From Geminocystis sp. NIES-3709 (GTDB lineage: Bacteria > Cyanobacteriota > Cyanobacteriia > Cyanobacteriales > Cyanobacteriaceae), in contig NZ_AP014821.1 in assembly GCF_001548115.1 (NCBI RefSeq), positions 2,483,262 to 2,547,261 on the forward strand: DNA of 64,000 bases, read 5' to 3'. The position numbers and the translations under genes were made by a program. The notes beneath the pieces are model-generated. The model saw only the letters and a list, made by a program, of their open reading frames with translations. It was not told where the DNA came from and did not search any database. Of this stretch, positions 1-64,000 are shown in pieces; position 1 is the stretch's first letter; each line of letters opens with the position of its first letter.

Positions 1-1
1 T

Positions 2-514
2 TGTGGTAAGAGTTCACTACTAAGATCTATCGCCGGTTTATGGGATTCAGGTACAGGTGCTATTTTTCGTCCAGAATTAAATAAAATGCTCTTTTTACCT
101 CAACGTCCGTATATGATTATTGGTACTTTAAGAGAACAATTAATTTATCCTAGTGTGAATAAAAATATCTCAGAAGAAGAATTAGAAAAAATATTAAATT
201 TAGTCAATTTGCCCCATTTAGCGGCAAAATTTGGGGGTTTTGAGGTTAATAAAGACTGGGGAGAGGTGTTATCTTTAGGAGAACAACAAAGACTTGTATT
301 TGCTCGTATCTTAATTAATAAACCTGAATACGCTATTCTGGATGAAGCAACCAGTGCTTTAGATATAAATAACGAAACAAATTTATATCAACATTTACTA
401 AAAACAAATACAACTTTTATTAGTGTAGGACATCGAGAAAGTTTAAAAAATTATCACCAATTATTATTAAAAATATCCGAAGATAAATCATGGCAATTAT
501 CTTCTATTAATTAG
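2..514 (+). CDS. Fused ABC transporter permease/ATPase, C-terminal ATPase fragment
   Basis: The gene enters from the left edge, so only the end of the nucleotide-binding domain is present. Reading in frame from base 2 gives the end of a Walker A motif (CGKSSLLRSIAGLW), a Q-loop region (LPQRPY), a signature (LSLGEQQRLVFARI), a Walker B (YAILDEATSALD) and an H-loop (SVGHR). The spacing and the 'PQRPYMIIGTLREQLIYP' stretch are typical of the ABCD/YddA/BacA-type exporters and vitamin B12/peptide carriers, in which one chain carries membrane domain and ATPase. The membrane half lies outside the window, so the substrate cannot be named. The first in-frame ATG (86) is internal and is not the real start. 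Confidence 0.85.
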   Translation, partial: CGKSSLLRSIAGLWDSGTGAIFRPELNKMLFLPQRPYMIIGTLREQLIYPSVNKNISEEELEKILNLVNLPHLAAKFGGFEVNKDWGEVLSLGEQQRLVFARILINKPEYAILDEATSALDINNETNLYQHLLKTNTTFISVGHRESLKNYHQLLLKISEDKSWQLSSIN

Positions 515-590
515 GCTCTCCTACAGTAGTTATGACAAATTAATAGAAAATAATTAATATAAACTTTGATAGCTATAGCTTTGACTCTTT

Positions 591-705
591 TAAAAATGCA
601 ATTATTATAAATTAACAGTTTGAATTTAACCTAATACCTGCTACCTGATACCTGACACCTTTTTTTAGACATAATTTATCATATTCAAAGTAGAAGAGCC
701 ATTAA
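591..705 (+). repeat. Dispersed repeat R1, copy 1
   Basis: About 115 bp that recur in the same orientation at 55845-55958, with a partial third copy at 25367-25412. Shared blocks include AAAAATGCAATT, TTAACAGTTT, AATTTAACCTAA, a run of degenerate ACCTRATACCT units, and ATAATTTATCA followed by an AGAAG/AGAGC-type stretch. All copies are intergenic. No coding potential was seen. Confidence 0.7.
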
Positions 706-776
706 TTAAGTTAGTCAGATATTCTTAAATCATCTCAAAAAAATATAGCAAATACCAAAATAATGAGGGACATTTT

Positions 777-853
777 CAGCCTTCTAAATCCCTAAAATTG
801 AGAAACTTAAATTTTAAATTCATATCTTGTAATTATGATAAATGCTATAATAT
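777..853 (+). repeat. Dispersed repeat R3, copy 1
   Basis: About 76 bp that recur at 19845-19920 in the same orientation. Shared blocks are AGCCT, CTAAAT-CCCTAA, the 15-bp ACTTAAATTTTAAAT, CTTGTAATTATGA and AAATGCTATA. Both copies lie in long gene-free gaps. Confidence 0.7.
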
Positions 854-1574
854 TTTAAAAATAAACAACCTATTATAATTATCCTAGATAATGACTTTTA
901 AGTACATTCAACAAAAATATTTATCAGAGTTTTTTATAATAATTTAAACTAACAGGATTAATTGATTTTTCATTTAACTCTCTTTCCAAAAATAAGAGAG
1001 AAAGTTTCTGATCTTAACAGATGATATGTTATAAATACTTTTTTATATTTTATGTATTAAGTATTTTTACTAATAGTTATTCTGAGAATTTAAACTAATA
1101 TATATTTCTAAAAATATGTTAATTTCCTTATAATCGAGTCTTAATAATCTTAGTTTGATGATCCGAACTCTAAGATATTGTCTAGTATCTTTAGTTTAAT
1201 TTAAGAAATGATCTATAATTTGAGGATGAGGATTATTATCCTCCAATTATTTGTTTACAGCAATTATAAATGATTGTAACAAATCAAATATTAATTATAA
1301 AATGCTAGAATGCTGATTCTTTAAGATCTAACACTTTTTAATCACTTTTTGATACAATCCCCATAAGACTGGTATCTCAATAAATTCTATAGATTTTTTT
1401 TCGTTTATACAACTGATTTGAACTCCCTATGTGTGCGGTGTTTTTATCAAGTAGTTATAATTAATTCAAAGTATAAAAGATTTTGTTATTATGATTAGCA
1501 AAAAAATTATTCTACAAAAATAAATTGCTGTAATATATTCAACCTAATCTAAATTTAACTAAAATTTTCAAAAA

Positions 1575-3350
1575 ATGAATAGCCTATTTGAGTATCTGGA
1601 AACAAAAGAAATTTCGAGGAATAAATCTGACACAAAAATAACTTGGTATGCTAAATATAAAGATAGTGGAGATGAGTTGGTTATCAAACAAATTATTTGT
1701 TCTAAAGAAAATTATGTCTTAAGTGGTGTTGAGGCTTATAAAAAAAAGATTCAATATTTTCAGGCTAAAAATCACCCTTCAATTATTCGTTATTTAGGAG
1801 TATTTTCTACTTCAGATAGTTTTTTTATTTTGAGAGATTATAAAAAAGGTGTTATACCATTATCTAAATTAGACAAAATTAGATTAGAAGAAATTAAAAG
1901 TATTGCTATTAAAATTTTATCTGTATTAAAAGAGTTTCAGGAATCCAGTCCTCCGATGATTCATCAAAATATTAAACCAGAAAATATATTTATTGACAAT
2001 AAACTCAATATCTATTTAACGGATTTTGGTTTTTCCGAAGTTAGTACTCAAAGTATGTATGATTTTTCTGTAGATAATATTTTTGAAGGTACTCCCGGAT
2101 TTATTGCACCAGAACAATTTATTCGTCCGACAAAAGCCTCTGATATGTACGGATTAGGGGCTACATTAATTTGTTTAATTACCAAGACAAAATCTGAAAA
2201 TTTATCATTATTATTAGATAAAAAAAATAAATATAAAATTAATTTTGAACACTTAACTAAGGGATTACGTCCTGATTTTGTTAGGTGGTTAGAAAAAATG
2301 GTGGCAACGGATCAAAGAGAGCGTTTTCGTACTGCTGGTGAAGCATTAGAAGCATTACTTCCTATTTATGTGGTGCGTTATCCTGAAGTAAAATTAAGTG
2401 TTAAAAGTTTAGAAATTAAAATCAATCAATTAGGTGAAAAAGAAACTGTAACGATCGAAGTTTCTAATCCGATCGATAATACTTTATTAAGGGGAAAATG
2501 GGTGTTAGCTAGAAATATTAATGATGGTTATGACAGAGGACAAATTCACGGTTGGCTTTCTATTTTACCGAATAAATTTGCTAATAATCATGTCTTTTGT
2601 ACTTTAAAAGTCTCCAGTGAAAAATTAATGGCTGATCAGATTTATGAACGATATTTAGTACTCAAAAATAATAGCCGTTGTGAAAAAATTAAAATACCTT
2701 TAAAAATTATTACTCCTCCTCTTTCTTTAAATATTAAAAAACCGCCTTATTTTTATATTGCTTCAATATTTTTATCTTCTGTTATAATTTCAATATTTGG
2801 AGGTATCAGTGGTATTCTAGCCGGAAATATCGGGGGATTAGTAGGAAGTCTTGCGGCTTGGTTTTTTGCTGGAATTATAGCTTCTTTTGCTTTAACAAGT
2901 ACTTATATGAGTAATGATACTTGGTCAAATTCCCGTCTTTCGGGGGGAATTATTGGCAGTTTCTTATTGTGGGGTATGGGATTGACTCTTGTTTTATTAG
3001 CTTTAAGAAGATTTGGTTCTCCCGATTTAAGTAAAATTGCGATCGCACAGTTTATTGTATTAATTACAGCAGGTGTTTTAGCTATTTTTAGTCATTTAGT
3101 ATTAGAAAAATTTAAAGAAATTGGATTTAGTAAATTAATCTCTTTTGCTTGTATTTTATCATCAATAATTAGTGGTATTTTATTAGGAATACAAATTTTA
3201 TTAGGATTCAAAAATATCTATATTTTTATACCTTTTATGATGAGTAATATTGTATTTTTCAGTGTGTTATTTTATCCTTTGTGGAAAGAATTAAAGTTAA
3301 TTAATGAATATAAAAAGGCAGCTAAAGAAAATCAATTAATTAAACCTTAA
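1575..3350 (+). CDS. Membrane-anchored serine/threonine kinase-like protein, probable pseudokinase
   Basis: 591 residues. Residues about 20-265 have the protein-kinase fold: VIK lysine K38, a DFG motif at 150-152, and a GTPGFIAPEQ activation segment. The catalytic loop, normally HRD, reads HQN (residues 130-132; the Asn codon is AAT), so the catalytic aspartate is absent, and no clear Gly-rich loop is visible. Residues about 268-385 look like an all-beta domain. From about 390 to 575 there are roughly six hydrophobic segments, so the kinase-like domain is probably cytoplasmic and tethered to the membrane. Members of the family phosphorylate Ser/Thr of partner proteins; this one may instead bind or scaffold. 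There are no operon partners: the downstream gene is convergent. The start ATG lacks a clear Shine-Dalgarno, which is common in cyanobacteria. Confidence 0.8.
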   Translation: MNSLFEYLETKEISRNKSDTKITWYAKYKDSGDELVIKQIICSKENYVLSGVEAYKKKIQYFQAKNHPSIIRYLGVFSTSDSFFILRDYKKGVIPLSKLDKIRLEEIKSIAIKILSVLKEFQESSPPMIHQNIKPENIFIDNKLNIYLTDFGFSEVSTQSMYDFSVDNIFEGTPGFIAPEQFIRPTKASDMYGLGATLICLITKTKSENLSLLLDKKNKYKINFEHLTKGLRPDFVRWLEKMVATDQRERFRTAGEALEALLPIYVVRYPEVKLSVKSLEIKINQLGEKETVTIEVSNPIDNTLLRGKWVLARNINDGYDRGQIHGWLSILPNKFANNHVFCTLKVSSEKLMADQIYERYLVLKNNSRCEKIKIPLKIITPPLSLNIKKPPYFYIASIFLSSVIISIFGGISGILAGNIGGLVGSLAAWFFAGIIASFALTSTYMSNDTWSNSRLSGGIIGSFLLWGMGLTLVLLALRRFGSPDLSKIAIAQFIVLITAGVLAIFSHLVLEKFKEIGFSKLISFACILSSIISGILLGIQILLGFKNIYIFIPFMMSNIVFFSVLFYPLWKELKLINEYKKAAKENQLIKP

Positions 3351-3380
3351 TTGAGTAACATTGATAATTTTTAATATTTA

Positions 3381-5978
3381 TTAAACTTCATTATACTTTT
3401 TGCTATCTCTCGTTAAAAGATTCGTTGCCTCGGAGACAGAAACAGGATGAGAAAATAAGTATCCTTGCCCAAATTGACATCCTTGACTTTTTAACCATTG
3501 TTTTTGTTCTTCTGTTTCAATTCCTTCTGCGATCGATTTTATGCCAATAGATTTACATAAAGCAATAATAGATTCTGCAATTACTTTATTGCGAGGATCA
3601 GATTCCAAAATATTAACAAAACTTCGATCGATTTTCAAAGTATCCACAGGTAATTGATGTAAATAACTAAAACAAGAATAACCAGTGCCAAAGTCATCAA
3701 TACTGATAGAAATTCCCTTATTTTTAATTTGATTCAATACATAAGAAGTTGTTTGTAGATCTTTGATTAACATACTTTCCGTTATTTCTAATGCTAAAGT
3801 ATCTCTAAATAAGGAATAACGATCGAATAAACTGTCGAGTAAAGGTAATAAGGATTCTTGTAATTGTTTTACTGAAAGATTAACGTGAAGTTTAAGAGGT
3901 TTATTAAATTTTTCCTGCCATATTGCCAATTGGCTACAGACATTTTCTAATATCCATGTACCGAGAGGAATAATTAACCCTGTTTCTTCTATAATATCAA
4001 TAAATTCCATAGGAGATAGTAGTCCTCTTTCGGGATGTTGCCAACGAATCAACGCTTCAAATCCTTCTATCATCATCGTTTGCATATTAAAAATTGGTTG
4101 ATAATACAACACAAATTCTTTCGTCTCAATAGCTCTACGCAAATCATTTTCCAGATGTAATCGTTGCAGTGCTTGAGAGTGCATTGTGGGATCAAAAATA
4201 ACATATTTGCCTTTACTATTTTGTTTGGCTCGATACATGGCTATATCTGCATCTCTTAACAAGTTTTCGGGAGAATCATATATTTGACTACCGATAATAA
4301 TGCCAATACTGCTACCTATAAAAACTTCCCGATTTGATAACATAAAAGGCGATCGCAAAGAATTTAAAATCCTGTCGGCGATTCTCACAGCTTCTTTTAT
4401 TTCTTCTATTTCCTCTAACAAAATTACAAACTCATCTCCCCCTAACCTTGCGGCAATGTCGGTATCTCGAATACAACTATTGAGTAATTGTGCCACTTGT
4501 ATTAGCAATTCATCTCCTACCAAATGTCCTAAGCTATCATTAACTATCTTAAAGTTATCTAAATCAAAAAATAATACTGCAAACTTATATTCTTGATAAC
4601 GTTTTCCTCTTTTTAAGGCTAACTGTAGTCTTTCAATCAACAAAGCACGATTAGCTAAACCAGTTAATTTGTCATGAAGGGCGTTATGTTTTAATTCCTT
4701 TTCCATATGAATACGATCGCTTATATCAGTAATAGTACCCACATAACCTTTAATATTTCCCTGAAGATCATATTCGGCAACACATTGTCCATAAACCCAA
4801 ATAACGGTGTTGTCGGGACGTTGAAAACGATATTCTAACTCAAATAATTTATTTTCCTCAACACATTCAAGCCAATGTTGTATAACTGTCTCTCGATCGT
4901 CAGGATATAAATTTTGTACCCAACCATGCCCCATAGCTTCTTCTGGGTTGATTCCGATAAGTTCACAATAATATTTATTGATATAAATACATTCTCGATT
5001 AGCGTTAGTGCGAAAAATACCCACAGGTACAGCAGAAGCAAGACTAGCGTAACTTTGTTTACTTTCTTGTAACTTAACCTCTATCCGTTTACGGTGATTT
5101 ATCTCTTTATTTAAAAAATAATTCCAAAAAGTAAGAAAAATAAGCACTAAAAAAGGAGCATAAATAGCTAAATTCCAGAGAAAATCTCTAATTTGTGGCC
5201 AACCTAATTTTTTTTCTGGCTCTAACCATTCATTAATAGCTTGATAATAAATGGAGTTAGGATCTCGAATTAATATTTGTAATTGTCGATCGATACTTGA
5301 CAATAAAGAATTAGGATCACTTTCTTTAACCACAAAGTGTAAACGGGCAGGATTAACTAAAATATTAGTTTTAACTACATTATAATTTGGACTAACTTTC
5401 TTTCCAAAAAAATTATTAACAATACCTGCATCGATTTTTCCCTGTTCAAGAAGAACAAAAATATCATTAAATTTATCAACTTCCACCAATTCTGGAGTAA
5501 TACCAAAAGAACTAATTTGATCCTTTAAAACCTCTTTTTGGATACTTGATTTGAGAATACCTACTTTTTTTCCATCCAAATCTAATATAGAATTTAATGA
5601 TAAACCAGGACGAGCATAAACTTGAGACCAACTAGCCAAAACTACTTCATTATTAAAATCGAATAGATTATCCCGTTTATCAGAATAGGCTACATCTACC
5701 ATTAGATCGATCGTACCATTTTCTACATCTTTGAGACATTGATTCCACTCACAAGGTATATATATAATTGACCAATTTTCCCTTTTAGCAATACCATCCA
5801 TAATCTCCACCCAAAAACCAGAAGGTTTACCATTTTCATCAAGAAAAACCTTTGGATTATTTTGATAAATCCCTACTCTCAACATTTTATCGGGATTTTT
5901 TTGTGCAATAGCTTCCTTTCCCGTGAAAAATATAGACAGACACAGACACAGCCCCAGTAGCAACAGAACATATTTCAT
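3381..5978 (-). CDS. Diguanylate cyclase/phosphodiesterase with periplasmic solute-binding and PAS sensor domains
   Basis: 865 residues. Order: signal peptide/first membrane segment (1-25); family 3 solute-binding domain (about 30-255), probably periplasmic; membrane helix (about 268-290); PAS domain (about 305-425); GGDEF domain with intact GGDEF at 513-517; EAL domain with E641-A-L and an IDDFGTGYSC stretch. The protein would make and/or break cyclic di-GMP in response to a small molecule, probably an amino acid, sensed outside the membrane. Both catalytic motifs look intact, so net activity cannot be predicted. It is convergent with the kinase-like gene (30 bp between stops) and stands alone as a transcription unit. 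Confidence 0.9.
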   Translation of the reverse strand: MKYVLLLLGLCLCLSIFFTGKEAIAQKNPDKMLRVGIYQNNPKVFLDENGKPSGFWVEIMDGIAKRENWSIIYIPCEWNQCLKDVENGTIDLMVDVAYSDKRDNLFDFNNEVVLASWSQVYARPGLSLNSILDLDGKKVGILKSSIQKEVLKDQISSFGITPELVEVDKFNDIFVLLEQGKIDAGIVNNFFGKKVSPNYNVVKTNILVNPARLHFVVKESDPNSLLSSIDRQLQILIRDPNSIYYQAINEWLEPEKKLGWPQIRDFLWNLAIYAPFLVLIFLTFWNYFLNKEINHRKRIEVKLQESKQSYASLASAVPVGIFRTNANRECIYINKYYCELIGINPEEAMGHGWVQNLYPDDRETVIQHWLECVEENKLFELEYRFQRPDNTVIWVYGQCVAEYDLQGNIKGYVGTITDISDRIHMEKELKHNALHDKLTGLANRALLIERLQLALKRGKRYQEYKFAVLFFDLDNFKIVNDSLGHLVGDELLIQVAQLLNSCIRDTDIAARLGGDEFVILLEEIEEIKEAVRIADRILNSLRSPFMLSNREVFIGSSIGIIIGSQIYDSPENLLRDADIAMYRAKQNSKGKYVIFDPTMHSQALQRLHLENDLRRAIETKEFVLYYQPIFNMQTMMIEGFEALIRWQHPERGLLSPMEFIDIIEETGLIIPLGTWILENVCSQLAIWQEKFNKPLKLHVNLSVKQLQESLLPLLDSLFDRYSLFRDTLALEITESMLIKDLQTTSYVLNQIKNKGISISIDDFGTGYSCFSYLHQLPVDTLKIDRSFVNILESDPRNKVIAESIIALCKSIGIKSIAEGIETEEQKQWLKSQGCQFGQGYLFSHPVSVSEATNLLTRDSKKYNEV

Positions 5979-6091
5979 TAACTTTTAAAAGCTACTATGA
6001 TTAATTTGTCTTACTTCAAGTATAGTCGATCAACTTTCAGTTTGGAATTAGGACTTAGGAATTAACTCATAGAAACTTATATGATACTTAG

Positions 6092-6249
6092 TAAATACCT
6101 GAGTTCGAGAAAAAATCTTGATGTAGGTACGTTTTAGTTTCTAAAAATACCAAATCTGATTGAATGATTTAATTAAATTAATCTAAGTAAAATCAATTGT
6201 TAACAGTTTTTGATCAATTATTTACCGAATACCTAACAACTAATACCTT
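6092..6249 (+). repeat. Dispersed repeat R2, copy 1
   Basis: About 158 bp that recur in inverted orientation at 54220-54388. Shared blocks include GTTCGAGAAAAAA, TCTT.GATGT, AAATTAATCTA, AAATCAATTGTTAA.AGTTTTT, ATCAATTATTTACCGAATACC and TAACAACTAATACCT. The last 55 bp are almost identical between copies; the middle has small indels. Both copies are intergenic. Confidence 0.75.
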
Positions 6250-6299
6250 GCTATTACCCATACATTTTGCATTGAACTGAGGTAGTAAATAAATTTAAT

Positions 6300-6324
6300 A
6301 AAAAAATCCCCCAATATGGAGGAT
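6300..6324 (-). terminator. Rho-independent terminator after ycf54
   Basis: On the minus strand a 7-bp stem (AUCCUCC / GGGGGAU, one G-U pair) with loop AUAUU is followed directly by a U run of 6-7. It sits 21 nt beyond the ycf54 stop codon, so it would end the pdxJ-ycf54 transcript. Confidence 0.7.
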
Positions 6325-6344
6325 CAAAATAATCTATTTAGTCG

Positions 6345-6677
6345 TTAAACTGTTATAGCTAAAGAATCTAAAGGAGAAGGAATTGTCTCAGAAGGAGCAT
6401 TAAATTCACCCGTGATAACATACTCTAAACGTAACTTTAAAAAAGTAATCCACTGTTTATTTAAAGATACGATCGCCGCCGCTGGCTGAGGACATTTAGC
6501 CCTGATTTCTTTAAACTCTGGAGCATCTAAAAAAGCAGGTTGCTTGATGAACCAAAAGTCAATTTCTTTATCTTTTTCTTTATAAACTCTATGTTTTTCG
6601 TCTAAAATTTCGTGTAAGTTTTCACTATCGCTAGTTAAAAATTTTTCACTAGCTACAAGATAATAATAAGTAGTCAT
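6345..6677 (-). CDS. ycf54: Ycf54, Mg-protoporphyrin IX monomethyl ester cyclase subunit
   Basis: 110 residues, the usual length. Recognised by MTTYYYLVAS at the N-terminus, KEIDFWFIKQPAFL in the middle, CPQPAAAI and the C-terminal LRLEYVITGEF...PSETIPSPL. Ycf54 is a soluble partner of the aerobic cyclase (AcsF) that forms the fifth ring of chlorophyll, and it is needed for assembly or stability of the cyclase. It lies 62 nt downstream of pdxJ on the same strand and is followed by a terminator, so the two are probably co-transcribed. PdxJ has no known role in chlorophyll synthesis. Confidence 0.92.
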   Translation of the reverse strand: MTTYYYLVASEKFLTSDSENLHEILDEKHRVYKEKDKEIDFWFIKQPAFLDAPEFKEIRAKCPQPAAAIVSLNKQWITFLKLRLEYVITGEFNAPSETIPSPLDSLAITV

Positions 6678-6739
6678 AAATCAATTTTTATTATTGAGAA
6701 AGAAAGTAAATTTTATTGTCAATTGTTAATGATATATTG

Positions 6740-7459
6740 CTAATTGTTGAACATTGCCTGTTTCATTTCTTTAACGGCACGTTCTAAACCAACTAACACT
6801 GCTCTACTAATTATACTATGACCGATATTCAATTCTTCCATTCCCGGAATACAAGCTACAGGATAAACATTCCAATAGGTTAAACCATGACCTGCATTAA
6901 CCCTCAACCCCAAGTCTAAAGCCTGTTTTGTACCTTTTTGTAAAGCAATTAACTCTTTTTGTCTAGCTTCTTCTTTCAGTGCATCGGCATATTTACCAGT
7001 ATGTAACTCAATAAATTTAGCCTGAGTTTTAGCGGCTGCCTCAATTTGTGCCTCATCAGCATCAATAAACCAACTCACTGGAATATCAGCAGACTGCAAT
7101 TTGTCAACAACGGCAGTAAATCTGTTCAGGTTTTTAACAATATCGATCCCTCCTTCTGTTGTTACTTCTTCTCTTTTCTCAGGTACTAGGGTAACATAGT
7201 CTGGTTTTATCTCTAGTGCGATCGAGATCATTTCATCAGTAGCCGCCATTTCTAAATTAAGATGAGTACGAACAGTTTCTCTTAAAATACGCACGTCTCG
7301 ATCTTGAATATGTCGTCTATCTTCTCGTAAATGAGTAGTAATACCATCTGCCCCTCCTAATTCTGCTAACACGGCGGCAGAAACGGGATCAGGTTCAACA
7401 GTCCGCCTAGCTTGACGAATAGTCGCTACATGGTCAATATTAACTCCTAATGTCAACAA
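6740..7459 (-). CDS. pdxJ: Pyridoxine 5'-phosphate synthase
   Basis: 239 residues, full length. Family marks are [17 protein letters not shown] at the N-terminus, [16 protein letters not shown] (active-site region), [23 protein letters not shown] and the C-terminal HSIISRAV. PdxJ condenses 1-deoxyxylulose 5-phosphate with 3-amino-2-oxopropyl phosphate to form pyridoxine 5'-phosphate in the DXP-dependent vitamin B6 pathway. It is the first recognised gene of a probable pdxJ-ycf54 transcript. Confidence 0.95.
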
Positions 7460-7559
7460 TTTTATCTTCTCCTTTTCAATAGATCACTAGATCACTTTAC
7501 CAAGATTAGGAAAATATGCTGTATATAATTCTTAATTCCTAATTTCTAATTCCTAACCC

Positions 7560-7709
7560 CTAATTATTATGGGCTTTTCCCGTCTGAATTTGATGTAAAA
7601 GTAGTTCTAATTCTGCCTCTAAACTCATATATTTGAGTTGTTGATCTGCTTGATAGGCTTTTTGTAACTGTTGTATGTTATAGTTGGTATTTTTAATTTC
7701 AGTTTTCAT
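7560..7709 (-). CDS. Small conserved-looking protein, 49 residues
   Basis: A 49-codon frame read by hand: it starts with ATG at 7709 and ends with TAG at 7560-7562. The product is rich in Gln and Leu, with a central KAYQADQQLKYMSLEAELELL stretch predicted as one amphipathic helix or a short coiled coil. There are no Cys residues and no signal peptide. It resembles the small helical proteins often conserved in cyanobacteria, but I cannot name a family. It lies 100 nt upstream of pdxJ on the same strand and may share its promoter. Confidence 0.5.
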   Translation of the reverse strand: MKTEIKNTNYNIQQLQKAYQADQQLKYMSLEAELELLLHQIQTGKAHNN

Positions 7710-8175
7710 TGAGTATAAATGCTTATTATGATTATTATTAAATAACTAATCTTAACTTAAATTTACATAATATGCGATAGTTTAAAAAAAGTAAACAAAT
7801 TGTTACACTTTTAATTTATAAATTAGCCCGTCAGAATAACACATTTACGTCCTTTTCCTTTTTATCTCCTGAGAAAAATAAAAATTTTAAAATTTATTTG
7901 TGTTAAAAATCTCATTCACGGATATATCTTCATAATTTTTTCTATTTATTAACATTTTACAAATTAGAATTGTTAATCTTACAAAAACTTGTAAACCTTG
8001 ATTCTAAAAGGTTTTTTCATCAAATTCAAGTAGTTTAGAATCATTGTCTTATCGTTTTTCAAAAAAAATGTTAAAAAAAGTAACAATTTAGACAGAACAC
8101 TTGACAAAGTTGCAGTTTTAATATCCATATGTTAGGTTAATTATTATCTGACGGATTAATTGAGGAGTAAAGCTA
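7710..8175. other. Divergent intergenic region upstream of nblA
   Basis: 466 bp of AT-rich DNA between the small minus-strand gene and nblA. It should carry the nblA promoter. A TTGACA hexamer lies at 8101-8106, but there is no convincing -10 box at 16-18 bp, and no GTA-N8-TAC NtcA site was found by eye. Nothing else is supported. Confidence 0.4.
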
Positions 8176-8343
8176 ATGGAAACACCTTCTGCATTAAGTT
8201 TAGAACAACAATTTAAGTTGGAAGTTCTAAAAGATCAAGTTAAAAAGTTAAGTCAAGAACAAGCTCAAGAATATTTAATTGAGGTATTTCGTCAAATGAT
8301 GGTGAAAGATAACTTAATGAAACAATTATTCAAAAATGCTTAA
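8176..8343 (+). CDS. nblA: Phycobilisome degradation protein NblA
   Basis: 55 residues. The sequence has the NblA hallmarks: LSLEQQFKLEVLK near the N-terminus, a central QVKKLSQEQAQEYL, and the C-terminal RQMMVKDNLMKQL. NblA is a small helical adaptor that binds phycobiliproteins and delivers phycobilisomes to Clp protease during nitrogen or other nutrient starvation. A good Shine-Dalgarno (GAGGAG, 8162-8167) precedes the ATG by 8 nt. Transcription is normally starvation-induced; no operator could be assigned. clpP and clpX also lie in this window, about 49 kb away. Confidence 0.93.
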   Translation: METPSALSLEQQFKLEVLKDQVKKLSQEQAQEYLIEVFRQMMVKDNLMKQLFKNA

Positions 8344-8743
8344 TCTTGCTTAGACGTTGTTGTAGAGTTGATCATCATTGTCTTTTTTCCGCAATGAGAT
8401 TCTTTGTTAACTTTTACATAAATTTAATTTCCCTTATTTCTCGTCTCGACAACGTCTATCAATCAAAGACAACTAAGTGTTTCTTACTCTTAGAGTATCG
8501 TCTCGATCGAACTATTCTATACTTGCTAAAATATAGTTTGATGTTGCAAAATAACTTTTGGTTTTTGGATATTTTCCCCCAGTTAATAAGTAAGTGGGCA
8601 GAATTAATTGTATAATTATAACATTAAAATAAATTTAATAAAATCAAAAAGTAATATACAAAAGTTTTATTTATATTTAAAAATAATTAATGTAGCTTAA
8701 AATCTGCTAAAAATATGAAAAATAAGTAAATCAAGGATAAAAA
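8344..8743. other. 400-bp region between nblA and the IS630 transposase
   Basis: It contains a perfect 10-bp inverted repeat, TAGACGTTGT (8351-8360) and ACAACGTCTA (8449-8458), starting 7 nt after the nblA stop. The spacing of 88 bp is long for a terminator, so it could be a small element's termini or a structured 3' UTR. Around 8509-8537 there is a weaker AACTAT...ATAGTT hairpin. The 89-codon frame at 8346-8615 is judged spurious. The left end of the IS should lie before 8744, but no inverted repeat was found to fix it. Confidence 0.5.
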
Positions 8744-9742
8744 ATGCGATTTGTTACCAGATTAGCTCCAGAAACACAACAGTTATTAAAGACTATTGAA
8801 CAAAAAAGTAAATACTATCAAGTTAGACATCGAGCAAAATCGATTTTGTTAAGTTATCAAGGTTATAAAATTACTCAAATAATGTTAATATTAAATATTA
8901 GTAGAAATACAATTTATAATTGGCTTAATAATTGGGAAAAAAATGGTTTAAATGGATTATATAGCTTGAAGGGAAGAGGAAGAAAATCAACTTTAAATGA
9001 GCAACAAGAATTAAAAGTAAAAGAATGGATAAAATCTCATCCAAAAACCTTAAAGATAGTTCAAGAAAAAATAGAAAATGAGTGGGAGATAAAAATAAGC
9101 AAAGATACGATAAAAAGATTAGCAAAAAAAAAGGGCATGGGGTGGTATCGGTTCAAGAAAAGGGTAAAAGGGGAAGTATGCCCTGAATTATACCAACAAA
9201 AAAAGAGACAATTAGAGCAACTAAAAAGAGCAGAAAATGAAGGAAAAATAGATATATATTATGGTGATGAAAGTGGATTTAGTTTAGTACCTTGTTTACC
9301 TTATGGATGGCAAGAAAAAGGGAGAAAAATAGAAAGAGAAAGTAGCCTAAGTAAAAGATTAAATGTGTTAGGATTTATGAAAAAAAATAATGAGTTAGAA
9401 AGCTATGTATTTGAGTCATCAATCAATAGTGATGTCGTGATAGCTTGTATAGATAACTTGAGTAAAAAAATAAAGAAGGAAACAGTATTAGTAATGGATA
9501 ATGCCTCGATTCACCAAAATAAAAAATTCTGGAATAAAGAAGAAGAATGGGAAAAAAAAGGATTAAAAATATTCTTTCTACCACCCTATTCACCACAATT
9601 AAACAAAATAGAAATACTGTGGAGATTTATGAAATATAAATGGTTAGAGAACTCCTGTTATAAAAGTTATTTAGATTTAGTAAAAGGAGTAGAAAATATT
9701 CTTATAAACTTTGGTTCAAAATATACAATTAATTTTGCCTAG
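8744..9742 (+). mobile_element. IS630-type transposase, apparently intact
   Basis: 332 residues in one frame. The N-terminal ~110 residues hold a helix-turn-helix (ISRNTIYNWLNNW) and a second winged-helix-like stretch. The C-terminal half is a DDE catalytic domain with D175 (YYGDESGF), D252 (VMDNASIH) and E290 (PPYSPQLNKIE), which are diagnostic of the IS630/Tc1 superfamily. These elements insert at TA dinucleotides. Flanking TA is abundant but I could not find matching terminal inverted repeats by eye, so the limits given are those of the gene. No frameshift or stop was seen, so it could be active. Confidence 0.88.
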
Positions 9743-9848
9743 GTACTTATTATTCCCTTTACGAAGTGCAATTTTGACAGTCAAATATAAATTTTAAGAT
9801 TCCTTTAGGATTATTTGTAATGATGAAACGAGAAAAAGTCCAAATTTT

Positions 9849-10511
9849 CTATTCTCTATATTTTGTCAAAGAAACTGTTGCGACTCCAAGAGGTTTTAAT
9901 TTTGCATTAACTAATACTTTTATTCCTTCATCTACAGTTGTACCAGTGGTATAAATATCATCTATCATAAGAATTTCTTGAGTTTTGTTGATTTTCTGAT
10001 AATCTTTACCGATACGAAAGGCTTTATCTATATTTGCTTTTTTTTGTTGAGGAGTTAAGCTAAACATAGCCTCTGTGTTTTTTACTCTTATTAATAATTC
10101 TGTTTTGATTGCATAGCCTGTTATATGGCAAAAACTTTGGGCAATTAATTCAGCTTGATTGAATCCTCTCATTTTCAATTTTTCAGAATGTAACGGTATT
10201 GGTATGACGGTTAATTTTGGATAAGTTTTTTTATTTCCCGATTGTAACCACGCCTCTCCTAACCATCTACCAAATAATTCGCCTATTTCTCTATTTTTAT
10301 CATATTTGAAGGCAGCGATCGATCTTTTTAAATAATCGTCATATTTACCCCATGAAAATAGTAAATAATTTTGACGACTAAATTGTTTATAATTGGTGAG
10401 TTGACAACATCGTAATTTTTGTTCACAATATCGACAAATAATATCATCAGTCGATCGTTGACAAAGAGGACAATTTGATTTAAGAAATAAAGATAAAATA
10501 TTTTTCAACAT
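9849..10511 (-). CDS. comF: ComF family phosphoribosyltransferase-like protein
   Basis: 220 residues. The N-terminus has a four-cysteine zinc ribbon (CPLCQRS...CRYC). The C-terminal half is a type I phosphoribosyltransferase fold with the PRPP loop ILMIDDIYTTGTT. ComF proteins are linked to DNA uptake during natural transformation, where they may act on incoming single-stranded DNA; in cyanobacteria comF is among the genes required for competence. It is a single gene, divergent from the next one by 45 bp. Confidence 0.87.
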   Translation of the reverse strand: MLKNILSLFLKSNCPLCQRSTDDIICRYCEQKLRCCQLTNYKQFSRQNYLLFSWGKYDDYLKRSIAAFKYDKNREIGELFGRWLGEAWLQSGNKKTYPKLTVIPIPLHSEKLKMRGFNQAELIAQSFCHITGYAIKTELLIRVKNTEAMFSLTPQQKKANIDKAFRIGKDYQKINKTQEILMIDDIYTTGTTVDEGIKVLVNAKLKPLGVATVSLTKYRE

Positions 10512-10556
10512 TCATTTAATTTACTTAGTAATTTTAGTGTTTAAATAACTTAAAAA

Positions 10557-11006
10557 ATGGAAATAAAATTTAGAGAATTTAACCCTTTTGATATATGGTT
10601 TTGGATAGAATTTGATCATGTACCATCAGAAATGGAAAAACAATATATAGAAGAATTATTTAATTCATGGTTTTATTTAGGTAAATTAGGAGGATTTAAT
10701 GCAGAAAATTTACAAATACAAGACTTAGGTATTGATATTAGTTATATGGATTATGACCATGATTTAGCAGAAAATTCGATGATGTCTCCTATGCACAATA
10801 TGGGAGAATTTGAATTTTTAAGTAATTGGGGAAGATGTTGGTTTGATTTAGGTACTAGCGATTTAATCGGTATCGATATTTTAATTAATGCACTTAGGGA
10901 ATTAGGCAAAGAATATGTCGGAATTAGTCAGTTTATTATTGGAGGAGAAAATGAGGACTGGCGGATAGATAAAAAAGAAAATGATGGTTTTTCAGAGGAA
11001 TATTAG
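10557..11006 (+). CDS. DUF3531-type conserved protein
   Basis: 149 residues, acidic, soluble. It starts with MEIKFREFNPFDIWFWIEF, which I associate with the DUF3531 family found in cyanobacteria and plant plastids. It has further conserved-looking aromatic and acidic stretches (YMDYDHDL, WGRCWFDLGTSD). The function is unknown. It is transcribed away from comF with no clear operon partner. Family assignment is from memory of the N-terminal motif and should be treated as probable. Confidence 0.65.
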   Translation: MEIKFREFNPFDIWFWIEFDHVPSEMEKQYIEELFNSWFYLGKLGGFNAENLQIQDLGIDISYMDYDHDLAENSMMSPMHNMGEFEFLSNWGRCWFDLGTSDLIGIDILINALRELGKEYVGISQFIIGGENEDWRIDKKENDGFSEEY

Positions 11007-11160
11007 CCTTCAATTTTAGTAACTTTTTATTTCCCTAATCTTCTATAGTAGTCTTATTTGAATTGTGTAGAAAAAATGCTGTTAAAAGATATTAGGTGTA
11101 AAAAAATAAAAGATTTTGCATTTTATAATTAACATTTAATCTATCACAAATCATTTAAGA

Positions 11161-11403
11161 TTACTGTTGTTTCGTCATTTGTCCTATTTTTTTGATCAGC
11201 CAACTAAATAACGCCCCTGTAAATAAAATGCCAATGGCAGGGTTAAATACTGGTGTCCATAATTGATACCATATATCCCATCCCAAAGGTATTCCCATAG
11301 AACGTCCTATAAGTGCGATCGCAAACCAAAAAAAGGCGATAATAACTAAGAAAACATCAGCTACTAAAAAACGATCGAGCCACGTTAATAACTTTTCTTT
11401 CAT
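11161..11403 (-). CDS. Small two-helix membrane protein
   Basis: 80 residues with two hydrophobic segments (about 14-34 and 54-72) joined by a conserved-looking GIPLGWDIWYQLWTPVFNPAIG loop. It has a basic C-terminus (KKIGQMTKQQ). The Trp/Pro-rich loop is typical of small membrane proteins conserved across cyanobacteria. No function is known to me. It is monocistronic. Confidence 0.65.
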   Translation of the reverse strand: MKEKLLTWLDRFLVADVFLVIIAFFWFAIALIGRSMGIPLGWDIWYQLWTPVFNPAIGILFTGALFSWLIKKIGQMTKQQ

Positions 11404-11855
11404 AAAGGAAAATAATATATTTCAATCAAAATAATTTTATCTTAAATCAATACCTTCGCCAAAAATTAAAAATAAAATCGATTTTCATCGAACTCATTTG
11501 GGACTTTTTTGAAAAGACTTGACAAAAATACCTTCTTTTAATACATTCAAATTACTTGATTCATTCTAAGGCATCTCTACCGTCGGATCTAATCTAAATA
11601 AACTTTTACTTGTTATTGTTTAGCAGTGGGTAAAGATTTATCTATACATTTGTTGTGTTATTAAGTGTATTTTATTTGATACATATAGGTGCTAAAAATT
11701 AAACGCAATATTATAATACGGAAAAATTTTTTTGATTTGTTAATTAATTTTGCATAAATTCCAAAAGTCAGACTGATAATTATATAGAGAAGAAATATAT
11801 TTACTTTCCATCTCGATCAAACTAAGTATTTTTACTTATCTAGGGAGTTTTTAAT
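11404..11855. other. Divergent intergenic region before the GTPase pair
   Basis: 452 bp with no gene. It should hold promoters for the small membrane protein (leftward) and the GTPase operon (rightward). AGGGAG at 11842-11847 is a clear ribosome binding site for the first GTPase. No repeat or operator could be assigned. Confidence 0.5.
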
Positions 11856-14273
11856 ATGCTAGACAACATCGATTTATCCCAAACCTTCAATATCGCCATT
11901 ATGGGAAGGGGTAACACGGGGAAAAGTTCGTTAATGAATGCTTTATTAAAATTAAGTCGTAGGGAAGCCTTAGAAGTCACCAAAGTAGGAATACAAACTC
12001 ACCTTACAAAAGATTTTGTCATTCAAAAATTTTTTAATGATGATGTTTATTTAATTGATACTCCTCCTATTCATAATGAATATTTTGAAATTCATAAAAT
12101 TGTCAATATAATCAATGATATAGACTTAATAATTCTTGTGATTGACGGTTATCCAGTGTATGGACACAAATACATTTTTCAAAAACTAAGTATCTATAAG
12201 TCTAATATATTTGTTGTTTTAAATGGTATGGATAAATGGGATAATTGCTTTTTTGATTGGATAAATTATACAGTATCTCAATGGGCTAATTATCTTAATG
12301 TTGATAAAATTTATTTGACTTGCACAAGAGGTTATAATCCCACAGAAAATAGTCCAAAAATGGACATTCGAGGAGTTGATTTATTGCGTCAAGATATTAA
12401 CAATTTTATTAACGAAAAAATTAGACAAAAACAAACAAATGTTTTAGAGCAATTATCTGTAAAAGTTGAGATAAATAATAAGAAGAAGGAAATACTAAAG
12501 TTAAAATATCCGAAAAAAACAATTTATCCTTTAGAGTTTCAATGGGCTTTAAAATCTTGTACAAATACTGCCCATAAATCTTATGAAATTACTTTAAAAT
12601 ATAGCAATACAATTAAGTACATAATACAAAATCTCATAAGTAGTTTAGATAAAAAAATCTCTATATCAAATCAATATAAAAATAAAGAGCTAGAAAAATC
12701 ATTTGATAAAGTTATCTCAGCTATTAAACAGATTTTGAATAAAGATATTGACGAATTAAAATTATCTTTAGCTAAGAAAAAACAAAATTTAGAAGATTAT
12801 AGTATTGTTTTATTTGGACGTACGAGGGCAGGAAAAAGCACTATTCGAGAAGCCTTAACTAATGGAGATGGTAACACGATCGGTAAAGGAGGGCAACGCA
12901 CCACCAGAGATGTCCACGAATATAGATGGAATGATCTACGATTGATTGATACCCCCGGTATTGAAGCCTATGGGGGAGAAAAAGACACCGATAAGGCGAT
13001 TAACAAAGTGGATGAAGCGGATATGGTATTATTCCTTACTAGCGATGATTCTGTGCAACCCGGAGAATTTGAAGAAATGGCAAGGCTAACTAAAATAAAT
13101 AAGCCTTTTATTGTTCTTTTAAATGTTAAAGCTAAATTAGAAACAGAAGCACAATTAAATCGATTTTTAACCAAGCCAGAAAAAACTTTTAATGAGGAAA
13201 GATTATCAGGACATCATCATCATATTCAAAAATATGTTAGTGAACATTTGCATATTGATCAAGTTCAAATTATAGATATTCAAGCAAGGGCAGGATTTTT
13301 AAGTAATTTACCTGAATATAAACAATATAAATCTGAATTATGGAAATTAAGTCAATTAGATCAGGTTTATTCAGTAATAGAACAAGACATTTATAATAAT
13401 GGCAATGAAAGACGAGCTTCTACTTTTTTTGATGGGACAAAAAAATTTATTGAAAAAATAAAAAACCAATTATCAAATATTCAAAAAGATATTGATTCTC
13501 AGCTTAATTTATTGCAAATAAAAGAAAAAGAAGTTAAAAAATTATTTGCTGATTTTATGAAAGATACTGATAGAAAAATTGACAGTAAAATAAAGATTAT
13601 ATTTAGTCAATTTAAACAAGAAATTCCAGCTTTTATTGAATATTCAGTATCAAACAGAGATGCTAAAGAACAATGGAAAGCTAAAGAAAATAGATTAAAA
13701 AATAAACTAGAAGAATCTATCAAAATAATATTTCAAGCAACTATAAAAGAATTGAAAGAAAAATTGTCAGAATTTGAACAAGAATATAGTTATGATACCG
13801 AGAATATCAAATTTAATATTAATTTTGATAACTTTGATAAAGGAATATTTGGAAATGTACTTAAAGGTTTAGGTGTAATATTAGGAGCAATAGGTGCAGG
13901 AGTAATTATTTTCAATCCTGCTGCATGGGTTATTAGTGCAGGTTTCGCCGTTGGAAATATGATTTTTAATTTCTTTTCTGATAAGGTTAAAGATGATGAA
14001 AAAAGAAAATTTAATCAACAAAAAGAAAATACTAAAAATGAGATACTTATAAAAGTAAATAATCAAGAAAAAGAATTAATTAGTAAACTAAAAAAAGAAG
14101 TGAAATCAAGACTACAAGAAATTGAAAAGGATATTTTATCTCCTTTAGAATTGTCTAGGAAAGAACTATCTTTTATTAATCAACAAATTTGCATAGCTGA
14201 ACAGGAAATAAAAACACAACTTAATAACTTAAAAAATGATTATGAGCTTATCCAACAAAGTTTCAATAACTAA
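11856..14273 (+). CDS. Double-GTPase dynamin-like protein with C-terminal membrane hairpin
   Basis: 805 residues. The first G domain has G1 GRGNTGKS (17-24), a G3 reading DTPP (68-71) in place of DxxG, and a G4-like LNGMD. The second has G1 GRTRAGKS (321-328), an intact G3 DTPG (365-368) and LNVKAK in the G4 position. After it come about 300 residues of Lys/Glu-rich helix, interrupted by a glycine-rich hydrophobic hairpin (about 672-710, ILGAIGAGV...NPAAWVISAG). Tandem G domains plus helical stalk and membrane hairpin recall bacterial dynamin-like proteins, which bind and remodel membranes. It lies 37 nt upstream of a second such GTPase and is probably in one operon with it. Function is not established. 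Confidence 0.75.
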   Translation: MLDNIDLSQTFNIAIMGRGNTGKSSLMNALLKLSRREALEVTKVGIQTHLTKDFVIQKFFNDDVYLIDTPPIHNEYFEIHKIVNIINDIDLIILVIDGYPVYGHKYIFQKLSIYKSNIFVVLNGMDKWDNCFFDWINYTVSQWANYLNVDKIYLTCTRGYNPTENSPKMDIRGVDLLRQDINNFINEKIRQKQTNVLEQLSVKVEINNKKKEILKLKYPKKTIYPLEFQWALKSCTNTAHKSYEITLKYSNTIKYIIQNLISSLDKKISISNQYKNKELEKSFDKVISAIKQILNKDIDELKLSLAKKKQNLEDYSIVLFGRTRAGKSTIREALTNGDGNTIGKGGQRTTRDVHEYRWNDLRLIDTPGIEAYGGEKDTDKAINKVDEADMVLFLTSDDSVQPGEFEEMARLTKINKPFIVLLNVKAKLETEAQLNRFLTKPEKTFNEERLSGHHHHIQKYVSEHLHIDQVQIIDIQARAGFLSNLPEYKQYKSELWKLSQLDQVYSVIEQDIYNNGNERRASTFFDGTKKFIEKIKNQLSNIQKDIDSQLNLLQIKEKEVKKLFADFMKDTDRKIDSKIKIIFSQFKQEIPAFIEYSVSNRDAKEQWKAKENRLKNKLEESIKIIFQATIKELKEKLSEFEQEYSYDTENIKFNINFDNFDKGIFGNVLKGLGVILGAIGAGVIIFNPAAWVISAGFAVGNMIFNFFSDKVKDDEKRKFNQQKENTKNEILIKVNNQEKELISKLKKEVKSRLQEIEKDILSPLELSRKELSFINQQICIAEQEIKTQLNNLKNDYELIQQSFNN

Positions 14274-14310
14274 TAATAAATCTATTGCAAAATTAAAGGT
14301 AATTTAAACT

Positions 14311-15942
14311 ATGTCTAATTTAAAATTTACACAACAATCTGAAACTGTTAATAATTTGGTTAAATCCAGTTTAGCTATGCTCAATCGTTATTCATATCCT
14401 GAAGTTGAAATTTTAGTAGAAGATTTTAATAATTTTTGGCATGAGCATCAACAACAACCTAAATTAACTATTTCTTTTATTGGACAATATAATGCCGGAA
14501 AATCTACTTTAATTAAATCATTAACAGGAGATTCTGCTATTCTTATTAGCCCTGAAATTTGCACCGATAAAGTAACAGAATATAGTTGGAATGATGTTTT
14601 ATTAATTGATACCCCCGGAATTTATGCTGGAAGAAATGATCACGATGAAATCACCCTTAAAAAAATTTCTCGTTCAGATTTATTAGTTTTTGTTATTCCA
14701 AATGAATTATTTAATCCTCAAGGTGCTGAGTTTTTTAAACGAGTGGCAAATGATATGCAAAGAGTTGGACAAATGATGTTAGTTATTAATAAAATGAGTC
14801 GTGAAACAGGAGAAAAAAATGAGCTTTTAAAAAGTATTAAAGAAGTGATTAAACCTCATCTTCATCAAAATTTTTATACTTGTTTTATTGATGCTAATTC
14901 TTATTTAGAAGTTCGTTACGAAAATGATGAAGATGAAAAAGAGTTTTTGCTAGAAGAATCTAATTTTAATAATTTTTTGAATTCTTTAGAAACACTTATT
15001 GAGCAAAATAAATTATCAGCAAAATTAATTACACCTTTACATAAATTGTCTGATTTATTAACAATATTATCCAATCAATTTAATCAGGAAGAAAATTTAA
15101 TTCCTAAGTTATTAGAGTTATTGAGAAGAAAAGAAAATATTTTAAAAGCATCTCAAACTAGAGCTAAAAATATTTATATTTCTGCTTTAGGTCAATTAGA
15201 GCATGAAATAATTATGATTGGTGATAAAATAGATGGAAACCATAATGAAAATGAAATTAATGAGGAAATTAGTAATTGTGATCAAGAGATAAGAATATTA
15301 ACGGAAACAATTATTAATAATATAAATAATGATTTAAAATCAGAACTTGATGATCTTCAAAATAAATTAAAAGAATTAGAAGATTCTCCATTAGGTAGAA
15401 CGATCGAATTAGAATTAGAAGAAATGAAGAAAAATAAAGCCTATAATCATAAAAACTTAAACTCTAATTATACAGGAAAAGTTGCCTCTAAAACCCTTCA
15501 TAGTGTGGGAAGTTTTGCATCTAACGCAACGAGAAATTTTGTTTATGATGTTGGAAAAACATTAGGAGTCAAATTTAAACCTTGGGGTGCATTTAACATG
15601 GCTAAAAATATTAGAGTTGCTGGTTCTATTTTTGCCTTTGCTGGTGTTGCATTTGATGTGTTTATGGCGTTTAAAGAAGAAGGTGATCGGAATGAATATG
15701 AAAAAGAATTACAAAAAGGAAGAAATGAGGTAAGACAAAATTATGAGAATTTAGCAGAAGAAATCAGCAATAATTATAAAGCAAGTATTACTGATTCTTT
15801 AGATTTTTATAATCAGGAAATATTTGACTTAACTTTAAAAAGAAATGAGTTGATAAAAAATGATCAAACAAAAGAGAAAATGAAAAAAGAAATTAAGGAA
15901 CAATCAGTCAAAATTAAACATAAAATTGCAGAATTAATCTGA
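14311..15942 (+). CDS. Dynamin-like GTPase, partner of the preceding gene
   Basis: 543 residues. G1 GQYNAGKS (58-65), G2 Thr in the CTDKVTEYSW segment, G3 DTPG (100-103) and G4 NKMS are all recognisable, so this G domain looks active. The rest is long coiled helix with a hydrophobic stretch at about 436-453 (AGSIFAFAGVAFDVFMAF), fitting a membrane-binding paddle or hairpin. Bacterial dynamin-like proteins often occur as adjacent unequal pairs that act as hetero-oligomers at membranes; a role in membrane stress or phage defence is an inference. A collapsed transposase follows directly. Confidence 0.75.
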   Translation: MSNLKFTQQSETVNNLVKSSLAMLNRYSYPEVEILVEDFNNFWHEHQQQPKLTISFIGQYNAGKSTLIKSLTGDSAILISPEICTDKVTEYSWNDVLLIDTPGIYAGRNDHDEITLKKISRSDLLVFVIPNELFNPQGAEFFKRVANDMQRVGQMMLVINKMSRETGEKNELLKSIKEVIKPHLHQNFYTCFIDANSYLEVRYENDEDEKEFLLEESNFNNFLNSLETLIEQNKLSAKLITPLHKLSDLLTILSNQFNQEENLIPKLLELLRRKENILKASQTRAKNIYISALGQLEHEIIMIGDKIDGNHNENEINEEISNCDQEIRILTETIINNINNDLKSELDDLQNKLKELEDSPLGRTIELELEEMKKNKAYNHKNLNSNYTGKVASKTLHSVGSFASNATRNFVYDVGKTLGVKFKPWGAFNMAKNIRVAGSIFAFAGVAFDVFMAFKEEGDRNEYEKELQKGRNEVRQNYENLAEEISNNYKASITDSLDFYNQEIFDLTLKRNELIKNDQTKEKMKKEIKEQSVKIKHKIAELI

Positions 15943-16028
15943 CAATGCTGAAAATGGCTGAAAAGCTGAAAGTGTTAAGAATCAAGACATATCCTTAAAT
16001 GAAAATGCTCTAAATATTTTGATAAGCC

Positions 16029-16810
16029 ATGAGATTTTATCTGTCTAACATAATTCAGCTTTTCTTTGTCAAATTTAGTAAATTATTTCGCTCTCATAAA
16101 ATTGAAACATTTGAAGCAATTATGATTTTAGCAATTAGTCATGCCTATGGCTGTTTTAATCCCAAACAATTAGCCGATTTGGTTGGTGTTAGTCATCAAA
16201 AAATCTATACAGAAATTTCTTCATGGATTCGTGGTATGTCTCAAAACAACTAAAAGAACAATTACAAGAACTAGGATTCACCAAAATTATTATGGCGGGA
16301 AAAGGAAGTTATGTGTTTGAAGGGGAAAATTTTAAAGGCAAAGGAAGTGAATGGAAAAAAAGAGTTGATTATCGAAAAAATGAATGGGGAATTAATGTAC
16401 CTTGTGTGAGAAAAAAATTATTAAATCCAACTTTTGGAACTCTAAATTTATTATTTTTTCAAAAAAGTAATAGTAATTGTTATTTGTTGATGGATTTAAG
16501 TAGTATATCATTGAGGGGAGCGGAAATATGGCGGATATGGACTGCACACAATATTATTGAACAGTTTCGGAAAATTTTAAAATCGGGGCTGAAAATTGCC
16601 GAAATGAAATGACGGAAACAGGGAATTTATGCAGGATTATTAATTAAGATAATAATCTATTTAATGTTATTAACAATACAGTTTATGCCAAGTTTTCGTC
16701 GTTTATCATTAATGCAAATAATTAGAAAAATTGAATCATCAACGAGACTAACAGATGTAATCAAAGAGCATTTTCAGAACGATTTTCTGGGGATTTTAGC
16801 AATTGTATAG
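16029..16810 (+). pseudogene. Collapsed transposase with internal deletion, frameshift and stop
   Basis: The N-terminal piece (16029-about 16222: FEAIMILAISHAYGCFNPKQ, LADLVGVSHQKIY) is joined in another frame to a C-terminal piece (from 16223: DSWYVSKQL, GFTKIIMAGKGSYVF, LSSISLRGAEIWRIW, IEQFRKILKS). This runs to a TGA at 16610-16612 and then continues in the same frame (GIYAGLLIKIIIYL) to TAG at 16808-16810. Full-length cyanobacterial transposases of this type have roughly 200 residues between the two pieces, so the centre was deleted. TGAAAAGCT near 15962 and its complement AGCTTTTCA at about 16813 may be remnants of the terminal repeats. The element is dead. Confidence 0.75.
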
Positions 16811-16886
16811 CTTTTCAAGGTTCTTGGAATTGTCAGTAAATGTGGAATTTATCCCATGTTAATTGTTAATTTCTAATGGTTTTTAT

Positions 16887-19133
16887 TTAATCCTCGAAAT
16901 CTTCGTCAACCGCACTACTACCACCGCGCACGGTGACTAAGTCTATTTGCTGACGGTAGTAATCGACACTCTTGATTTCAACTTCAACTTTATCCCCTAA
17001 GCGATAAGCAGTACGATTTTTTCGGCCGACTAAACAGGTATGACGAGATCGATATTCATACCAATCATCTTTTAATGAACTAACATGAACTAAACCTTCT
17101 ACCAGAGTATCTTCTATTTGCACAAAGAAACCGTAAGATTGAACACCAGTAATTAAGCCACTAAAAACTTTACCGGTACAGTCTTTCATTTTTTCTGCTT
17201 TTTTCAATCCTGCTAAGTCTGTCTCCGCATCTTGAGCAATTTTTTCTCTTTCGTTGAGATGGGTAATTAACGAGTGTAAATCCGCTTCAAGGTTGGCTTG
17301 AATATTGGGAGGCAAAACATTCCAATTGATTTGACCATGACAAGTATTACTGCCTAATTCAACTCCTTTACTCGATCGACTATAACGGCGATCGCGCCCA
17401 TGTTCAAAAAGAGCTTTTAATACTCTTTGTATTTGTAAATCAATATACCTTTGTCCGGGGGAAACACAGTGAGTATAAATCGGTAAAGCTAAACCGAAAT
17501 GGGGTGCAGGATGTTGGGAATATTTATCGGATTTAAGAGAGTTTAATAAAAGGTAGTGTAAAACTTTTTCGTAATCTGATTTACTAAATTCTTGGATTAG
17601 GTGATAGTAGTCAATAGATTGCAATTCGTCTTCGGATTCCAAACGAAAGTCAAGTTTTAAATTTGCCACTAATTTTAGCAAGTCTTCTAACTCATCCCAG
17701 TCTGGTTTTGCTTGGGTACAATAGATTGCAGGTAATTGTAATTCTGTCAAGTGTTCTGCTACAACTTTTCCGACTAATACCATTAACTCTGTCATTAAAG
17801 ATAATACAGGCAAAGTAGCATAGGATGCGATCGCCCCAATTCGGCCTTCATCTTTAAAGTAAGAAGTAATATTGTCTAAGCTAATGTCAAAACCGCCTCT
17901 TTGCAATCTTTGGGCTTTAACTAGAGGACTGATTTCAAAGAAAAGATGATTTAATAGAGGTAAAGTATCGGACAACTCTGGTTTAGTTGTACCTGAGCCG
18001 ATCATAGCTTGTACTTCTTTATAGGTTAATCGATGATCTACCCGAATAACAGAAGGTGTGATGGTATATTCTAAAACTTGTCCTTTATCATCAAAGGTAA
18101 GTAATACGGACATCGTCAATCGATCGTTTCCTGTCGTCAAAGAGCAACATTTATGTACTGCTTTGGGTAATAAATCGATGACTTTATCCCCTAAGTGAAC
18201 GCTTGTACCTCTTTTTCTGGCTTCTCGATCGAGATGAGTTTCAGGCTCAACATAATGAGAAACATCAGTAATATGAACACCTAAACGCCAATGATTATCT
18301 TCAGTTTTTTCAAGAGTAAAGGCATTTTCGATCAATAAATCTAACTCTTTAGAGATTTCTTGCTCAATGGTAACGGTTAACAAATCTCGAAAATCTGTAC
18401 GGTTTTCTAAATCAGTTTCGGTGATATTAGAGATTAAACTTTGTGCTTGTTGTAAAACTCTATCGGAAAATTCTTGAGGTAAATCGTGTTTAGAGGAAAC
18501 AATATCGGTGTCGGCGGCGGTTTCTGCGTCACTGCCTAACACTCGAATAACCTTACCTAAAGGGGGATTTTGTCCGATAGGGTAACGAAGGACATTCACA
18601 TGGACTAAGTGGTTAACTGCTTCTTCTAAAGGTTGCCCATTCTGCTTTAAACTTAACTCAAATAATAGTCGATCGTCTAGGGGTACAGCATTATACTCCC
18701 CTTTATCTTCCACTACTCTGGCTAAGACAGAAGGATTTGCCCTTTCTACAATTAATTTTACTTCACCTTCAGGAGAACGACGGCGAGTACCCTCTTTAAT
18801 AATTTTAACTAAGACTCGATCGCTATTCCAAGCATTACTAAGATGAGTTTCTCGAATATAAATATCGTCGGCATCTTCCTCATCTTGAATGGCGAAACAA
18901 AAACCTTTACTTGAACATCGCAATTTAGCTTCTACCACGTCTTCTTCGACGACTCGGCGATATTTACCAAACTCTTTAGTAACTACTCCAATCCTTTCTA
19001 AAACATCGAGGGCGATTTGTAGTTTTTCGAGTTCTTCTGGTTCTTCACAACCTAATTTTTTTTCTAGTACTTTCCCCGGTACGAGTTTATCTACACTAAG
19101 ATGAGAAAGTATTGTAGCGATTGAAAACTCCAT
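16887..19133 (-). CDS. RNase II/R (RNB) family protein with degenerate active site
   Basis: 748 residues: N-terminal winged-helix/cold-shock-like part, RNB domain (about 240-580) and C-terminal S1 domain (about 645-735, TGKVFSGLITGVQSYGFFVQIED). Family members digest RNA 3' to 5'. In E. coli RNase II the metal-binding residues are D201, D207, D209 and D210; aligned here they are E257, E263, D265 and L266, in the segment TIEQEISKELDLL. Other RNB features (LGVHITDVSHYV, REARKRGTSVHL) are kept. Either this clade uses a changed metal site or the protein is an RNA-binding non-nuclease. Start ATG at 19133; TTTC-rich upstream, no strong Shine-Dalgarno. Confidence 0.85.
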   Translation of the reverse strand: MEFSIATILSHLSVDKLVPGKVLEKKLGCEEPEELEKLQIALDVLERIGVVTKEFGKYRRVVEEDVVEAKLRCSSKGFCFAIQDEEDADDIYIRETHLSNAWNSDRVLVKIIKEGTRRRSPEGEVKLIVERANPSVLARVVEDKGEYNAVPLDDRLLFELSLKQNGQPLEEAVNHLVHVNVLRYPIGQNPPLGKVIRVLGSDAETAADTDIVSSKHDLPQEFSDRVLQQAQSLISNITETDLENRTDFRDLLTVTIEQEISKELDLLIENAFTLEKTEDNHWRLGVHITDVSHYVEPETHLDREARKRGTSVHLGDKVIDLLPKAVHKCCSLTTGNDRLTMSVLLTFDDKGQVLEYTITPSVIRVDHRLTYKEVQAMIGSGTTKPELSDTLPLLNHLFFEISPLVKAQRLQRGGFDISLDNITSYFKDEGRIGAIASYATLPVLSLMTELMVLVGKVVAEHLTELQLPAIYCTQAKPDWDELEDLLKLVANLKLDFRLESEDELQSIDYYHLIQEFSKSDYEKVLHYLLLNSLKSDKYSQHPAPHFGLALPIYTHCVSPGQRYIDLQIQRVLKALFEHGRDRRYSRSSKGVELGSNTCHGQINWNVLPPNIQANLEADLHSLITHLNEREKIAQDAETDLAGLKKAEKMKDCTGKVFSGLITGVQSYGFFVQIEDTLVEGLVHVSSLKDDWYEYRSRHTCLVGRKNRTAYRLGDKVEVEIKSVDYYRQQIDLVTVRGGSSAVDEDFED

Positions 19134-19146
19134 TTACTATATCCTT

Positions 19147-19467
19147 TCAATTATGAATAATAACGTTGCTTAGTAGTTTCCCTTTATTTTTGACTAACTT
19201 TTTAATTTCTTCACAGGAGAGGAAAGTATTAACATTAGTTAGCCATAGAGTTGTTTTGTTTAAATTTCGAGGGAAACAATCTTGAGAATAAAATTAGTTA
19301 GCCTTATCCCCATAAAAGGAAAGAATCAGATTCAGATAAAGATTACCTTGAGATAACCTGTGAAAAACGAATTTGTAGCCATGAAAAATAATCGTTTTCC
19401 CAAGATGATAATTCAAAGTGTTGACATAAGAAGATTTACCGATGATGGTGGATGATACTGAATTAAT
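19147..19467 (-). pseudogene. Unrecognised decayed coding remnant
   Basis: On the minus strand one frame stays open for 57 codons, meets a single TAA (19294-19296), then stays open another 48 codons to TGA (19147-19149). The translation is protein-like (HLGKTIIFHGYKFVFHRLSQ... and TTLWLTNVNTFLSCEEIKK). It lacks a start codon. Shorter open pieces continue in another frame up to about 19555. In DNA this AT-rich two such adjacent runs are unlikely by chance, so this may be the end of a dead gene or transposase. I could not place it in a family. Confidence 0.3.
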
Positions 19468-20190
19468 TTACTCATCTATCCTTAATGATGGTTATAGGAG
19501 GACATAATAAGTTAGGACATTGAGGTAAAAAGATGTTTTTTGGTCTTTCAGTCATTAAAACGAAAACAATGCTTATGCCTTAACTTGACCTACTAATTTT
19601 ATACTCAATCTAATAATATATCCTATTTCGATCGATATGTCTCTATTTAACCTGTTAAAACCTAATTGACTAATGAGCATAGGAGATAGAAGGAGAAATT
19701 AATTTAAACTATTCTCAAATTTATTTAGGTGATTGGAGAGATTTTGTATTTTAAATTTTTACATAATTGATTCAAGATGTGACCTTAATGAGTATAACTC
19801 GATCGTGTGTAGAATAAATCAAAGATGATAAGATATGATCTTTCTAGCCTACTAAATTCCCTAATTTTAGGGGACTTAAATTTTAAATTTGTACCTTGTA
19901 ATTATGAGAAATGCTATATATCTTATGAGATAAGTCATTGTTTATCCCTATGAATAAGATTATTTAATTGTGCAATGCCCTAGTTTATTTTTCTGTATTT
20001 GTCAGGAAAAACTAAAGAAGAAATGATTATAAATATTAGATAAGTTATTGAGTTATCAATCAAAATTTTACAAGAAATAATCCTAATATATTAAATAATC
20101 AATAAAAGTCGAAAAGCCTAAATATTTATCTTTTTATCTGCTATTTATTTAGCTTTTTTGTTATTTCAATTCCTCATTTCTAATTATCCT
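19468..20190. other. Intergenic region before smc with repeat R3
   Basis: No intact gene. It carries R3 copy 2 (19845-19920). The part just before smc is AT-rich and pyrimidine-rich; no ribosome binding site or promoter could be assigned. Confidence 0.5.
19845..19920 (+). repeat. Dispersed repeat R3, copy 2
   Basis: Matches 777-853 in the same orientation over about 76 bp, with a perfect 15-bp block (ACTTAAATTTTAAAT) and near-perfect CTTGTAATTATGA.AAATGCTATA at the right end. Confidence 0.7.
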
Positions 20191-23100
20191 ATGGTATTTG
20201 TTAAGCGTGTTGAATTATCCCGTTTTAAATCTTTTGGTGGTAATAACTCTGTTCCTTTTTTGCCCGGATTTACAGTCATTTCTGGGCCTAATGGTTCAGG
20301 AAAATCTAATATTTTAGATGCGTTGTTATTTTGTTTAGGCTTAGCTAGTTCTAAGGGGATGAGAGCAGAAAGATTACCAGATTTGATAAATAATAGTCAA
20401 AATAGTAATGGAAAAGTGATGGAGACTGTCGTTTCTGTTACCTTTGATTTGGAAAATTTAGGTACATTAAATAATAATTTATTAGAGAATAATCAAGATA
20501 TTAATAATAATATTTATGAAGAAAAAGAAAATTTTTATAATGATAATTTTTTAGAAAATCAGCTAAATGAGAACAGTGATAATGAAGAAACTAAGTACGA
20601 AAATAAAATAAATTTAGACTTATTGTCAGAGTTAAAAGTAACTAGACGTTTGCGGGTGACAAAAGGAGGAAGTTATGCCTCAACTTTCTATCTTAATGAC
20701 AGTCCATGTACTGCTAATGAATTGCATGAACAATTAAACCGTCTGCGAATTTATCCTGAAGGTTATAACGTGGTTTTACAGGGAGACGTTACCCGTATCA
20801 TTACCATGAATACAAAAGAGAGAAGAGAGATTATAGATGAATTAGCCGGAGTTGCAGAGTTCGATCGAAAAATTGAGCAAACAAAAACTACTTTAGAAGC
20901 AGTGAAGGAGAGAGAAGAGAAGTGTCATATTATCCAAGACGAGTTAATAGAAAATAGTGCCAAATTGAAACAGGATTCAGAAAAAGCGGCAAAATATCAA
21001 AAGTTAAAAGCACAAATTCACGAAAAGAAACAATGGCAAATAGTTATTAATTGGCGTTATTTACAACAAGAAAAAAAAGAGATAGAATCCCAGTTATTGG
21101 AATTAGAAAGTCAACAGGTTAAAAAAACTGAATTATTAGATAAAATAAAAGATAAAATTAGTCAAAATAAAACTGAGTTAATAAAATTAAATCAAGAAGT
21201 TAAGGCATTAGGAGAAGAAGAACAAATTAGTGTTGCTTCTCGTTTAGCCATCCAAAAGGGAAAGCAACAACAATTACAGCAAAGATTAGAAGAATCAATA
21301 AAATTAGAGATAGACATTACCATCAAACAAGAAGAAATCAGAAAAAAAAGGAAAGAATATCAAGAGGAATTACAGAATTTATTGATAAAAATTGAGCATT
21401 TGCAAACAGAAATAATTCCTCAGTCAGAAAGAAACAAAATTTTAGTTAAAACTGAGTTAGATAGTTATAAAAAACAAGCCCAAGAAATTGCCTCTCAATC
21501 TCAAGCATGGGTAACTCAACAAACAACACTAAACCAAGAAATTAGTATTGTGCAAAAAGACTTAAATCCTTTACTGACTCAACAAGCATTATTAACAGAA
21601 AGATGCCAAAAATTACAGCTAACGATAAAAAATGAAAATGAGCAATTAACTACGTTTGAAGAAGATATTAATAGTAAAGTTGGACAAATTTCCCTTTTAA
21701 CCGCAGAAAATCAGAATTCAGAAGCAAATATTCAAATATTAGCTGAAAAATTAGCAAAAATTGAGGCAGAAATTTCTTTAAATCAAGATACCATTAATCG
21801 CTTACAAATTGAGCAACGGGAAAAGCAACGACAGTTAGACAAGTTAGAAGCAACTAAACAAGCACAACAAGAAGCCCAAGGTACTTATGGCAGTAAAATT
21901 ATTCTTAATTCAGATTTGCCGGGGGTATGTGGTTTAGTTGCACAATTAGGGGAAGTGGATTCGGCTTATCAACTGGCTTTGGAAATTGCGGCAGGAAGTC
22001 GTTTAGGATTTATCGTGGTGGAGGATGATTCCATAGCGGCAATGGGTATTAAACTTTTAAAGCAACATTCCGCAGGAAGGGCAACTTTTTTGCCTTTGAA
22101 TAAGATACAATCTCCTCGTTTAAACATTTCCAGAGACATTTCTCAAGCAAAAGGTTTTATTGATTTAGCTGTTAATATAGTTAAGTTTGAGTCTAAGTAT
22201 CAGGGAATTTTTGCTTATGTTTTTGGCAATACTGTTATTTTTGAAGACTTAGATTCGGCACGACGTTTGATGGGACAAGGGCGTATTGTTACTTTAGAGG
22301 GAGAATTATTAGAACCTAGTGGAGCTATGACAGGGGGGAGTGTTTCTTCTCGATCGAGCTTAAAATTTGGTAGAGTATCATCAACGGAAAGTAAGGAAGT
22401 TCTTTTATTGAGCGATCGTATTAAAGAAATCGAAGACACAATTATCCATCTTAGTTTGAAAATATCAGAAAAAAAGCACTTTGTCAAGCAGTGGTCAGAA
22501 GAATTAAATCAAGAAAGACAAAAAAGACAGAAAAAACAGTTAATGTTAGAACAATGTCAGCAGGAAATTAGCCGTTTAGAAAAAGAGAAAGAAAAAATTA
22601 TTGAGTCTAATGCTAATAATTATCAAAATTTAGTTAACGGGAAACAAGAATTAACTAAAATTGAGCAAAATATACCTTTATTACAAGAGAAATTAACACT
22701 AAAACAGGAAGAATTAAAAGAGTTAGAATCTAGCTATGATAATAAAGAATGGCAAAATTTACAGCAGATAATTAATCAACAAGAATTGTTATTGGAAGAA
22801 AGACAATCTACTTTTAATGAAAATCAACAAAATTTACAACGATTGATAAATAAAAATGAAGATTTACAGATAAAAATTGAGGAAGGAGACGAGAAGATTA
22901 ATAGTTTATTAACACAGGAAAATCAAGTTAAGGAAGATAAGGTTAAGTTAACAGAAGAATTAACTCTTATTGATGAAGATATTAGTAAATATGAAAATCT
23001 TTTTCAAGAATTAGCTCAAAAATTAGAAACAATTAAACAAGAAAGAAATCAACAAGAAAATTTTGTTAAAAAATTAGAAAATGAACAACAACAATTACAG

Positions 23101-23928
23101 TGGAGTTTGGAAAAGTTAGTTTTACAACATCAAGAATCTCAGACTAAATTAAATGAATTAACTTTACAGATAGAAGAAGTTAGGCAAGATTTACCCAATC
23201 CTTTACCAGAAATTCCTTGGTTAGTTAATAATACAGAAAGTGGCGAAATTAATAATAAAATTACCTTTGATAGTTTGCAAGATCAACTAGAACAAATTAA
23301 GCGAGAAATTCGTAAAGGGGAGAAAAAATTAGAGGCTCTTGAGCCTGTTAATATGTTAGCTTTAGAACAGTATGAAAAAAATCAAGAAAGACTAGAAGAA
23401 TTGTCAGGAAAATTGACAACTTTAGCCGGAGAAAGGACAGAATTATTATTACGAGTAGAAAATTTTACTACTTTAAGATTAAGAGCATTTAAAGAATCTT
23501 TTACTGCCGTTAATGAAAACTTTAAAACTATTTTTGCTACTCTTTCTGAGGGGGATGGTTACTTAAAATTAGAGGATGAAAATAACCCTTTTAATGGTGG
23601 TTTAACTCTAGTTGCACATCCTAAAGGAAAACCAGTACAAAGATTAAGTTCGATGTCTGGAGGCGAAAAATCTTTGACGGCTTTAAGTTTTATTTTTGCT
23701 TTGCAAAGATACCGTCCTTCACCTTTTTATGCTTTTGATGAAGTCGATATGTTTTTAGATGGTGCTAATGTGGAAAAACTCTCAAAAATGATTCAACAAC
23801 AAGCAAAATCAGCTCAATTTATTGTGGTAAGTTTAAGACGACCAATGATCGAAGCGGCTCAACGCACGATCGGAGTTACTCAGGCTAAAGGGGCTTATAC
23901 TCAAGTTTTAGGTATTAAACTTAATTAG
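20191..23928 (+). CDS. smc: Chromosome segregation ATPase SMC
   Basis: 1245 residues from the ATG at 20191 (MVFVKRVELSRFKSFGG), the conserved SMC beginning; a TTG 33 nt upstream is less likely. Walker A GPNGSGKS near the N-terminus, long coiled coils, a hinge domain near the middle (PGVCGLVAQLGEVDSAYQ), then signature LSSMSGGEKSLTALS and Walker B YAFDEVDMFLD at the C-terminus. SMC dimers with ScpA/ScpB organise and separate chromosomes. An Asn/Glu-rich insert of about 50 residues lies inside the N-terminal head (about residues 90-140). The neighbouring convergent gene is sbcD, another partner of SMC-like ATPases, but the two are not in one operon. Confidence 0.95.
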   Translation: MVFVKRVELSRFKSFGGNNSVPFLPGFTVISGPNGSGKSNILDALLFCLGLASSKGMRAERLPDLINNSQNSNGKVMETVVSVTFDLENLGTLNNNLLENNQDINNNIYEEKENFYNDNFLENQLNENSDNEETKYENKINLDLLSELKVTRRLRVTKGGSYASTFYLNDSPCTANELHEQLNRLRIYPEGYNVVLQGDVTRIITMNTKERREIIDELAGVAEFDRKIEQTKTTLEAVKEREEKCHIIQDELIENSAKLKQDSEKAAKYQKLKAQIHEKKQWQIVINWRYLQQEKKEIESQLLELESQQVKKTELLDKIKDKISQNKTELIKLNQEVKALGEEEQISVASRLAIQKGKQQQLQQRLEESIKLEIDITIKQEEIRKKRKEYQEELQNLLIKIEHLQTEIIPQSERNKILVKTELDSYKKQAQEIASQSQAWVTQQTTLNQEISIVQKDLNPLLTQQALLTERCQKLQLTIKNENEQLTTFEEDINSKVGQISLLTAENQNSEANIQILAEKLAKIEAEISLNQDTINRLQIEQREKQRQLDKLEATKQAQQEAQGTYGSKIILNSDLPGVCGLVAQLGEVDSAYQLALEIAAGSRLGFIVVEDDSIAAMGIKLLKQHSAGRATFLPLNKIQSPRLNISRDISQAKGFIDLAVNIVKFESKYQGIFAYVFGNTVIFEDLDSARRLMGQGRIVTLEGELLEPSGAMTGGSVSSRSSLKFGRVSSTESKEVLLLSDRIKEIEDTIIHLSLKISEKKHFVKQWSEELNQERQKRQKKQLMLEQCQQEISRLEKEKEKIIESNANNYQNLVNGKQELTKIEQNIPLLQEKLTLKQEELKELESSYDNKEWQNLQQIINQQELLLEERQSTFNENQQNLQRLINKNEDLQIKIEEGDEKINSLLTQENQVKEDKVKLTEELTLIDEDISKYENLFQELAQKLETIKQERNQQENFVKKLENEQQQLQWSLEKLVLQHQESQTKLNELTLQIEEVRQDLPNPLPEIPWLVNNTESGEINNKITFDSLQDQLEQIKREIRKGEKKLEALEPVNMLALEQYEKNQERLEELSGKLTTLAGERTELLLRVENFTTLRLRAFKESFTAVNENFKTIFATLSEGDGYLKLEDENNPFNGGLTLVAHPKGKPVQRLSSMSGGEKSLTALSFIFALQRYRPSPFYAFDEVDMFLDGANVEKLSKMIQQQAKSAQFIVVSLRRPMIEAAQRTIGVTQAKGAYTQVLGIKLN

Positions 23929-24004
23929 GGGTTGCTGAAAAAGTTTTTTGGTGAGGGTATGGAATCGGGAATGAATAATTGACAGTTGATAATTCTCTTT
24001 TTTT

Positions 24005-25249
24005 TTATTCATTTTGTACGATCGAAATATCCCAATCTGAGGATAAAAGTGTTTCGGCGGCGGTTAACATATCTGGGACAATATCTCGTAAATCTTCTCG
24101 ATTTTTGAGGTAAGTAGATAAAGCCGAAAGAGGATCTAAACTGTTACCAATGCCTAATTCTGGCAACCGAGGACGAGCTAATTGGGTTACTAACTCTGTT
24201 TTTATGGTATAAGTATGAGCATCAGATAATTTTGATTTAACTTCATTTTTAGAAATTAACTCTAGTTGTTCCGATCGAACTTTATAAATTAAACGCACTA
24301 CTGCATCTTCAATATTATGTTTTTCAATGGCTTTTAAAAGATGTAATTGTGGAGTAGAACTTTCGCTAATATCTACTTCGATCGTAACAAAAGGACGAGC
24401 AGGTAAACAACAAAATTCCCAATTAACTTCTTTATTATTAATATTAATTAAAACATAGCCTTTTTCTTCTTTTTCTTCTGAAAAATCTACTCTTTCAATG
24501 CTACCGGGATAAACAACAGGAGGATTATTTTTTTTGTTTAAATTTTGATGTTTGTGAACATGACCTAAAGCCACATATTGAAATTCAGGACGTATTAAGA
24601 TAGATAAAGGAATTTGAAACCCTTTACCTACAGCTAAATATCTTTCAGCTCCTAAATTTGCTCTTTCTGCCATTACATGAGCTAATAAAATAGTTGGAAT
24701 ATTAGTATCTAACTTTCTTATTTGTGCTTCTAAAATAGGTTCAATTTTTTGAATTAATAATTGGTTAATTTCTTCTGCTGATAATCCCTCTGTTTCAGGA
24801 CGAGTAAGCAAAATATTTCTAGTTAACCAAGGTAAAGTAATGACTTGAATTTTTCCCGATTTTGTCTTGATTAAATGGGTTTGTAGCTTTTCTCCTACAA
24901 TAAAGTTAGGAACTCCCAAAGTGTGATAAATAGAAAGACTAGCCCCGCCATTTCCCTGAGTATGTTGATCATGATTTCCTACTAACAAAACTGTCGGAAT
25001 TTGTGCTTCCACTAGACGGCAAAATTGACTGGCAAAAGCTGATTGAATATATGGTGCAGGAGTACTATCAGGAAAAGCATCTCCCCCAAATAAAACTAAA
25101 TCTACTTTATCATTGATAGCTCGATCAATGGCTATACTTAAACAGTGGATAAAATCTTCTAGTCTTGTGTTTAAACCAGTTTCAGGGTTTATTTTTCCAT
25201 GACTGAAACTACTGCCTAAATGTATATCGCTTAAATGTAATATTTTCAC
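24005..25249 (-). CDS. sbcD: SbcD/Mre11-type DNA repair nuclease subunit
   Basis: 414 residues. Metallophosphoesterase motifs are in order: DIHLGSS (start), GGDAF, GNHDQH, and later ALGHVHKHQ. This is the Mre11/SbcD nuclease that works with the SMC-like ATPase SbcC/Rad50 on DNA ends and hairpins. The last ~100 residues form the capping/C-terminal domain, ending LSSDWDISIVQNE. sbcC is not adjacent; in many cyanobacteria the two are unlinked. It converges on smc with a 76-bp gap. Confidence 0.88.
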   Translation of the reverse strand: MKILHLSDIHLGSSFSHGKINPETGLNTRLEDFIHCLSIAIDRAINDKVDLVLFGGDAFPDSTPAPYIQSAFASQFCRLVEAQIPTVLLVGNHDQHTQGNGGASLSIYHTLGVPNFIVGEKLQTHLIKTKSGKIQVITLPWLTRNILLTRPETEGLSAEEINQLLIQKIEPILEAQIRKLDTNIPTILLAHVMAERANLGAERYLAVGKGFQIPLSILIRPEFQYVALGHVHKHQNLNKKNNPPVVYPGSIERVDFSEEKEEKGYVLININNKEVNWEFCCLPARPFVTIEVDISESSTPQLHLLKAIEKHNIEDAVVRLIYKVRSEQLELISKNEVKSKLSDAHTYTIKTELVTQLARPRLPELGIGNSLDPLSALSTYLKNREDLRDIVPDMLTAAETLLSSDWDISIVQNE

Positions 25250-25366
25250 TTATATTTAGAATAATAAAAAGTATCAATAAGTCTTTTTTATCTTAAATTA
25301 TAGCTCGATCGAATCTCCTAACCTCACAACAAAAGCTAGATCAATACTAAAAAGCATGTTTGAGGG

Positions 25367-25412
25367 ATTATTTTCCAGTAATTTATCATAACTACTGTAG
25401 AAGAGCCAAAAT
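25367..25412 (+). repeat. Dispersed repeat R1, partial copy
   Basis: TAATTTATCATA followed by GTAGAAGAGCCA and an A/T-rich tail matches the right-hand third of R1 copy 1 (about 671-708). It sits between the MORN gene end and sbcD start. The ACCTAATACCT part of R1 is missing here. Confidence 0.5.
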
Positions 25413-25441
25413 TATTGATTGAGGTATAAATTAAACTATTT

Positions 25442-26488
25442 TTAAATAGGTTGATCATCTTTCCAATTACCATCAATTACCGTGCCATCAGCAAAATTAT
25501 AAACTCCCCTACCATTTTTCTTACCGTTAACAAACTCTCCTTTGTAGGTGTCACCGTTGGCATAATCACAAATAACATTACCATTTAACTGATTATTTTT
25601 GAATGTACCTTGGCAGACATCAGCATTAGCAAAGGTGAAGATTCCCTTACCCTCAAATTGCCCATTAACAAATTCACCATCGTAACGATTACCGTTAGCA
25701 AATTTATAAATACCCTTGCCTACTTGTTTCCCATTCTCAAAATCTCCCTCATACACTCCCCCGTCACTAAATTTATAGATTCCCTTGCCATGAGGAATAC
25801 CATCTTTTATTTGTCCCTCATAATTATCACCACTGGCATATTTCCGCATCCCTTTACCTGTGATTCTTCCTCCTTGAAAAGTGCCTTGATAACTACCACC
25901 ATCGGCAAAGGTATAAATTCCTTCTCCTTGGGGTTGATTATCGACTAATATCCCCTCATATCGATCACCATTTTGATAAGTACAAATGCTCTGATCACTA
26001 ATTTTACCATCCGTCACTATTCCAGCGCAACTATCACCATTACTATAGATAAATTTACCTTCTCCTTGGGGTAAACCGTTGACAAAATTCCCTTCATACT
26101 TACTACCATCGGCGGAGGTATAAACCCCTTTACCTTCTGGCTTACCTTGTTTAAATTCTCCTTCATACTTATCTCCTTGAGGGAAAACTCTTATCCCCTG
26201 CCCTTGAAATTGACTATTTTGAAATTCCCCTTCATAGTAACCACCATCTGCAAAAGTATATTTTCCTTTACCCTGCTTTTCACCATCGACAAAATTACCC
26301 TCGTAACGATCGCCATTACTAAAAGTACATTTACCCTCACCGTTGAGATTTCCTGCAGAAATGGTACCTTCGCATTTTCCACCATCAGGAAGGGTGATAG
26401 TATTGGCAAAAACGGGTAATGGTGTCATAGCAACTTGACTGATGATGACACTAAGCAAGGATGTGAATAAGAGATTTTTCGTTTTCAT
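25442..26488 (-). CDS. Exported MORN-repeat protein
   Basis: 348 residues if translation starts at the ATG at 26488 (MKTKNLLFTSLLSVIISQVAMTPLPVFAN), which leaves a clean signal peptide; the ATG at 26518 would add ten residues. The mature part is almost entirely MORN repeats of 23 residues (consensus YEGEFxNGxxxGKGxYxFADGD): I count 13 full repeats and one partial. Repeats 6 and 12 have Cys in place of Tyr (SCAG, VCQG), and there is a paired Cys further on in each. MORN arrays form beta-hairpin solenoids that often bind lipids or proteins. Probably periplasmic. It is a single gene; partner unknown. Confidence 0.85.
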   Translation of the reverse strand: MKTKNLLFTSLLSVIISQVAMTPLPVFANTITLPDGGKCEGTISAGNLNGEGKCTFSNGDRYEGNFVDGEKQGKGKYTFADGGYYEGEFQNSQFQGQGIRVFPQGDKYEGEFKQGKPEGKGVYTSADGSKYEGNFVNGLPQGEGKFIYSNGDSCAGIVTDGKISDQSICTYQNGDRYEGILVDNQPQGEGIYTFADGGSYQGTFQGGRITGKGMRKYASGDNYEGQIKDGIPHGKGIYKFSDGGVYEGDFENGKQVGKGIYKFANGNRYDGEFVNGQFEGKGIFTFANADVCQGTFKNNQLNGNVICDYANGDTYKGEFVNGKKNGRGVYNFADGTVIDGNWKDDQPI

Positions 26489-26689
26489 AATGCTTGTTTC
26501 TGCTTTCTGATGTGACATTCAAGACTAATGCAGAGTCGATTTACTATTAGTGACTTTTTGTTTATTGATTTTATTATCAATTCACATCTTACATTAATTA
26601 ATAATCTTTAGCAAATAAAATCTAAATATAATAGATGATGTATAGGTTTTAAGGTTTAGGTGTTAATTTCTAATTGAATTAATTTTTGA

Positions 26690-27925
26690 CTAATCAAGAA
26701 AATTTACAACTTTACTACTAACTAAAATAATTATAATTGCACTTATTCCTATTAATAAAGCCATACCACTACCGGAAGGAAAGGACAATTGTGATTGCAC
26801 TAAAGGTTCAAAAATGCGATCGGCTAAAATCCCTGCGGTTAAACTGGCACAAGTTCCTACGACTATACCGATAAGGTAATCTGCGGCTAATACTCGCCCT
26901 TGTATTTTTATAGATATTTTTTCATACCACATTACCATATAAGAACTCATAATCAAGGGGTTATGAAATGACCATGCAAATTTTGTTACAATCCAAAGGC
27001 TAGGAATAGAAGTCAATCCTAAAATCAATGTACTTAATCCCGTACCCATAAAACCTGTAAAAATACCCTTACTACGTTGTTTAAATCCTCCCCAAATGCT
27101 AATAACAATTCCCCCCACAATTCCGCCAATGCCTCCTCCTGCCACTACCATACCCAAAATTTGTGTATTTCCATTAGTTTTTGCCAAAATCATCGGTTGA
27201 TATAAGGTTTCGCTAATATCGTTCAAAAAGCTAAATAAAGATACCATAATTACCATTGATAACAACTCAGGGTGAGAATAGATATAACGAAAGCCAAAGG
27301 TTAAGTTTTTAATGTGAGGGATATTTTCTTTATGTTCATCTTTTGGTTTTAGGGGGTTAGGGATATTATTAATAACTAATACCGTAATCAGGGCAATGCT
27401 AAAGGTTGCCATATCAATTAAAGTAATGCCAAACAATCCCACAGAGGGAAACAAGACTCCAGCTAAGGCAGGAGAGATAATACTCGCACCATAAATTATC
27501 ATCGATCCCATACTACTAGCACGGGTATGATGTTTTTCAGGCACAATCAGAGGGATAAGGGTGGAATAAGTTAGAGATTGAATATTACCAAAGCAACCAA
27601 TAATCGAAGCAATCAGATAAATATGCCACAGTTGGAGAATCCCCAAAAATGCTAGAATACCCACGGAAATAGTACAAAAAGCTGAACCCGTATCACTGAT
27701 AATTAGTAATTGTTTTCGGGAAATTCGATCGATTAAAATACCCGCAAAGGTAGTAATGATTACTTGAGGTAATTGATAAAAAACAAGGATAAGAGCAACA
27801 GCCGTAGCAGATTCGGTTTTTTGCCATACCCACAGAGTCAGGGCAAAATAAGTCATATTACTACCCACAGAGGAAAATAATTGCCCCAACCAGAGAATGA
27901 TAAAGGTAGTCATTACAGAGTGCAA
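26690..27925 (-). CDS. MFS transporter of the EntS (siderophore exporter) type
   Basis: 411 residues with about twelve hydrophobic helices and the loop motif GILIDRISRKQLL between helices 2 and 3, typical of the MFS_3 (EntS-like) group. It is the last gene of a probable four-gene unit (TonB receptor, binding lipoprotein, sucrase/ferredoxin-like protein, this exporter), 30 nt after its upstream neighbour. EntS-type carriers release siderophores; in this setting it could export a siderophore or return the deferrated carrier. No siderophore synthesis genes are in the window. Confidence 0.8.
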   Translation of the reverse strand: MHSVMTTFIILWLGQLFSSVGSNMTYFALTLWVWQKTESATAVALILVFYQLPQVIITTFAGILIDRISRKQLLIISDTGSAFCTISVGILAFLGILQLWHIYLIASIIGCFGNIQSLTYSTLIPLIVPEKHHTRASSMGSMIIYGASIISPALAGVLFPSVGLFGITLIDMATFSIALITVLVINNIPNPLKPKDEHKENIPHIKNLTFGFRYIYSHPELLSMVIMVSLFSFLNDISETLYQPMILAKTNGNTQILGMVVAGGGIGGIVGGIVISIWGGFKQRSKGIFTGFMGTGLSTLILGLTSIPSLWIVTKFAWSFHNPLIMSSYMVMWYEKISIKIQGRVLAADYLIGIVVGTCASLTAGILADRIFEPLVQSQLSFPSGSGMALLIGISAIIIILVSSKVVNFLD

Positions 27926-27955
27926 AATATTGATGTAGAAACAATAAATTTATGG

Positions 27956-28915
27956 TCAATTTTTGATTAAATTAGTCACACGATACTGTTTAACACAGAT
28001 AAGCTCATCTCCTGAATTTACTGCTGTCATAACCGAATCATGGACTTTCACTTCGGCGCTATAAGTTTCTGTTTTACCATCGGGAGAAACAAAATCAAAA
28101 CGAACTTTTACCCAATCTGGTTCGAGATTATGTTGATCTATACTGAGTATCTGTGCTGATTTTTGATAATCTAACCATTGCCATCCATACTGCACCCATA
28201 ACTCACGATCGACTATTTGAGCAAATTTAGTTACTCCTGTCCAACCTCGATAAAATTTATAAAGATGCTTAACTTCATCATCACGTTTTATCAAACAATC
28301 TAAAATTTCAGGCTCAAGATGTCCCCAAACTTGCCCAGTGGGAAAATCAATGAGAGTGGGAGCAAATTGATGTCCGCCAAAATGAGAGCAACGCCACACT
28401 CTTAAATCTTTGGAGGCATATTGTTGACGTAGTTGTTTATAAATAGGATAACCAAACTTGGAACAAGCAAGATCAATATTTCCGTGAGTACACACCATAA
28501 TATCACGATCGACAATATCGGTTAATTTGTACGGGAAAAACTGCCCTAAGTCTGAGGATTGATAACACAAGGCTTTAATTAGGGTAAATCTTTTCTCATC
28601 GGGAATTAAATATTCTTCTTTGAGAAAATGAGAAAATTGTAAACTTGGTTTTTGATAATGGATAATACGACTATATCCTGATTGACAATATTCTTGATCA
28701 GATGCGATCGCCATTGGTGATATTTTGATGCCTTGATCAAAAAGTTGATGAAATAAATCATGAATGGGTTTTAGAATCGGATCATGGTGGAAACGTTCTT
28801 CTGTCCAAGGTTGGGGTAATTCCATCACTAACCAGCCATCACTGGGATTAGCTGTACCGATGGTATCCTCACCGTTGGTTTTAGAAATGACAGAACATAG
28901 TTGACAATGGATCAT
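27956..28915 (-). CDS. Sucrase/ferredoxin-like family protein
   Basis: 319 residues. The thioredoxin-like [2Fe-2S] family is recognised by CTHGNIDLACSKFGYP and by RVWRCSHFGGHQFAPT followed by DFPTGQVWGHL. Members carry an iron-sulfur centre bound by Cys and His. Next to siderophore uptake genes they are suspected of reducing ferric siderophore to release iron; that role is an inference. The N-terminus has a further CQLC. The start overlaps the end of the upstream lipoprotein gene by 4 nt (ATGA), indicating translational coupling. Confidence 0.82.
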   Translation of the reverse strand: MIHCQLCSVISKTNGEDTIGTANPSDGWLVMELPQPWTEERFHHDPILKPIHDLFHQLFDQGIKISPMAIASDQEYCQSGYSRIIHYQKPSLQFSHFLKEEYLIPDEKRFTLIKALCYQSSDLGQFFPYKLTDIVDRDIMVCTHGNIDLACSKFGYPIYKQLRQQYASKDLRVWRCSHFGGHQFAPTLIDFPTGQVWGHLEPEILDCLIKRDDEVKHLYKFYRGWTGVTKFAQIVDRELWVQYGWQWLDYQKSAQILSIDQHNLEPDWVKVRFDFVSPDGKTETYSAEVKVHDSVMTAVNSGDELICVKQYRVTNLIKN

Positions 28916-29952
28916 AATTTTTCAGTGAGTAATAATTGCTGTTTTAATGTATTAAGATAAAGTTCAGTACCGATCGAATTGGTCAACCCTGCACATAAAT
29001 AAGCTGGAATATAATAAACTCTCCCTTCCTTACTTGCTTCTAGGGATTGTGCAATGGCATTTTTCTCCCATGCTTGTTGTAATTTAGTCAATTGATGTTG
29101 TTCAAAATTGTCCATATTCTTTAGGTTTTCTGTTTGGCTGAAATTGTAACCAAAGAGTATGATAGAGTCTGCCTTCTCTAATTGAGGTAAAATTTCGAGG
29201 GAAATGACTGTGCGAGTGTCAGGTATGGATGGATTTGATTTCGGTGGGGATACCAGTTGAAAGCCTAAATCTTTAATCAATGAACCACAAAACCCTTTAG
29301 AATTATTGGAAATTAATTCTTGTAATCCTTCACCATATAGTAAAAGCACTTTGGGATCTTTTTTGACGATGGGTAAAAATTCTTTTTTTGCTTGTGTGAT
29401 TTTTGCTTGAGTTTCTTGTAATAATTGCTCTGCTAAAGCTGATCGGTTAGTAGCAAGTGCGATCGCCCTCATATTTTCTTCTGGTTCATCCCAATCCAAC
29501 ATAATAGTAGGAGCAATTTTCGATAAAGTTTCATACTGATTACCGTTGTTATCTTTAATCCCTAAAATTAAGTCCGGTTTAACTTTTAAAATAGCTTCGA
29601 TATTAGGAGTGTTAGCAACACCAACATTTGTGATTGACTCATTGAGATACTTTCCTAAATAGGGGATTTGTTGAGAAGGATTAGTATAATCTTTCCTATA
29701 AAAGCTAACATGATCTCCAAAAGCTACGGGGTGAATTTTCAACGCTATAAGAGGTTCTAAAACGTGAGGGCCAAGAGCGACAATCCTTTTCGGTTCGCCA
29801 CATATCTTTGTTTCCCCCATTTGATGTTGAACTTGTCGGCAATTACTTTCTTGTTTTAAAGAAGATGTTTCCTCAACTTTTTGCTCACAAGACATAATCG
29901 CTAATGCAACCATGAACAACCCGAAAAAATTATTAACCTTAAATACATTCAT
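28912..29952 (-). CDS. Iron-siderophore ABC transporter substrate-binding lipoprotein
   Basis: 346 residues, FecB/FhuD (TroA-like) fold. The N-terminus MNVFKVNNFFGLFMVALAIMSC ends in a lipobox-like AIMSC, so it should be lipid-anchored. Family features: PKRIVALGPHVLEPLIAL, PYLGKY, PNIEAILKVKPDLILG, ERIL-like helix connecting two lobes. It would bind the ferric siderophore after passage through the outer-membrane receptor. It lies 89 nt downstream of the receptor gene and overlaps the next gene. No cognate ABC permease or ATPase is present in the cluster. Confidence 0.87.
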   Translation of the reverse strand: MNVFKVNNFFGLFMVALAIMSCEQKVEETSSLKQESNCRQVQHQMGETKICGEPKRIVALGPHVLEPLIALKIHPVAFGDHVSFYRKDYTNPSQQIPYLGKYLNESITNVGVANTPNIEAILKVKPDLILGIKDNNGNQYETLSKIAPTIMLDWDEPEENMRAIALATNRSALAEQLLQETQAKITQAKKEFLPIVKKDPKVLLLYGEGLQELISNNSKGFCGSLIKDLGFQLVSPPKSNPSIPDTRTVISLEILPQLEKADSIILFGYNFSQTENLKNMDNFEQHQLTKLQQAWEKNAIAQSLEASKEGRVYYIPAYLCAGLTNSIGTELYLNTLKQQLLLTEKL

Positions 29953-30001
29953 ATACTATTTTCAAAAAACTCTTTGTACTTTTCTTTGCGTCTTTGCTGT
30001 C

Positions 30002-30016
30002 TCCCCTATTAGGGGG
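30002..30016 (-). promoter_or_regulatory. Hairpin between receptor and lipoprotein genes
   Basis: CCCCTATTAGGGG forms a short hairpin in the 89-bp gap between the TonB receptor and lipoprotein genes. It has no adjacent T run, so it is more likely an RNA-stability or partial attenuation element than a terminator. Confidence 0.3.
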
Positions 30017-30041
30017 GATAAAGAGGGGTTGCGAGAGACAA

Positions 30042-32564
30042 TTAAAACTTAATCGACACCGAACCAATCACTGTTAAAGGTTGCCCAAAAGCGTTACCAT
30101 AGTTACGAGAATTAAAGGTGCTACTAATATAGTTAGTGTCAAAAAGGTTATTGATGTTAAGAGCAATACGCCAATCTTCTTGATTGTAAAAAACAGCCAT
30201 ATTTGTCACGAAATAATCCCCTACTTTATAACTGTTAGCTAAATCCCCGTAGCGATCGCCCACATAGTTAAAACCTAAACCAAACCCTAAACCCTTCACA
30301 TCACCTTCTTGGAATTCATAAGTAGTCCACAATCCAGCACTGTTATAAGGAGCATTGAATAAGCGATTACCCACGGGAATAGTATTATCTTTAGTAACTC
30401 TGGCATCGGTATAGGCATAATTAGCGATAATTTTCCAACCGGGTAAAATTTCCCCAGCTATATCAAACTCAAAGCCTTGAGAGCGTTGTTCTCCTGAAAG
30501 TACTGAAAAAAGAGGATTTATCGGATCTCCTGTAATAACATTTTGCTTGGTAATATCAAAATAGGCAATAGTAGTAAACATTTTTCCTTGTAAAAATTCT
30601 GCTTTGACACCTACCTCAAAGCCTTCTGCTGTTTCAGGCTCAAAGGCATTACCCTGAGAATCTGAACCAAAATTTGGTTTAAAAGATTGGGAATAGTTAC
30701 CGTAAATTGACACCATTTCTACGGGCTTATAAATAAATCCTACCCTCGGACTCCATTTGCTATCATTGCGATCGGCATTAGCCGCATAATCTTGATTAAT
30801 CCGAAAATCTACCACATCGTAGCGAATGCTACCTACTAAAATAAATTTATCACTAAAATTAACTTGATCTTGCAAAAATACTCCATAGCGATCGTACTGT
30901 GTGTCAAAGGGTGCAAGGGGTTGTACTGAACTTAAATCAGGGCGAGGAATTGCTCCATAAACAGGATCAAAAATATTAAATAAAACGGGTGTATTAAAGG
31001 CAAGTCTTGTATATTGTTCATCAAAACGATTGAAGTTTAAATCTAATCCCCCTAAAAGAGTATGTTTTACTGAACCTGTATTAAATTTACCCACTACGTT
31101 GGTTTGAATTGAGTAATCATCAGAACGATAGGATCGATCAGCAAAAAATAAAGTTATATCTCCCGTTTTCTCATCTACTCCAAAAGGCAATAAGGGAAAT
31201 ACATTATAATCTTGATTAACGTAGCGAAAACCGTGATTGAAAGTCCAATCATCGTTAAATTGATGTTTGAAATCATAACCAACTGTAATCGATGTATTCT
31301 TCAGACTATCATCAAGTTCACCGACTACTCGATTCAATGGCACATCAAAAACCCCCTTTCCTCTGGCGGGAATACCTAAATCAAAAGGATTTTCTTCATC
31401 CGTATATTCTAAAAGCACTGTAAAACTGGTTTTGTCACTAATATCCCAAGTTAATACGGGGCCGACGAAAAGTCGTTGAGTATCCACAGTAAAATCTCTG
31501 AAACCAGCATCATTCAAATAGGCAAGGTTTAAACGATAACGCAAAGATTTATCTTCTGTCAAAGGACCTGAAATATCGATCGTTGGACGAAATAGTGTAT
31601 AACTTCCTATCTGCACACCTACCTCATAAAACGGCTCAAATAAAGGTCTTTTGGTGACTAAATTAATAATACCCCCCGGATCATTTTGTCCATAAAGTAC
31701 GGAAGAAGGTCCTTTTAATACTTCTACCCGTTCTACGTTAGCGGTTTCCTGAGTGCCAAGATTATCATTCACCCGAAAACCATCACGCAAAATTGCACCG
31801 CCAGTAAAGTTATCACTGGTAAAACCCCTAATGGTAAGACTTGTACTCGCACCGAAAGGACTTAAACGCCCGATGACGTTACTGACATTGCGTAATGCTT
31901 CATCTACCCGAATCACTTGTTGATCTCTTAATACTTCTTGGGGTACAACTTGAATGGATTGAGGTGTATCTAAAATAGCAGTATCTGTACGAGTTGCGGT
32001 ACTTGCATTAGGTACAAAATAATTATTTTCCTGCGGTGCTTCTCCCGTGGCAATAATTTCGATCGATTGTCCCGTTTCTCCCGTAGATGTGCCTAGTTTT
32101 GCCGTTAAAATCGTCTCTAAGGAGTTTGTTTGAATGTCCACAAGGGGGGGAGCATTTGTGCCTGTAATAGTCACCCTAACTCGATTATCAGGCAAATTAA
32201 CCACATTAACTAAAGCGATTCCCTCCACGGGATTACTAACTAAAAATTCTTTTCCTGTTGAGAGTTTTAGTAAAGCGTTAGGAATATTGGCAATAAGGGC
32301 ATTTTCTATGATGGAAATTTCAGGGGCAGATAATTCTTCATTGGTTTGCAATAAAAGGTTAATGCCTTCTTCTGTCGGTGTTACTTCAATATTAGTAATC
32401 TCAATAATGTTAGTTTGAGCAATTTCTGCTAGAGGCTTATTAATAATTTTTCGCTCAATAATGTTTGATTCTTGTGCCAAAATCGATGGACAGAATAAAC
32501 TGACTGTTATTATAGTCATTGAAAGATTTTTCCCGATTTTTCTCATTTTGTTTTCACTCATCAC
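30042..32564 (-). CDS. TonB-dependent siderophore receptor with N-terminal AMIN domain
   Basis: 840 residues. Signal peptide (about 1-30), AMIN domain (about 48-150, with VRVTITGTNAPP), a plug domain (DTPQSIQVVPQEVLRDQQ, RGFTSDNFTGGAILRDGFRV, EVLKGPSSVLYGQNDPGGIIN), then a 22-strand barrel ending in an aromatic residue (SVSIKF). This is the usual cyanobacterial layout for ferric-siderophore receptors of the FhuA/schizokinen type, with the AMIN domain perhaps anchoring to peptidoglycan. It is the first gene of the iron operon. A perfect 21-bp tandem repeat lies 72-113 bp upstream and may be the regulator site. Confidence 0.93.
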   Translation of the reverse strand: MMSENKMRKIGKNLSMTIITVSLFCPSILAQESNIIERKIINKPLAEIAQTNIIEITNIEVTPTEEGINLLLQTNEELSAPEISIIENALIANIPNALLKLSTGKEFLVSNPVEGIALVNVVNLPDNRVRVTITGTNAPPLVDIQTNSLETILTAKLGTSTGETGQSIEIIATGEAPQENNYFVPNASTATRTDTAILDTPQSIQVVPQEVLRDQQVIRVDEALRNVSNVIGRLSPFGASTSLTIRGFTSDNFTGGAILRDGFRVNDNLGTQETANVERVEVLKGPSSVLYGQNDPGGIINLVTKRPLFEPFYEVGVQIGSYTLFRPTIDISGPLTEDKSLRYRLNLAYLNDAGFRDFTVDTQRLFVGPVLTWDISDKTSFTVLLEYTDEENPFDLGIPARGKGVFDVPLNRVVGELDDSLKNTSITVGYDFKHQFNDDWTFNHGFRYVNQDYNVFPLLPFGVDEKTGDITLFFADRSYRSDDYSIQTNVVGKFNTGSVKHTLLGGLDLNFNRFDEQYTRLAFNTPVLFNIFDPVYGAIPRPDLSSVQPLAPFDTQYDRYGVFLQDQVNFSDKFILVGSIRYDVVDFRINQDYAANADRNDSKWSPRVGFIYKPVEMVSIYGNYSQSFKPNFGSDSQGNAFEPETAEGFEVGVKAEFLQGKMFTTIAYFDITKQNVITGDPINPLFSVLSGEQRSQGFEFDIAGEILPGWKIIANYAYTDARVTKDNTIPVGNRLFNAPYNSAGLWTTYEFQEGDVKGLGFGLGFNYVGDRYGDLANSYKVGDYFVTNMAVFYNQEDWRIALNINNLFDTNYISSTFNSRNYGNAFGQPLTVIGSVSIKF

Positions 32565-32635
32565 TTACTTTAATTAATGCAAATCTTTTTTATTAAGTTA
32601 GTTAGTAAATGATAAGATATTAGAGAAAAAGTTAT

Positions 32636-32677
32636 CTTTGTGAAACGGACTTTTTTCTTTGTGAAACGGACTTTTTT
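32636..32677. promoter_or_regulatory. Perfect 21-bp tandem repeat upstream of the siderophore receptor
   Basis: Two adjoining identical copies (32636-32656 and 32657-32677) of a unit whose key part is GTGAAACGGACTTTTTT. They lie in the 244-bp divergent gap between the receptor gene and the gene at 32809. Two direct repeats two helical turns apart suit an AraC/PchR-type activator, a class that controls siderophore genes in several cyanobacteria; binding is an inference. Confidence 0.55.
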
Positions 32678-32808
32678 GATTCTTCTTTATTTTAATAAGT
32701 TTAAATATTTACATAAACTTGATTAGAATTTAGATAAAGAAAGTTAATTGCCAGTCAAAGAGGTTTTCGATCGACTCAATTAACAATAGTTTTAAAAGGA
32801 TAAAATTT

Positions 32809-33279
32809 ATGTTACATCATCTGTCAATTGGAGTCAAAAATCCTTCTCATGTTGCTCAAGTACTAGCAAAGATTGTACAAGGACAAGCATTTCCTTTTCC
32901 TGTTTTTCCTAATTCATATATTGTGATAGTGGGAGATGAATATGGTACTGCTATTGAAATTCAACCACTAGGCTTAGAACTGATTCCGGGTGAAACAGAG
33001 GTTATTTCCCAAACAAATTCTTCTCCTTCTGGTTTTAGTTCAACTCATGCCGCTATGACAGTACCTAGTAGTCAAGTCGAAATTGAAGCGATCGCCGAAA
33101 ATGAAGGTTGGCTACATCGATATTGCGATCGTGGCCCTTTTGATTTAATAGAAGTGTGGGTAGAAAATCATTTCATGTTTGAATTTATCCCACCAGAAAT
33201 GAGTTCTCGTTACACTGATTTTATGTCCATCGAAAAATACTTAAGTTTTTTAAATGCAGGACAACCTCAGCCTCATTAA
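32809..33279 (+). CDS. Conserved hypothetical protein, possibly VOC-like
   Basis: 156 residues, soluble. It begins MLHHLSIGVKNPSHVAQVLAKI, resembling the first strand-helix of vicinal-oxygen-chelate (glyoxalase) proteins, and has EIQPLGLELIPG and FMFEFIPPEMSSRY stretches that would fit two half-domains. The typical metal-ligand set is not obvious. Shine-Dalgarno AAAAGGA lies about 10 nt before the ATG. It is divergent from the siderophore receptor and could share its control region. The function is unknown. Confidence 0.6.
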   Translation: MLHHLSIGVKNPSHVAQVLAKIVQGQAFPFPVFPNSYIVIVGDEYGTAIEIQPLGLELIPGETEVISQTNSSPSGFSSTHAAMTVPSSQVEIEAIAENEGWLHRYCDRGPFDLIEVWVENHFMFEFIPPEMSSRYTDFMSIEKYLSFLNAGQPQPH

Positions 33280-33289
33280 ACAAAATAAA

Positions 33290-33393
33290 AGACAAGCAGA
33301 CGGGGAAGAATGTATTGTTGGTGAATAAACACGGTGGTATAAACACAACACAAATATTTCGCAATTTTTCCACCTGTCCATCTGTCTTGTCTT
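33290..33393. repeat. Long-range inverted repeat between convergent genes
   Basis: GACAAG-CAGA near 33291 is mirrored by TCTGTCTTGTC near 33381. The arms are about 80 bp apart, with a one-base bulge. The structure lies between two convergent genes and could be a bidirectional end structure or a degraded small element. Confidence 0.35.
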
Positions 33394-33420
33394 CATTATT
33401 TTCTTTATGTCCAACAGAGG

Positions 33421-34038
33421 TTAACGTATGATTTCAAATTGTCCTCGACAACCTTGATCAACCCATATACCATTTCGATCGTAGTCCCATGTTTCTCCTT
33501 GCCAACATCCAGAGTTACTAAGTTGTCGTCGCAGAACTACTCGATCACCTCTCCGAATATTTGTATTACAACGGATAAAATTACCTCGATCGGAACCACA
33601 AGTTATAGTATCGTTAAAAGAGGAATTATTATTATTGCTATTGTTATTGCTATTATTAGAACCAGATGCGATCGCAGCCGCAATAGCACCCACAGCTAAA
33701 ACCCCACCGATAATAGCCGCCGTATCACTTCCACCACTATTTGAATTATAGTTATTATTATTCCCCCCTCTGTCTCTTACGGAAAATTCAGCACCACAAC
33801 CTTGATCAACCCAAATACCATTGCGATCGTAACCCCAAGTACTTCCTTTACGACATTCTGCATTACTAATTTGACGAATGAATTTAACTCCACCTCTAGT
33901 ATCTACATCACAAAATTGATAACGTCCTCTCTGAGACTGACAAGTAATATTTTGTCGTTGGGCAGAAACAGGATTAGCCTGAGTAAAAAAACCAAAGCTA
34001 ATGGTACTAATTAAAGCTAATTTATGTAAATTATTCAT
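33421..34038 (-). CDS. Exported protein with two DUF3011 domains
   Basis: 205 residues. Signal peptide (about 1-26), a first DUF3011 unit (about 30-90: ITCQSQRGRYQFCDV, NAECRKGSTWGYDRNGIWVDQGC), an Asn/Ser/Gly-rich linker with a small-residue hydrophobic stretch (AAIIGGVLAVGAIAAAIASG), then a second DUF3011 unit (about 145-205) ending RGQFEIIR. Each unit has four Cys likely paired in disulfides. DUF3011 proteins are small secreted or cell-surface proteins of unknown role. The hydrophobic middle may span or attach to a membrane. Confidence 0.82.
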   Translation of the reverse strand: MNNLHKLALISTISFGFFTQANPVSAQRQNITCQSQRGRYQFCDVDTRGGVKFIRQISNAECRKGSTWGYDRNGIWVDQGCGAEFSVRDRGGNNNNYNSNSGGSDTAAIIGGVLAVGAIAAAIASGSNNSNNNSNNNNSSFNDTITCGSDRGNFIRCNTNIRRGDRVVLRRQLSNSGCWQGETWDYDRNGIWVDQGCRGQFEIIR

Positions 34039-34100
34039 GGTTAATATTCTCCATTAAAGTTTTTAGATTTTTATTTAAAGTGAAAAATAGAAGATTTGAA

Positions 34101-35048
34101 TTAAGGCTTAACACATTTAGACATTCTGCCTAATTCTTCATTCTGTAATATTTTAAAATCAACTTCTTTCCAGATGGGATTACCATTTTTCTGCAACCAT
34201 GCTAAATTATTTTTAATTAAAGAGGCAACAGGGGTAATGTTTGAACAATCATCATTTTCAACGGTAAACAAGAAAGATTGAACAGCTAAGGTTTCGATGG
34301 GTTCAGTTTGCCAACTGTAGGTATTTGCTGGTAAAACCGTTTTACTGTATAGCCTTGTGTAAAATTCATCTTGAGAAGCAGTAGGTAAAATCAAGGGTAA
34401 AATATGAAAATTATCTTCCGGTGAAATTTGTTCTTGCAATACTTTAGCTGGTACGCCTACCACATAAAATAAGGCATCAATTTTACCATTACGAAGTTCA
34501 TGAATTCCCCTTTTTATATCGTAGGTTACTAACTCTTTAGGACTAATTTCCCATTGATAGAGTAAAGTGGAAGCCGTCATACTTGTACCACTACCTTCAT
34601 CCCCAATAGATACTCTTTTTCCTGCCAAATCTTGGATAGATTTAATATCTTTACGAGTAATAAGATGGATTTCTTCTTTATAAAGAGGTAATACAGTTCT
34701 TAAACTCTCAGCTTTGACTCTAATTTCCTCATCATAGTTACCAAAAATATTTAAAAATGCCAATACATCACTTTGAATAATTCCTAAAGGTACACTTTCA
34801 TACATAAAAACATCATGAATATTTTGTAATGCTCCTCTTGTGGCTATCACGTCAATATCTAAATTGTTTTCTTTACCTAATTTTTCTATATCTTTGGCGA
34901 TCGAATAATATTCTCCCACTTCATTCCCCGCTACTAACTTAATTTCTTCTGATGATGTTTGTGCAAGAGTAGGAATTTGAAGGAAAATAAAGGGCATTGT
35001 TACTAATGTTAGTAATCCTCCCATTAGATAAGATAACGGTTGTTTCAT
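34101..35048 (-). CDS. TAXI-family TRAP transporter solute-binding protein
   Basis: 315 residues. Signal peptide (about 1-30, ending near LAQTS), then the TAXI binding fold with NEVGEYYSIAKDIEKL, QSDVLAFL, GKRVSIGDEGSGTSMTA and ALFYVVGVPA. TAXI proteins deliver dicarboxylates or related compounds to a TRAP membrane protein, which is not encoded nearby, so the partner is elsewhere or absent. It is divergent from the gene at 35167. Confidence 0.85.
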   Translation of the reverse strand: MKQPLSYLMGGLLTLVTMPFIFLQIPTLAQTSSEEIKLVAGNEVGEYYSIAKDIEKLGKENNLDIDVIATRGALQNIHDVFMYESVPLGIIQSDVLAFLNIFGNYDEEIRVKAESLRTVLPLYKEEIHLITRKDIKSIQDLAGKRVSIGDEGSGTSMTASTLLYQWEISPKELVTYDIKRGIHELRNGKIDALFYVVGVPAKVLQEQISPEDNFHILPLILPTASQDEFYTRLYSKTVLPANTYSWQTEPIETLAVQSFLFTVENDDCSNITPVASLIKNNLAWLQKNGNPIWKEVDFKILQNEELGRMSKCVKP

Positions 35049-35166
35049 AATTGGGCTTGAAAAGATTAATTTTTTAAGTTTATTTTTGACAATTTCAGTT
35101 TAGTCTATGATTAATATCTATAGTCAATTATTTTGATTTAACTTAATTTTTATCAATTTTTTAAAC

Positions 35167-35808
35167 ATGAAAATTAAAAACTCTTTACAATTTACGATCG
35201 AAAAAGTTACACCTTCAGTAATAGCAATTCTTTCCACTTTTTCTTTTTCCACCATTGCTCAAGCGGACACAATCAATTCTCGGTGTGACATTTATCCCCG
35301 TGGAGAAGATAAGGTTTCTAAAGTAGTTAATTGCACCTTCTCTCAGCGTCAAGGTTTTATTACGATTCGACGGGAAGACGGTATTACTTATGAATTAAAA
35401 CCTAACGATCCTAATCAATATCTTGATCAAAACGGGGCTTCTGTTTTAAGAGAAAATGATGGCCCAGCTACTATCTTTCGTTTTAATAATGAATCCGTTT
35501 TCGTTTATCAGGGCGAAAAAGCACCATCTTCTTCTCATTCAAATTCATCACATTCAACAGGTCAAACTCCAGAAAATCTTTATAGTACAACGCCTCCTCA
35601 TTTAAAAGATTTAGTGGGTGCAAGGGCTGGACAAGCGGAAAATGAATTAATCTCAAGGGGTTATACTTATCGCAATACAGTTACCTTTGAAGGTGGCAAA
35701 AGTGCTTATTATACTGAAAATAAAACAGGATATTGTGTTGAAGTAGGTACTGTAGAAGGGCGTTACAGTTCTATTGTCTATAATTCTAGCGATCGATGTG
35801 CTAAGTAG
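35167..35808 (+). CDS. Exported two-domain protein sharing a 3' cassette with the next gene
   Basis: 213 residues. Signal peptide (about 1-33), a Cys-containing N-terminal domain (CDIYPRGED, NCTFSQRQGFITI, DNESVFVYQ-like end; residues about 38-118) and, after a Ser/His-rich linker, a C-terminal domain of about 75 residues (LKDLVGARAGQAENELISRGY, SAYYTENKTGYCVEV, GRYSSIVYNSSDRC). The C-terminal domain type is common in small secreted proteins of Proteobacteria and cyanobacteria; its function is unknown to me. From linker to stop it is about 96% identical in DNA to the following gene, while the N-terminal domains differ. Confidence 0.75.
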   Translation: MKIKNSLQFTIEKVTPSVIAILSTFSFSTIAQADTINSRCDIYPRGEDKVSKVVNCTFSQRQGFITIRREDGITYELKPNDPNQYLDQNGASVLRENDGPATIFRFNNESVFVYQGEKAPSSSHSNSSHSTGQTPENLYSTTPPHLKDLVGARAGQAENELISRGYTYRNTVTFEGGKSAYYTENKTGYCVEVGTVEGRYSSIVYNSSDRCAK

Positions 35809-35809
35809 T
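35530..35809 (+). repeat. 280-bp duplicated 3' cassette, copy 1
   Basis: Identical in length to 36240-36519 with about 12 mismatches by hand count and no indels, offset exactly 710 bp. The match starts at TCTTCTCATTCAAATTC in the linker and stops one base after the stop codon. The left edges are sharp. Confidence 0.9.
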
Positions 35810-35939
35810 TCCAGATAATATACAGACAAGGATAAAAATTGAACTTTATCTTATGTTCCATTTAAGTTTTTAATCTTCATAGATCAAATCTGAGCTATAT
35901 TTTATATAATCAATTTCATGTCATAAAAAAATAAATACT

Positions 35940-36518
35940 ATGAAAAAATTACTAGGTACGGTTTTAGTTATTAGTGGTGTTATGGCTGGTGCCGCTAATG
36001 CTGAGATTCCACAATTAAATTACAAATGTGGAGGAAAAATTAATGTTCATGCTGATAAAGGAGGACCAGTTTATATTGATGGTCAAGAAGCTAGAATGAA
36101 AGTATTCAACAAAAATGCCTACGAGGCAAATCGTTCTGGAATTACTGTTTCTATTACCATAAATCCTAATGGTTCAACGGATGTCTCCTATACTGGTGCT
36201 GATGGAGTAAATGGTATTTGTCAGAATATAGCTCAAGGATCTTCTCATTCAAATTCATCACATTCAACAGGTAAAACACCAGCAAATCTTTATAGTACAA
36301 CACCTCCTCATTTAAAAGATTTAGTGGGTGCAAAAGCTGGACAAGCGGAAAATGAATTAATCTCAAGGGGTTATACTTATCACAACGCTGTTACCTTTGA
36401 AGGTGGCAAAAGTGCTTATTATACTGAAAATAAAACAGGATATTGTGTTGAAGTAGGTACTGTAGAGGGGCGTTACAGTTCTATTGTCTATAATTCTAGC
36501 GATCGATGTACTAAGTAG
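35940..36518 (+). CDS. Exported two-domain protein, paralogous C-terminal half
   Basis: 192 residues. Signal peptide (about 1-22, ending GAANA), a distinct N-terminal domain (YKCGGKINVHADKGGPVYIDG, RMKVFNKNAYEA, ITVSITINPNGS, GIC; residues about 27-97), then the same Ser/His linker and C-terminal domain as the gene upstream. The same N-terminal domain type occurs fused to this C-terminal type in other bacteria. The two genes are separated by 131 bp and share orientation. Roles are unknown; both products should be periplasmic or secreted, with disulfides. Confidence 0.75.
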   Translation: MKKLLGTVLVISGVMAGAANAEIPQLNYKCGGKINVHADKGGPVYIDGQEARMKVFNKNAYEANRSGITVSITINPNGSTDVSYTGADGVNGICQNIAQGSSHSNSSHSTGKTPANLYSTTPPHLKDLVGAKAGQAENELISRGYTYHNAVTFEGGKSAYYTENKTGYCVEVGTVEGRYSSIVYNSSDRCTK

Positions 36519-36519
36519 T
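36240..36519 (+). repeat. 280-bp duplicated 3' cassette, copy 2
   Basis: Second copy of 35530-35809. Mismatches cluster near the linker and in one short stretch around TATCACAACGCTG, leaving long identical runs elsewhere. This points to recent duplication or ongoing gene conversion. Confidence 0.9.
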
Positions 36520-36773
36520 ATTAGACAGGACAAAAATAGAGCATTGATGATTTGAGGGATGAATTTTAGTTGTTTAACTATTTACCAATTTTTGAATAAA
36601 TCAAAAAATCAAGAATTTGAACAAATCAAAAAATAAGATAAATTTAGTTCATATCTTGATTCACCAATGCTAACTTTAAATCTAAATATTGAGATATGAA
36701 ATTTAAGTTATATTGATACCGATAAAGCAAATAAGTCTTTATCAAAATTTTTCGATACTGAAAAGGAGATCCT

Positions 36774-36812
36774 ATGAATCAATACAACAAGGATCGAGTT
36801 ATTATTTGGTAA
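36774..36812 (+). CDS. Possible 12-residue leader peptide upstream of cobB
   Basis: ATG at 36774 follows an almost perfect Shine-Dalgarno (AAAAGGAGAT, 36761-36770) at good spacing, which is unusual in this AT-rich window. The frame encodes MNQYNKDRVIIW and stops at TAA 36810-36812, 45 nt before cobB. It may be a leader peptide, or the beginning of a gene lost by mutation. It lies in the 339-bp gap 36519-36857, in which nothing else was seen. Confidence 0.3.
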   Translation: MNQYNKDRVIIW

Positions 36813-36857
36813 TAAAGCCTAAAGTCAGATTTTTAAGATCTGAAGATTAAACAATTT

Positions 36858-38207
36858 ATGGCATTAATTATTGCCGGTGAAAGAAGCGGAGTAGGAAAAA
36901 CTACCATTACTTTAGCCTTACTATCATGGTTAAAAAATCAGGGAAAATCTGTACAGTCTTTTAAAGTAGGTCCTGATTATATTGACCCTATGTTTCATAC
37001 TGCTGTCACTGGTTTACCCTGTCGTAATCTTGATCCCATTTTAACTTCTGAAGACTATGTTCGATCAAGTTTTTCTCATCATAGTGCAAATGCTGAGATT
37101 AGTATTATTGAAGGAGTTATGGGATTATATGATGGTGTTCCCAATAGTAATTATTTTGCCTATGGTAGTACTGCTCATATCGCAAAGTTATTAAAAATTC
37201 CTGTTATTTTAATCATTGATTGCAGTAAATTAAGTACTTCGATCGGGGCAATTGTATATGGATATGTTAATCTCGATCGAGAGGTTAAAATTGTGGGAAT
37301 TGTTTTAAATAAAGTAGGTACGGAAAAACATTTATCCTTGTTAAAAGAAGGATTAAAAATATGTTCAATTCCCATAATGGGAATCTGGTTTCGAGAAAAA
37401 AATATCGAGTTACCTTCCCGTCATTTAGGCTTAATTCCTACCGCCGAAATTACTTTCTACCAAGACATTATTCAGCAATTAACCTCCATTGCTCAAAATA
37501 ATTTTAATTGGAATTTACTAACTCCTTATCTCGAAGAAAAAAAATCTCATCTTGATTATAATTTATTTTATTTTACCCTTAAGAAAACTGGTAAATTTAG
37601 AATGGCGATCGCTTATGACAAAGCCTTTAATTTTTATTACCAAGATAACCTCGATATTTTAGAAAAATTAGGAATAGAATTATTATTTTTTAGTCCAATT
37701 AGTGATCAAAAAATTCCTGACAATATTCAAGGAATATACCTAGGGGGGGGATTTCCTGAAATTTTTGCCTCCGAATTAGCTAATAACAACAAGATGAAAG
37801 AGTCTTTAAAACAAGCTATCAATGAAGGAATTTTTACCTATGCAGAATGCGGAGGCATGATGTATTTATCGGAAAAAATCATCGACTTTAACGGTAAATC
37901 ATGGGAAATGATAGGGGTTTTACCGAATACAGCTATTATGAGTAAAAAATTAACATTAGGTTATCGAGAAGCAAAAATTTTAATTGATAATAAACTTATA
38001 AAAAATAACGAAATTTTAAGAGGTCATGAATTTCATCGAGCAAAAAATCTAAGTATTTCTAACAGTTCAATATTAGAAATTAAAGATTATTATACTCAAC
38101 AAATATTATCCTATCAAGGATGGCAAATAAAAAATATTTATGCTTCTTATTTACATATTCATTTTGCTAATTATATTTCCTTTATTCAAAAACTTTTAAA
38201 ACAATAA
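36858..38207 (+). CDS. cobB: Cobyrinate a,c-diamide synthase
   Basis: 449 residues. N-terminal P-loop GERSGVGKTTIT, then VGPDYIDPMFH and EGVMGLYDG; C-terminal class I glutamine amidotransferase domain with the nucleophile Cys in YAECGGMMYLSE and GHEFHRA. The enzyme amidates the a and c side chains of cobyrinate with glutamine and ATP in (pseudo)cobalamin synthesis. No other cobalamin gene or B12 riboswitch was seen next to it. A short possible leader frame precedes it. Confidence 0.93.
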   Translation: MALIIAGERSGVGKTTITLALLSWLKNQGKSVQSFKVGPDYIDPMFHTAVTGLPCRNLDPILTSEDYVRSSFSHHSANAEISIIEGVMGLYDGVPNSNYFAYGSTAHIAKLLKIPVILIIDCSKLSTSIGAIVYGYVNLDREVKIVGIVLNKVGTEKHLSLLKEGLKICSIPIMGIWFREKNIELPSRHLGLIPTAEITFYQDIIQQLTSIAQNNFNWNLLTPYLEEKKSHLDYNLFYFTLKKTGKFRMAIAYDKAFNFYYQDNLDILEKLGIELLFFSPISDQKIPDNIQGIYLGGGFPEIFASELANNNKMKESLKQAINEGIFTYAECGGMMYLSEKIIDFNGKSWEMIGVLPNTAIMSKKLTLGYREAKILIDNKLIKNNEILRGHEFHRAKNLSISNSSILEIKDYYTQQILSYQGWQIKNIYASYLHIHFANYISFIQKLLKQ

Positions 38208-38481
38208 TTTAACTACCATTAATATAGATTTATAATATTTATGAGATAAATTATACTTAGTACTCAACAACCAATAGTTAGCAATAAAAAATGATAACTT
38301 TATCTTTCATTATTGCGTGAATTGCTGAAATCATCAAATTTTTAAAATATAATTTATCCCAGATTGTTTATTATTATTTCCATTTACAAAAATTGATATA
38401 TTGGGATCTTGAAAACAATAAATCAATATAATAGAATCAAGGATAAATAAAGATAAATATAAAAGATAAGAGGTTTAATAT

Positions 38482-39513
38482 ATGTTCAAAAAAATAGTTT
38501 CTTTCTTAAATCAAGACGTAACGAATATAAAAAAAGAAGCATTAGGCACAGAAACCATATCTCAAATAAGTGTTAATCTTCATAATCAAGCCTTATCAGA
38601 AATTAAGATATTATCTAGTATTGCTAAAACTTTAGATAACTCATCTTTTCAAAATCCAGACTTTTTATTTTACATTAAAATTAAATCTTTTTTTGCTACT
38701 AATAGAGAACAATATCAAGGATTACAACAGAGTGCAGAGTTATTAGATCTTGCAGTTCAAGCTCAAGCTAATTTTTTAAAGATCGAACAAACAGAATTGC
38801 GTTATCGTAGCATGAAACAACAGGAATATTATAATTTTGTGATGAATTTTTTAGGAGAAAAATTTGCTGAAGATGATAATGTAGATAATCCAGAAGGAGC
38901 AAATGTGATAGCGAAAAAGAAAGAGAAAAATCACTATTCTCCTGAAGAATTTAAGCAACAAATTCGAGTAAAATTAGAGGAAATAAAATCCACAATTAAA
39001 ACAGATCAAGGTAAAGCAGCATTAGAAGATTATACTCGATCGTTGGAGGCACTGGCCGCAAAAAAAGATATAGGATTAAAACTACTTTACCTATTCAAAA
39101 AGTTTAACTTAACAGACTTTTCTATTTTAAAAACTATTTCTGATATGGTAATTTATCTACAAGATAAAAATATGCAAAATATGAAAGCCATGCAGGATTT
39201 AGTAATGAAGAATCAAGATGTTTTTTTAAAAGTAGGAAAGATTATAGGTATTCCCAAAACAAAAGAAACTCCTGAAAGTTATGGTAGAATTTTACAATAT
39301 TTAGCTCTTAGTAAAAAGCATGAAAATTCTATTAAACAATTTACAAAATTAATGGATGTTCTGAAACAATGGCAAAATTTTTATAAAACCATTAGTGATA
39401 TTCGTGAACAATATCCAGCTACTCAATATCAACAACCTGATGAATTTAAACAAGAGATTCCGGGATTATCTATTTATCAAAATTATGGAGAATATTTACC
39501 CATATTCAAATAA
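38482..39513 (+). CDS. Conserved-looking all-helical protein of unknown function
   Basis: 343 residues, predicted almost entirely helical, with no signal peptide or membrane segment. There is a charged linker at about 130-160 (KKKEKNHYSPEEF). The C-terminus ends LSIYQNYGEYLPIFK. No motif I recognise. A Shine-Dalgarno-like AGAGG precedes the ATG. It is 70 bp upstream of the TrpD2-like gene in the same orientation, so the two could be co-transcribed. Function not assigned. Confidence 0.6.
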   Translation: MFKKIVSFLNQDVTNIKKEALGTETISQISVNLHNQALSEIKILSSIAKTLDNSSFQNPDFLFYIKIKSFFATNREQYQGLQQSAELLDLAVQAQANFLKIEQTELRYRSMKQQEYYNFVMNFLGEKFAEDDNVDNPEGANVIAKKKEKNHYSPEEFKQQIRVKLEEIKSTIKTDQGKAALEDYTRSLEALAAKKDIGLKLLYLFKKFNLTDFSILKTISDMVIYLQDKNMQNMKAMQDLVMKNQDVFLKVGKIIGIPKTKETPESYGRILQYLALSKKHENSIKQFTKLMDVLKQWQNFYKTISDIREQYPATQYQQPDEFKQEIPGLSIYQNYGEYLPIFK

Positions 39514-39583
39514 TTTTTGGCAAAAATCATGATTTTTAGATAATAATTTATTTAGTGTTAGTTTTGCCAAAGGTTGATTAAAA

Positions 39584-40639
39584 ATGAGTAGTGAATTTCG
39601 AGAATTATTAAAAAAAATTGGTAGTGGAGCTCACACCCACAAAAATTTAACTCGTCAACAAGCGGCTTTTGCCTTAGAAATGATGTTAACTGGAGTGGCT
39701 ACTCCTGCACAAATAGGAGCATTTTTAATCGCCCATCGCATCAAACGCCCCACTGGAGAGGAATTGGCGGGAATGTTGGACACTTACACAAAATTGGGGG
39801 TAGTGTTACCAAATAATCTTAAAAATCCTCTGACTATTCTTGGCATTCCCTATGATGGTAGAACAAGACACGCTCCCATTTCTCCTATTACTGCTCTTAT
39901 TTTATCAGCGATCGAAGTTCCTGTGTTGATGCACGGAGGAAGAAAAATGCCAACGAAATATGGGCTAACTTTAGCGGAAATTTGGAAAAGTTTAGGAATA
40001 GATTTGATAAATTTATCTTTAAGTCAAGTAAGAGAATTACTAACAGAGACGAACTTTGGTTTTCTTTATTTACCCCAACATTTTCCTTTAGCGGATGAAT
40101 TTGTGCAATATCGAGAGGAAATTGGCAAACGTCCTCCTATTGCTACTTTAGAATTGATATGGCAACCCTACGAGGGAAATAGTCATCTCATGGCAGGTTA
40201 TGTACACCCTCCTACAGAAAAAATGATTAGAGAGGCTTTAAGTTTAAGGGGAGTGAAAAAATTTACTTTGATTAAAGGTTTGGAAGGTAGCGGAGATTTG
40301 AAGTTAGAGCAAACTAATATTATTGTAATTGACAGTCAAGATAGTGAGGAAGGTTTTCAATATCTTAAGGTCAATCCTTTCCATTATGACTTAAAAGGGA
40401 ATGATCCTTCATTGTCAGATCACCAAGAATATTTTAACCAATTAGAACGCACGATCGCAGGGGAAAATACTGCTTTGACTTTGAGTGGAATTTTAAATGG
40501 TGGTTTTTATCTGTGGCGTTGTAATATTACAAGCTCGATCGAGGAGGGTTTTACTATGGCAGAAAAATTAATTACCGAAGGAAAACTACAAATACAACTA
40601 GAAAAAATAAAACAAAAATTGGTGAAGAGGAGATGTTAG
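39584..40639 (+). CDS. TrpD2/YbiB-type phosphoribosyltransferase-like protein
   Basis: 351 residues with the anthranilate phosphoribosyltransferase fold: N-terminal helical domain (LTRQQAAFALEMMLTGVATPAQIGAFLIAHRIK), then PYDGRTRHAPISP and VPVLMHGGRKMPTKYG in place of the TrpD KHGNR..SS motif, and LIKGLEGSGDL. These changes are typical of the TrpD2 group, which binds DNA or other ligands and is not thought to make tryptophan. True trpD is presumably elsewhere. Confidence 0.78.
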   Translation: MSSEFRELLKKIGSGAHTHKNLTRQQAAFALEMMLTGVATPAQIGAFLIAHRIKRPTGEELAGMLDTYTKLGVVLPNNLKNPLTILGIPYDGRTRHAPISPITALILSAIEVPVLMHGGRKMPTKYGLTLAEIWKSLGIDLINLSLSQVRELLTETNFGFLYLPQHFPLADEFVQYREEIGKRPPIATLELIWQPYEGNSHLMAGYVHPPTEKMIREALSLRGVKKFTLIKGLEGSGDLKLEQTNIIVIDSQDSEEGFQYLKVNPFHYDLKGNDPSLSDHQEYFNQLERTIAGENTALTLSGILNGGFYLWRCNITSSIEEGFTMAEKLITEGKLQIQLEKIKQKLVKRRC

Positions 40640-41138
40640 GTATTAGGTTAAAGAATGAAAAATCAATCCTTTTAGACTATCAAAGGTGTAGAACAATACG
40701 TTAGTTGTCCAAAAAAATAAGGTAAAAAATGCTGAGTTTTTGACTAAAAATGGTTAAAATTGTGTACTTTTTTGTTAATTTATTGTGGCTAAACTATTGA
40801 TTTTAATAGCTTTATGAGTTATTCAGCAAACCCTAATTAAACATAATTATTTCTCACGACTCATATAGGATTGCTATAGATAATATAGATAAATTAACTG
40901 AAAGAAAAAAAAGAAGTAGTTAGATGTCAATAAACTCATTCTTTAAAACCTAATACCTAATATCTAATACCTTCAATTAATTCTATTCCGAATCAAAAAG
41001 TGAAAAAGAAAGAGAATCGAGATTTAATTTGACTTTAACTAGACTTTAAGTCATAACCAATTAACAAAAAAGGAGAGAATTAGATTAAGATAATTTGATT
41101 ATAAAAATTCACTATATATAGAAACTGAGGATTTACAA
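40640..41138. other. Intergenic region upstream of mreB
   Basis: 499 bp without a gene. It includes a short ACCTAATACCTAATATCTAATACCTT run (about 40950-40976) related to the degenerate core found in repeats R1 and R2. AAGGAGAGA at 41070-41078 is 60 bp from the mreB ATG, too far to serve it. The mreB promoter should lie here but was not identified. Confidence 0.45.
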
Positions 41139-42170
41139 ATGGGTTTATTCGATCGCTTTTCCGAATCTCAAGATATGGGTATCGATTTAGGTACAGCGAA
41201 CACTTTAATATATATTCCGGGTAAAGATATTGTCTTAGATGAGCCTTCCGTCATTGCCATTGATGATAATAAAAATGAAGCGATCGCAGTAGGAAAAGAA
41301 GCCCAAAAAATGTTAGGACGCACCCCCCAAAATGTCAGAACCATCAGACCATTAAAAGACGGTGTTATTACAGACGTAAAAGAAACGGAAATGATGCTAA
41401 GGGAGTTTATCAAAAAAGCCAGAGGGAATAATAATTTAACTCGTTCTCGTATTATTGTAGGCGTTCCCAGTGGTATTACTTCCGTCGAAAGAAAAGCCGT
41501 AGAAGAAGCCATGGAAACATCTGGTGCGATCGATAATATAGAATTTATTGATGAACCCATAGCGGCGGCCATCGGCGCCGGATTACCCGTTGATGAGCCA
41601 GTCGGTAGCATGATTGTTGATATTGGGGGAGGAACAACGGAAGTAGCTGTTTTAAGTCTTCAAGGTATTGTCTTAAGTGATTCCGTAAGAATAGCAGGAG
41701 ACGAAGTTACTGACGCTATTAAACGTTATCTCAAACGCACTTATAACTTGATTATCGGTGAAAGAACCGCAGAACAAATCAAAATGCAAATCGGATCTGC
41801 ATATCCCACCGATGATGATCAGGAAACGATGGAAATTAGGGGATTAAATATAGTGTCAGGATTACCCAAAACCGTTACCATAACCATCGAAGAAATCAGA
41901 GAATGTATCGCTGATACCGTTGAATCAATTATTGATGCTATCAAAAAAATTCTTGAACAAACTCCCCCTGAATTGGCTGGAGATATTATCGATCGAGGTA
42001 TCATGTTAGCAGGAGGTGGTGCATTACTAAGGGGTTTAGACAGTCTTATCGCCAATGAAACCGGAATTATCACCCATATTGCGCCTAATCCTCTAAAGTG
42101 TGTGGTTTATGGTACAGGGAAAGTATTAGAAGATTATGAGCGATTAGCAAGAACAAGTCGGAAAAGATAG
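41139..42170 (+). CDS. mreB: Rod shape-determining protein MreB
   Basis: 343 residues, full length. Actin-fold nucleotide motifs: DLGTANTLIYI (phosphate 1), VGVPSGITSVERKAV, IDEPIAAAIGAG, DIGGGTTEVAVL (phosphate 2) and LAGGGALLRGLD. MreB polymerises under the inner membrane and guides peptidoglycan synthesis. In most bacteria mreC and mreD follow; here the next gene, 132 bp on, is a DnaJ-type co-chaperone, so mreCD are elsewhere or absent. Confidence 0.95.
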   Translation: MGLFDRFSESQDMGIDLGTANTLIYIPGKDIVLDEPSVIAIDDNKNEAIAVGKEAQKMLGRTPQNVRTIRPLKDGVITDVKETEMMLREFIKKARGNNNLTRSRIIVGVPSGITSVERKAVEEAMETSGAIDNIEFIDEPIAAAIGAGLPVDEPVGSMIVDIGGGTTEVAVLSLQGIVLSDSVRIAGDEVTDAIKRYLKRTYNLIIGERTAEQIKMQIGSAYPTDDDQETMEIRGLNIVSGLPKTVTITIEEIRECIADTVESIIDAIKKILEQTPPELAGDIIDRGIMLAGGGALLRGLDSLIANETGIITHIAPNPLKCVVYGTGKVLEDYERLARTSRKR

Positions 42171-42302
42171 TTAGGAGTTAGGAATTGGAGTTTTAGAGTT
42201 CAGATTAGGTGTTAGATGTTCTGGAAAAAACATAACTTATTCAAATTAGAACTATTATAATTCTAAAGTATCTGTTGAATTTTAGAAAGAAAGAGAAAAA
42301 AT

Positions 42303-43283
42303 ATGGGGGCTGCAGATTATAAAGATTACTATTCAGTGTTGGGAGTTAACAAAAGTGCTACTTCTGATGAGATAAAAAAAGCATTTCGGAAACTAGCCGT
42401 AAAATATCATCCTGACAGAAATCCTGATAATAAAGCCGCCGAAGAAAAATTTAAAGAAATTAGTGAAGCCTACGAAGTTTTAGGAGACACCGAAAAACGT
42501 AAAAAATATGATCAATTTGGTCGTTATTGGCAACAAGCAGGACAGGGTGTAAAATCTCCTTGGGGTAGTCAGGGTGCGAAAACTACTAACGTCAATAACT
42601 TTAATTTTGGAGATTATGGTAGTTTTGATGAATTTATTAATGACTTATTAGCTCGTCCTTTTGGCACAAATGCTCGTAGTAGTCGCCCGAATAGTTCTGG
42701 ATTTAATCAAGGTTTTAATACTCAGTCTCAATCTAGTAATGGTAAAGGAAATGATGTGGAGCAAAGTATCAGTCTTACCTATAGTCAAGCCTATAACGGT
42801 GTTGAAACAAAACTCAATTTATCTTCAGAAAGTGTCAATGTCAAAATTCCTGCCGGGGCAAAAAATGGTACAAAAATTAGGTTAAAAGGAAAAGGGCAAA
42901 TTAATCCCCTGACAAAACAACGGGGAGATCTTTATCTTAAAGTAGAACTTAAACCTCATGATTTTTTTCAATTTGAGGATGACAAGTTAGTTTGTGAAGT
43001 CCCTATTACTCCTTATGAAGCGGTTTTAGGTGGTGAAATTAATGTGCCTACTCCTCAAGGAGAGGTTAAGGTGAAAATTCCTGCTGGTATTCGTCAAGGA
43101 CAATCTTTGAGGCTTAAAGGTAAAGGGTGGAGTAGTGCGAAAGGAGATTATGGAGATTTATTTGTTAAAGTTTCGATCGCTACTCCTCAAAATATTAGTA
43201 ATCAAGAAAAAGAATACTATGAAAAAATTAGACAGATCAATAAAGACAATCCCCGTGCTGATTTAGGTAAAGTTCAACTATAA
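42303..43283 (+). CDS. DnaJ/CbpA-type co-chaperone without zinc finger
   Basis: 326 residues. J domain at 1-75 with the HPD motif ([10 protein letters not shown]), a Gly/Ser/Asn-rich linker (about 85-150) and the two-part DnaJ C-terminal substrate domain (about 155-310: [46 protein letters not shown]). The CxxCxGxG zinc fingers are missing, so it is a type II DnaJ/CbpA protein that stimulates DnaK ATPase. It stands between mreB and hemD, all on the plus strand. Confidence 0.9.
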
Positions 43284-43352
43284 AATAATTCGTCATTGAT
43301 CAAATCAAAACATCAAATAAACTAAACTTTCACTAAGCCTAAGTACTTAATA

Positions 43353-44168
43353 ATGATTAACTATAAAGAATCTTATCCTCTTGCAGGAGAAACTATTTTA
43401 GTAACTCGTGCAGTTTCAGCTAATAATGAATTTAGACAACTCCTAGAAACAAAAGGGGCAACAGTATTAGAATTTCCAGCCTTAGTAATTAAACCTCCTT
43501 CCACTTGGCAATTCTTAGATAATGCGATCGAGTCTTTATCACAATATAATTGGCTAATTTTAACCTCGGCCAACGGAGTTGAATATTTTTTTCAAAGATT
43601 ACATCATTTAGGCAAAAATAAAAACAATTTAAAAAACTTAAAAATTGCAGTGGTAGGTAAAAAAACTGCTCAATATTTAGAAAAATACGGAGTTTGCGCG
43701 GATTTTATTCCTCCAGATTTTATTGCCGATTCTTTAGTTGCCCATTTTCCTGAATCGTTGCCTCAACAAGAAATTTTATTTCCCAGAGTTGAAAGTGGTG
43801 GTAGAGAAACTTTAGTTCAAGAATTAACTCAAAAAGGTGCAAAAGTCACCGAAATTCCGGCTTATCAATCAGGATGTCCTGATTCTATAGATGAAACCTC
43901 ATGGGATGCTTTAAGAAATGAAGTTATTAGCATGATCACTTTTGCTAGTTCTAAAACCGTTCAAAACTTTTATTCTTTGGTTAATCAAGCAATTGCTGAG
44001 TATCCCAATCTAACACTTGATTCTTTATTAAAAGATATTTCGATCGTATCCATTGGACCACAAACTTCTTTAACCTGTCAAAAACTATTAAAACGAGTAG
44101 ATATAGAAGCGCAAGAATATACTCTTGAAGGTTTAACCAAAGCAATAATAACAAAAATTAATAATTAA
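43353..44168 (+). CDS. hemD: Uroporphyrinogen-III synthase
   Basis: 271 residues. HemD two-lobed fold with GETILVTRA at the start, WLILTSANGVEYFF, AVVGKKTAQYLEKYG, LFPRVESGGRETL and ITFASSKTVQNF. The enzyme closes and inverts ring D of hydroxymethylbilane, the step shared by heme, chlorophyll, phycobilin and cobalamin synthesis. Sequence conservation in HemD is low, but the motif order fits. It is the last gene before the chlH-associated accessory segment. Confidence 0.88.
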   Translation: MINYKESYPLAGETILVTRAVSANNEFRQLLETKGATVLEFPALVIKPPSTWQFLDNAIESLSQYNWLILTSANGVEYFFQRLHHLGKNKNNLKNLKIAVVGKKTAQYLEKYGVCADFIPPDFIADSLVAHFPESLPQQEILFPRVESGGRETLVQELTQKGAKVTEIPAYQSGCPDSIDETSWDALRNEVISMITFASSKTVQNFYSLVNQAIAEYPNLTLDSLLKDISIVSIGPQTSLTCQKLLKRVDIEAQEYTLEGLTKAIITKINN

Positions 44169-44295
44169 GGCCATTTCCAAGAAAGAATTTACCCATCTTC
44201 TTTATAATTTCCTCTTTGTGTTTTGGGGGCTAGGGGGATTTAGCAGGTATATTTATTATTAGAAATCACCTAAATTATTTCCCTAGACACAACAT

Positions 44296-44483
44296 TAACG
44301 GTACTTAAACTAAAAATATCAAGCTATGAGTCTCAAATCTTTATTAATCAAAGACTTTACATCAATCAATAACTTTTCCTTGTATAGCAAGAGTTTTAGC
44401 TATTTTAATGCTGTTGACCTAAATCCCTTACTCTGACTATATTTAAAGCTATTTTCCAAAAAAAATTTTTGAAAGTACCGTTA
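44296..44483. mobile_element. MITE-like 188-bp element with 11-bp inverted ends
   Basis: TAACGGTACTT (44296-44306) and AAGTACCGTTA (44473-44483) are perfect inverted repeats enclosing non-coding DNA. The size and structure resemble a miniature inverted-repeat element. No convincing target duplication flanks it, so it may be old. Confidence 0.45.
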
Positions 44484-44491
44484 TGAGACAA

Positions 44492-44550
44492 TTAATGATT
44501 ACTCAATGCTTTCGATGCGATCGAACTCTTCTTGATAGAATTATTGTAAT
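44492..44550 (-). pseudogene. chlH 3'-end remnant A (stop-codon side)
   Basis: Aligns without gaps to 48236-48294 of chlH, at roughly 85% identity. On the minus strand it still reads FYQEEFDRIESIE-stop, against [13 protein letters not shown]-stop in ChlH, and the match continues a few bases past the stop codon (44499-44501). Upstream of it the frame has a stop and the similarity ends. It is in the same orientation as chlH. Confidence 0.8.
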
Positions 44551-44635
44551 CTTAGAATCTTATGTTTTTTGTGGGAGATTTCTCATAAAATATACTTCGA
44601 TCGACTCTCCTCGATATAATAGTTAGAGTTAAAAT

Positions 44636-44857
44636 TTATAATAAATTAATGAATTCATCTATAGTTAAACCCGCATTTTTTATAATTGTTCTTAATGTGC
44701 CGTTGGCAATATTTTTATGATTAGGTACAACTATTTGTGAAAAAGGGCTATCTTTTCTTAAAATAATGTGACTTCCTTCTTGACGTTTTTGATAATAACC
44801 AATTTTTGCTAATGCTTTAATACACACTTTTCCCGAAATATTGGGAATTTTTGTCAT
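44636..44857 (-). CDS. hicA: HicA-type mRNA interferase toxin
   Basis: 73 residues. The double-stranded-RNA-binding-like fold has the catalytic His in QEGSHIILRK, VVPNHKNIANGTLR and the C-terminal IIKNAGLTIDEF. HicA cleaves mRNA when not held by HicB. Its start overlaps the end of hicB by 4 nt (ATGA), so translation is coupled. The order is antitoxin first, the reverse of the E. coli hicAB locus. Confidence 0.9.
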   Translation of the reverse strand: MTKIPNISGKVCIKALAKIGYYQKRQEGSHIILRKDSPFSQIVVPNHKNIANGTLRTIIKNAGLTIDEFINLL

Positions 44858-45060
44858 ACCGCTACTAATAAGGCATCAAAATTTTCAGCAGGAATGGGGA
44901 TATTATCCTCTTCTAAGGCTTTGATATAACCTTTAATAGCTTCTTTTATGTTGATTAAGGCTATTTCTTTGGTTTTCCCTTGAGAAACACAACCTTTTAA
45001 ACTAGGACATTCTGCAATCCAATAACCATCTTCATCTCGATATAATAAAACTTGTCTCAT
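44854..45060 (-). CDS. hicB: HicB-type antitoxin
   Basis: 68 residues, with the HicB partial RNase H-like fold (LLYRDEDGYWIAECPSLKGCVSQGKTKEIALINIKEAI). There is no C-terminal DNA-binding domain, as in the short HicB forms. It should neutralise the toxin encoded just downstream. A chlH 3'-end remnant lies immediately upstream (45108-45174), so the pair sits between two chlH fragments. Confidence 0.9.
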   Translation of the reverse strand: MRQVLLYRDEDGYWIAECPSLKGCVSQGKTKEIALINIKEAIKGYIKALEEDNIPIPAENFDALLVAV

Positions 45061-45107
45061 GTTATTTTATTTACATTAGTTAATATCGTTTTGATTTTAT
45101 CAAATAT

Positions 45108-45174
45108 TTAAGTTCGATCGATCCCTTCTTGGTACAATTTGTGTAATCGATCGATATTCTCATCTGAGGTTTCC
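45108..45174 (-). pseudogene. chlH 3'-end remnant B (coding side)
   Basis: 45125-45174 aligns without gaps to 48272-48321 of chlH with 5 mismatches in 50. On the minus strand it reads ETSDENIDRLHKLYQEGIDRT-stop, against [22 protein letters not shown] in ChlH. The match to the tail then fades and a stop is reached at 45108-45110. It shares with remnant A only the 23-bp core equal to chlH 48272-48294. Same orientation as chlH. Confidence 0.8.
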
Positions 45175-45194
45175 AATTAAAATTCGATTTTATG

Positions 45195-45857
45195 TTAAAG
45201 TTTTATTGAAATATGAATTAATTGTTCTTCTGTTTTAGTAATAGTTGATGGAAATAAATTCGTTTCAAAATTCAATGTTTGTTGATATTTTATAAATGCT
45301 GTATTGTAAAAATTTTGTAAGATAAATTTCATAAAAACATTAGGAGTAAGAGGGGAAGAAACTGGAATACGACAGTTTTTAAATTGACCTAAAGTTAAAT
45401 GACATTTCGGATGATATATTTCACTAAAATTTTTGGGATCATAATCAAATCTAATTGGTGTAGGTAAAATATCCTTAGCAATTATATCTGCATAAATCTC
45501 GTCATCTTCATAAATCTCTGGTTCATTATGAAAAGACTCTAAAAAAGGTGAGGGGAAAAATGCTAATCTATGAGAAATTAATTGATTATTTTGAAAAGTA
45601 TACAAAATTTGTATTAAAGCACCATCTAACAATTTAAAATTAAAGTTTCTATGTTTGTTTAGTTCTTCATATATATACTGATAAGAAATATTCTTTAGAG
45701 CAATGGATAAATCAAGCATATTAGAATAACCGATAATGATTTGATTATTGCTAGCTTTTTGTTGAGACGGATAATTTTGATCATCACATAGTCCTACTTC
45801 AATTAATTTAGAAGTTATATTCTGAACTTCTTTAAAAATATTGTTACAAGTAATCAT
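45195..45857 (-). CDS. DUF2290-type protein, partner of the helicase gene
   Basis: 220 residues, soluble. The C-terminal half carries IYHPKCHLTLGQFKNCRIPVSSPLTP and FMKFILQNFY, which I associate with the DUF2290 family. No catalytic motif is apparent apart from conserved-looking His and Cys in that stretch. The gene starts 3 bp after the helicase stop, so the two form one transcription unit. Helicase + DUF2290 pairs are of unknown function; the company of a toxin-antitoxin pair suggests a defence role, which is an inference. Confidence 0.7.
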   Translation of the reverse strand: MITCNNIFKEVQNITSKLIEVGLCDDQNYPSQQKASNNQIIIGYSNMLDLSIALKNISYQYIYEELNKHRNFNFKLLDGALIQILYTFQNNQLISHRLAFFPSPFLESFHNEPEIYEDDEIYADIIAKDILPTPIRFDYDPKNFSEIYHPKCHLTLGQFKNCRIPVSSPLTPNVFMKFILQNFYNTAFIKYQQTLNFETNLFPSTITKTEEQLIHISIKL

Positions 45858-45860
45858 TTG

Positions 45861-47990
45861 TTAAAAAACATTTTTAAATTTTTCGATTAATTCTGGTGAT
45901 AAATCATCCTTATTTATTTCACCTTTTTCTACCGATTCAAGAATACTTTTTAAATCTCTTTCTACTTTGATTACAGTTTTTTGCTTGGGAGAAGAAATAT
46001 CCCTATTTACTAATTTTAATTGTTCTCGTTGTGATGCAGTTGGGTATTTAAAATTTAACGTAAAATTATTTTCTTTTATCCTGTCAAATTCTTCCTCTAA
46101 ATATTTCATATCTGAACCATATCCAATTACTCTTAACCATGCTTTACTTCTTGTCATTGCAGTAAAAAGTATATTTCTTTTTTTGACGAGTTGATTTCCA
46201 GCAAAACATTCTTGAGCATTAATTAAATAAATCATAGCGGCTTCATTTCCTTTAGCCCTGAAAATACTTGTAAAAATTATTGCGTCATCCTGAAAAAAAG
46301 TATCTCTTGAACTTGTAACACCAGCAATATTAGAGTTGATTCGTTGCTGAAAAAGTAAATCTCTTGCTTTTCCTACCTTATTTCTTAACGTGGTTGCTTC
46401 TGGATGAATGACCATAATATCACTACATTTAAGTTCATCTTCTTCTAAATTAGTTTTTATTTGGCTTACAAGCCATTCAATTTGCTCTTGATTATTATTA
46501 AATGTTTTAAACTGAATTAAATCTTCAATGAGAGAATGAGACTCTAAAAAAGTAGGGCTAGTTTTTTCTTTTCTTGCCAAATGTGCATTTTGTCCTTCTT
46601 GCAAACCTTCATTTGATATATTTTCATAACCTATCTCAAACCATAATTCTTTCTGATCAAACATCGAAATCAAACCTTTTTCTCTATAAATTCCAAAACC
46701 TAAAGCATGAGCCGAAGTTAATATGGGTCGAGAATTACGATAACAGGTATCTAAAATAATATCTTGTTGGGGCTTCCCTTTAACATTTTCCAGCCTAACT
46801 TGCGGATTACCATGAATATCAGTACCAAATAAAAATTCGGGTGATTTCATAGACATCTCATTTAAGTTTTGTAGTTCATCATAAGCATACACAAGACGTT
46901 TAGGTTTTTTGAGAATACCATAACAAAGTTTAATAAAATATTCTGAAAGGTCTTGAGCTTCATCTATTAAAATTACGTCATAGTATTCTTGAAAATCATT
47001 AACTTGGTTTAATGCTTTTTGACACACTACTTCAAACTCATTTTCATGACTGTAGGTAATTGATTTTGCCGAATTAAAATCTAAATATTCGACATTGTGT
47101 TTTTGACAAAATTGATAATATATTCCATTTTCTTTGGGACTTCCCCATGAATGAATAACTTTAACTTTTTCCCAATTTGGTTCTCTGTTAGTTTTTTCAA
47201 AAGTAAAACGATTTATTAAATCTTTAAATTGATCTTTTAATGAGCGAGTATAAAAGGTAACTGCTATATCTAAATCAGGATTTGTTGCATGAAGATAAGC
47301 AACTTTTAACGCTAAGACAATGGTTTTTCCTGAACCTGCCAAGCCTCTAATTCTTTGTACACCTTCTACTGTTTCAATTACTGCACGACTTTGATCTCGA
47401 TCTAAATTTGCGATCGAATCTTCTAAATGTTTTAACTTTGTACCCCTTGAATTTTCTTTTTTGACATAATTTCGAGAACGACTTTTGCGAATAGTTGTTA
47501 TATCTTCTATTACTGAATTTAAAACATTAAAATAATTATTTTTAGTCCATTTTTTTGTTTCGTCGTCTATAAAAGTTTGTAAATCATTCTCATTGATAAG
47601 AATAGGATAATCTTCTGAAATATTGTCTGGCTTTTTTTGCCATGCAGGAGCATAGGTAACAACAGAAATTGCGACCACTAAATTTCTTCTTTCATTTAAG
47701 TCTTTATGTAACTTCAGTTTTGACTCCATTTTTGTATAACAGTCATCCTGAATTGCTTCAATGTCAATATTATGATTCACTCCCTCAACTATATGAAAAA
47801 TAATAATTCCATGTTGTTTAGATACCAACAACGCATCAATAGGAAATCCTCCTTGAGAAGTTCCAATAATCGGATAAGCAATATATAACCTTCCCTCAAT
47901 ATCACTTATATTCTCGAAATAGTTAGCCAACTTTTCGGAAGAATTGGGCTTATTTGATTTCCCTCGAATAATATCAACCATAGTTGTCAA
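45861..47990 (-). CDS. Superfamily 1 helicase with N-terminal nuclease-like domain
   Basis: 709 residues. Residues about 25-90 look like a NERD or PD-(D/E)xK-type nuclease fold (YIAYPIIGTSQGGFPIDALLV, GIIIFHIVEG), but the usual E-x-K is not intact. The helicase core has Walker A GLAGSGKT (216-223), DEAQD Walker B, a CYRNSRPI motif IV region and, near the C-terminus, FTSIFRAKGNEAAMIYLIN and NILFTAMTRSKAWLRVIGYG, the UvrD/Rep-type motifs V and VI. It would unwind DNA or RNA using ATP. Its only partner is the DUF2290 gene, 3 bp downstream. The pair lies between chlH and a chlH remnant. Confidence 0.82.
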   Translation of the reverse strand: MTTMVDIIRGKSNKPNSSEKLANYFENISDIEGRLYIAYPIIGTSQGGFPIDALLVSKQHGIIIFHIVEGVNHNIDIEAIQDDCYTKMESKLKLHKDLNERRNLVVAISVVTYAPAWQKKPDNISEDYPILINENDLQTFIDDETKKWTKNNYFNVLNSVIEDITTIRKSRSRNYVKKENSRGTKLKHLEDSIANLDRDQSRAVIETVEGVQRIRGLAGSGKTIVLALKVAYLHATNPDLDIAVTFYTRSLKDQFKDLINRFTFEKTNREPNWEKVKVIHSWGSPKENGIYYQFCQKHNVEYLDFNSAKSITYSHENEFEVVCQKALNQVNDFQEYYDVILIDEAQDLSEYFIKLCYGILKKPKRLVYAYDELQNLNEMSMKSPEFLFGTDIHGNPQVRLENVKGKPQQDIILDTCYRNSRPILTSAHALGFGIYREKGLISMFDQKELWFEIGYENISNEGLQEGQNAHLARKEKTSPTFLESHSLIEDLIQFKTFNNNQEQIEWLVSQIKTNLEEDELKCSDIMVIHPEATTLRNKVGKARDLLFQQRINSNIAGVTSSRDTFFQDDAIIFTSIFRAKGNEAAMIYLINAQECFAGNQLVKKRNILFTAMTRSKAWLRVIGYGSDMKYLEEEFDRIKENNFTLNFKYPTASQREQLKLVNRDISSPKQKTVIKVERDLKSILESVEKGEINKDDLSPELIEKFKNVF

Positions 47991-48019
47991 AAAAGAGTTT
48001 ATCAGTAAATAATGTGATA

Positions 48020-48032
48020 TGGCTTTGTTGCA
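48020..48032 (+). mobile_element. Possible IS5-type terminal sequence
   Basis: GGCTTTGTTGCAC matches the common terminal sequence of IS5-family elements (GGCTTTGTTGCA). No opposing end or transposase is nearby, so at best it is a relic. It lies between chlH and the helicase gene. Confidence 0.2.
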
Positions 48033-48193
48033 CGAATTACTTGAATTTATCTTTTAAAACTTTTAATAATCTTTTTTTCAAAATAATCGCTTATAGATAG
48101 CTTTAATAAACTATTATAACAAACAAGCATGAATAGAACTCTCTCAAAATTTATGATTCGCTTTATTTAGAGTTGTTGCAAAATAAGTGATAA

Positions 48194-48214
48194 AGGTGAG
48201 CATTTAGCCCACCT
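48194..48214 (-). terminator. Probable terminator after chlH
   Basis: On the minus strand an 8-bp stem (AGGTGGGC / GCTCACCT, one G-U pair) with loop UAAAU is followed by UUUAUCACUUAUUUU. It starts about 28 nt beyond the chlH stop. The T tract is imperfect. Confidence 0.55.
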
Positions 48215-48242
48215 AATAATGATTTGATGAAAGAGTTAATTA

Positions 48243-51200
48243 TTACTCAATGCCTTCGATACGATCTTCTGCTTCTTGATACAGTTGTTGTAATCGATCG
48301 ATATTCTCCTCTGAGGTTTCCCAGTAACCACGCCCGTTAACTTCTAAGAGGGTGCTTACCATTCGGCGGAAAGAGTTGGGGTTTAAATCCATTAACCGTT
48401 TACACATTTCTTCATCTCGGATAAAGGTGGTGTTGGTGTCTTCATAAACCCAGTTATCCACTGCGTCGGCGGTGGCACTCCAGCCCATAGTATTAACAAG
48501 ACGTTTGGACAATTCCCTTACTCCTTCGTAACCGTGAGATAACATCCCTTCGTACCATTTGGGATTTAATAACTTGGTACGCGCATCTAAACGCACGGTT
48601 TCTGATAAGGTACGCACTTGAGCGTTAGCGGTGGTAGTGTCTGCGATATATGCGGCAGGTTTTTTACCGTCATCTCTCAAACTTGCCACAACTTTGGTAG
48701 GATCAGAGTCGAAATAGTGGGAGACATCCGTTAAGCTAATTTCAGAAGAATCAAGGTTTTGGAAGGTTGCATCCGCAGTTTTTAAGGATTTCTCAAAAAT
48801 GCCTCGACTTTCATCCATTACCCCCGGATTATCGGAGTTAAAGGCAAAAGATTTACGATTTAAGTACATATCTCGCAATTCTTGCTCTTCTTCCCAACTG
48901 CTGTTTTCTACCGCTAGGTTAACGTTAGAGGAATATGATCCCGATGCGTTGGAAAATACACGGGTTGCTGCTTGACGTAGATTAATGCCCATTTCTTCAG
49001 CTTGTGCTAAAGCGTGTTTACGAACAAAATTCATCTCTAAAGGTTCATCGGCTTCGGCAGCTTTTTTCACCGCTTGATCAAGTAAATTCATTTGATTGAT
49101 GAATAGATCGCGAAACACACCTGAACAGTTAACAACTACATCAATACGAGGTCTGTCTAATTCTTCTAAGGGGATTAATTCAAGTTTGTTGACGCGCCCT
49201 AAAGCATCAGGCACGGGTTTAACTCCAATCATCCACATAATTTGAGCTAAGGATTCGCCATAGGTTTTGATGTTATCTGTTCCCCATAATACACAAGCGA
49301 TCGTCTCTGGATATTTTCCGCCGTTGTCGATCTTTTGACGCTCTAAGAGTCTGTCCACAACGATTTTAGCCGATTGTACTGCCGCCAAAGTGGGGATTTT
49401 TTGAGGATCGAGGGCATGAATATTTTTACCCGTAGGCAATACATTAGGGTTACGAATGGGATCGCCTCCAGGGCCTGGTAGTACATATTCACCTTCAAGG
49501 GCTTTTAACAACGCACCTAATTCATTATCAGCACAAACTTGCTCTAAGCAAAATTCGAGGTATTCAAAAAGGGGTTTAAGAGCTTTTTCGTCAACTTTGG
49601 TGTAACCTAATTCATGTAATTTAGCTACCCAAGGCTCTTTTTTGCCCATATTAAAGAAGTTGAGCTTAGAAACGAAAGAAACTCGTCCTTCGGCGTTGAT
49701 TTGCTCCTCTACTAAGGCTCTTACTGCCGCTCTGGTGGCTTCGGTGATGTTTTGTAATAACTCCACATCCGCTAAAACACCTTTATCAGCATTGCGGTAA
49801 ATATCTTCAATTTTACGATCAATACTATTAGCGATAATGGTAGTTAAGGCTAAAATACCCTCATCTTCTCTGTCTAAACTAGCGATATTGACAAGGGTTG
49901 CGATCGCCTCTTCAGCAGTAGGAGGTTTACCAACAACGTGCAATCCACAAGGAAGTAAACGAGATTCAATTTCCATCAATTTACGATAGACTGAGCCAAC
50001 AATATGATCTCTTTCATCCTGAGTCATGGTGCTAGAGTCGATCATCTGTGCTTCCTGCCCTTGGGGAGTAGCAATTTCAGGTATGTCTTTATCTAGGTTA
50101 CAAATTCGAGCTTTATCAACGATGGTGTTAACAATTTGGATCGCCCGTCCACTATCTTTTAAACTTTGATAAGAACCGATTAACTCGCTTAATTCCTCTA
50201 AACCTTTATATAATCCTGCGTTTTCGGCGGGGGGAGTAAGGTAAGAAATTGTAGCGGCATAACTACGACGTTTCGCAATGGTTGCCTCACTAGGGTTGTT
50301 AGCGGCGTAGTAATAGATGTTGGGAATATTACCGATTAAACTATCAGGGTAACAGTCACCAGACATTCCCATTTGTTTACCTGGCATAAATTCTAATGAT
50401 CCGTGTGTTCCAAAATGCAACACAGCATCGACACCCCAAACTTTTTCAAGGTAGGTATAGTATGCAGCAAAACCGTGATGAGGAGAAGCCGATCGAGAGA
50501 ATAGTAGTCTCATGGGATCGCCTTCGTAACCGAAAGTAGGTTGTACACCAATGAAGACGTTACCGAATTCTTTACCGTAGATTAACAGGTTTTGTCCATC
50601 ACTGTTGAGATGCCCCGGAGGTGCGCCCCAGTTTTCTTCTAATTTTTTGGAGTAGGGGGTTAAACGCTCGTATTCTTCCACACTCATGCGATAGGCTACG
50701 TTTAATTCAGGGCTAGAATATTGGGCTTGGGCATCGTGAATCACCATCTCCATCAATTCTTTAGCGGTTTCAGGCACGTCTTGCACGTCATAGCCGTTGT
50801 TTTTCATGGCTTTTAGTACTTCATGGATTGAGCCGAAAACGTCTAAATAAGCTGCTGTACCAACGTTACCTTTATCGGGTGGGAAGCTAAAGACGGTAAT
50901 TGCTAATTTTTTGTCAATTTTGGGTTTTTTCCGTAAATTTGTCCATTTTAAAGCCCGTCCTGCGATCGCCTCAACTCTGTCTTGTAAGGTGATAGAGCGT
51001 CCAGTATTACCATCACGCCCTGATAAAATTATAGGCTCGATCGCACCGTCTAACTCAGGGATAGCGATTTGTAGGGCAACTTGAATAGGATGCAAACCGA
51101 GATCACTTTCTTCCCATTCTTCGGTAGTTTGAAAGACGAGAGGTAAAGCCACCATATAAGGGCGATTCAAACGTTTTAAGGATTCTACTGCTTTTGGGTG

Positions 51201-52265
51201 ATCTTGTCGTGCAGGACCTCCTACAAGAGCAAATCCTGTTAAAGAGACGACAGCATCCACGATGGGTAAAGGCTCAACACCTTGCACTGCTTTATCTAAG
51301 AAATATTCGTCAACGGGTTTAGAGAAATCCAAGCCACCAGCAAAAACCGGTATAACTCTTGCCCCACGATATTCAAATTCCTGTAACATTGCCACATAAT
51401 GGGCATCATCACCAGTGACAAGATGAGTTCTTTGTAAGACTAAGCCTACAGTAGGTGCAAGAGGATCTTTTAAATCATCATTGATGTCATCACGAGTATT
51501 GTACCAGTTAAGATATTCCTTGACATCTTCAAACATTTTCGGTGCTAAAGGATGCCAAATCCCCATATCAGGATAGACGACAGGCTCGTTATAATCCCTA
51601 TTACCGAGTAAGGATTTTTCTCCCGTGAAGACGTATTTATCAGCTAACATCAAGAAGAAGTTTTCGAGGTTATCGGATGAACCACCCAACCAATACTGAA
51701 AACTTAACATGAAGTTGCGCGCGTCTTGGGCTTTTTCTACGGGGAGATATTTTAAGACGGTGGGAAGGGTGCGTAATAACTTGAGCATCGCATCTTCAAA
51801 ACCAGCACCTGACTTCTGTTTACGTTTTTTCATAAACTCGCCGATGACGCTTTTGCTTTGCCCTAATTGCGCCATGCTGAAAGTACCCATTTTATTGAGT
51901 CGCATGACTTCAGGCATGGAGGGGAAAACCACGGCAGCATCGAGATTGTCACGATGAGGAGTAACGGCATCGACAACTTTTTGGGCTAAGTCTTCGATAA
52001 AGATAAGAGAAGCAATGAAAATATTTGCTTGGGATACGTCTTTTTTAAATTCTTCGTAGTTTTCTGGACTTCGTAACTCTTCTATTAAATAACCACTTAC
52101 CTCGATCGCAAGGTTTGGATTATGATTATTAATGGATTTGATTGCTCCAGAAATGGCACTTTGATATTGTGATTCTAACACCACATAAACCACTTTCATT
52201 AAAGCACGTCCTTGTAGATCTTCTGGTGCTATATGTCGGATGGCGGATTTTACGTTTGTAAACAT
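48243..52265 (-). CDS. chlH: Magnesium chelatase subunit H
   Basis: 1340 residues, full length for ChlH. Recognised by [26 protein letters not shown] at the N-terminus, the CobN/ChlH core ([56 protein letters not shown]) and the C-terminal [27 protein letters not shown]. ChlH binds protoporphyrin IX and Mg2+, and with ChlI/ChlD inserts Mg as the first step to chlorophyll. Its last ~85 bp recur, decayed, at 44492-44550 and 45108-45174. A terminator follows. The gene is intact, unlike the remnants. Confidence 0.97.
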
Positions 52266-52672
52266 TAAGTTGTAAACTCCTAGTTTTTGAAATTAAAGAA
52301 ATATATTAAGTATTATGACAGAGCAAAAAAATTGGCTCTTTATAGTTTTTATCATGAAAATAGGCTCTTTTACCTACTAACCCTTTAATCTTTACGGTAA
52401 TCCGTAGTTTTTCGTTACATCCCTTTACATTTTAAAAAGTGGGGATTTCGTGTCATTTATCATTTGTTACTTATCATTTTTTAATCAGGACTAATTACTA
52501 ATCTTTCATTTTCAGTACTTACAATAGTTTAAAATTCTTTTTTATTTAAGTATTTTATAGTTGGTATCAAGATGTTTATCAACTAAAAATAGTAGTATTA
52601 AAAATTCTTTTTTATTAATAATATAAAATACTAGCTATAATGTTTATATTTTATTTTTTAATTCATCAATCT
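52266..52672. other. Intergenic region upstream of chlH
   Basis: 407 bp. It should carry the chlH promoter and leader (leftward) and that of the LprI-like gene (rightward). A direct repeat TTAAAATTCTTTTTTATT-like occurs at about 52528 and 52598, each followed by TATTTTATAG or ATAAAATACTAG. No regulator site was recognised. Confidence 0.45.
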
Positions 52673-53089
52673 ATGAATAGGATCTTTAGATTAACTTTTT
52701 TGTCATTTTTTATATCAATTATTTCTTTATCCTCTGTTCGATCGCAAGTTATAACTCCAGAAAATCGTGATTGGGACAGTTTTATTCAAACAGAAGAGAG
52801 TAATTCGGAGATGAAAATGAAGGAAAGTGAAGCGATCGAAATATTAAATAATCGACTTAAAGAAGTAATTAATAAAATAAATTTATCCTTAGATTTAGAA
52901 GGACAAAATTTATTAAAAAAATCTCAGTTAACATGGATAGATTATGCTCAAGCTAAATGTGAATTGATGGCGGATAAATTCCGAGGTGGTACTCATCAAG
53001 GTTTGGCTTATGGTTATTGTTTTATTGAAGAACAAGTTAACCGAATTAAAGAGTTAATTGCGATCGAAAATGATCATAATAATTTGTAA
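52673..53089 (+). CDS. Exported LprI-like (DUF1311) protein
   Basis: 138 residues from the ATG at 52673 (MNRIFRLTFLSFFISIISLSSVRSQ), which gives a clean signal peptide; an ATG 33 nt upstream would add a hydrophobic but less typical start. The mature part has two Cys and the family pattern KKSQLTWIDYAQAKCELMAD...GYCFIEEQVNRIKEL. DUF1311 proteins include a lysozyme inhibitor from mycobacteria; the substrate here is not known. Probably periplasmic. Confidence 0.78.
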   Translation: MNRIFRLTFLSFFISIISLSSVRSQVITPENRDWDSFIQTEESNSEMKMKESEAIEILNNRLKEVINKINLSLDLEGQNLLKKSQLTWIDYAQAKCELMADKFRGGTHQGLAYGYCFIEEQVNRIKELIAIENDHNNL

Positions 53090-53105
53090 ATAAATCTATT
53101 TAAAA

Positions 53106-54014
53106 CTAGAATTGAATACGATCACGAACATTATTTCCTAACTCGACATTTTTTTCGATAAAATCAATAATTTTATCAGCGACATCAATTTGACTGGCTT
53201 TTTCAATGCCTTCTAATCCGGGAGAAGAATTCACCTCCATAACTACAGGGCCATGGTTCGATCGTAATAGGTCAACACCTGCTATTCTTAAACCCATAGC
53301 TTTTGCTGAACGAATAGCCGTACTTCTTTCCTCTGGGGTAAGTTTAATTTTTTCAGCTTTGCCACCTCTATGTAAGTTCGATCGAAAATCTCCCTCCGGC
53401 CCCTGTCTTTTCATGGCCGCTACAACTTTATTCCCTACCACAAAACAACGAATATCTGCACCTCCGGCCTCTTTAATGAACTCTTGTACTAAAATATTCG
53501 CATTTAATCCTCGAAAGGCTTGAATTACAGACTTTGCCGCCTGATAAGTTTCTGCCAAGACAACCCCAATGCCTTGAGTACCTTCTAATAGTTTTATCAC
53601 TAAGGGCGCACCCCCTACAGTTTCAATTAAACCGTCAATATCTTCCGTATCATGGGCAAAACCAGTTACAGGTAATCCTATGCCCTCTCGTGCTAAAATT
53701 TGTACACAACGTAATTTATCTCTCGATCGAGAAATTGCCTGAGATTCATTTGCACTAAATACCCCCATCACTTCAAATTGTCTTACCACCGCTAAACCGT
53801 AAAAGGTTTTTGACGCACCAATGCGAGGTATTACCGCATCAAAATTTTCCAAAGGTTTCCCCCCATAAACCACCGTTGGCTTATGAGAAGTAATATTCAT
53901 ATAGCATCTAAGATAATTAACCACCTTCATTTCATGCCCTCGTTTTTCTCCCGCTTCTTTGATTCTTCTTGTGGAATAAAGGCTATTATCTTGAGATAAG
54001 ATAGCTATTTTCAT
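53106..54014 (-). CDS. rimK: RimK-type alpha-L-glutamate ligase
   Basis: 302 residues. Starts [22 protein letters not shown], then [11 protein letters not shown] and the ATP-grasp domain ([55 protein letters not shown]). RimK adds glutamate residues to the C-terminus of ribosomal protein S6; some homologues ligate other substrates. No coding partner is adjacent. Confidence 0.9.
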
Positions 54015-54474
54015 AAAAAATTCTTAATCTAACCTGCTTTTTAATCTTTACTATTGTACAACTGCTTATGCCTTCATTAGATTTACTGTGATTAAAGATA
54101 CAAAAATATGGTAAAAGTAAGGATCAAATCATATTCAACCTTTATAAATATTAGGTTTTAAAAGAGTCTAAATTATTACCTCAGTTTGATACAAAATTTA
54201 TGGATAAGATTAATGTACTAGGTATTAGTTGTTAGGTATTCGGTAAATAATTGATGAAAAACTATTAACAATTGATTTTATATAGATTAATTTAGTTAAA
54301 TAACATTTGGCAAAATGAACCTAAAACCTAAAGTGTAAAGCCTAAAACTTGCCCACATCAAAGATTTTTTTCTCGAACTTAGGTAAATTATTAATTATAT
54401 AAATCATTTTAGGATATTTTTCTGATGAATCTAACATTTGTTTTAAGATTAATAAGATCAAAAATTATTCATTC
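54015..54474. other. Intergenic region with dispersed repeat R2
   Basis: 460 bp between rimK and the histidine kinase end; the genes are on the same strand. It is largely filled by R2 copy 2 (54220-54388). The rimK promoter should lie just right of 54014. Nothing else was recognised. Confidence 0.55.
54220..54388 (-). repeat. Dispersed repeat R2, copy 2 (inverted)
   Basis: The reverse complement matches 6092-6249 over almost its whole length. It is slightly longer because of a small insertion with an extra CCTAAAACCTAAAG-like run in the middle. The best conserved part corresponds to 6190-6249. Confidence 0.75.
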
Positions 54475-55731
54475 CTAGAATGTATAAATAGGAATAAAAA
54501 GAGAAAATTGTGAACCTTGATTTTCTTGATTTTTTACCCAATTATAAGGACTAATCAAACTAATTTTAATACCTATTTTATTGCATAATTCTTTGACGAT
54601 CGATAACCCTAAACCAGTACCTAAAATATCACCCTGACTTTGAATACCTCGATAATGTCTCTCAAAAATATGGGGTTGATCTTCGAGAGGAATACCATAA
54701 CCTGTGTCACTAATTTTAATAATTAATTCTTGTTTTTCTTGGCTAATTTCTATCATAATTTTACCATTATTAGGAGTATATTTTACAGCATTTTCTAATA
54801 AATTATTAAGAATTTCGACTAAGGCTTTTTCATTACTTAAAATTAGGGGTAAAGGTTCATTGATTTGATTAAAAACTTTAATATTTTTTTCTTCTGCTAT
54901 AAATTTAATACTATTAATTAAAGGATTTATAATATTTGTTATCTCTAAAGATTCTAATTTTTCAATTTTTTCTGGCAAAAAGAAACTGGTTTGATTTTCA
55001 TTCAAGATAATAATTTCATCGTTATTTCTGACTTCCCATTGTTGATTAAAATCGGCAATTAAATCTTTTAATCGATCGCTTTCTCTAATAATATTTTGTG
55101 TAATTTGATAATTATTTTCGTCCGGTAATAAACGTTTGAGTAATAATTTTGCAAAGGTACGAATAGCGGTTAAAGGGTTACGCAGTTGATGTAAAAAATC
55201 ATCAATATGATCATTTTCTATCGATCGTAATTGTTGTATTTGATTTAATTTTACTTCTTTTATTTGTTCCTTTTGTTCAATAAAACGAGCTAAAGTTATT
55301 GTTTGAGCGATATTTTTTATTTGTAAAATTTCTGATTCCTGCCAAGGATGAGTATTTCTTTTTATAGCAAATAAACCTAATACCATATCCTCATAAATAA
55401 GAGGTAAAATTAATTGATGAGGAGAAGAAGTATCAGGAATATAACGTGTTATTTCTTGAGATAACAAAGAATCTTCTAATACTTGATTATAATCATTTTC
55501 TTTCCTATCTGTAAAATTTTCGGGTAAATAAAATAAAGATTTAATATAATTGTTATAGGAGGTATTCGGATAAATAAAAATGGGAACTAAATTTGTTTTA
55601 TCTAAATTATTATTAGTTAAATAAATAGCTGTTTCTTGAACAAAAAAAGTATTAATAAGTATAGTTAATTGTGCATGACAAATATTTAGAAATTCTCGAC
55701 TAATTTTAATATCTTCTTCATATTCCCTCAT
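54475..55731 (-). CDS. Sensor histidine kinase with GAF domain
   Basis: 418 residues, no membrane segment. N-terminal GAF-like domain (about 15-150), HisKA with the phospho-acceptor H181 (DFLHQLRNPLTAIRTF), and an HATPase domain (NLLENAVKYTPNNGKI as N box, DTGYGIP, GTGLGLSIVKEL). It follows kaiA3 and kaiB3 on the same strand after 224 bp, a gap partly filled by repeat R1. It lacks the KaiB-like N-terminus of SasA. A link to clock output is an inference from position. Confidence 0.85.
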   Translation of the reverse strand: MREYEEDIKISREFLNICHAQLTILINTFFVQETAIYLTNNNLDKTNLVPIFIYPNTSYNNYIKSLFYLPENFTDRKENDYNQVLEDSLLSQEITRYIPDTSSPHQLILPLIYEDMVLGLFAIKRNTHPWQESEILQIKNIAQTITLARFIEQKEQIKEVKLNQIQQLRSIENDHIDDFLHQLRNPLTAIRTFAKLLLKRLLPDENNYQITQNIIRESDRLKDLIADFNQQWEVRNNDEIIILNENQTSFFLPEKIEKLESLEITNIINPLINSIKFIAEEKNIKVFNQINEPLPLILSNEKALVEILNNLLENAVKYTPNNGKIMIEISQEKQELIIKISDTGYGIPLEDQPHIFERHYRGIQSQGDILGTGLGLSIVKELCNKIGIKISLISPYNWVKNQENQGSQFSLFIPIYTF

Positions 55732-55844
55732 AATTCATATCAACTTAGTATAAATTGTTTAACATTATTTTTTAAAAAAGGTTTCAGAAAAGGTGTTAAA
55801 TGACTGTGTAAAATTAATTGTATATATAATGATTATAGAATTAT

Positions 55845-55958
55845 AAAAATGCAATTGTTATATTAACAGTTTTAATTTAACCTAACACCTACTAGACCTA
55901 AAACCTAACACCTTTTTCAAGGAATAATTTATCACGACGAGAAGTAAGAGAGCTATTA
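55845..55958 (+). repeat. Dispersed repeat R1, copy 2
   Basis: Matches 591-705 in the same orientation: AAAAATGCAATTGTTAT, ATTAACAGTTT, AATTTAACCTAACACCT, AATAATTTATCA and AGAGC.ATTAAT. Its right end touches the kaiB3 stop codon (55956-55958). Confidence 0.7.
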
Positions 55959-56243
55959 ATTTTCAGGATGCTTAGAAATTAAATCTAATCCACAAATTAC
56001 TTTTTCACGATTAGACAAATCCCCAATAATTCTCTGTAATGGAGGAGGTAATTGTTTAATAAGGGTAGGAGTAACTAATATTTTTTCTGTTTCTGCTCTT
56101 TGTGGTTCTTCTAATACATCAATAATTTCTACTTTATATTGATTACTCAACTCCTCTTTGCACAATTTTAACAGATTAGCGATCGCTCTTTGAGAATTAA
56201 GAGAATTACCAGTAACATATAACCGTAATAAATAGTTGCTCAT
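55956..56243 (-). CDS. kaiB3: KaiB-family clock protein (KaiB3-type)
   Basis: 95 residues. KaiB fold with LRLYVTGNSLNSQRAIANLLKLC at the N-terminus, IDVLEEPQRAETEKILVTPTLIKQLPPPLQRIIGD and REKVICGLDLI. KaiB binds KaiC and sequesters KaiA, timing the oscillator. It starts 3 bp after the stop of the gene at 56247, so they are co-transcribed. The partner is a receiver-KaiA fusion and not classic KaiA, which is why I call it KaiB3-type. No kaiC is in the window. Confidence 0.85.
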   Translation of the reverse strand: MSNYLLRLYVTGNSLNSQRAIANLLKLCKEELSNQYKVEIIDVLEEPQRAETEKILVTPTLIKQLPPPLQRIIGDLSNREKVICGLDLISKHPEN

Positions 56244-56246
56244 GAA

Positions 56247-57158
56247 TTAAATCTGATCCAAATCAGGGGTGGAGATAATATTAAGATTACTCAAACCAAT
56301 ATAATATTTGCGATAGTAGGAAGTTAAATAACCCATTAATTCTAATAATCTTAACCTACCTTCATCTACATAGGCTTGAATTTTTGTTGAATTAACATTA
56401 TAAGTTTTTTCTTTGAGTGCTTTTGTATGAATATCTACCACATCTCTAGGACTGGCTTTAAAAAAACCCAGTTTACCAGCTAATTCTCTTAATTGTTCAG
56501 AAATATCATGATTAACTTTAAAAGCTCTTTCTTCTAAGGCTAAATCTAATAATTGACCATATTTTACCGTTAGTTCCATGAAAACATCTGGAATACCCTC
56601 TTTAAGAGCCTCAGAAGCGAACATTCTCGCTGTAATACTCGGTTGAATAGAGTTAGCCAGATTTTCTAAACTTGCAAATTCCTCTTGTTGTTGCTGTTGT
56701 TGTTTTAGTTGAGATAATTTTTCAATATACTGTTGTCGCTCGATCGCAAGACGAATGGCATATACCAATAAGTTAGTATCTAAATCTTTTTTGCGCAGAT
56801 AACCATTAGCACCCATTTGAAACGCCCTAACGATGATATTTTCTTCTTGATCATGGGTAGCCGTTTGTACAATAACGGGAGTATCAGGGGCATTTTCTTT
56901 AATTTTCAATAATGACTCGATACCCTTACCATCAGGTAACATTAAATCGAGCAAAATCGCATCAAATTCTTTTTGATTAAGAAGATTAATTGCTTCTGTT
57001 AAATTACTCACTAGGGATAATTTGAAAGATAATCCTTCCGCCAACACACAGTGATGAGAATTGGATAGTAAACGTTTAATTAGTTCTCCATTAATCGTAT
57101 TATCCTCTACTAACAAGATTTCATAAACACAATTTGACATATTTTCAGAAGATTTCAA
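56247..57158 (-). CDS. kaiA3: KaiA3-type protein: response-regulator receiver with KaiA-like C-terminus
   Basis: 303 residues. Residues about 12-140 are a receiver domain with acidic D19, phospho-acceptor D71 (ILLDLMLPDG) and the PVIVQTATHD and YLRKKD switch residues. After a Gln-rich coiled linker, the C-terminal ~110 residues (VVDIHTKAL, AYVDEGRLRLLELMGYLTSYYRKYY) match the four-helix pattern of the KaiA C-terminal domain. This is the layout of KaiA3 (Sll0485 of Synechocystis PCC 6803), a stimulator of the second KaiB3-KaiC3 oscillator. Fits the adjoining kaiB3. Identification is from domain order and motif memory. Confidence 0.7.
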   Translation of the reverse strand: MKSSENMSNCVYEILLVEDNTINGELIKRLLSNSHHCVLAEGLSFKLSLVSNLTEAINLLNQKEFDAILLDLMLPDGKGIESLLKIKENAPDTPVIVQTATHDQEENIIVRAFQMGANGYLRKKDLDTNLLVYAIRLAIERQQYIEKLSQLKQQQQQQEEFASLENLANSIQPSITARMFASEALKEGIPDVFMELTVKYGQLLDLALEERAFKVNHDISEQLRELAGKLGFFKASPRDVVDIHTKALKEKTYNVNSTKIQAYVDEGRLRLLELMGYLTSYYRKYYIGLSNLNIISTPDLDQI

Positions 57159-57544
57159 AATTTCATCAACTAATGATCGTTTCTAGTTTATCAACAGCAA
57201 TTTTGGCAAGAAAAAAATTATATATAACAATGCCACAGAACTTATGAGATTTTAGTTAAGTCAAAATTGAGAATGTAAAATTGATAAATTAATGCAGTTT
57301 TCAGAATTTCAAAGTACTATCTTATTTTCTCACAAACTATTTAAGATCGTTATATACTATTTCTAAGTTATCATTAATTCCAGTAAATAGTATTCTTTTT
57401 TATCCTCATGGATATTAAACGGTCAATATTATTGATTATTTCCTGACTTGCTCAACCAGTGTAATAATTTTTAGATCGAACTCCTATGCTATACTTTTAC
57501 TAAGGATTTACTAAAATCGGGTTTATTATAACTGCTAAAAAGCT
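57159..57544. promoter_or_regulatory. Divergent promoter region, kaiA3 / clpP
   Basis: 386 bp between two divergent operons. TATACT at 57490-57495 is a reasonable -10 box for clpP, about 50 bp before its ATG, with only weak -35 candidates. No palindrome was found that would point to a shared regulator. Confidence 0.35.
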
Positions 57545-58264
57545 ATGCTAGAATCGCAATCGTCTTCCATAAAAATTAATAATATTTATCAATCTAACTT
57601 AGATTCCATTCGACTAGAAAATATTGTAAATAATGCAGTACCAATGGTAGTGGAATCTTCAGGTATGGGAGAAAAAGTTTTTGATATTTATTCTCGTCTT
57701 TTAAGAGAAAGGATTATTTTTTTAGGCACAGCTATTGATGATAAATTAGCAGATTCGATCGTGGCTCAACTATTATATTTAGAAGCAGATGATCCCGATA
57801 AAGATATTTATATATATATCAACTCTCCAGGGGGATCAGTTTATGCAGGATTGGCAATTTATGACACAATGCAACACATTCAACCTGATGTTTCTACTAT
57901 TTGTTATGGTATTGCCGCTAGTATGGGGGCATTTTTACTGTCAGGAGGAACAAAAGGAAAACGCATGGGACTTCCTAATTCTCGCATCATGATACATCAG
58001 CCTTTAGGCGGTGCGCAAGGTCAAGCTAGTGACATTGAAATTCAAGCAAAAGAAATTCTTTACATTAAACAAAAATTAAATCAACTCTTAGCGGATCATA
58101 CTGGACAACCGATCGATCGAATCAGTGAGGATACCGAAAGAGATTTTTATATGTCTTCCACAGAGGCTCAAGAATATGGACTAATTGACCAAGTAATTAT
58201 CCGAGATGGTGTTAGTCTTCCTCTTAGTCGCAAATCTATCGATGTCAGTGAATTTTTCTCCTAA
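57545..58264 (+). CDS. clpP: ATP-dependent Clp protease proteolytic subunit
   Basis: 239 residues as read from the ATG at 57545; the conserved ClpP start ([29 protein letters not shown]) begins at residue 33, and an ATG at 57644 would give the more usual length. Catalytic Ser126 ([10 protein letters not shown]) and His151 (MIHQPLGGA) are present, with an Asp in the expected C-terminal region. ClpP forms the protease barrel capped by ClpX or ClpC. clpX follows 24 bp later, so this is a clpPX operon. In cyanobacteria Clp also carries out NblA-directed phycobilisome breakdown. Confidence 0.95.
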
Positions 58265-58288
58265 TTATCTAATTATAATCATAATAAT

Positions 58289-59623
58289 ATGTCTAAATAC
58301 GACTCACATCTTAAATGTTCATTTTGCGGGAAATCTCAAGAACAAGTACGCAAATTAATTGCCGGCCCCGGGGTTTATATTTGCGACGAGTGTGTGGAAC
58401 TTTGCAATGAAATTTTAGAAGAAGAATTGATGCCTGTCAATCGTCATTCTTCCAACAAACCTAAAGCTAATAATCGTCCTTCTGGGAAGGGAGGTTCAAA
58501 CACCCGAAAACCTCTTTCTTTCCACAAATTACCTAAACCGATCGAGATTAAAAAGCAACTTGACGAATATGTCATCGGACAAGATGAAGCAAAAAAAGTT
58601 CTTTCGGTAGCTGTCTATAATCACTATAAACGTCTCACGGTTTCTGAACACGATCGAGAAAATAATTCTGATAACGGAGTAGAAATTCAAAAGTCAAATA
58701 TTCTCCTTATCGGCCCTACTGGTTCTGGTAAAACATTATTAGCCCAAACTTTAGCTCAAATTCTTGATGTTCCTTTTGCGATTGCCGATGCTACCACTTT
58801 AACGGAAGCAGGTTATGTAGGGGAAGATGTGGAAAATATCCTTCTGCGATTACTACAAGTGGCTAATTTAGACCAAGAAGAAGCTCAACGAGGTATTATT
58901 TACATTGACGAAATTGACAAAATTGCTCGTAAAAGCGAAAACCCATCTATCACAAGAGATGTTTCTGGGGAAGGTGTACAACAGGCATTACTCAAAATGT
59001 TAGAAGGTACGGTGGCAAATGTACCCCCTCAAGGCGGAAGAAAACATCCTTATCAAGATTGCATCACGATCGACACCAGTAATATTCTATTTATTTGTGG
59101 CGGTGCATTTGTCGGATTAGATAAAATTGTGGAACAACATCAAGACAAAAAAATTCTCGGTTTTGAAATTCCTTCTGATACCCCCTCAAAAGAACAAAGA
59201 GCTTCTAATGCGGCCCGTCAACTACAACCTGATGATTTAGTCCGTTTTGGCTTAATTCCTGAATTTGCAGGACGTTTACCCGTAGTAGCGGTGTTAGATT
59301 CTTTAAATGAAGAAACATTAGTAGAAATTCTCACTCAACCTAAAAATGCCTTAGTTAAACAATATCAGAAACTTTTAGGCATGGATGATGTTGTTTTAGA
59401 GTTTGAAACCGATGCTATTCGGGCGATCGCTCAAGAAGCATACAGACGTAAAACTGGTGCAAGGGCTTTAAGAGGTATAGTAGAAGAAATTATGTTAGAT
59501 GTGATGTATGAGTTGCCTTCTCGTCAAGATGTTCAACATTGTATCATAACTAAAGAAATGGTGGACAAACGCAGTACCGCAGAATTACTACTACATCCTT
59601 CTTCCCTAAAAGAGTCCGCCTAA
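58289..59623 (+). CDS. clpX: ATP-dependent Clp protease ATPase subunit ClpX
   Basis: 444 residues. N-terminal four-Cys zinc finger ([10 protein letters not shown]...CDECVELC), Walker [13 protein letters not shown], Walker [11 protein letters not shown], sensor region and RTGAR-like [13 protein letters not shown]. The pore loop GYVGEDV and the IGF-type loop region are present. ClpX unfolds tagged proteins and passes them to ClpP, encoded just upstream. Stop at 59623 is 59 bp before ftsQ. Confidence 0.96.
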
Positions 59624-59682
59624 ATAATTAATTGGGAATGAGTAATTAAGAATCAAGAATTAAAAGTTTTCATTATTAACCG

Positions 59683-60531
59683 ATGACTGCAAAAACTTCT
59701 ATTTCCACTACTAAATTAAAAAATCGTCGTGATGAGTTAAAAAATAAGAGACGATGGCGAGATTCAGTATCGGTAATTCGTTCTCTATTGATTATGTCTT
59801 TTACGGGGGGAATTTTTTGGTTTTTGACTCTCCCCAATTGGGTAATTAAAGACTCTCAACAAATTAAAATACAGGGAAATAATTTACTCACCGATAACGA
59901 AATTCGTGGTTTAATTCCTCTTAAATATCCTCAATCTTTGTTAAAACTTTCTGTCATCGATCTAACACAAGGGTTACAAAAAAAAGTACCTCTTGCTAAT
60001 GTTGTGGTTATACGAGAGTTATTGCCTCCAAACCTTACCATTAAGGTAACAGAAAAAAAACCAGTGGCGATCGCTTTTGCCATGGAAATATCTCCAAAAA
60101 CAAAAAAAGCGGAATTAAAACAGGTAGGATATATTGATGCGGATGGAGTATTTGTATCGAATGAACTTTATCAAAATTTGGCAAAACAACCGGAGTTAAA
60201 ACCTTCATTAAAAATATTAGGAATACCTCAAACTTACTTGGCTTATTGGGCTGATTTTTATAGTTTACTAAATCAATCTGCGGTGAAAATAAATGAGATT
60301 GATTGGCAAAATCCCACCAATATTATTTTAACGACTGAATTAGGAAAGGTTTATTTAGGCCCATATACCTCAAAATTTAGTCAACAATTAATGATTTTAG
60401 AAAAACTAAAAAACATCGGTGGTAAAATCCCTAAAGAAAGAATTATTTATATAGATTTGACAGATCCAGAAATGCCTTCTGTTAAAGAGAAAGAACCACC
60501 TAAAAAAGAAAATAAAGATAAGAAAAATTAG
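59683..60531 (+). CDS. ftsQ: Cell division protein FtsQ/DivIB
   Basis: 282 residues. Short basic cytoplasmic N-terminus, one membrane helix (about 31-50), then a POTRA domain (IKIQGNNLLTDNEIRGLIPL) and the FtsQ beta domain (LLPPNLTIKVTEKKPVAIAFA). The C-terminus is Lys/Glu-rich. FtsQ links early and late divisome proteins. It is apparently unlinked to ftsZ here; it may read through from clpX. Its stop overlaps by 4 nt the stop of the convergent small gene at 60528. Confidence 0.85.
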   Translation: MTAKTSISTTKLKNRRDELKNKRRWRDSVSVIRSLLIMSFTGGIFWFLTLPNWVIKDSQQIKIQGNNLLTDNEIRGLIPLKYPQSLLKLSVIDLTQGLQKKVPLANVVVIRELLPPNLTIKVTEKKPVAIAFAMEISPKTKKAELKQVGYIDADGVFVSNELYQNLAKQPELKPSLKILGIPQTYLAYWADFYSLLNQSAVKINEIDWQNPTNIILTTELGKVYLGPYTSKFSQQLMILEKLKNIGGKIPKERIIYIDLTDPEMPSVKEKEPPKKENKDKKN

Positions 60532-60722
60532 GACTTATTAACACTCATTTTCGGTTGAACTTTTATCGATGCAATCAGTCCAAATGATCCACCGATTACA
60601 CCGATAATCAACCATAAAGGAAATGAATGACCTTTTGTGTCAGCGATGATTGCTGCTGTAAGACCAATAAAACAATGGAGTAGCATTAATAAAAAGACAA
60701 AATTGGGATCAAAATTAAACAT
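60528..60722 (-). CDS. Small two-helix membrane protein
   Basis: 64 residues with two hydrophobic segments (about 8-27 and 34-53) and a GHSFPLWLIIGVIGGSFGLIAS core. No family recognised. It overlaps the end of ftsQ by 4 nt in convergent orientation. It starts 43 bp downstream of the metalloprotease gene end, so it could be the second gene of that transcript. Confidence 0.55.
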   Translation of the reverse strand: MFNFDPNFVFLLMLLHCFIGLTAAIIADTKGHSFPLWLIIGVIGGSFGLIASIKVQPKMSVNKS

Positions 60723-60763
60723 TACTTTCTATAGGTAAATGAATTTATAATTAATACGATCGA

Positions 60764-62029
60764 TTATGACAAAAAACGGCTAATTTGTAAGCGAAAAACA
60801 AGATTACTTTTCCAAAGATAATAGAGATAAGTTCCAATGATGACTAAAAGACAAATAAATCCTAAAGTGTTATAAATATTAATAATTTGTTCAGTACTCC
60901 AACCAACCTCATTATTTAAAACATTTAAGTCTCCTCCAGAATCACCTCTACCTCCCCAAAATGTACCCCAAGGAATTTGTGCTTTTCCGACACTGATTTT
61001 ATGCCATTTAGTAAAATTTCCCCAAAATACGATCGTACCAATTACTAAGGCAAAAAAACGCCAAAATTCCCAATAAAATTTCTCTGGTAAACGCCAATAA
61101 AAAGCGATTATTAATAAGGTACTTAAATAAAATTCTCCTCCTATTCCTCCAAAATATAACAACATTTGATAGGTTGAATAAGATGTTTTCCATGTTAGAA
61201 TAAACTGCACGATCGCTAGAATAACACAGACAATCATCACGGTTTTTTTCTTCTCTTTCCACCCACTATAAAAAGTTAAACCGATGAGAATTAATATTCC
61301 AAAATAAACAAATAAAGAGCGATTAAATGACATAATTGTTCCAGCAAATGTAACCATAGCACGATAACCAGAAAACCATGCTACTGTTGCATGACCGAAC
61401 TCATGAACCCACATACTAATAAACCATGCTAAAGGATCAATAAAATTAACCGCAAAAGCAATTAAAAAAGCAATAGGCAAACTATAAGTATTAGTTGTTA
61501 TTTCGGCTTCTTTTAACAGAATTTCTGTGTTATATTTTCCAGCATTATGAGCATAAATTCCCGTACAAACTTTAATTTCTTCTTGCCAAATTAAATTATT
61601 TTTTTGATCTACACTAGAGATAAGAACGTTTATTTCAGTATTTTTTAAAATGTGATTTAAACTATCATATATTAACTTAGTTGTCAGAATTTTTTTATTA
61701 TTTTTGACATTTTTGATAACAATTTCTAAATAATTTGTAAAAGATTTTACTTTGACTCTTAAGCCAATATTTTTTAATTGTTGATTAATACTATTGGTAA
61801 TAAATTTTTCAGATTCTTTCCTCTCTTTTTCTATATTATTTTCTTGTTGATTTTGATAAAATTCTGTTAATTGAGTGTAGGCTTGTTTTAAATTGTTTAT
61901 ATCTTCCTTATTATTTGATTTTAGTTTGTCACCAATGAGTTTATAATAATTTTTTTCTAAATCTTCTAAAGTAGATGTTGGACTGAGATTGAGTATTTGA
62001 TAACATTGATCGAGAGTTAAATGATCCAT
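60764..62029 (-). CDS. J-like domain fused to a membrane metalloprotease-like domain
   Basis: 421 residues. Residues 1-65 have the helix pattern of a J domain (TLDQCYQILNLSPTSTLEDLEKNYYKLI) but lack HPD (IGDKL in its place). Residues about 170-415 have about six membrane helices. The second carries HEFGH (in MWVHEFGHATVAWFSGY), the HEXXH zinc motif of M50-type intramembrane proteases. A second metal ligand typical of M50 (NxxPxxxLD) is not obvious. The product may be an intramembrane protease or an inactive relative. Confidence 0.65.
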   Translation of the reverse strand: MDHLTLDQCYQILNLSPTSTLEDLEKNYYKLIGDKLKSNNKEDINNLKQAYTQLTEFYQNQQENNIEKERKESEKFITNSINQQLKNIGLRVKVKSFTNYLEIVIKNVKNNKKILTTKLIYDSLNHILKNTEINVLISSVDQKNNLIWQEEIKVCTGIYAHNAGKYNTEILLKEAEITTNTYSLPIAFLIAFAVNFIDPLAWFISMWVHEFGHATVAWFSGYRAMVTFAGTIMSFNRSLFVYFGILILIGLTFYSGWKEKKKTVMIVCVILAIVQFILTWKTSYSTYQMLLYFGGIGGEFYLSTLLIIAFYWRLPEKFYWEFWRFFALVIGTIVFWGNFTKWHKISVGKAQIPWGTFWGGRGDSGGDLNVLNNEVGWSTEQIINIYNTLGFICLLVIIGTYLYYLWKSNLVFRLQISRFLS

Positions 62030-62327
62030 GACTTTCAGATTTTTAAGTCTAAATTACGGCAATTTTAACAAATATTTTTATAATGATTACACTTGATTAG
62101 CCGTCAGCTATTAGAATTTAATAATTCAAAATATCTAAAATTCTCACAAATGATTTAAAAATGCTAAATCAATTTAGATTCAAATGTTGCACCAGAACAA
62201 TAACACTAATAAAACAGAATAGGAAAAATCCATTTTAGGAATTTTAAAATTAATTCTTGTCTCTTTTCCATCTTTTCCTTTTCCAAATATGCTCTCATCA
62301 TCGAGAATTTATTAGTGAATTTCATTT
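62030..62327. other. Intergenic region
   Basis: 298 bp between two minus-strand genes; AT-rich. It should hold the promoter of the metalloprotease-like gene. No feature was recognised. Confidence 0.4.
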
Positions 62328-63287
62328 TTATTTTTTATATACTTCATTTAAGATTTCAGTATGGGTTTTTTTACGATCGAGACTAAAATCATAAACAAGA
62401 TTAAAAAAATCTCGTACTGTGGGAATTTGTAAACGATCTTTAGTGGTAATTAACACAACTTCTCTGGTTAATTGACTATTATGATAATTATTTGAACCCA
62501 TATCAATAGGAATAATGGCTAAACTGGGATCTGTGAGAGACTCATTTAACGCTAATTCTGGTAATAAAGCGATTAAATTACCTTGTCGGATGACACCCCT
62601 AAAAGCATCTAAAGTATTTAATTCCATCGCCACTTCTAAGTCTAATCCCTGACTGGAGAATATATCTTGAACAATTCTCTGCATTCCATATCCATCTTTA
62701 AAAATAACTTGAGAATATTGTGCTAAATCGTTAATGGTGACATTTTTTTGATTAGCTAAAGGGTGAGTACTTGATGTTAAAACTTTAATGGCTTCATGGT
62801 ATAAATGTTTAACGATCATTTCTGAACTAGATGTGAGATATTTATTATTCATCACCAAAGCCACATCTACCAAACCATCTCTCAATACTTTCAAAGCTCG
62901 ATCGCTACCTAAAGCAGTCACTCGTAATTGTACTTGAGGGTGATTATGACAAAAATTTTGTAAAATTGGTGGTAAATAATAAGCACACACGGAATGGATA
63001 GCGGCAACACAAAGTTCAGTTTGTTCACCACCTAACAACTCTTGGATTTTTTCTTCTACTTTTTCCCACTCCTGACAAATACGTCTAGCATGGGGTAGGA
63101 TTTTCTCTCCCGTTACAGTTAATTTAGCTTGGGCTTGACGATGAAATAAGGGGGTTTTTAGATGATCTTCTAAACCTTGAATCTGACGGCTAATAGTTGA
63201 TTGTGTTACGCCACACAATTTTGCCGCTTGTCCAAAACTTCCGGTTTCGCTTACCGCTAAAAAAGCCTTGATTTGCTCAATTCTCAT
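62328..63287 (-). CDS. ntcB: LysR-type transcriptional regulator, NtcB-like
   Basis: 319 residues. N-terminal winged helix (1-60: AFLAVSETGSFGQAAKLCGVTQSTISRQIQGLE), then the two-lobed effector domain (about 90-300: ELCVAAIHSVCAYYLPPIL, VTALGSDRALKVLRDGLVDVALVMNN). This last stretch is what I remember from cyanobacterial NtcB, an activator of nitrate assimilation genes; CmpR/RbcR-type LysR proteins are related. The target operon is not adjacent, so the name is tentative. Confidence 0.6.
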   Translation of the reverse strand: MRIEQIKAFLAVSETGSFGQAAKLCGVTQSTISRQIQGLEDHLKTPLFHRQAQAKLTVTGEKILPHARRICQEWEKVEEKIQELLGGEQTELCVAAIHSVCAYYLPPILQNFCHNHPQVQLRVTALGSDRALKVLRDGLVDVALVMNNKYLTSSSEMIVKHLYHEAIKVLTSSTHPLANQKNVTINDLAQYSQVIFKDGYGMQRIVQDIFSSQGLDLEVAMELNTLDAFRGVIRQGNLIALLPELALNESLTDPSLAIIPIDMGSNNYHNSQLTREVVLITTKDRLQIPTVRDFFNLVYDFSLDRKKTHTEILNEVYKK

Positions 63288-63423
63288 ATATTATTTCTTC
63301 TTTTAAATTGCCTTACGGAAAACAAAATAAATGGATAGGACAAAGCAAAGGAAAGAGATTTAGCCTCATTTTAATTCCTTGCATTGTTAATATATCAAGA
63401 ATTTTGCGATCGATTTTTATTTG

Positions 63424-63597
63424 TCAGGGTATGATCACAGGAGTTGATGTTGTAGAGTTAGGGTTAGATGATTGAGAAAAATTTGTAATTAATAGTATTG
63501 GGAAAGTAAGAGTGGTAAGGGCAATTGCCGTTCCCAAAATTTCTATTGTTATCTGTCTAGGGGTTTTCTTTTTCCTAGACGGTTCACCAGCTTCCAT
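63424..63597 (-). CDS. Small single-helix membrane protein
   Basis: 57 residues if translation starts at the ATG at 63597 (MEAGEPSRKKKTPRQ); the ATG at 63639 would add 14 hydrophobic and basic residues. One membrane helix (about 18-40, ILGTAIALTTLTFPILLI) and a Ser/Pro/Thr-rich tail. No family recognised. It lies 136 bp upstream of the LysR gene on the same strand. Confidence 0.5.
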   Translation of the reverse strand: MEAGEPSRKKKTPRQITIEILGTAIALTTLTFPILLITNFSQSSNPNSTTSTPVIIP

Positions 63598-64000
63598 ATA
63601 TTTGAGAATTAAAATTGATTTTGAAAAAAAAGTTAACAAATTTTGTTTTTAACATTCACCATCATAGCAATTATTTTCCAAAAGGATTGTCATTAATGAA
63701 CAATTTCCCATCAAAACATTAGACATCTTGCAAAATTATAATAAACATAAAAAGATGATAGGATAAAACAAAATATTAGCAATCTCCTCCAATTTAATCA
63801 AAGAAAATAACTGTGTTTATACAGTTAAATATAATTTTTACTTATATACCTCTACCCTAGCAAAAGTCCATCTCAACTAGCTAGAAAATACACAAATTAA
63901 TTTCTTGGATTTTTTTGTTTTATTTTCAGATAACACTTATCTTTTTTTCCACTATTTCATAATTATAAATTCCCGCAATTAAGTTAAATCTTAACCTAAA
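63598..64000. other. Right-hand intergenic region
   Basis: 403 bp with no gene up to the window edge. It contains a palindrome, TAACTGT-GTTTAT-ACAGTTA (63808-63827), with 7-bp perfect arms that could be an operator for a gene beyond the edge. The rest is AT-rich. Confidence 0.4.

What the first reader, a model, noticed from the sequence alone, without database searches (positions are those of the whole stretch)
11856..15942. Adjacent dynamin-like GTPases with three G domains, flanked by transposase genes
Seen: 805- and 543-residue proteins, 37 bp apart, with clear G1 motifs (three in total), long helical stalks and glycine-rich hydrophobic hairpins. An IS630 transposase lies about 2.1 kb to the left and a collapsed transposase 86 bp to the right. 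Known: bacterial dynamin-like proteins often come in unequal adjacent pairs and act on membranes; some take part in phage defence. Inference: a membrane-surveillance or defence module acquired horizontally. The double-G-domain partner is unusual.
Basis: partly seen in the sequence, partly recalled or inferred. Interest (0 to 1): 0.7.

Follow-up and report, generated by a model that had tools for sequence, protein, structure and literature searches.

The report
Defence-type dynamin pair with extra GTPase-like domain
Two neighbouring genes in a cyanobacterium encode a known kind of membrane-acting dynamin pair, probably an anti-virus system, but one partner has gained a second GTPase-like domain that looks catalytically dead and that strains seem to swap like a cassette.

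Summary
In detail: both ORFs, the 37 bp gap and three G1 motifs are there. The pair is LeoBC (805 aa) plus LeoA (543 aa), the two-gene dynamin system in PADLOC; models of both match dynamin folds.

It occurs in 4 of 15 held genomes of the window's family and was seen in 0 of 80 named LeoBC loci, a few of them truncated, whose N-termini carry a TerB-like module, another module, or none. The extra domain (residues 6-189) derives from stand-alone cyanobacterial GTPases, but all four fused copies lost the G3 glycine and the G4 lysine. So only two of the three G domains look functional.

dS indicates that the pair moved between genera; neither transposase explains it. The N-terminal domain recombined separately from the core: two trees conflict at full support. 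Best reading: an Eleos-type membrane-acting defence pair whose N-terminus is an exchangeable pseudo-GTPase regulatory or sensing module. Anti-phage function is untested here.

The parts
11856..14273 (+). LeoBC-type dynamin-like protein, 805 aa, with extra N-terminal GTPase-like domain
   Evidence: PADLOC LeoBC 1.1e-108 over residues 237-793; Foldseek top hits BDLP 2j68, IniA 6j72, LeoA 4aur
11871..12422 (+). N-terminal pseudo-GTPase domain, residues 6-189, related to stand-alone cyanobacterial GTPases of mostly 377-473 aa
   Evidence: best stand-alone identity 47% (G586); 13 stand-alone relatives in a 388-genome order sample
11904..11927 (+). intact G1/P-loop GRGNTGKS of the N-terminal domain
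12057..12068 (+). degenerate G3: DTPP in place of DxxG
   Evidence: DTPP in 3 and DTPT in 1 of the 4 fused copies; DSPG in 10 of 13 stand-alone relatives
12222..12233 (+). degenerate G4: NGMD in place of NKxD
   Evidence: Lys kept in 0 of 4 fused copies, 13 of 13 stand-alone relatives
12798..13301 (+). LeoBC core G domain, residues 315-482 (G1 GRTRAGKS 321-328, G3 DTPG 365-368, G4 position NVKA 423-426)
   Evidence: model pLDDT mostly about 90; motif counts over 44 rows
13857..13988 (+). Gly-rich hydrophobic hairpin (putative membrane paddle) of LeoBC, residues about 668-711
   Evidence: sequence read by eye; 677-711 is low confidence in the model
14311..15942 (+). LeoA-type dynamin-like protein, 543 aa
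   Evidence: PADLOC LeoA 2.5e-109 over residues 4-541; VIA-align Z 20.9 to mitofusin-1 5gom over model residues 2-543, 278 aligned, rmsd 4.4
14482..14505 (+). G1 GQYNAGKS of LeoA
15493..15675 (+). hydrophobic tip segment of LeoA, residues about 395-455
   Evidence: sequence read by eye; low pLDDT 412-456
8584..9752 (+). IS630-like element (transposase 8744-9742; 39-nt inverted repeats, 82% complementary); separate insertion, not part of the system
   Evidence: inverted repeats; flanks contiguous in relatives L085 and L087
16223..16612 (+). fragment of an IS4-family transposase; not part of the system
   Evidence: NF049925, 3.8e-6, below its cut-off

Best explanation
The locus is a LeoBC-LeoA dynamin pair of the kind called Eleos/Dynamins in defence catalogues. 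Shown by computation: the two genes form an operon-type pair with dynamin folds; their nearest kin include loci beside known defence genes; dS points to transfer between genera. Inferred: the two proteins assemble as a hetero-oligomer through their G domains and stalks and put their Gly-rich paddles into the cell membrane. On phage infection they cluster at and remodel or seal the membrane, which delays lysis or stops phage release. Shown by computation: the N-terminus carries a domain kin to stand-alone GTPases with a hydrophobic C-terminal half, which is absent here; it keeps its P-loop, lost the G3 glycine and G4 lysine, and recombined apart from the core. Inferred: it no longer works as a GTP switch and serves as a regulatory or recognition module that decides when the pair is activated, a role that TerB-like or other modules may fill in relatives.
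For: Family profiles; folds; a LeoA-like gene downstream of LeoBC in 67 of 80 named loci, where 73 of the 80 have more than 600 nt of room after the LeoBC ORF (BLAST at 1e-10). Core tree: the 4 fused copies form one clade (100/100), sister to 15 rows including L115 Rossellomorea vietnamensis. PADLOC hits beside leo: Avs4, TmtA, PglZ, BrxL, type I RM, Old, ZorA; homologues of these in 8 of 80 loci, 6 of them among those 15. Transfer: G000-G009 dS 0.42 (leoBC) and 0.38 (leoA) against 2.04 (rnr) and 1.34 (smc). Degenerate motifs. Module swap: G011 and G008 share one locus, yet residues 45-190 are 39% identical (dS 0.79) while residues 300-500 are 98.5% identical (dS 0.016); rnr 0.17, DUF3531 0.24, smc 0.28. 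The N-domain tree groups G011 with G000 and G009 without G008 (100/100); the core tree joins G011 to G008 (100/100).
Against: No activity is tested here. I saw no defence island around the window or G009 copies: 2 neighbours of each were scanned; only the kinase at window 1575-3347 matched (mad6, PD-T4-6; generic kinase kinship) and the G009 ones did not. The defence neighbours were picked by eye from the 15 loci listed, so their rate is not unbiased, and the seven control stretches (0 hits) are not matched controls. E. coli LeoABC was tied to vesicle release, not phage defence (PMC4159319, passages). The structure model says nothing on the N-terminal domain (pLDDT under 50 in 18 of 22 ten-residue blocks up to residue 220). 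The module swap rests on four sequences, one of them a decayed copy. Strong conservation of the domain among the other three (89-91%) shows constraint, not rapid change.
Confidence: 0.58

Rival explanations
1. A housekeeping or stress-response membrane dynamin pair (thylakoid or envelope fusion, membrane repair, vesicle release), with no special role in defence. The N-terminal domain is an assembly domain like the N-terminal assembly domain of Campylobacter Cj-DLP1.
For: Cj-DLP1/2 need an N-terminal assembly domain and both partners for GTPase activity (PMC6104087, passages). E. coli leo deletions lower vesicle release (PMC4159319, passages). Dynamin-like proteins are common in cyanobacteria (PMC5827413, passages).
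Against: Present in 4 of 15 family genomes, decayed in one of them (in-frame stop; IS1-type insertion), dS pattern of transfer, and kin beside defence genes. The N-domain difference between G011 and G008 is not matched by the part of LeoA left in G008, about 89-97% identical in DNA; the LeoA G domain itself is missing there, so this is only partial evidence against an N-domain-LeoA interface.
Confidence: 0.27
2. The N-terminal domain is a working third GTPase with an unusual G3/G4, used as a nucleotide sensor that gates the dynamin core.
For: G1 is intact in 4 of 4 copies. Three copies from three genera are 89-91% identical in this domain with dN/dS of about 0.1-0.16, so it is under constraint. 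Non-canonical G4 motifs are also common in the LeoBC and LeoA cores.
Against: The G3 glycine, which in canonical GTPases contacts the gamma-phosphate (recalled), is Pro or Thr in 4 of 4 copies, and the G4 Lys is lost in 4 of 4; 11 of 13 stand-alone relatives keep the glycine (10 as DSPG, one as ESLG) and 13 of 13 the lysine.
Confidence: 0.12
3. A composite transposon or IS-borne cargo: the two transposases carried the pair in.
For: An IS630 gene 2.1 kb left and an IS4-family fragment on the right.
Against: Different IS families. The IS630 insertion is separate: flanks at about 8070-8465 and 9858-11002 are contiguous in L085 and L087 without it. I recognised no IS630 or IS4 gene by eye in the ORF lists of the G009 and G011 stretches (not searched), and the IS in the G008 copy is IS1-type and disrupts leoA.
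Confidence: 0.03

Closest known systems
LeoA/LeoBC pair (Eleos or 'Dynamins' in defence catalogues; L115 Rossellomorea vietnamensis NBRC 101237)
   Same: Two adjacent genes, same order; LeoBC core 38% and LeoA 39% identical to L115; sister clade in the core tree. That Bacillus vietnamensis was the tested exemplar is recalled (Millman et al. 2022 is not held); PMC11811056 (passage) calls Eleos a dynamins-like defence system.
   Different: The R. vietnamensis LeoBC has no N-terminal module (9 residues ahead of the core); the window protein has one of about 220 residues, derived from a GTPase.
ETEC LeoA, LeoB, LeoC (PMC4159319, passages)
   Same: Second dynamin encoded upstream of LeoA; crystal structure 4aur is the third Foldseek hit of the LeoBC model
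   Different: E. coli splits the partner into LeoC and LeoB; here it is one gene with an additional domain ahead of it
Campylobacter jejuni Cj-DLP1/Cj-DLP2 (PMC6104087, passages)
   Same: Unequal dynamin pair, one member with an extra N-terminal domain; matched by fold (5owv, 5oxf)
   Different: The Cj-DLP1 N-terminal domain is a 119-aa assembly domain; the passages read do not call it a GTPase
Bacillus subtilis DynA (PMC8844932, abstract)
   Same: Two G domains in one dynamin protein (two fused DLPs, PMC6104087 passage); delays phage lysis
   Different: DynA is two whole dynamins fused; here a small GTPase-like domain precedes one dynamin

Membership tests
LeoA/LeoBC (Eleos) pair | LeoBC-family protein next to LeoA-family protein in one operon | tested here: met
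   PADLOC LeoBC 1.1e-108 and LeoA 2.5e-109, 37 bp apart
LeoA/LeoBC (Eleos) pair | LeoBC profile covered end to end | tested here: met
   profile positions 16-596 of 601 on residues 237-793; the extra N-terminal domain lies outside the profile
LeoA/LeoBC (Eleos) pair | protects against phages | not testable with these tools
   needs plaque assays
Dynamin superfamily | G domain, helical neck and stalk in dynamin arrangement | tested here: met
   LeoBC: 5yew_C Z 23.6 (322 aligned, rmsd 5.0, residues 230-802); LeoA: 5gom Z 20.9 (residues 2-543). Non-dynamin GTPases also score Z 17-20, but mostly on the G domain alone. Foldseek: BDLP, IniA, LeoA, SynDLP on top
Dynamin superfamily | GTP-driven membrane remodelling | not testable with these tools
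   needs purified proteins
NCBIfam NF041922 LeoA/HP0731 family | score above curated cut-off 325 | tested here: not met
   P0002 scores 81.8
Era/Der type GTPases | score above curated cut-offs | tested here: not met
   P0001: Der 65 of 306.7, Era 60.4 of 237; P0002: Era 45.9 of 237
Canonical GTPase domain (N-terminal domain) | G1, DxxG and NKxD motifs | tested here: not met
   G1 present; DTPP and NGMD in the window copy
Composite transposon | same IS type on both sides | tested here: not met
   IS630 on the left, IS4-family fragment on the right

The most novel reading that the evidence does not exclude
The N-terminal domain is a catalytically dead GTPase captured from a membrane-GTPase family and used as an exchangeable bait or sensor: phage factors (or infected-cell states) that act on the parental GTPase family engage the dead copy and trip the dynamin pair. 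Alleles of the domain are exchanged between genera under an arms race, as with integrated decoys of plant NLRs (comparison recalled). Each of the four genomes gave only the fused match at E 1e-12 (best 8 candidates scored), so a decoy of a present-day paralogue in the same cell is unlikely; the broader 'exchangeable pseudo-GTPase sensor' remains open.
Probability: 0.15. Interest if true: 0.75.

Novelty: new variant of a known kind. Interest (0 to 1): 0.5.

Why it matters
How bacterial dynamin pairs sense infection is, to my knowledge, not known. Relatives carry different modules (TerB-like, others, or none) at the same N-terminal position, and here a degenerate GTPase domain at that position recombined independently of the core. 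That points to the N-terminus as the part that may set the trigger, and it gives a natural allele pair (G011 and G008: same locus, near-identical core G domain, different N-domain) for a domain-swap test.

Tried and rejected
Composite transposon as vehicle: rejected (different IS families; uninterrupted IS630 site in L085 and L087). A clean empty site for the pair: not obtained. DUF3531 and RNase R, which flank it here, do not map near each other in the family genomes searched, so the region is rearranged; different surroundings alone were not taken as proof of transfer. Phage origin: no match for either protein in 50,697 phage records, and none of 87 pattern matches in viral contigs was confirmed. 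Plasmids: 7 records match P0001, none over 80% of it. Promoter and terminator scans were near chance (38 promoter-like against 31.5, sd 6.0; 1 terminator-like against 1.2). Papers: no title or abstract start in the listings describes a GTPase-fused or TerB-fused LeoBC; that is a statement about those searches only.

Near misses for 'double G elsewhere': L118 (Clostridium MAG) was listed with query residues 11-764, but its ORF has no extra domain (21 residues ahead of the core). L143, whose ORF reaches the contig end, has a second P-loop-like string (GRNKDGKT, residue 61) but no BLAST match to the window's N-domain. In one search only the two best candidates per genome were scored.

Rows dropped or unsure: 6 of 83 rows shorter than 400 aa left out of the core tree; L113 had no G1 in its ORF and was not classed; of the 25 loci with fewer than 50 residues ahead of the core at least L159 and L174 are truncated. 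The TerB-like class (41) is a BLAST single-linkage cluster; two of its members were given to Pfam: L160 matches TerB (3.1e-6, above its cut-off), L125 does not.

dS caveat: NG86 values above 1 are near saturation, and DUF3531 gave no value for G000-G009. Third-position identity agrees (0.77-0.80 for leo, 0.48-0.53 for the three controls). For G000-G011 the contrast is weaker (leo 0.62-0.76; DUF3531 0.92, smc 1.15, rnr 1.78), and for G000-G008 DUF3531 (0.68) is below leoBC (0.85).
Full report
OBSERVATION. The two ORFs (11856-14273, 805 aa; 14311-15942, 543 aa) and their three G1 motifs are present as described, 37 bp apart. The window lies in a 4.43 Mb genome, 99.97% complete. The nearest named relatives of the first protein are mostly cyanobacterial, with some Bacillaceae.

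IDENTITY. PADLOC assigns the first protein to LeoBC (1.1e-108, residues 237-793 on profile positions 16-596 of 601) and the second to LeoA (2.5e-109, residues 4-541). The NCBIfam LeoA/HP0731 model is matched only below its cut-off (81.8 of 325), so this is a distant LeoA. AlphaFold models (mean pLDDT 79.3 for LeoA, 72.9 for LeoBC) match dynamin folds. LeoA: mitofusin-1 5gom Z 20.9 over residues 2-543 (278 aligned, rmsd 4.4) and Cj-DLP 5oxf Z 18.4 (267 aligned, rmsd 4.3). LeoBC: mitofusin-1 5yew Z 23.6 over residues 230-802 (322 aligned, rmsd 5.0). Era, EF-Tu and similar GTPases score Z 17-20 as well, but mostly on the G domain alone. Foldseek on the LeoBC model puts BDLP, IniA, LeoA 4aur and SynDLP on top.

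THE EXTRA DOMAIN. The LeoBC core begins near residue 226 of the window protein. In 80 named LeoBC loci (the best 80 of 146 confirmed) the stretch ahead of the core falls into a TerB-like cluster in 41, a second module in 10, a third in 2, one odd case (L143), fewer than 50 residues in 25, and one not classed. None matches the window's N-domain. In an even sample of 386 cyanobacteria, the matches that run the whole length of P0001 were the window's genome and two of the same family, out of 25 genomes with a match at 1e-15. Among the 15 held genomes of the family four have both the fused LeoBC and LeoA: G000, G008, G009, G011. Two of the eleven without are only 63-67% complete.

Residues 6-189 match stand-alone proteins, mostly 377-473 aa (13 in 388 genomes of the order; one, G437, broken by a stop), best at 47% identity (G586). 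In those proteins a hydrophobic C-terminal half follows; in the fused ones the LeoBC core follows instead. Motifs: G1 intact in 4 of 4 fused. G3 glycine in 0 of 4 fused (DTPP three times, DTPT once); stand-alone copies have DSPG in 10 of 13 and ESLG in one. G4 lysine in 0 of 4 fused (NGMD, NGID, NGMD, NQID) and in 13 of 13 stand-alone. I conclude (inference) that the domain is a pseudo-GTPase, or at most a nucleotide-binding domain without the normal switch. In the core G domains, G3 is D-x-P-G in 44 of 44 LeoBC rows and DTPG in 40 of 40 LeoA rows. G4 is unusual in both families: NVK- or NIK-type in at least 29 of 44 LeoBC rows (the listing shows the 12 commonest forms), and in LeoA NKMS in 26 of 40 with Asp in 2 of 40. 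That is a family trait and not a defect of the window copy.

HISTORY. In the core tree (77 rows) the fused copies are one clade (100/100), sister to 15 rows (98/94): eleven cyanobacteria with short N-terminal modules and four Bacillaceae/Paenibacillaceae without one, among them Rossellomorea vietnamensis NBRC 101237. I recall, but could not check, that this species supplied the experimentally tested Eleos/Dynamins system. Between the window genome and G009 (another genus) dS is 0.42 and 0.38 for leoBC and leoA but 2.04 for RNase R and 1.34 for SMC. That points to transfer after the genera split. Against G011 the contrast is weaker (leo 0.62-0.76; controls 0.92-1.78). The surroundings differ between the three genera. 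In G008 the pair is decaying: an in-frame TAA in leoBC and an IS1-type insertion where the 5' part of leoA should be.

CASSETTE EXCHANGE. G008 and G011 (one genus) hold the pair at the same locus; DNA identity is 89-99% per 100 bp over the 900 bp that end at the start of leoBC, and 84-86% just beyond. Inside leoBC, residues 300-500 are 98.5% identical (dS 0.016) and residues 500-805 are 75% (dS 0.24, like rnr 0.17, DUF3531 0.24 and smc 0.28), but residues 45-190 are 39% (dS 0.79). Decay cannot explain such a dS difference. Conversely, G011's N-domain is 90-91% identical to those of G009 and G000, with dS 0.35-0.37 against 0.63-0.93 in the rest of the protein. The trees conflict: the core tree joins G011 with G008 (100/100) and G000 with G009 (100/98); the N-domain tree groups G000, G009 and G011 without G008 (100/100). 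So the N-domain has recombined separately from the core. Residues 6-45 with the P-loop are alike in all four (85-93%); the part that differs is the switch and effector side.

FUNCTION. LeoBC kin sit beside known defence genes. PADLOC matched 9 of 10 neighbour proteins from 6 loci that I picked by eye among 15 listed: Avs4 and TmtA (L109), PglZ and BrxL (L110), type I RM (L102, L115), Old (L115), ZorA (L125); the one from L149 had no match. Homologues of these nine occur in 8 of 80 loci, 6 of them among the 15 sister rows (L102, L103, L109, L110, L115, L117); other defence types were not counted. Near the G011 copy there are a WYL-domain protein upstream and a partial PADLOC 'Helicase' about 3.5 kb beyond leoA, among five G011 neighbours scanned; two G009 neighbours had no match. 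The window itself has a full-length Helicase + DUF2290 pair at 45198-47990, 29 kb away. B. subtilis DynA delays phage lysis (PMC8844932, abstract). E. coli LeoABC affects vesicle release, and no nucleotide binding or hydrolysis was seen for LeoA alone, which its authors suggest may reflect a need for LeoBC (PMC4159319, passages); [quoted passage not shown] From these the likely mechanism is a hetero-oligomer that acts on the cell membrane during infection, with the N-terminal module setting the trigger. The membrane step, the trigger and the antiviral effect are inferred.

VERDICT. A real and correctly described feature, and a new variant of a known kind. What is new is the captured, degenerate GTPase domain at the N-terminus and its separate recombination. 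No title or abstract start in the listings mentions it.

Noticed in passing
window 45198-47990 (-): Adjacent DUF2290 protein (PADLOC 4.7e-104) and UvrD-like helicase (PADLOC Helicase, 1146.8 bits), both full length: a Helicase + DUF2290 pair, catalogued as a defence system, 29 kb from the leo pair.
   Followed up: partly
L038 (G008) 9233-13343: The leo pair of this relative is decaying: in-frame TAA in leoBC and an IS1-type transposase (PF03400, 1.6e-20) where the 5' part of leoA should be.
   Followed up: yes
L160:6440-8956 and the cluster of 41 N-termini: Many cyanobacterial and, by BLAST linkage, some Bacteroidota LeoBC proteins carry a TerB-like N-terminal module (Pfam TerB 3.1e-6 in L160). 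The 10 papers shown of 44 hold no 'TerB'.
   Followed up: partly
LeoA alignment A4 and LeoBC alignment A3, G4 position: G4 is non-canonical in most rows of both families (LeoA: NKMS in 26 of 40, Asp in 2 of 40; LeoBC: NVK/NIK-type in at least 29 of 44), which may bear on guanine specificity or on nucleotide binding only in the hetero-oligomer.
   Followed up: partly
L045:7941-9113 and 12 other stand-alone GTPases: A family of cyanobacterial GTPases, mostly 377-473 aa, with a hydrophobic C-terminal half that had no significant Pfam match in the two scanned; three members (G541, G449, G548) also have a degenerate G3.
   Followed up: partly
L125:11055-12941: In Bacillus sp. ISL-41 a Zorya ZorA gene (7e-304) is the next listed ORF after the LeoBC-LeoA pair.
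   Followed up: no
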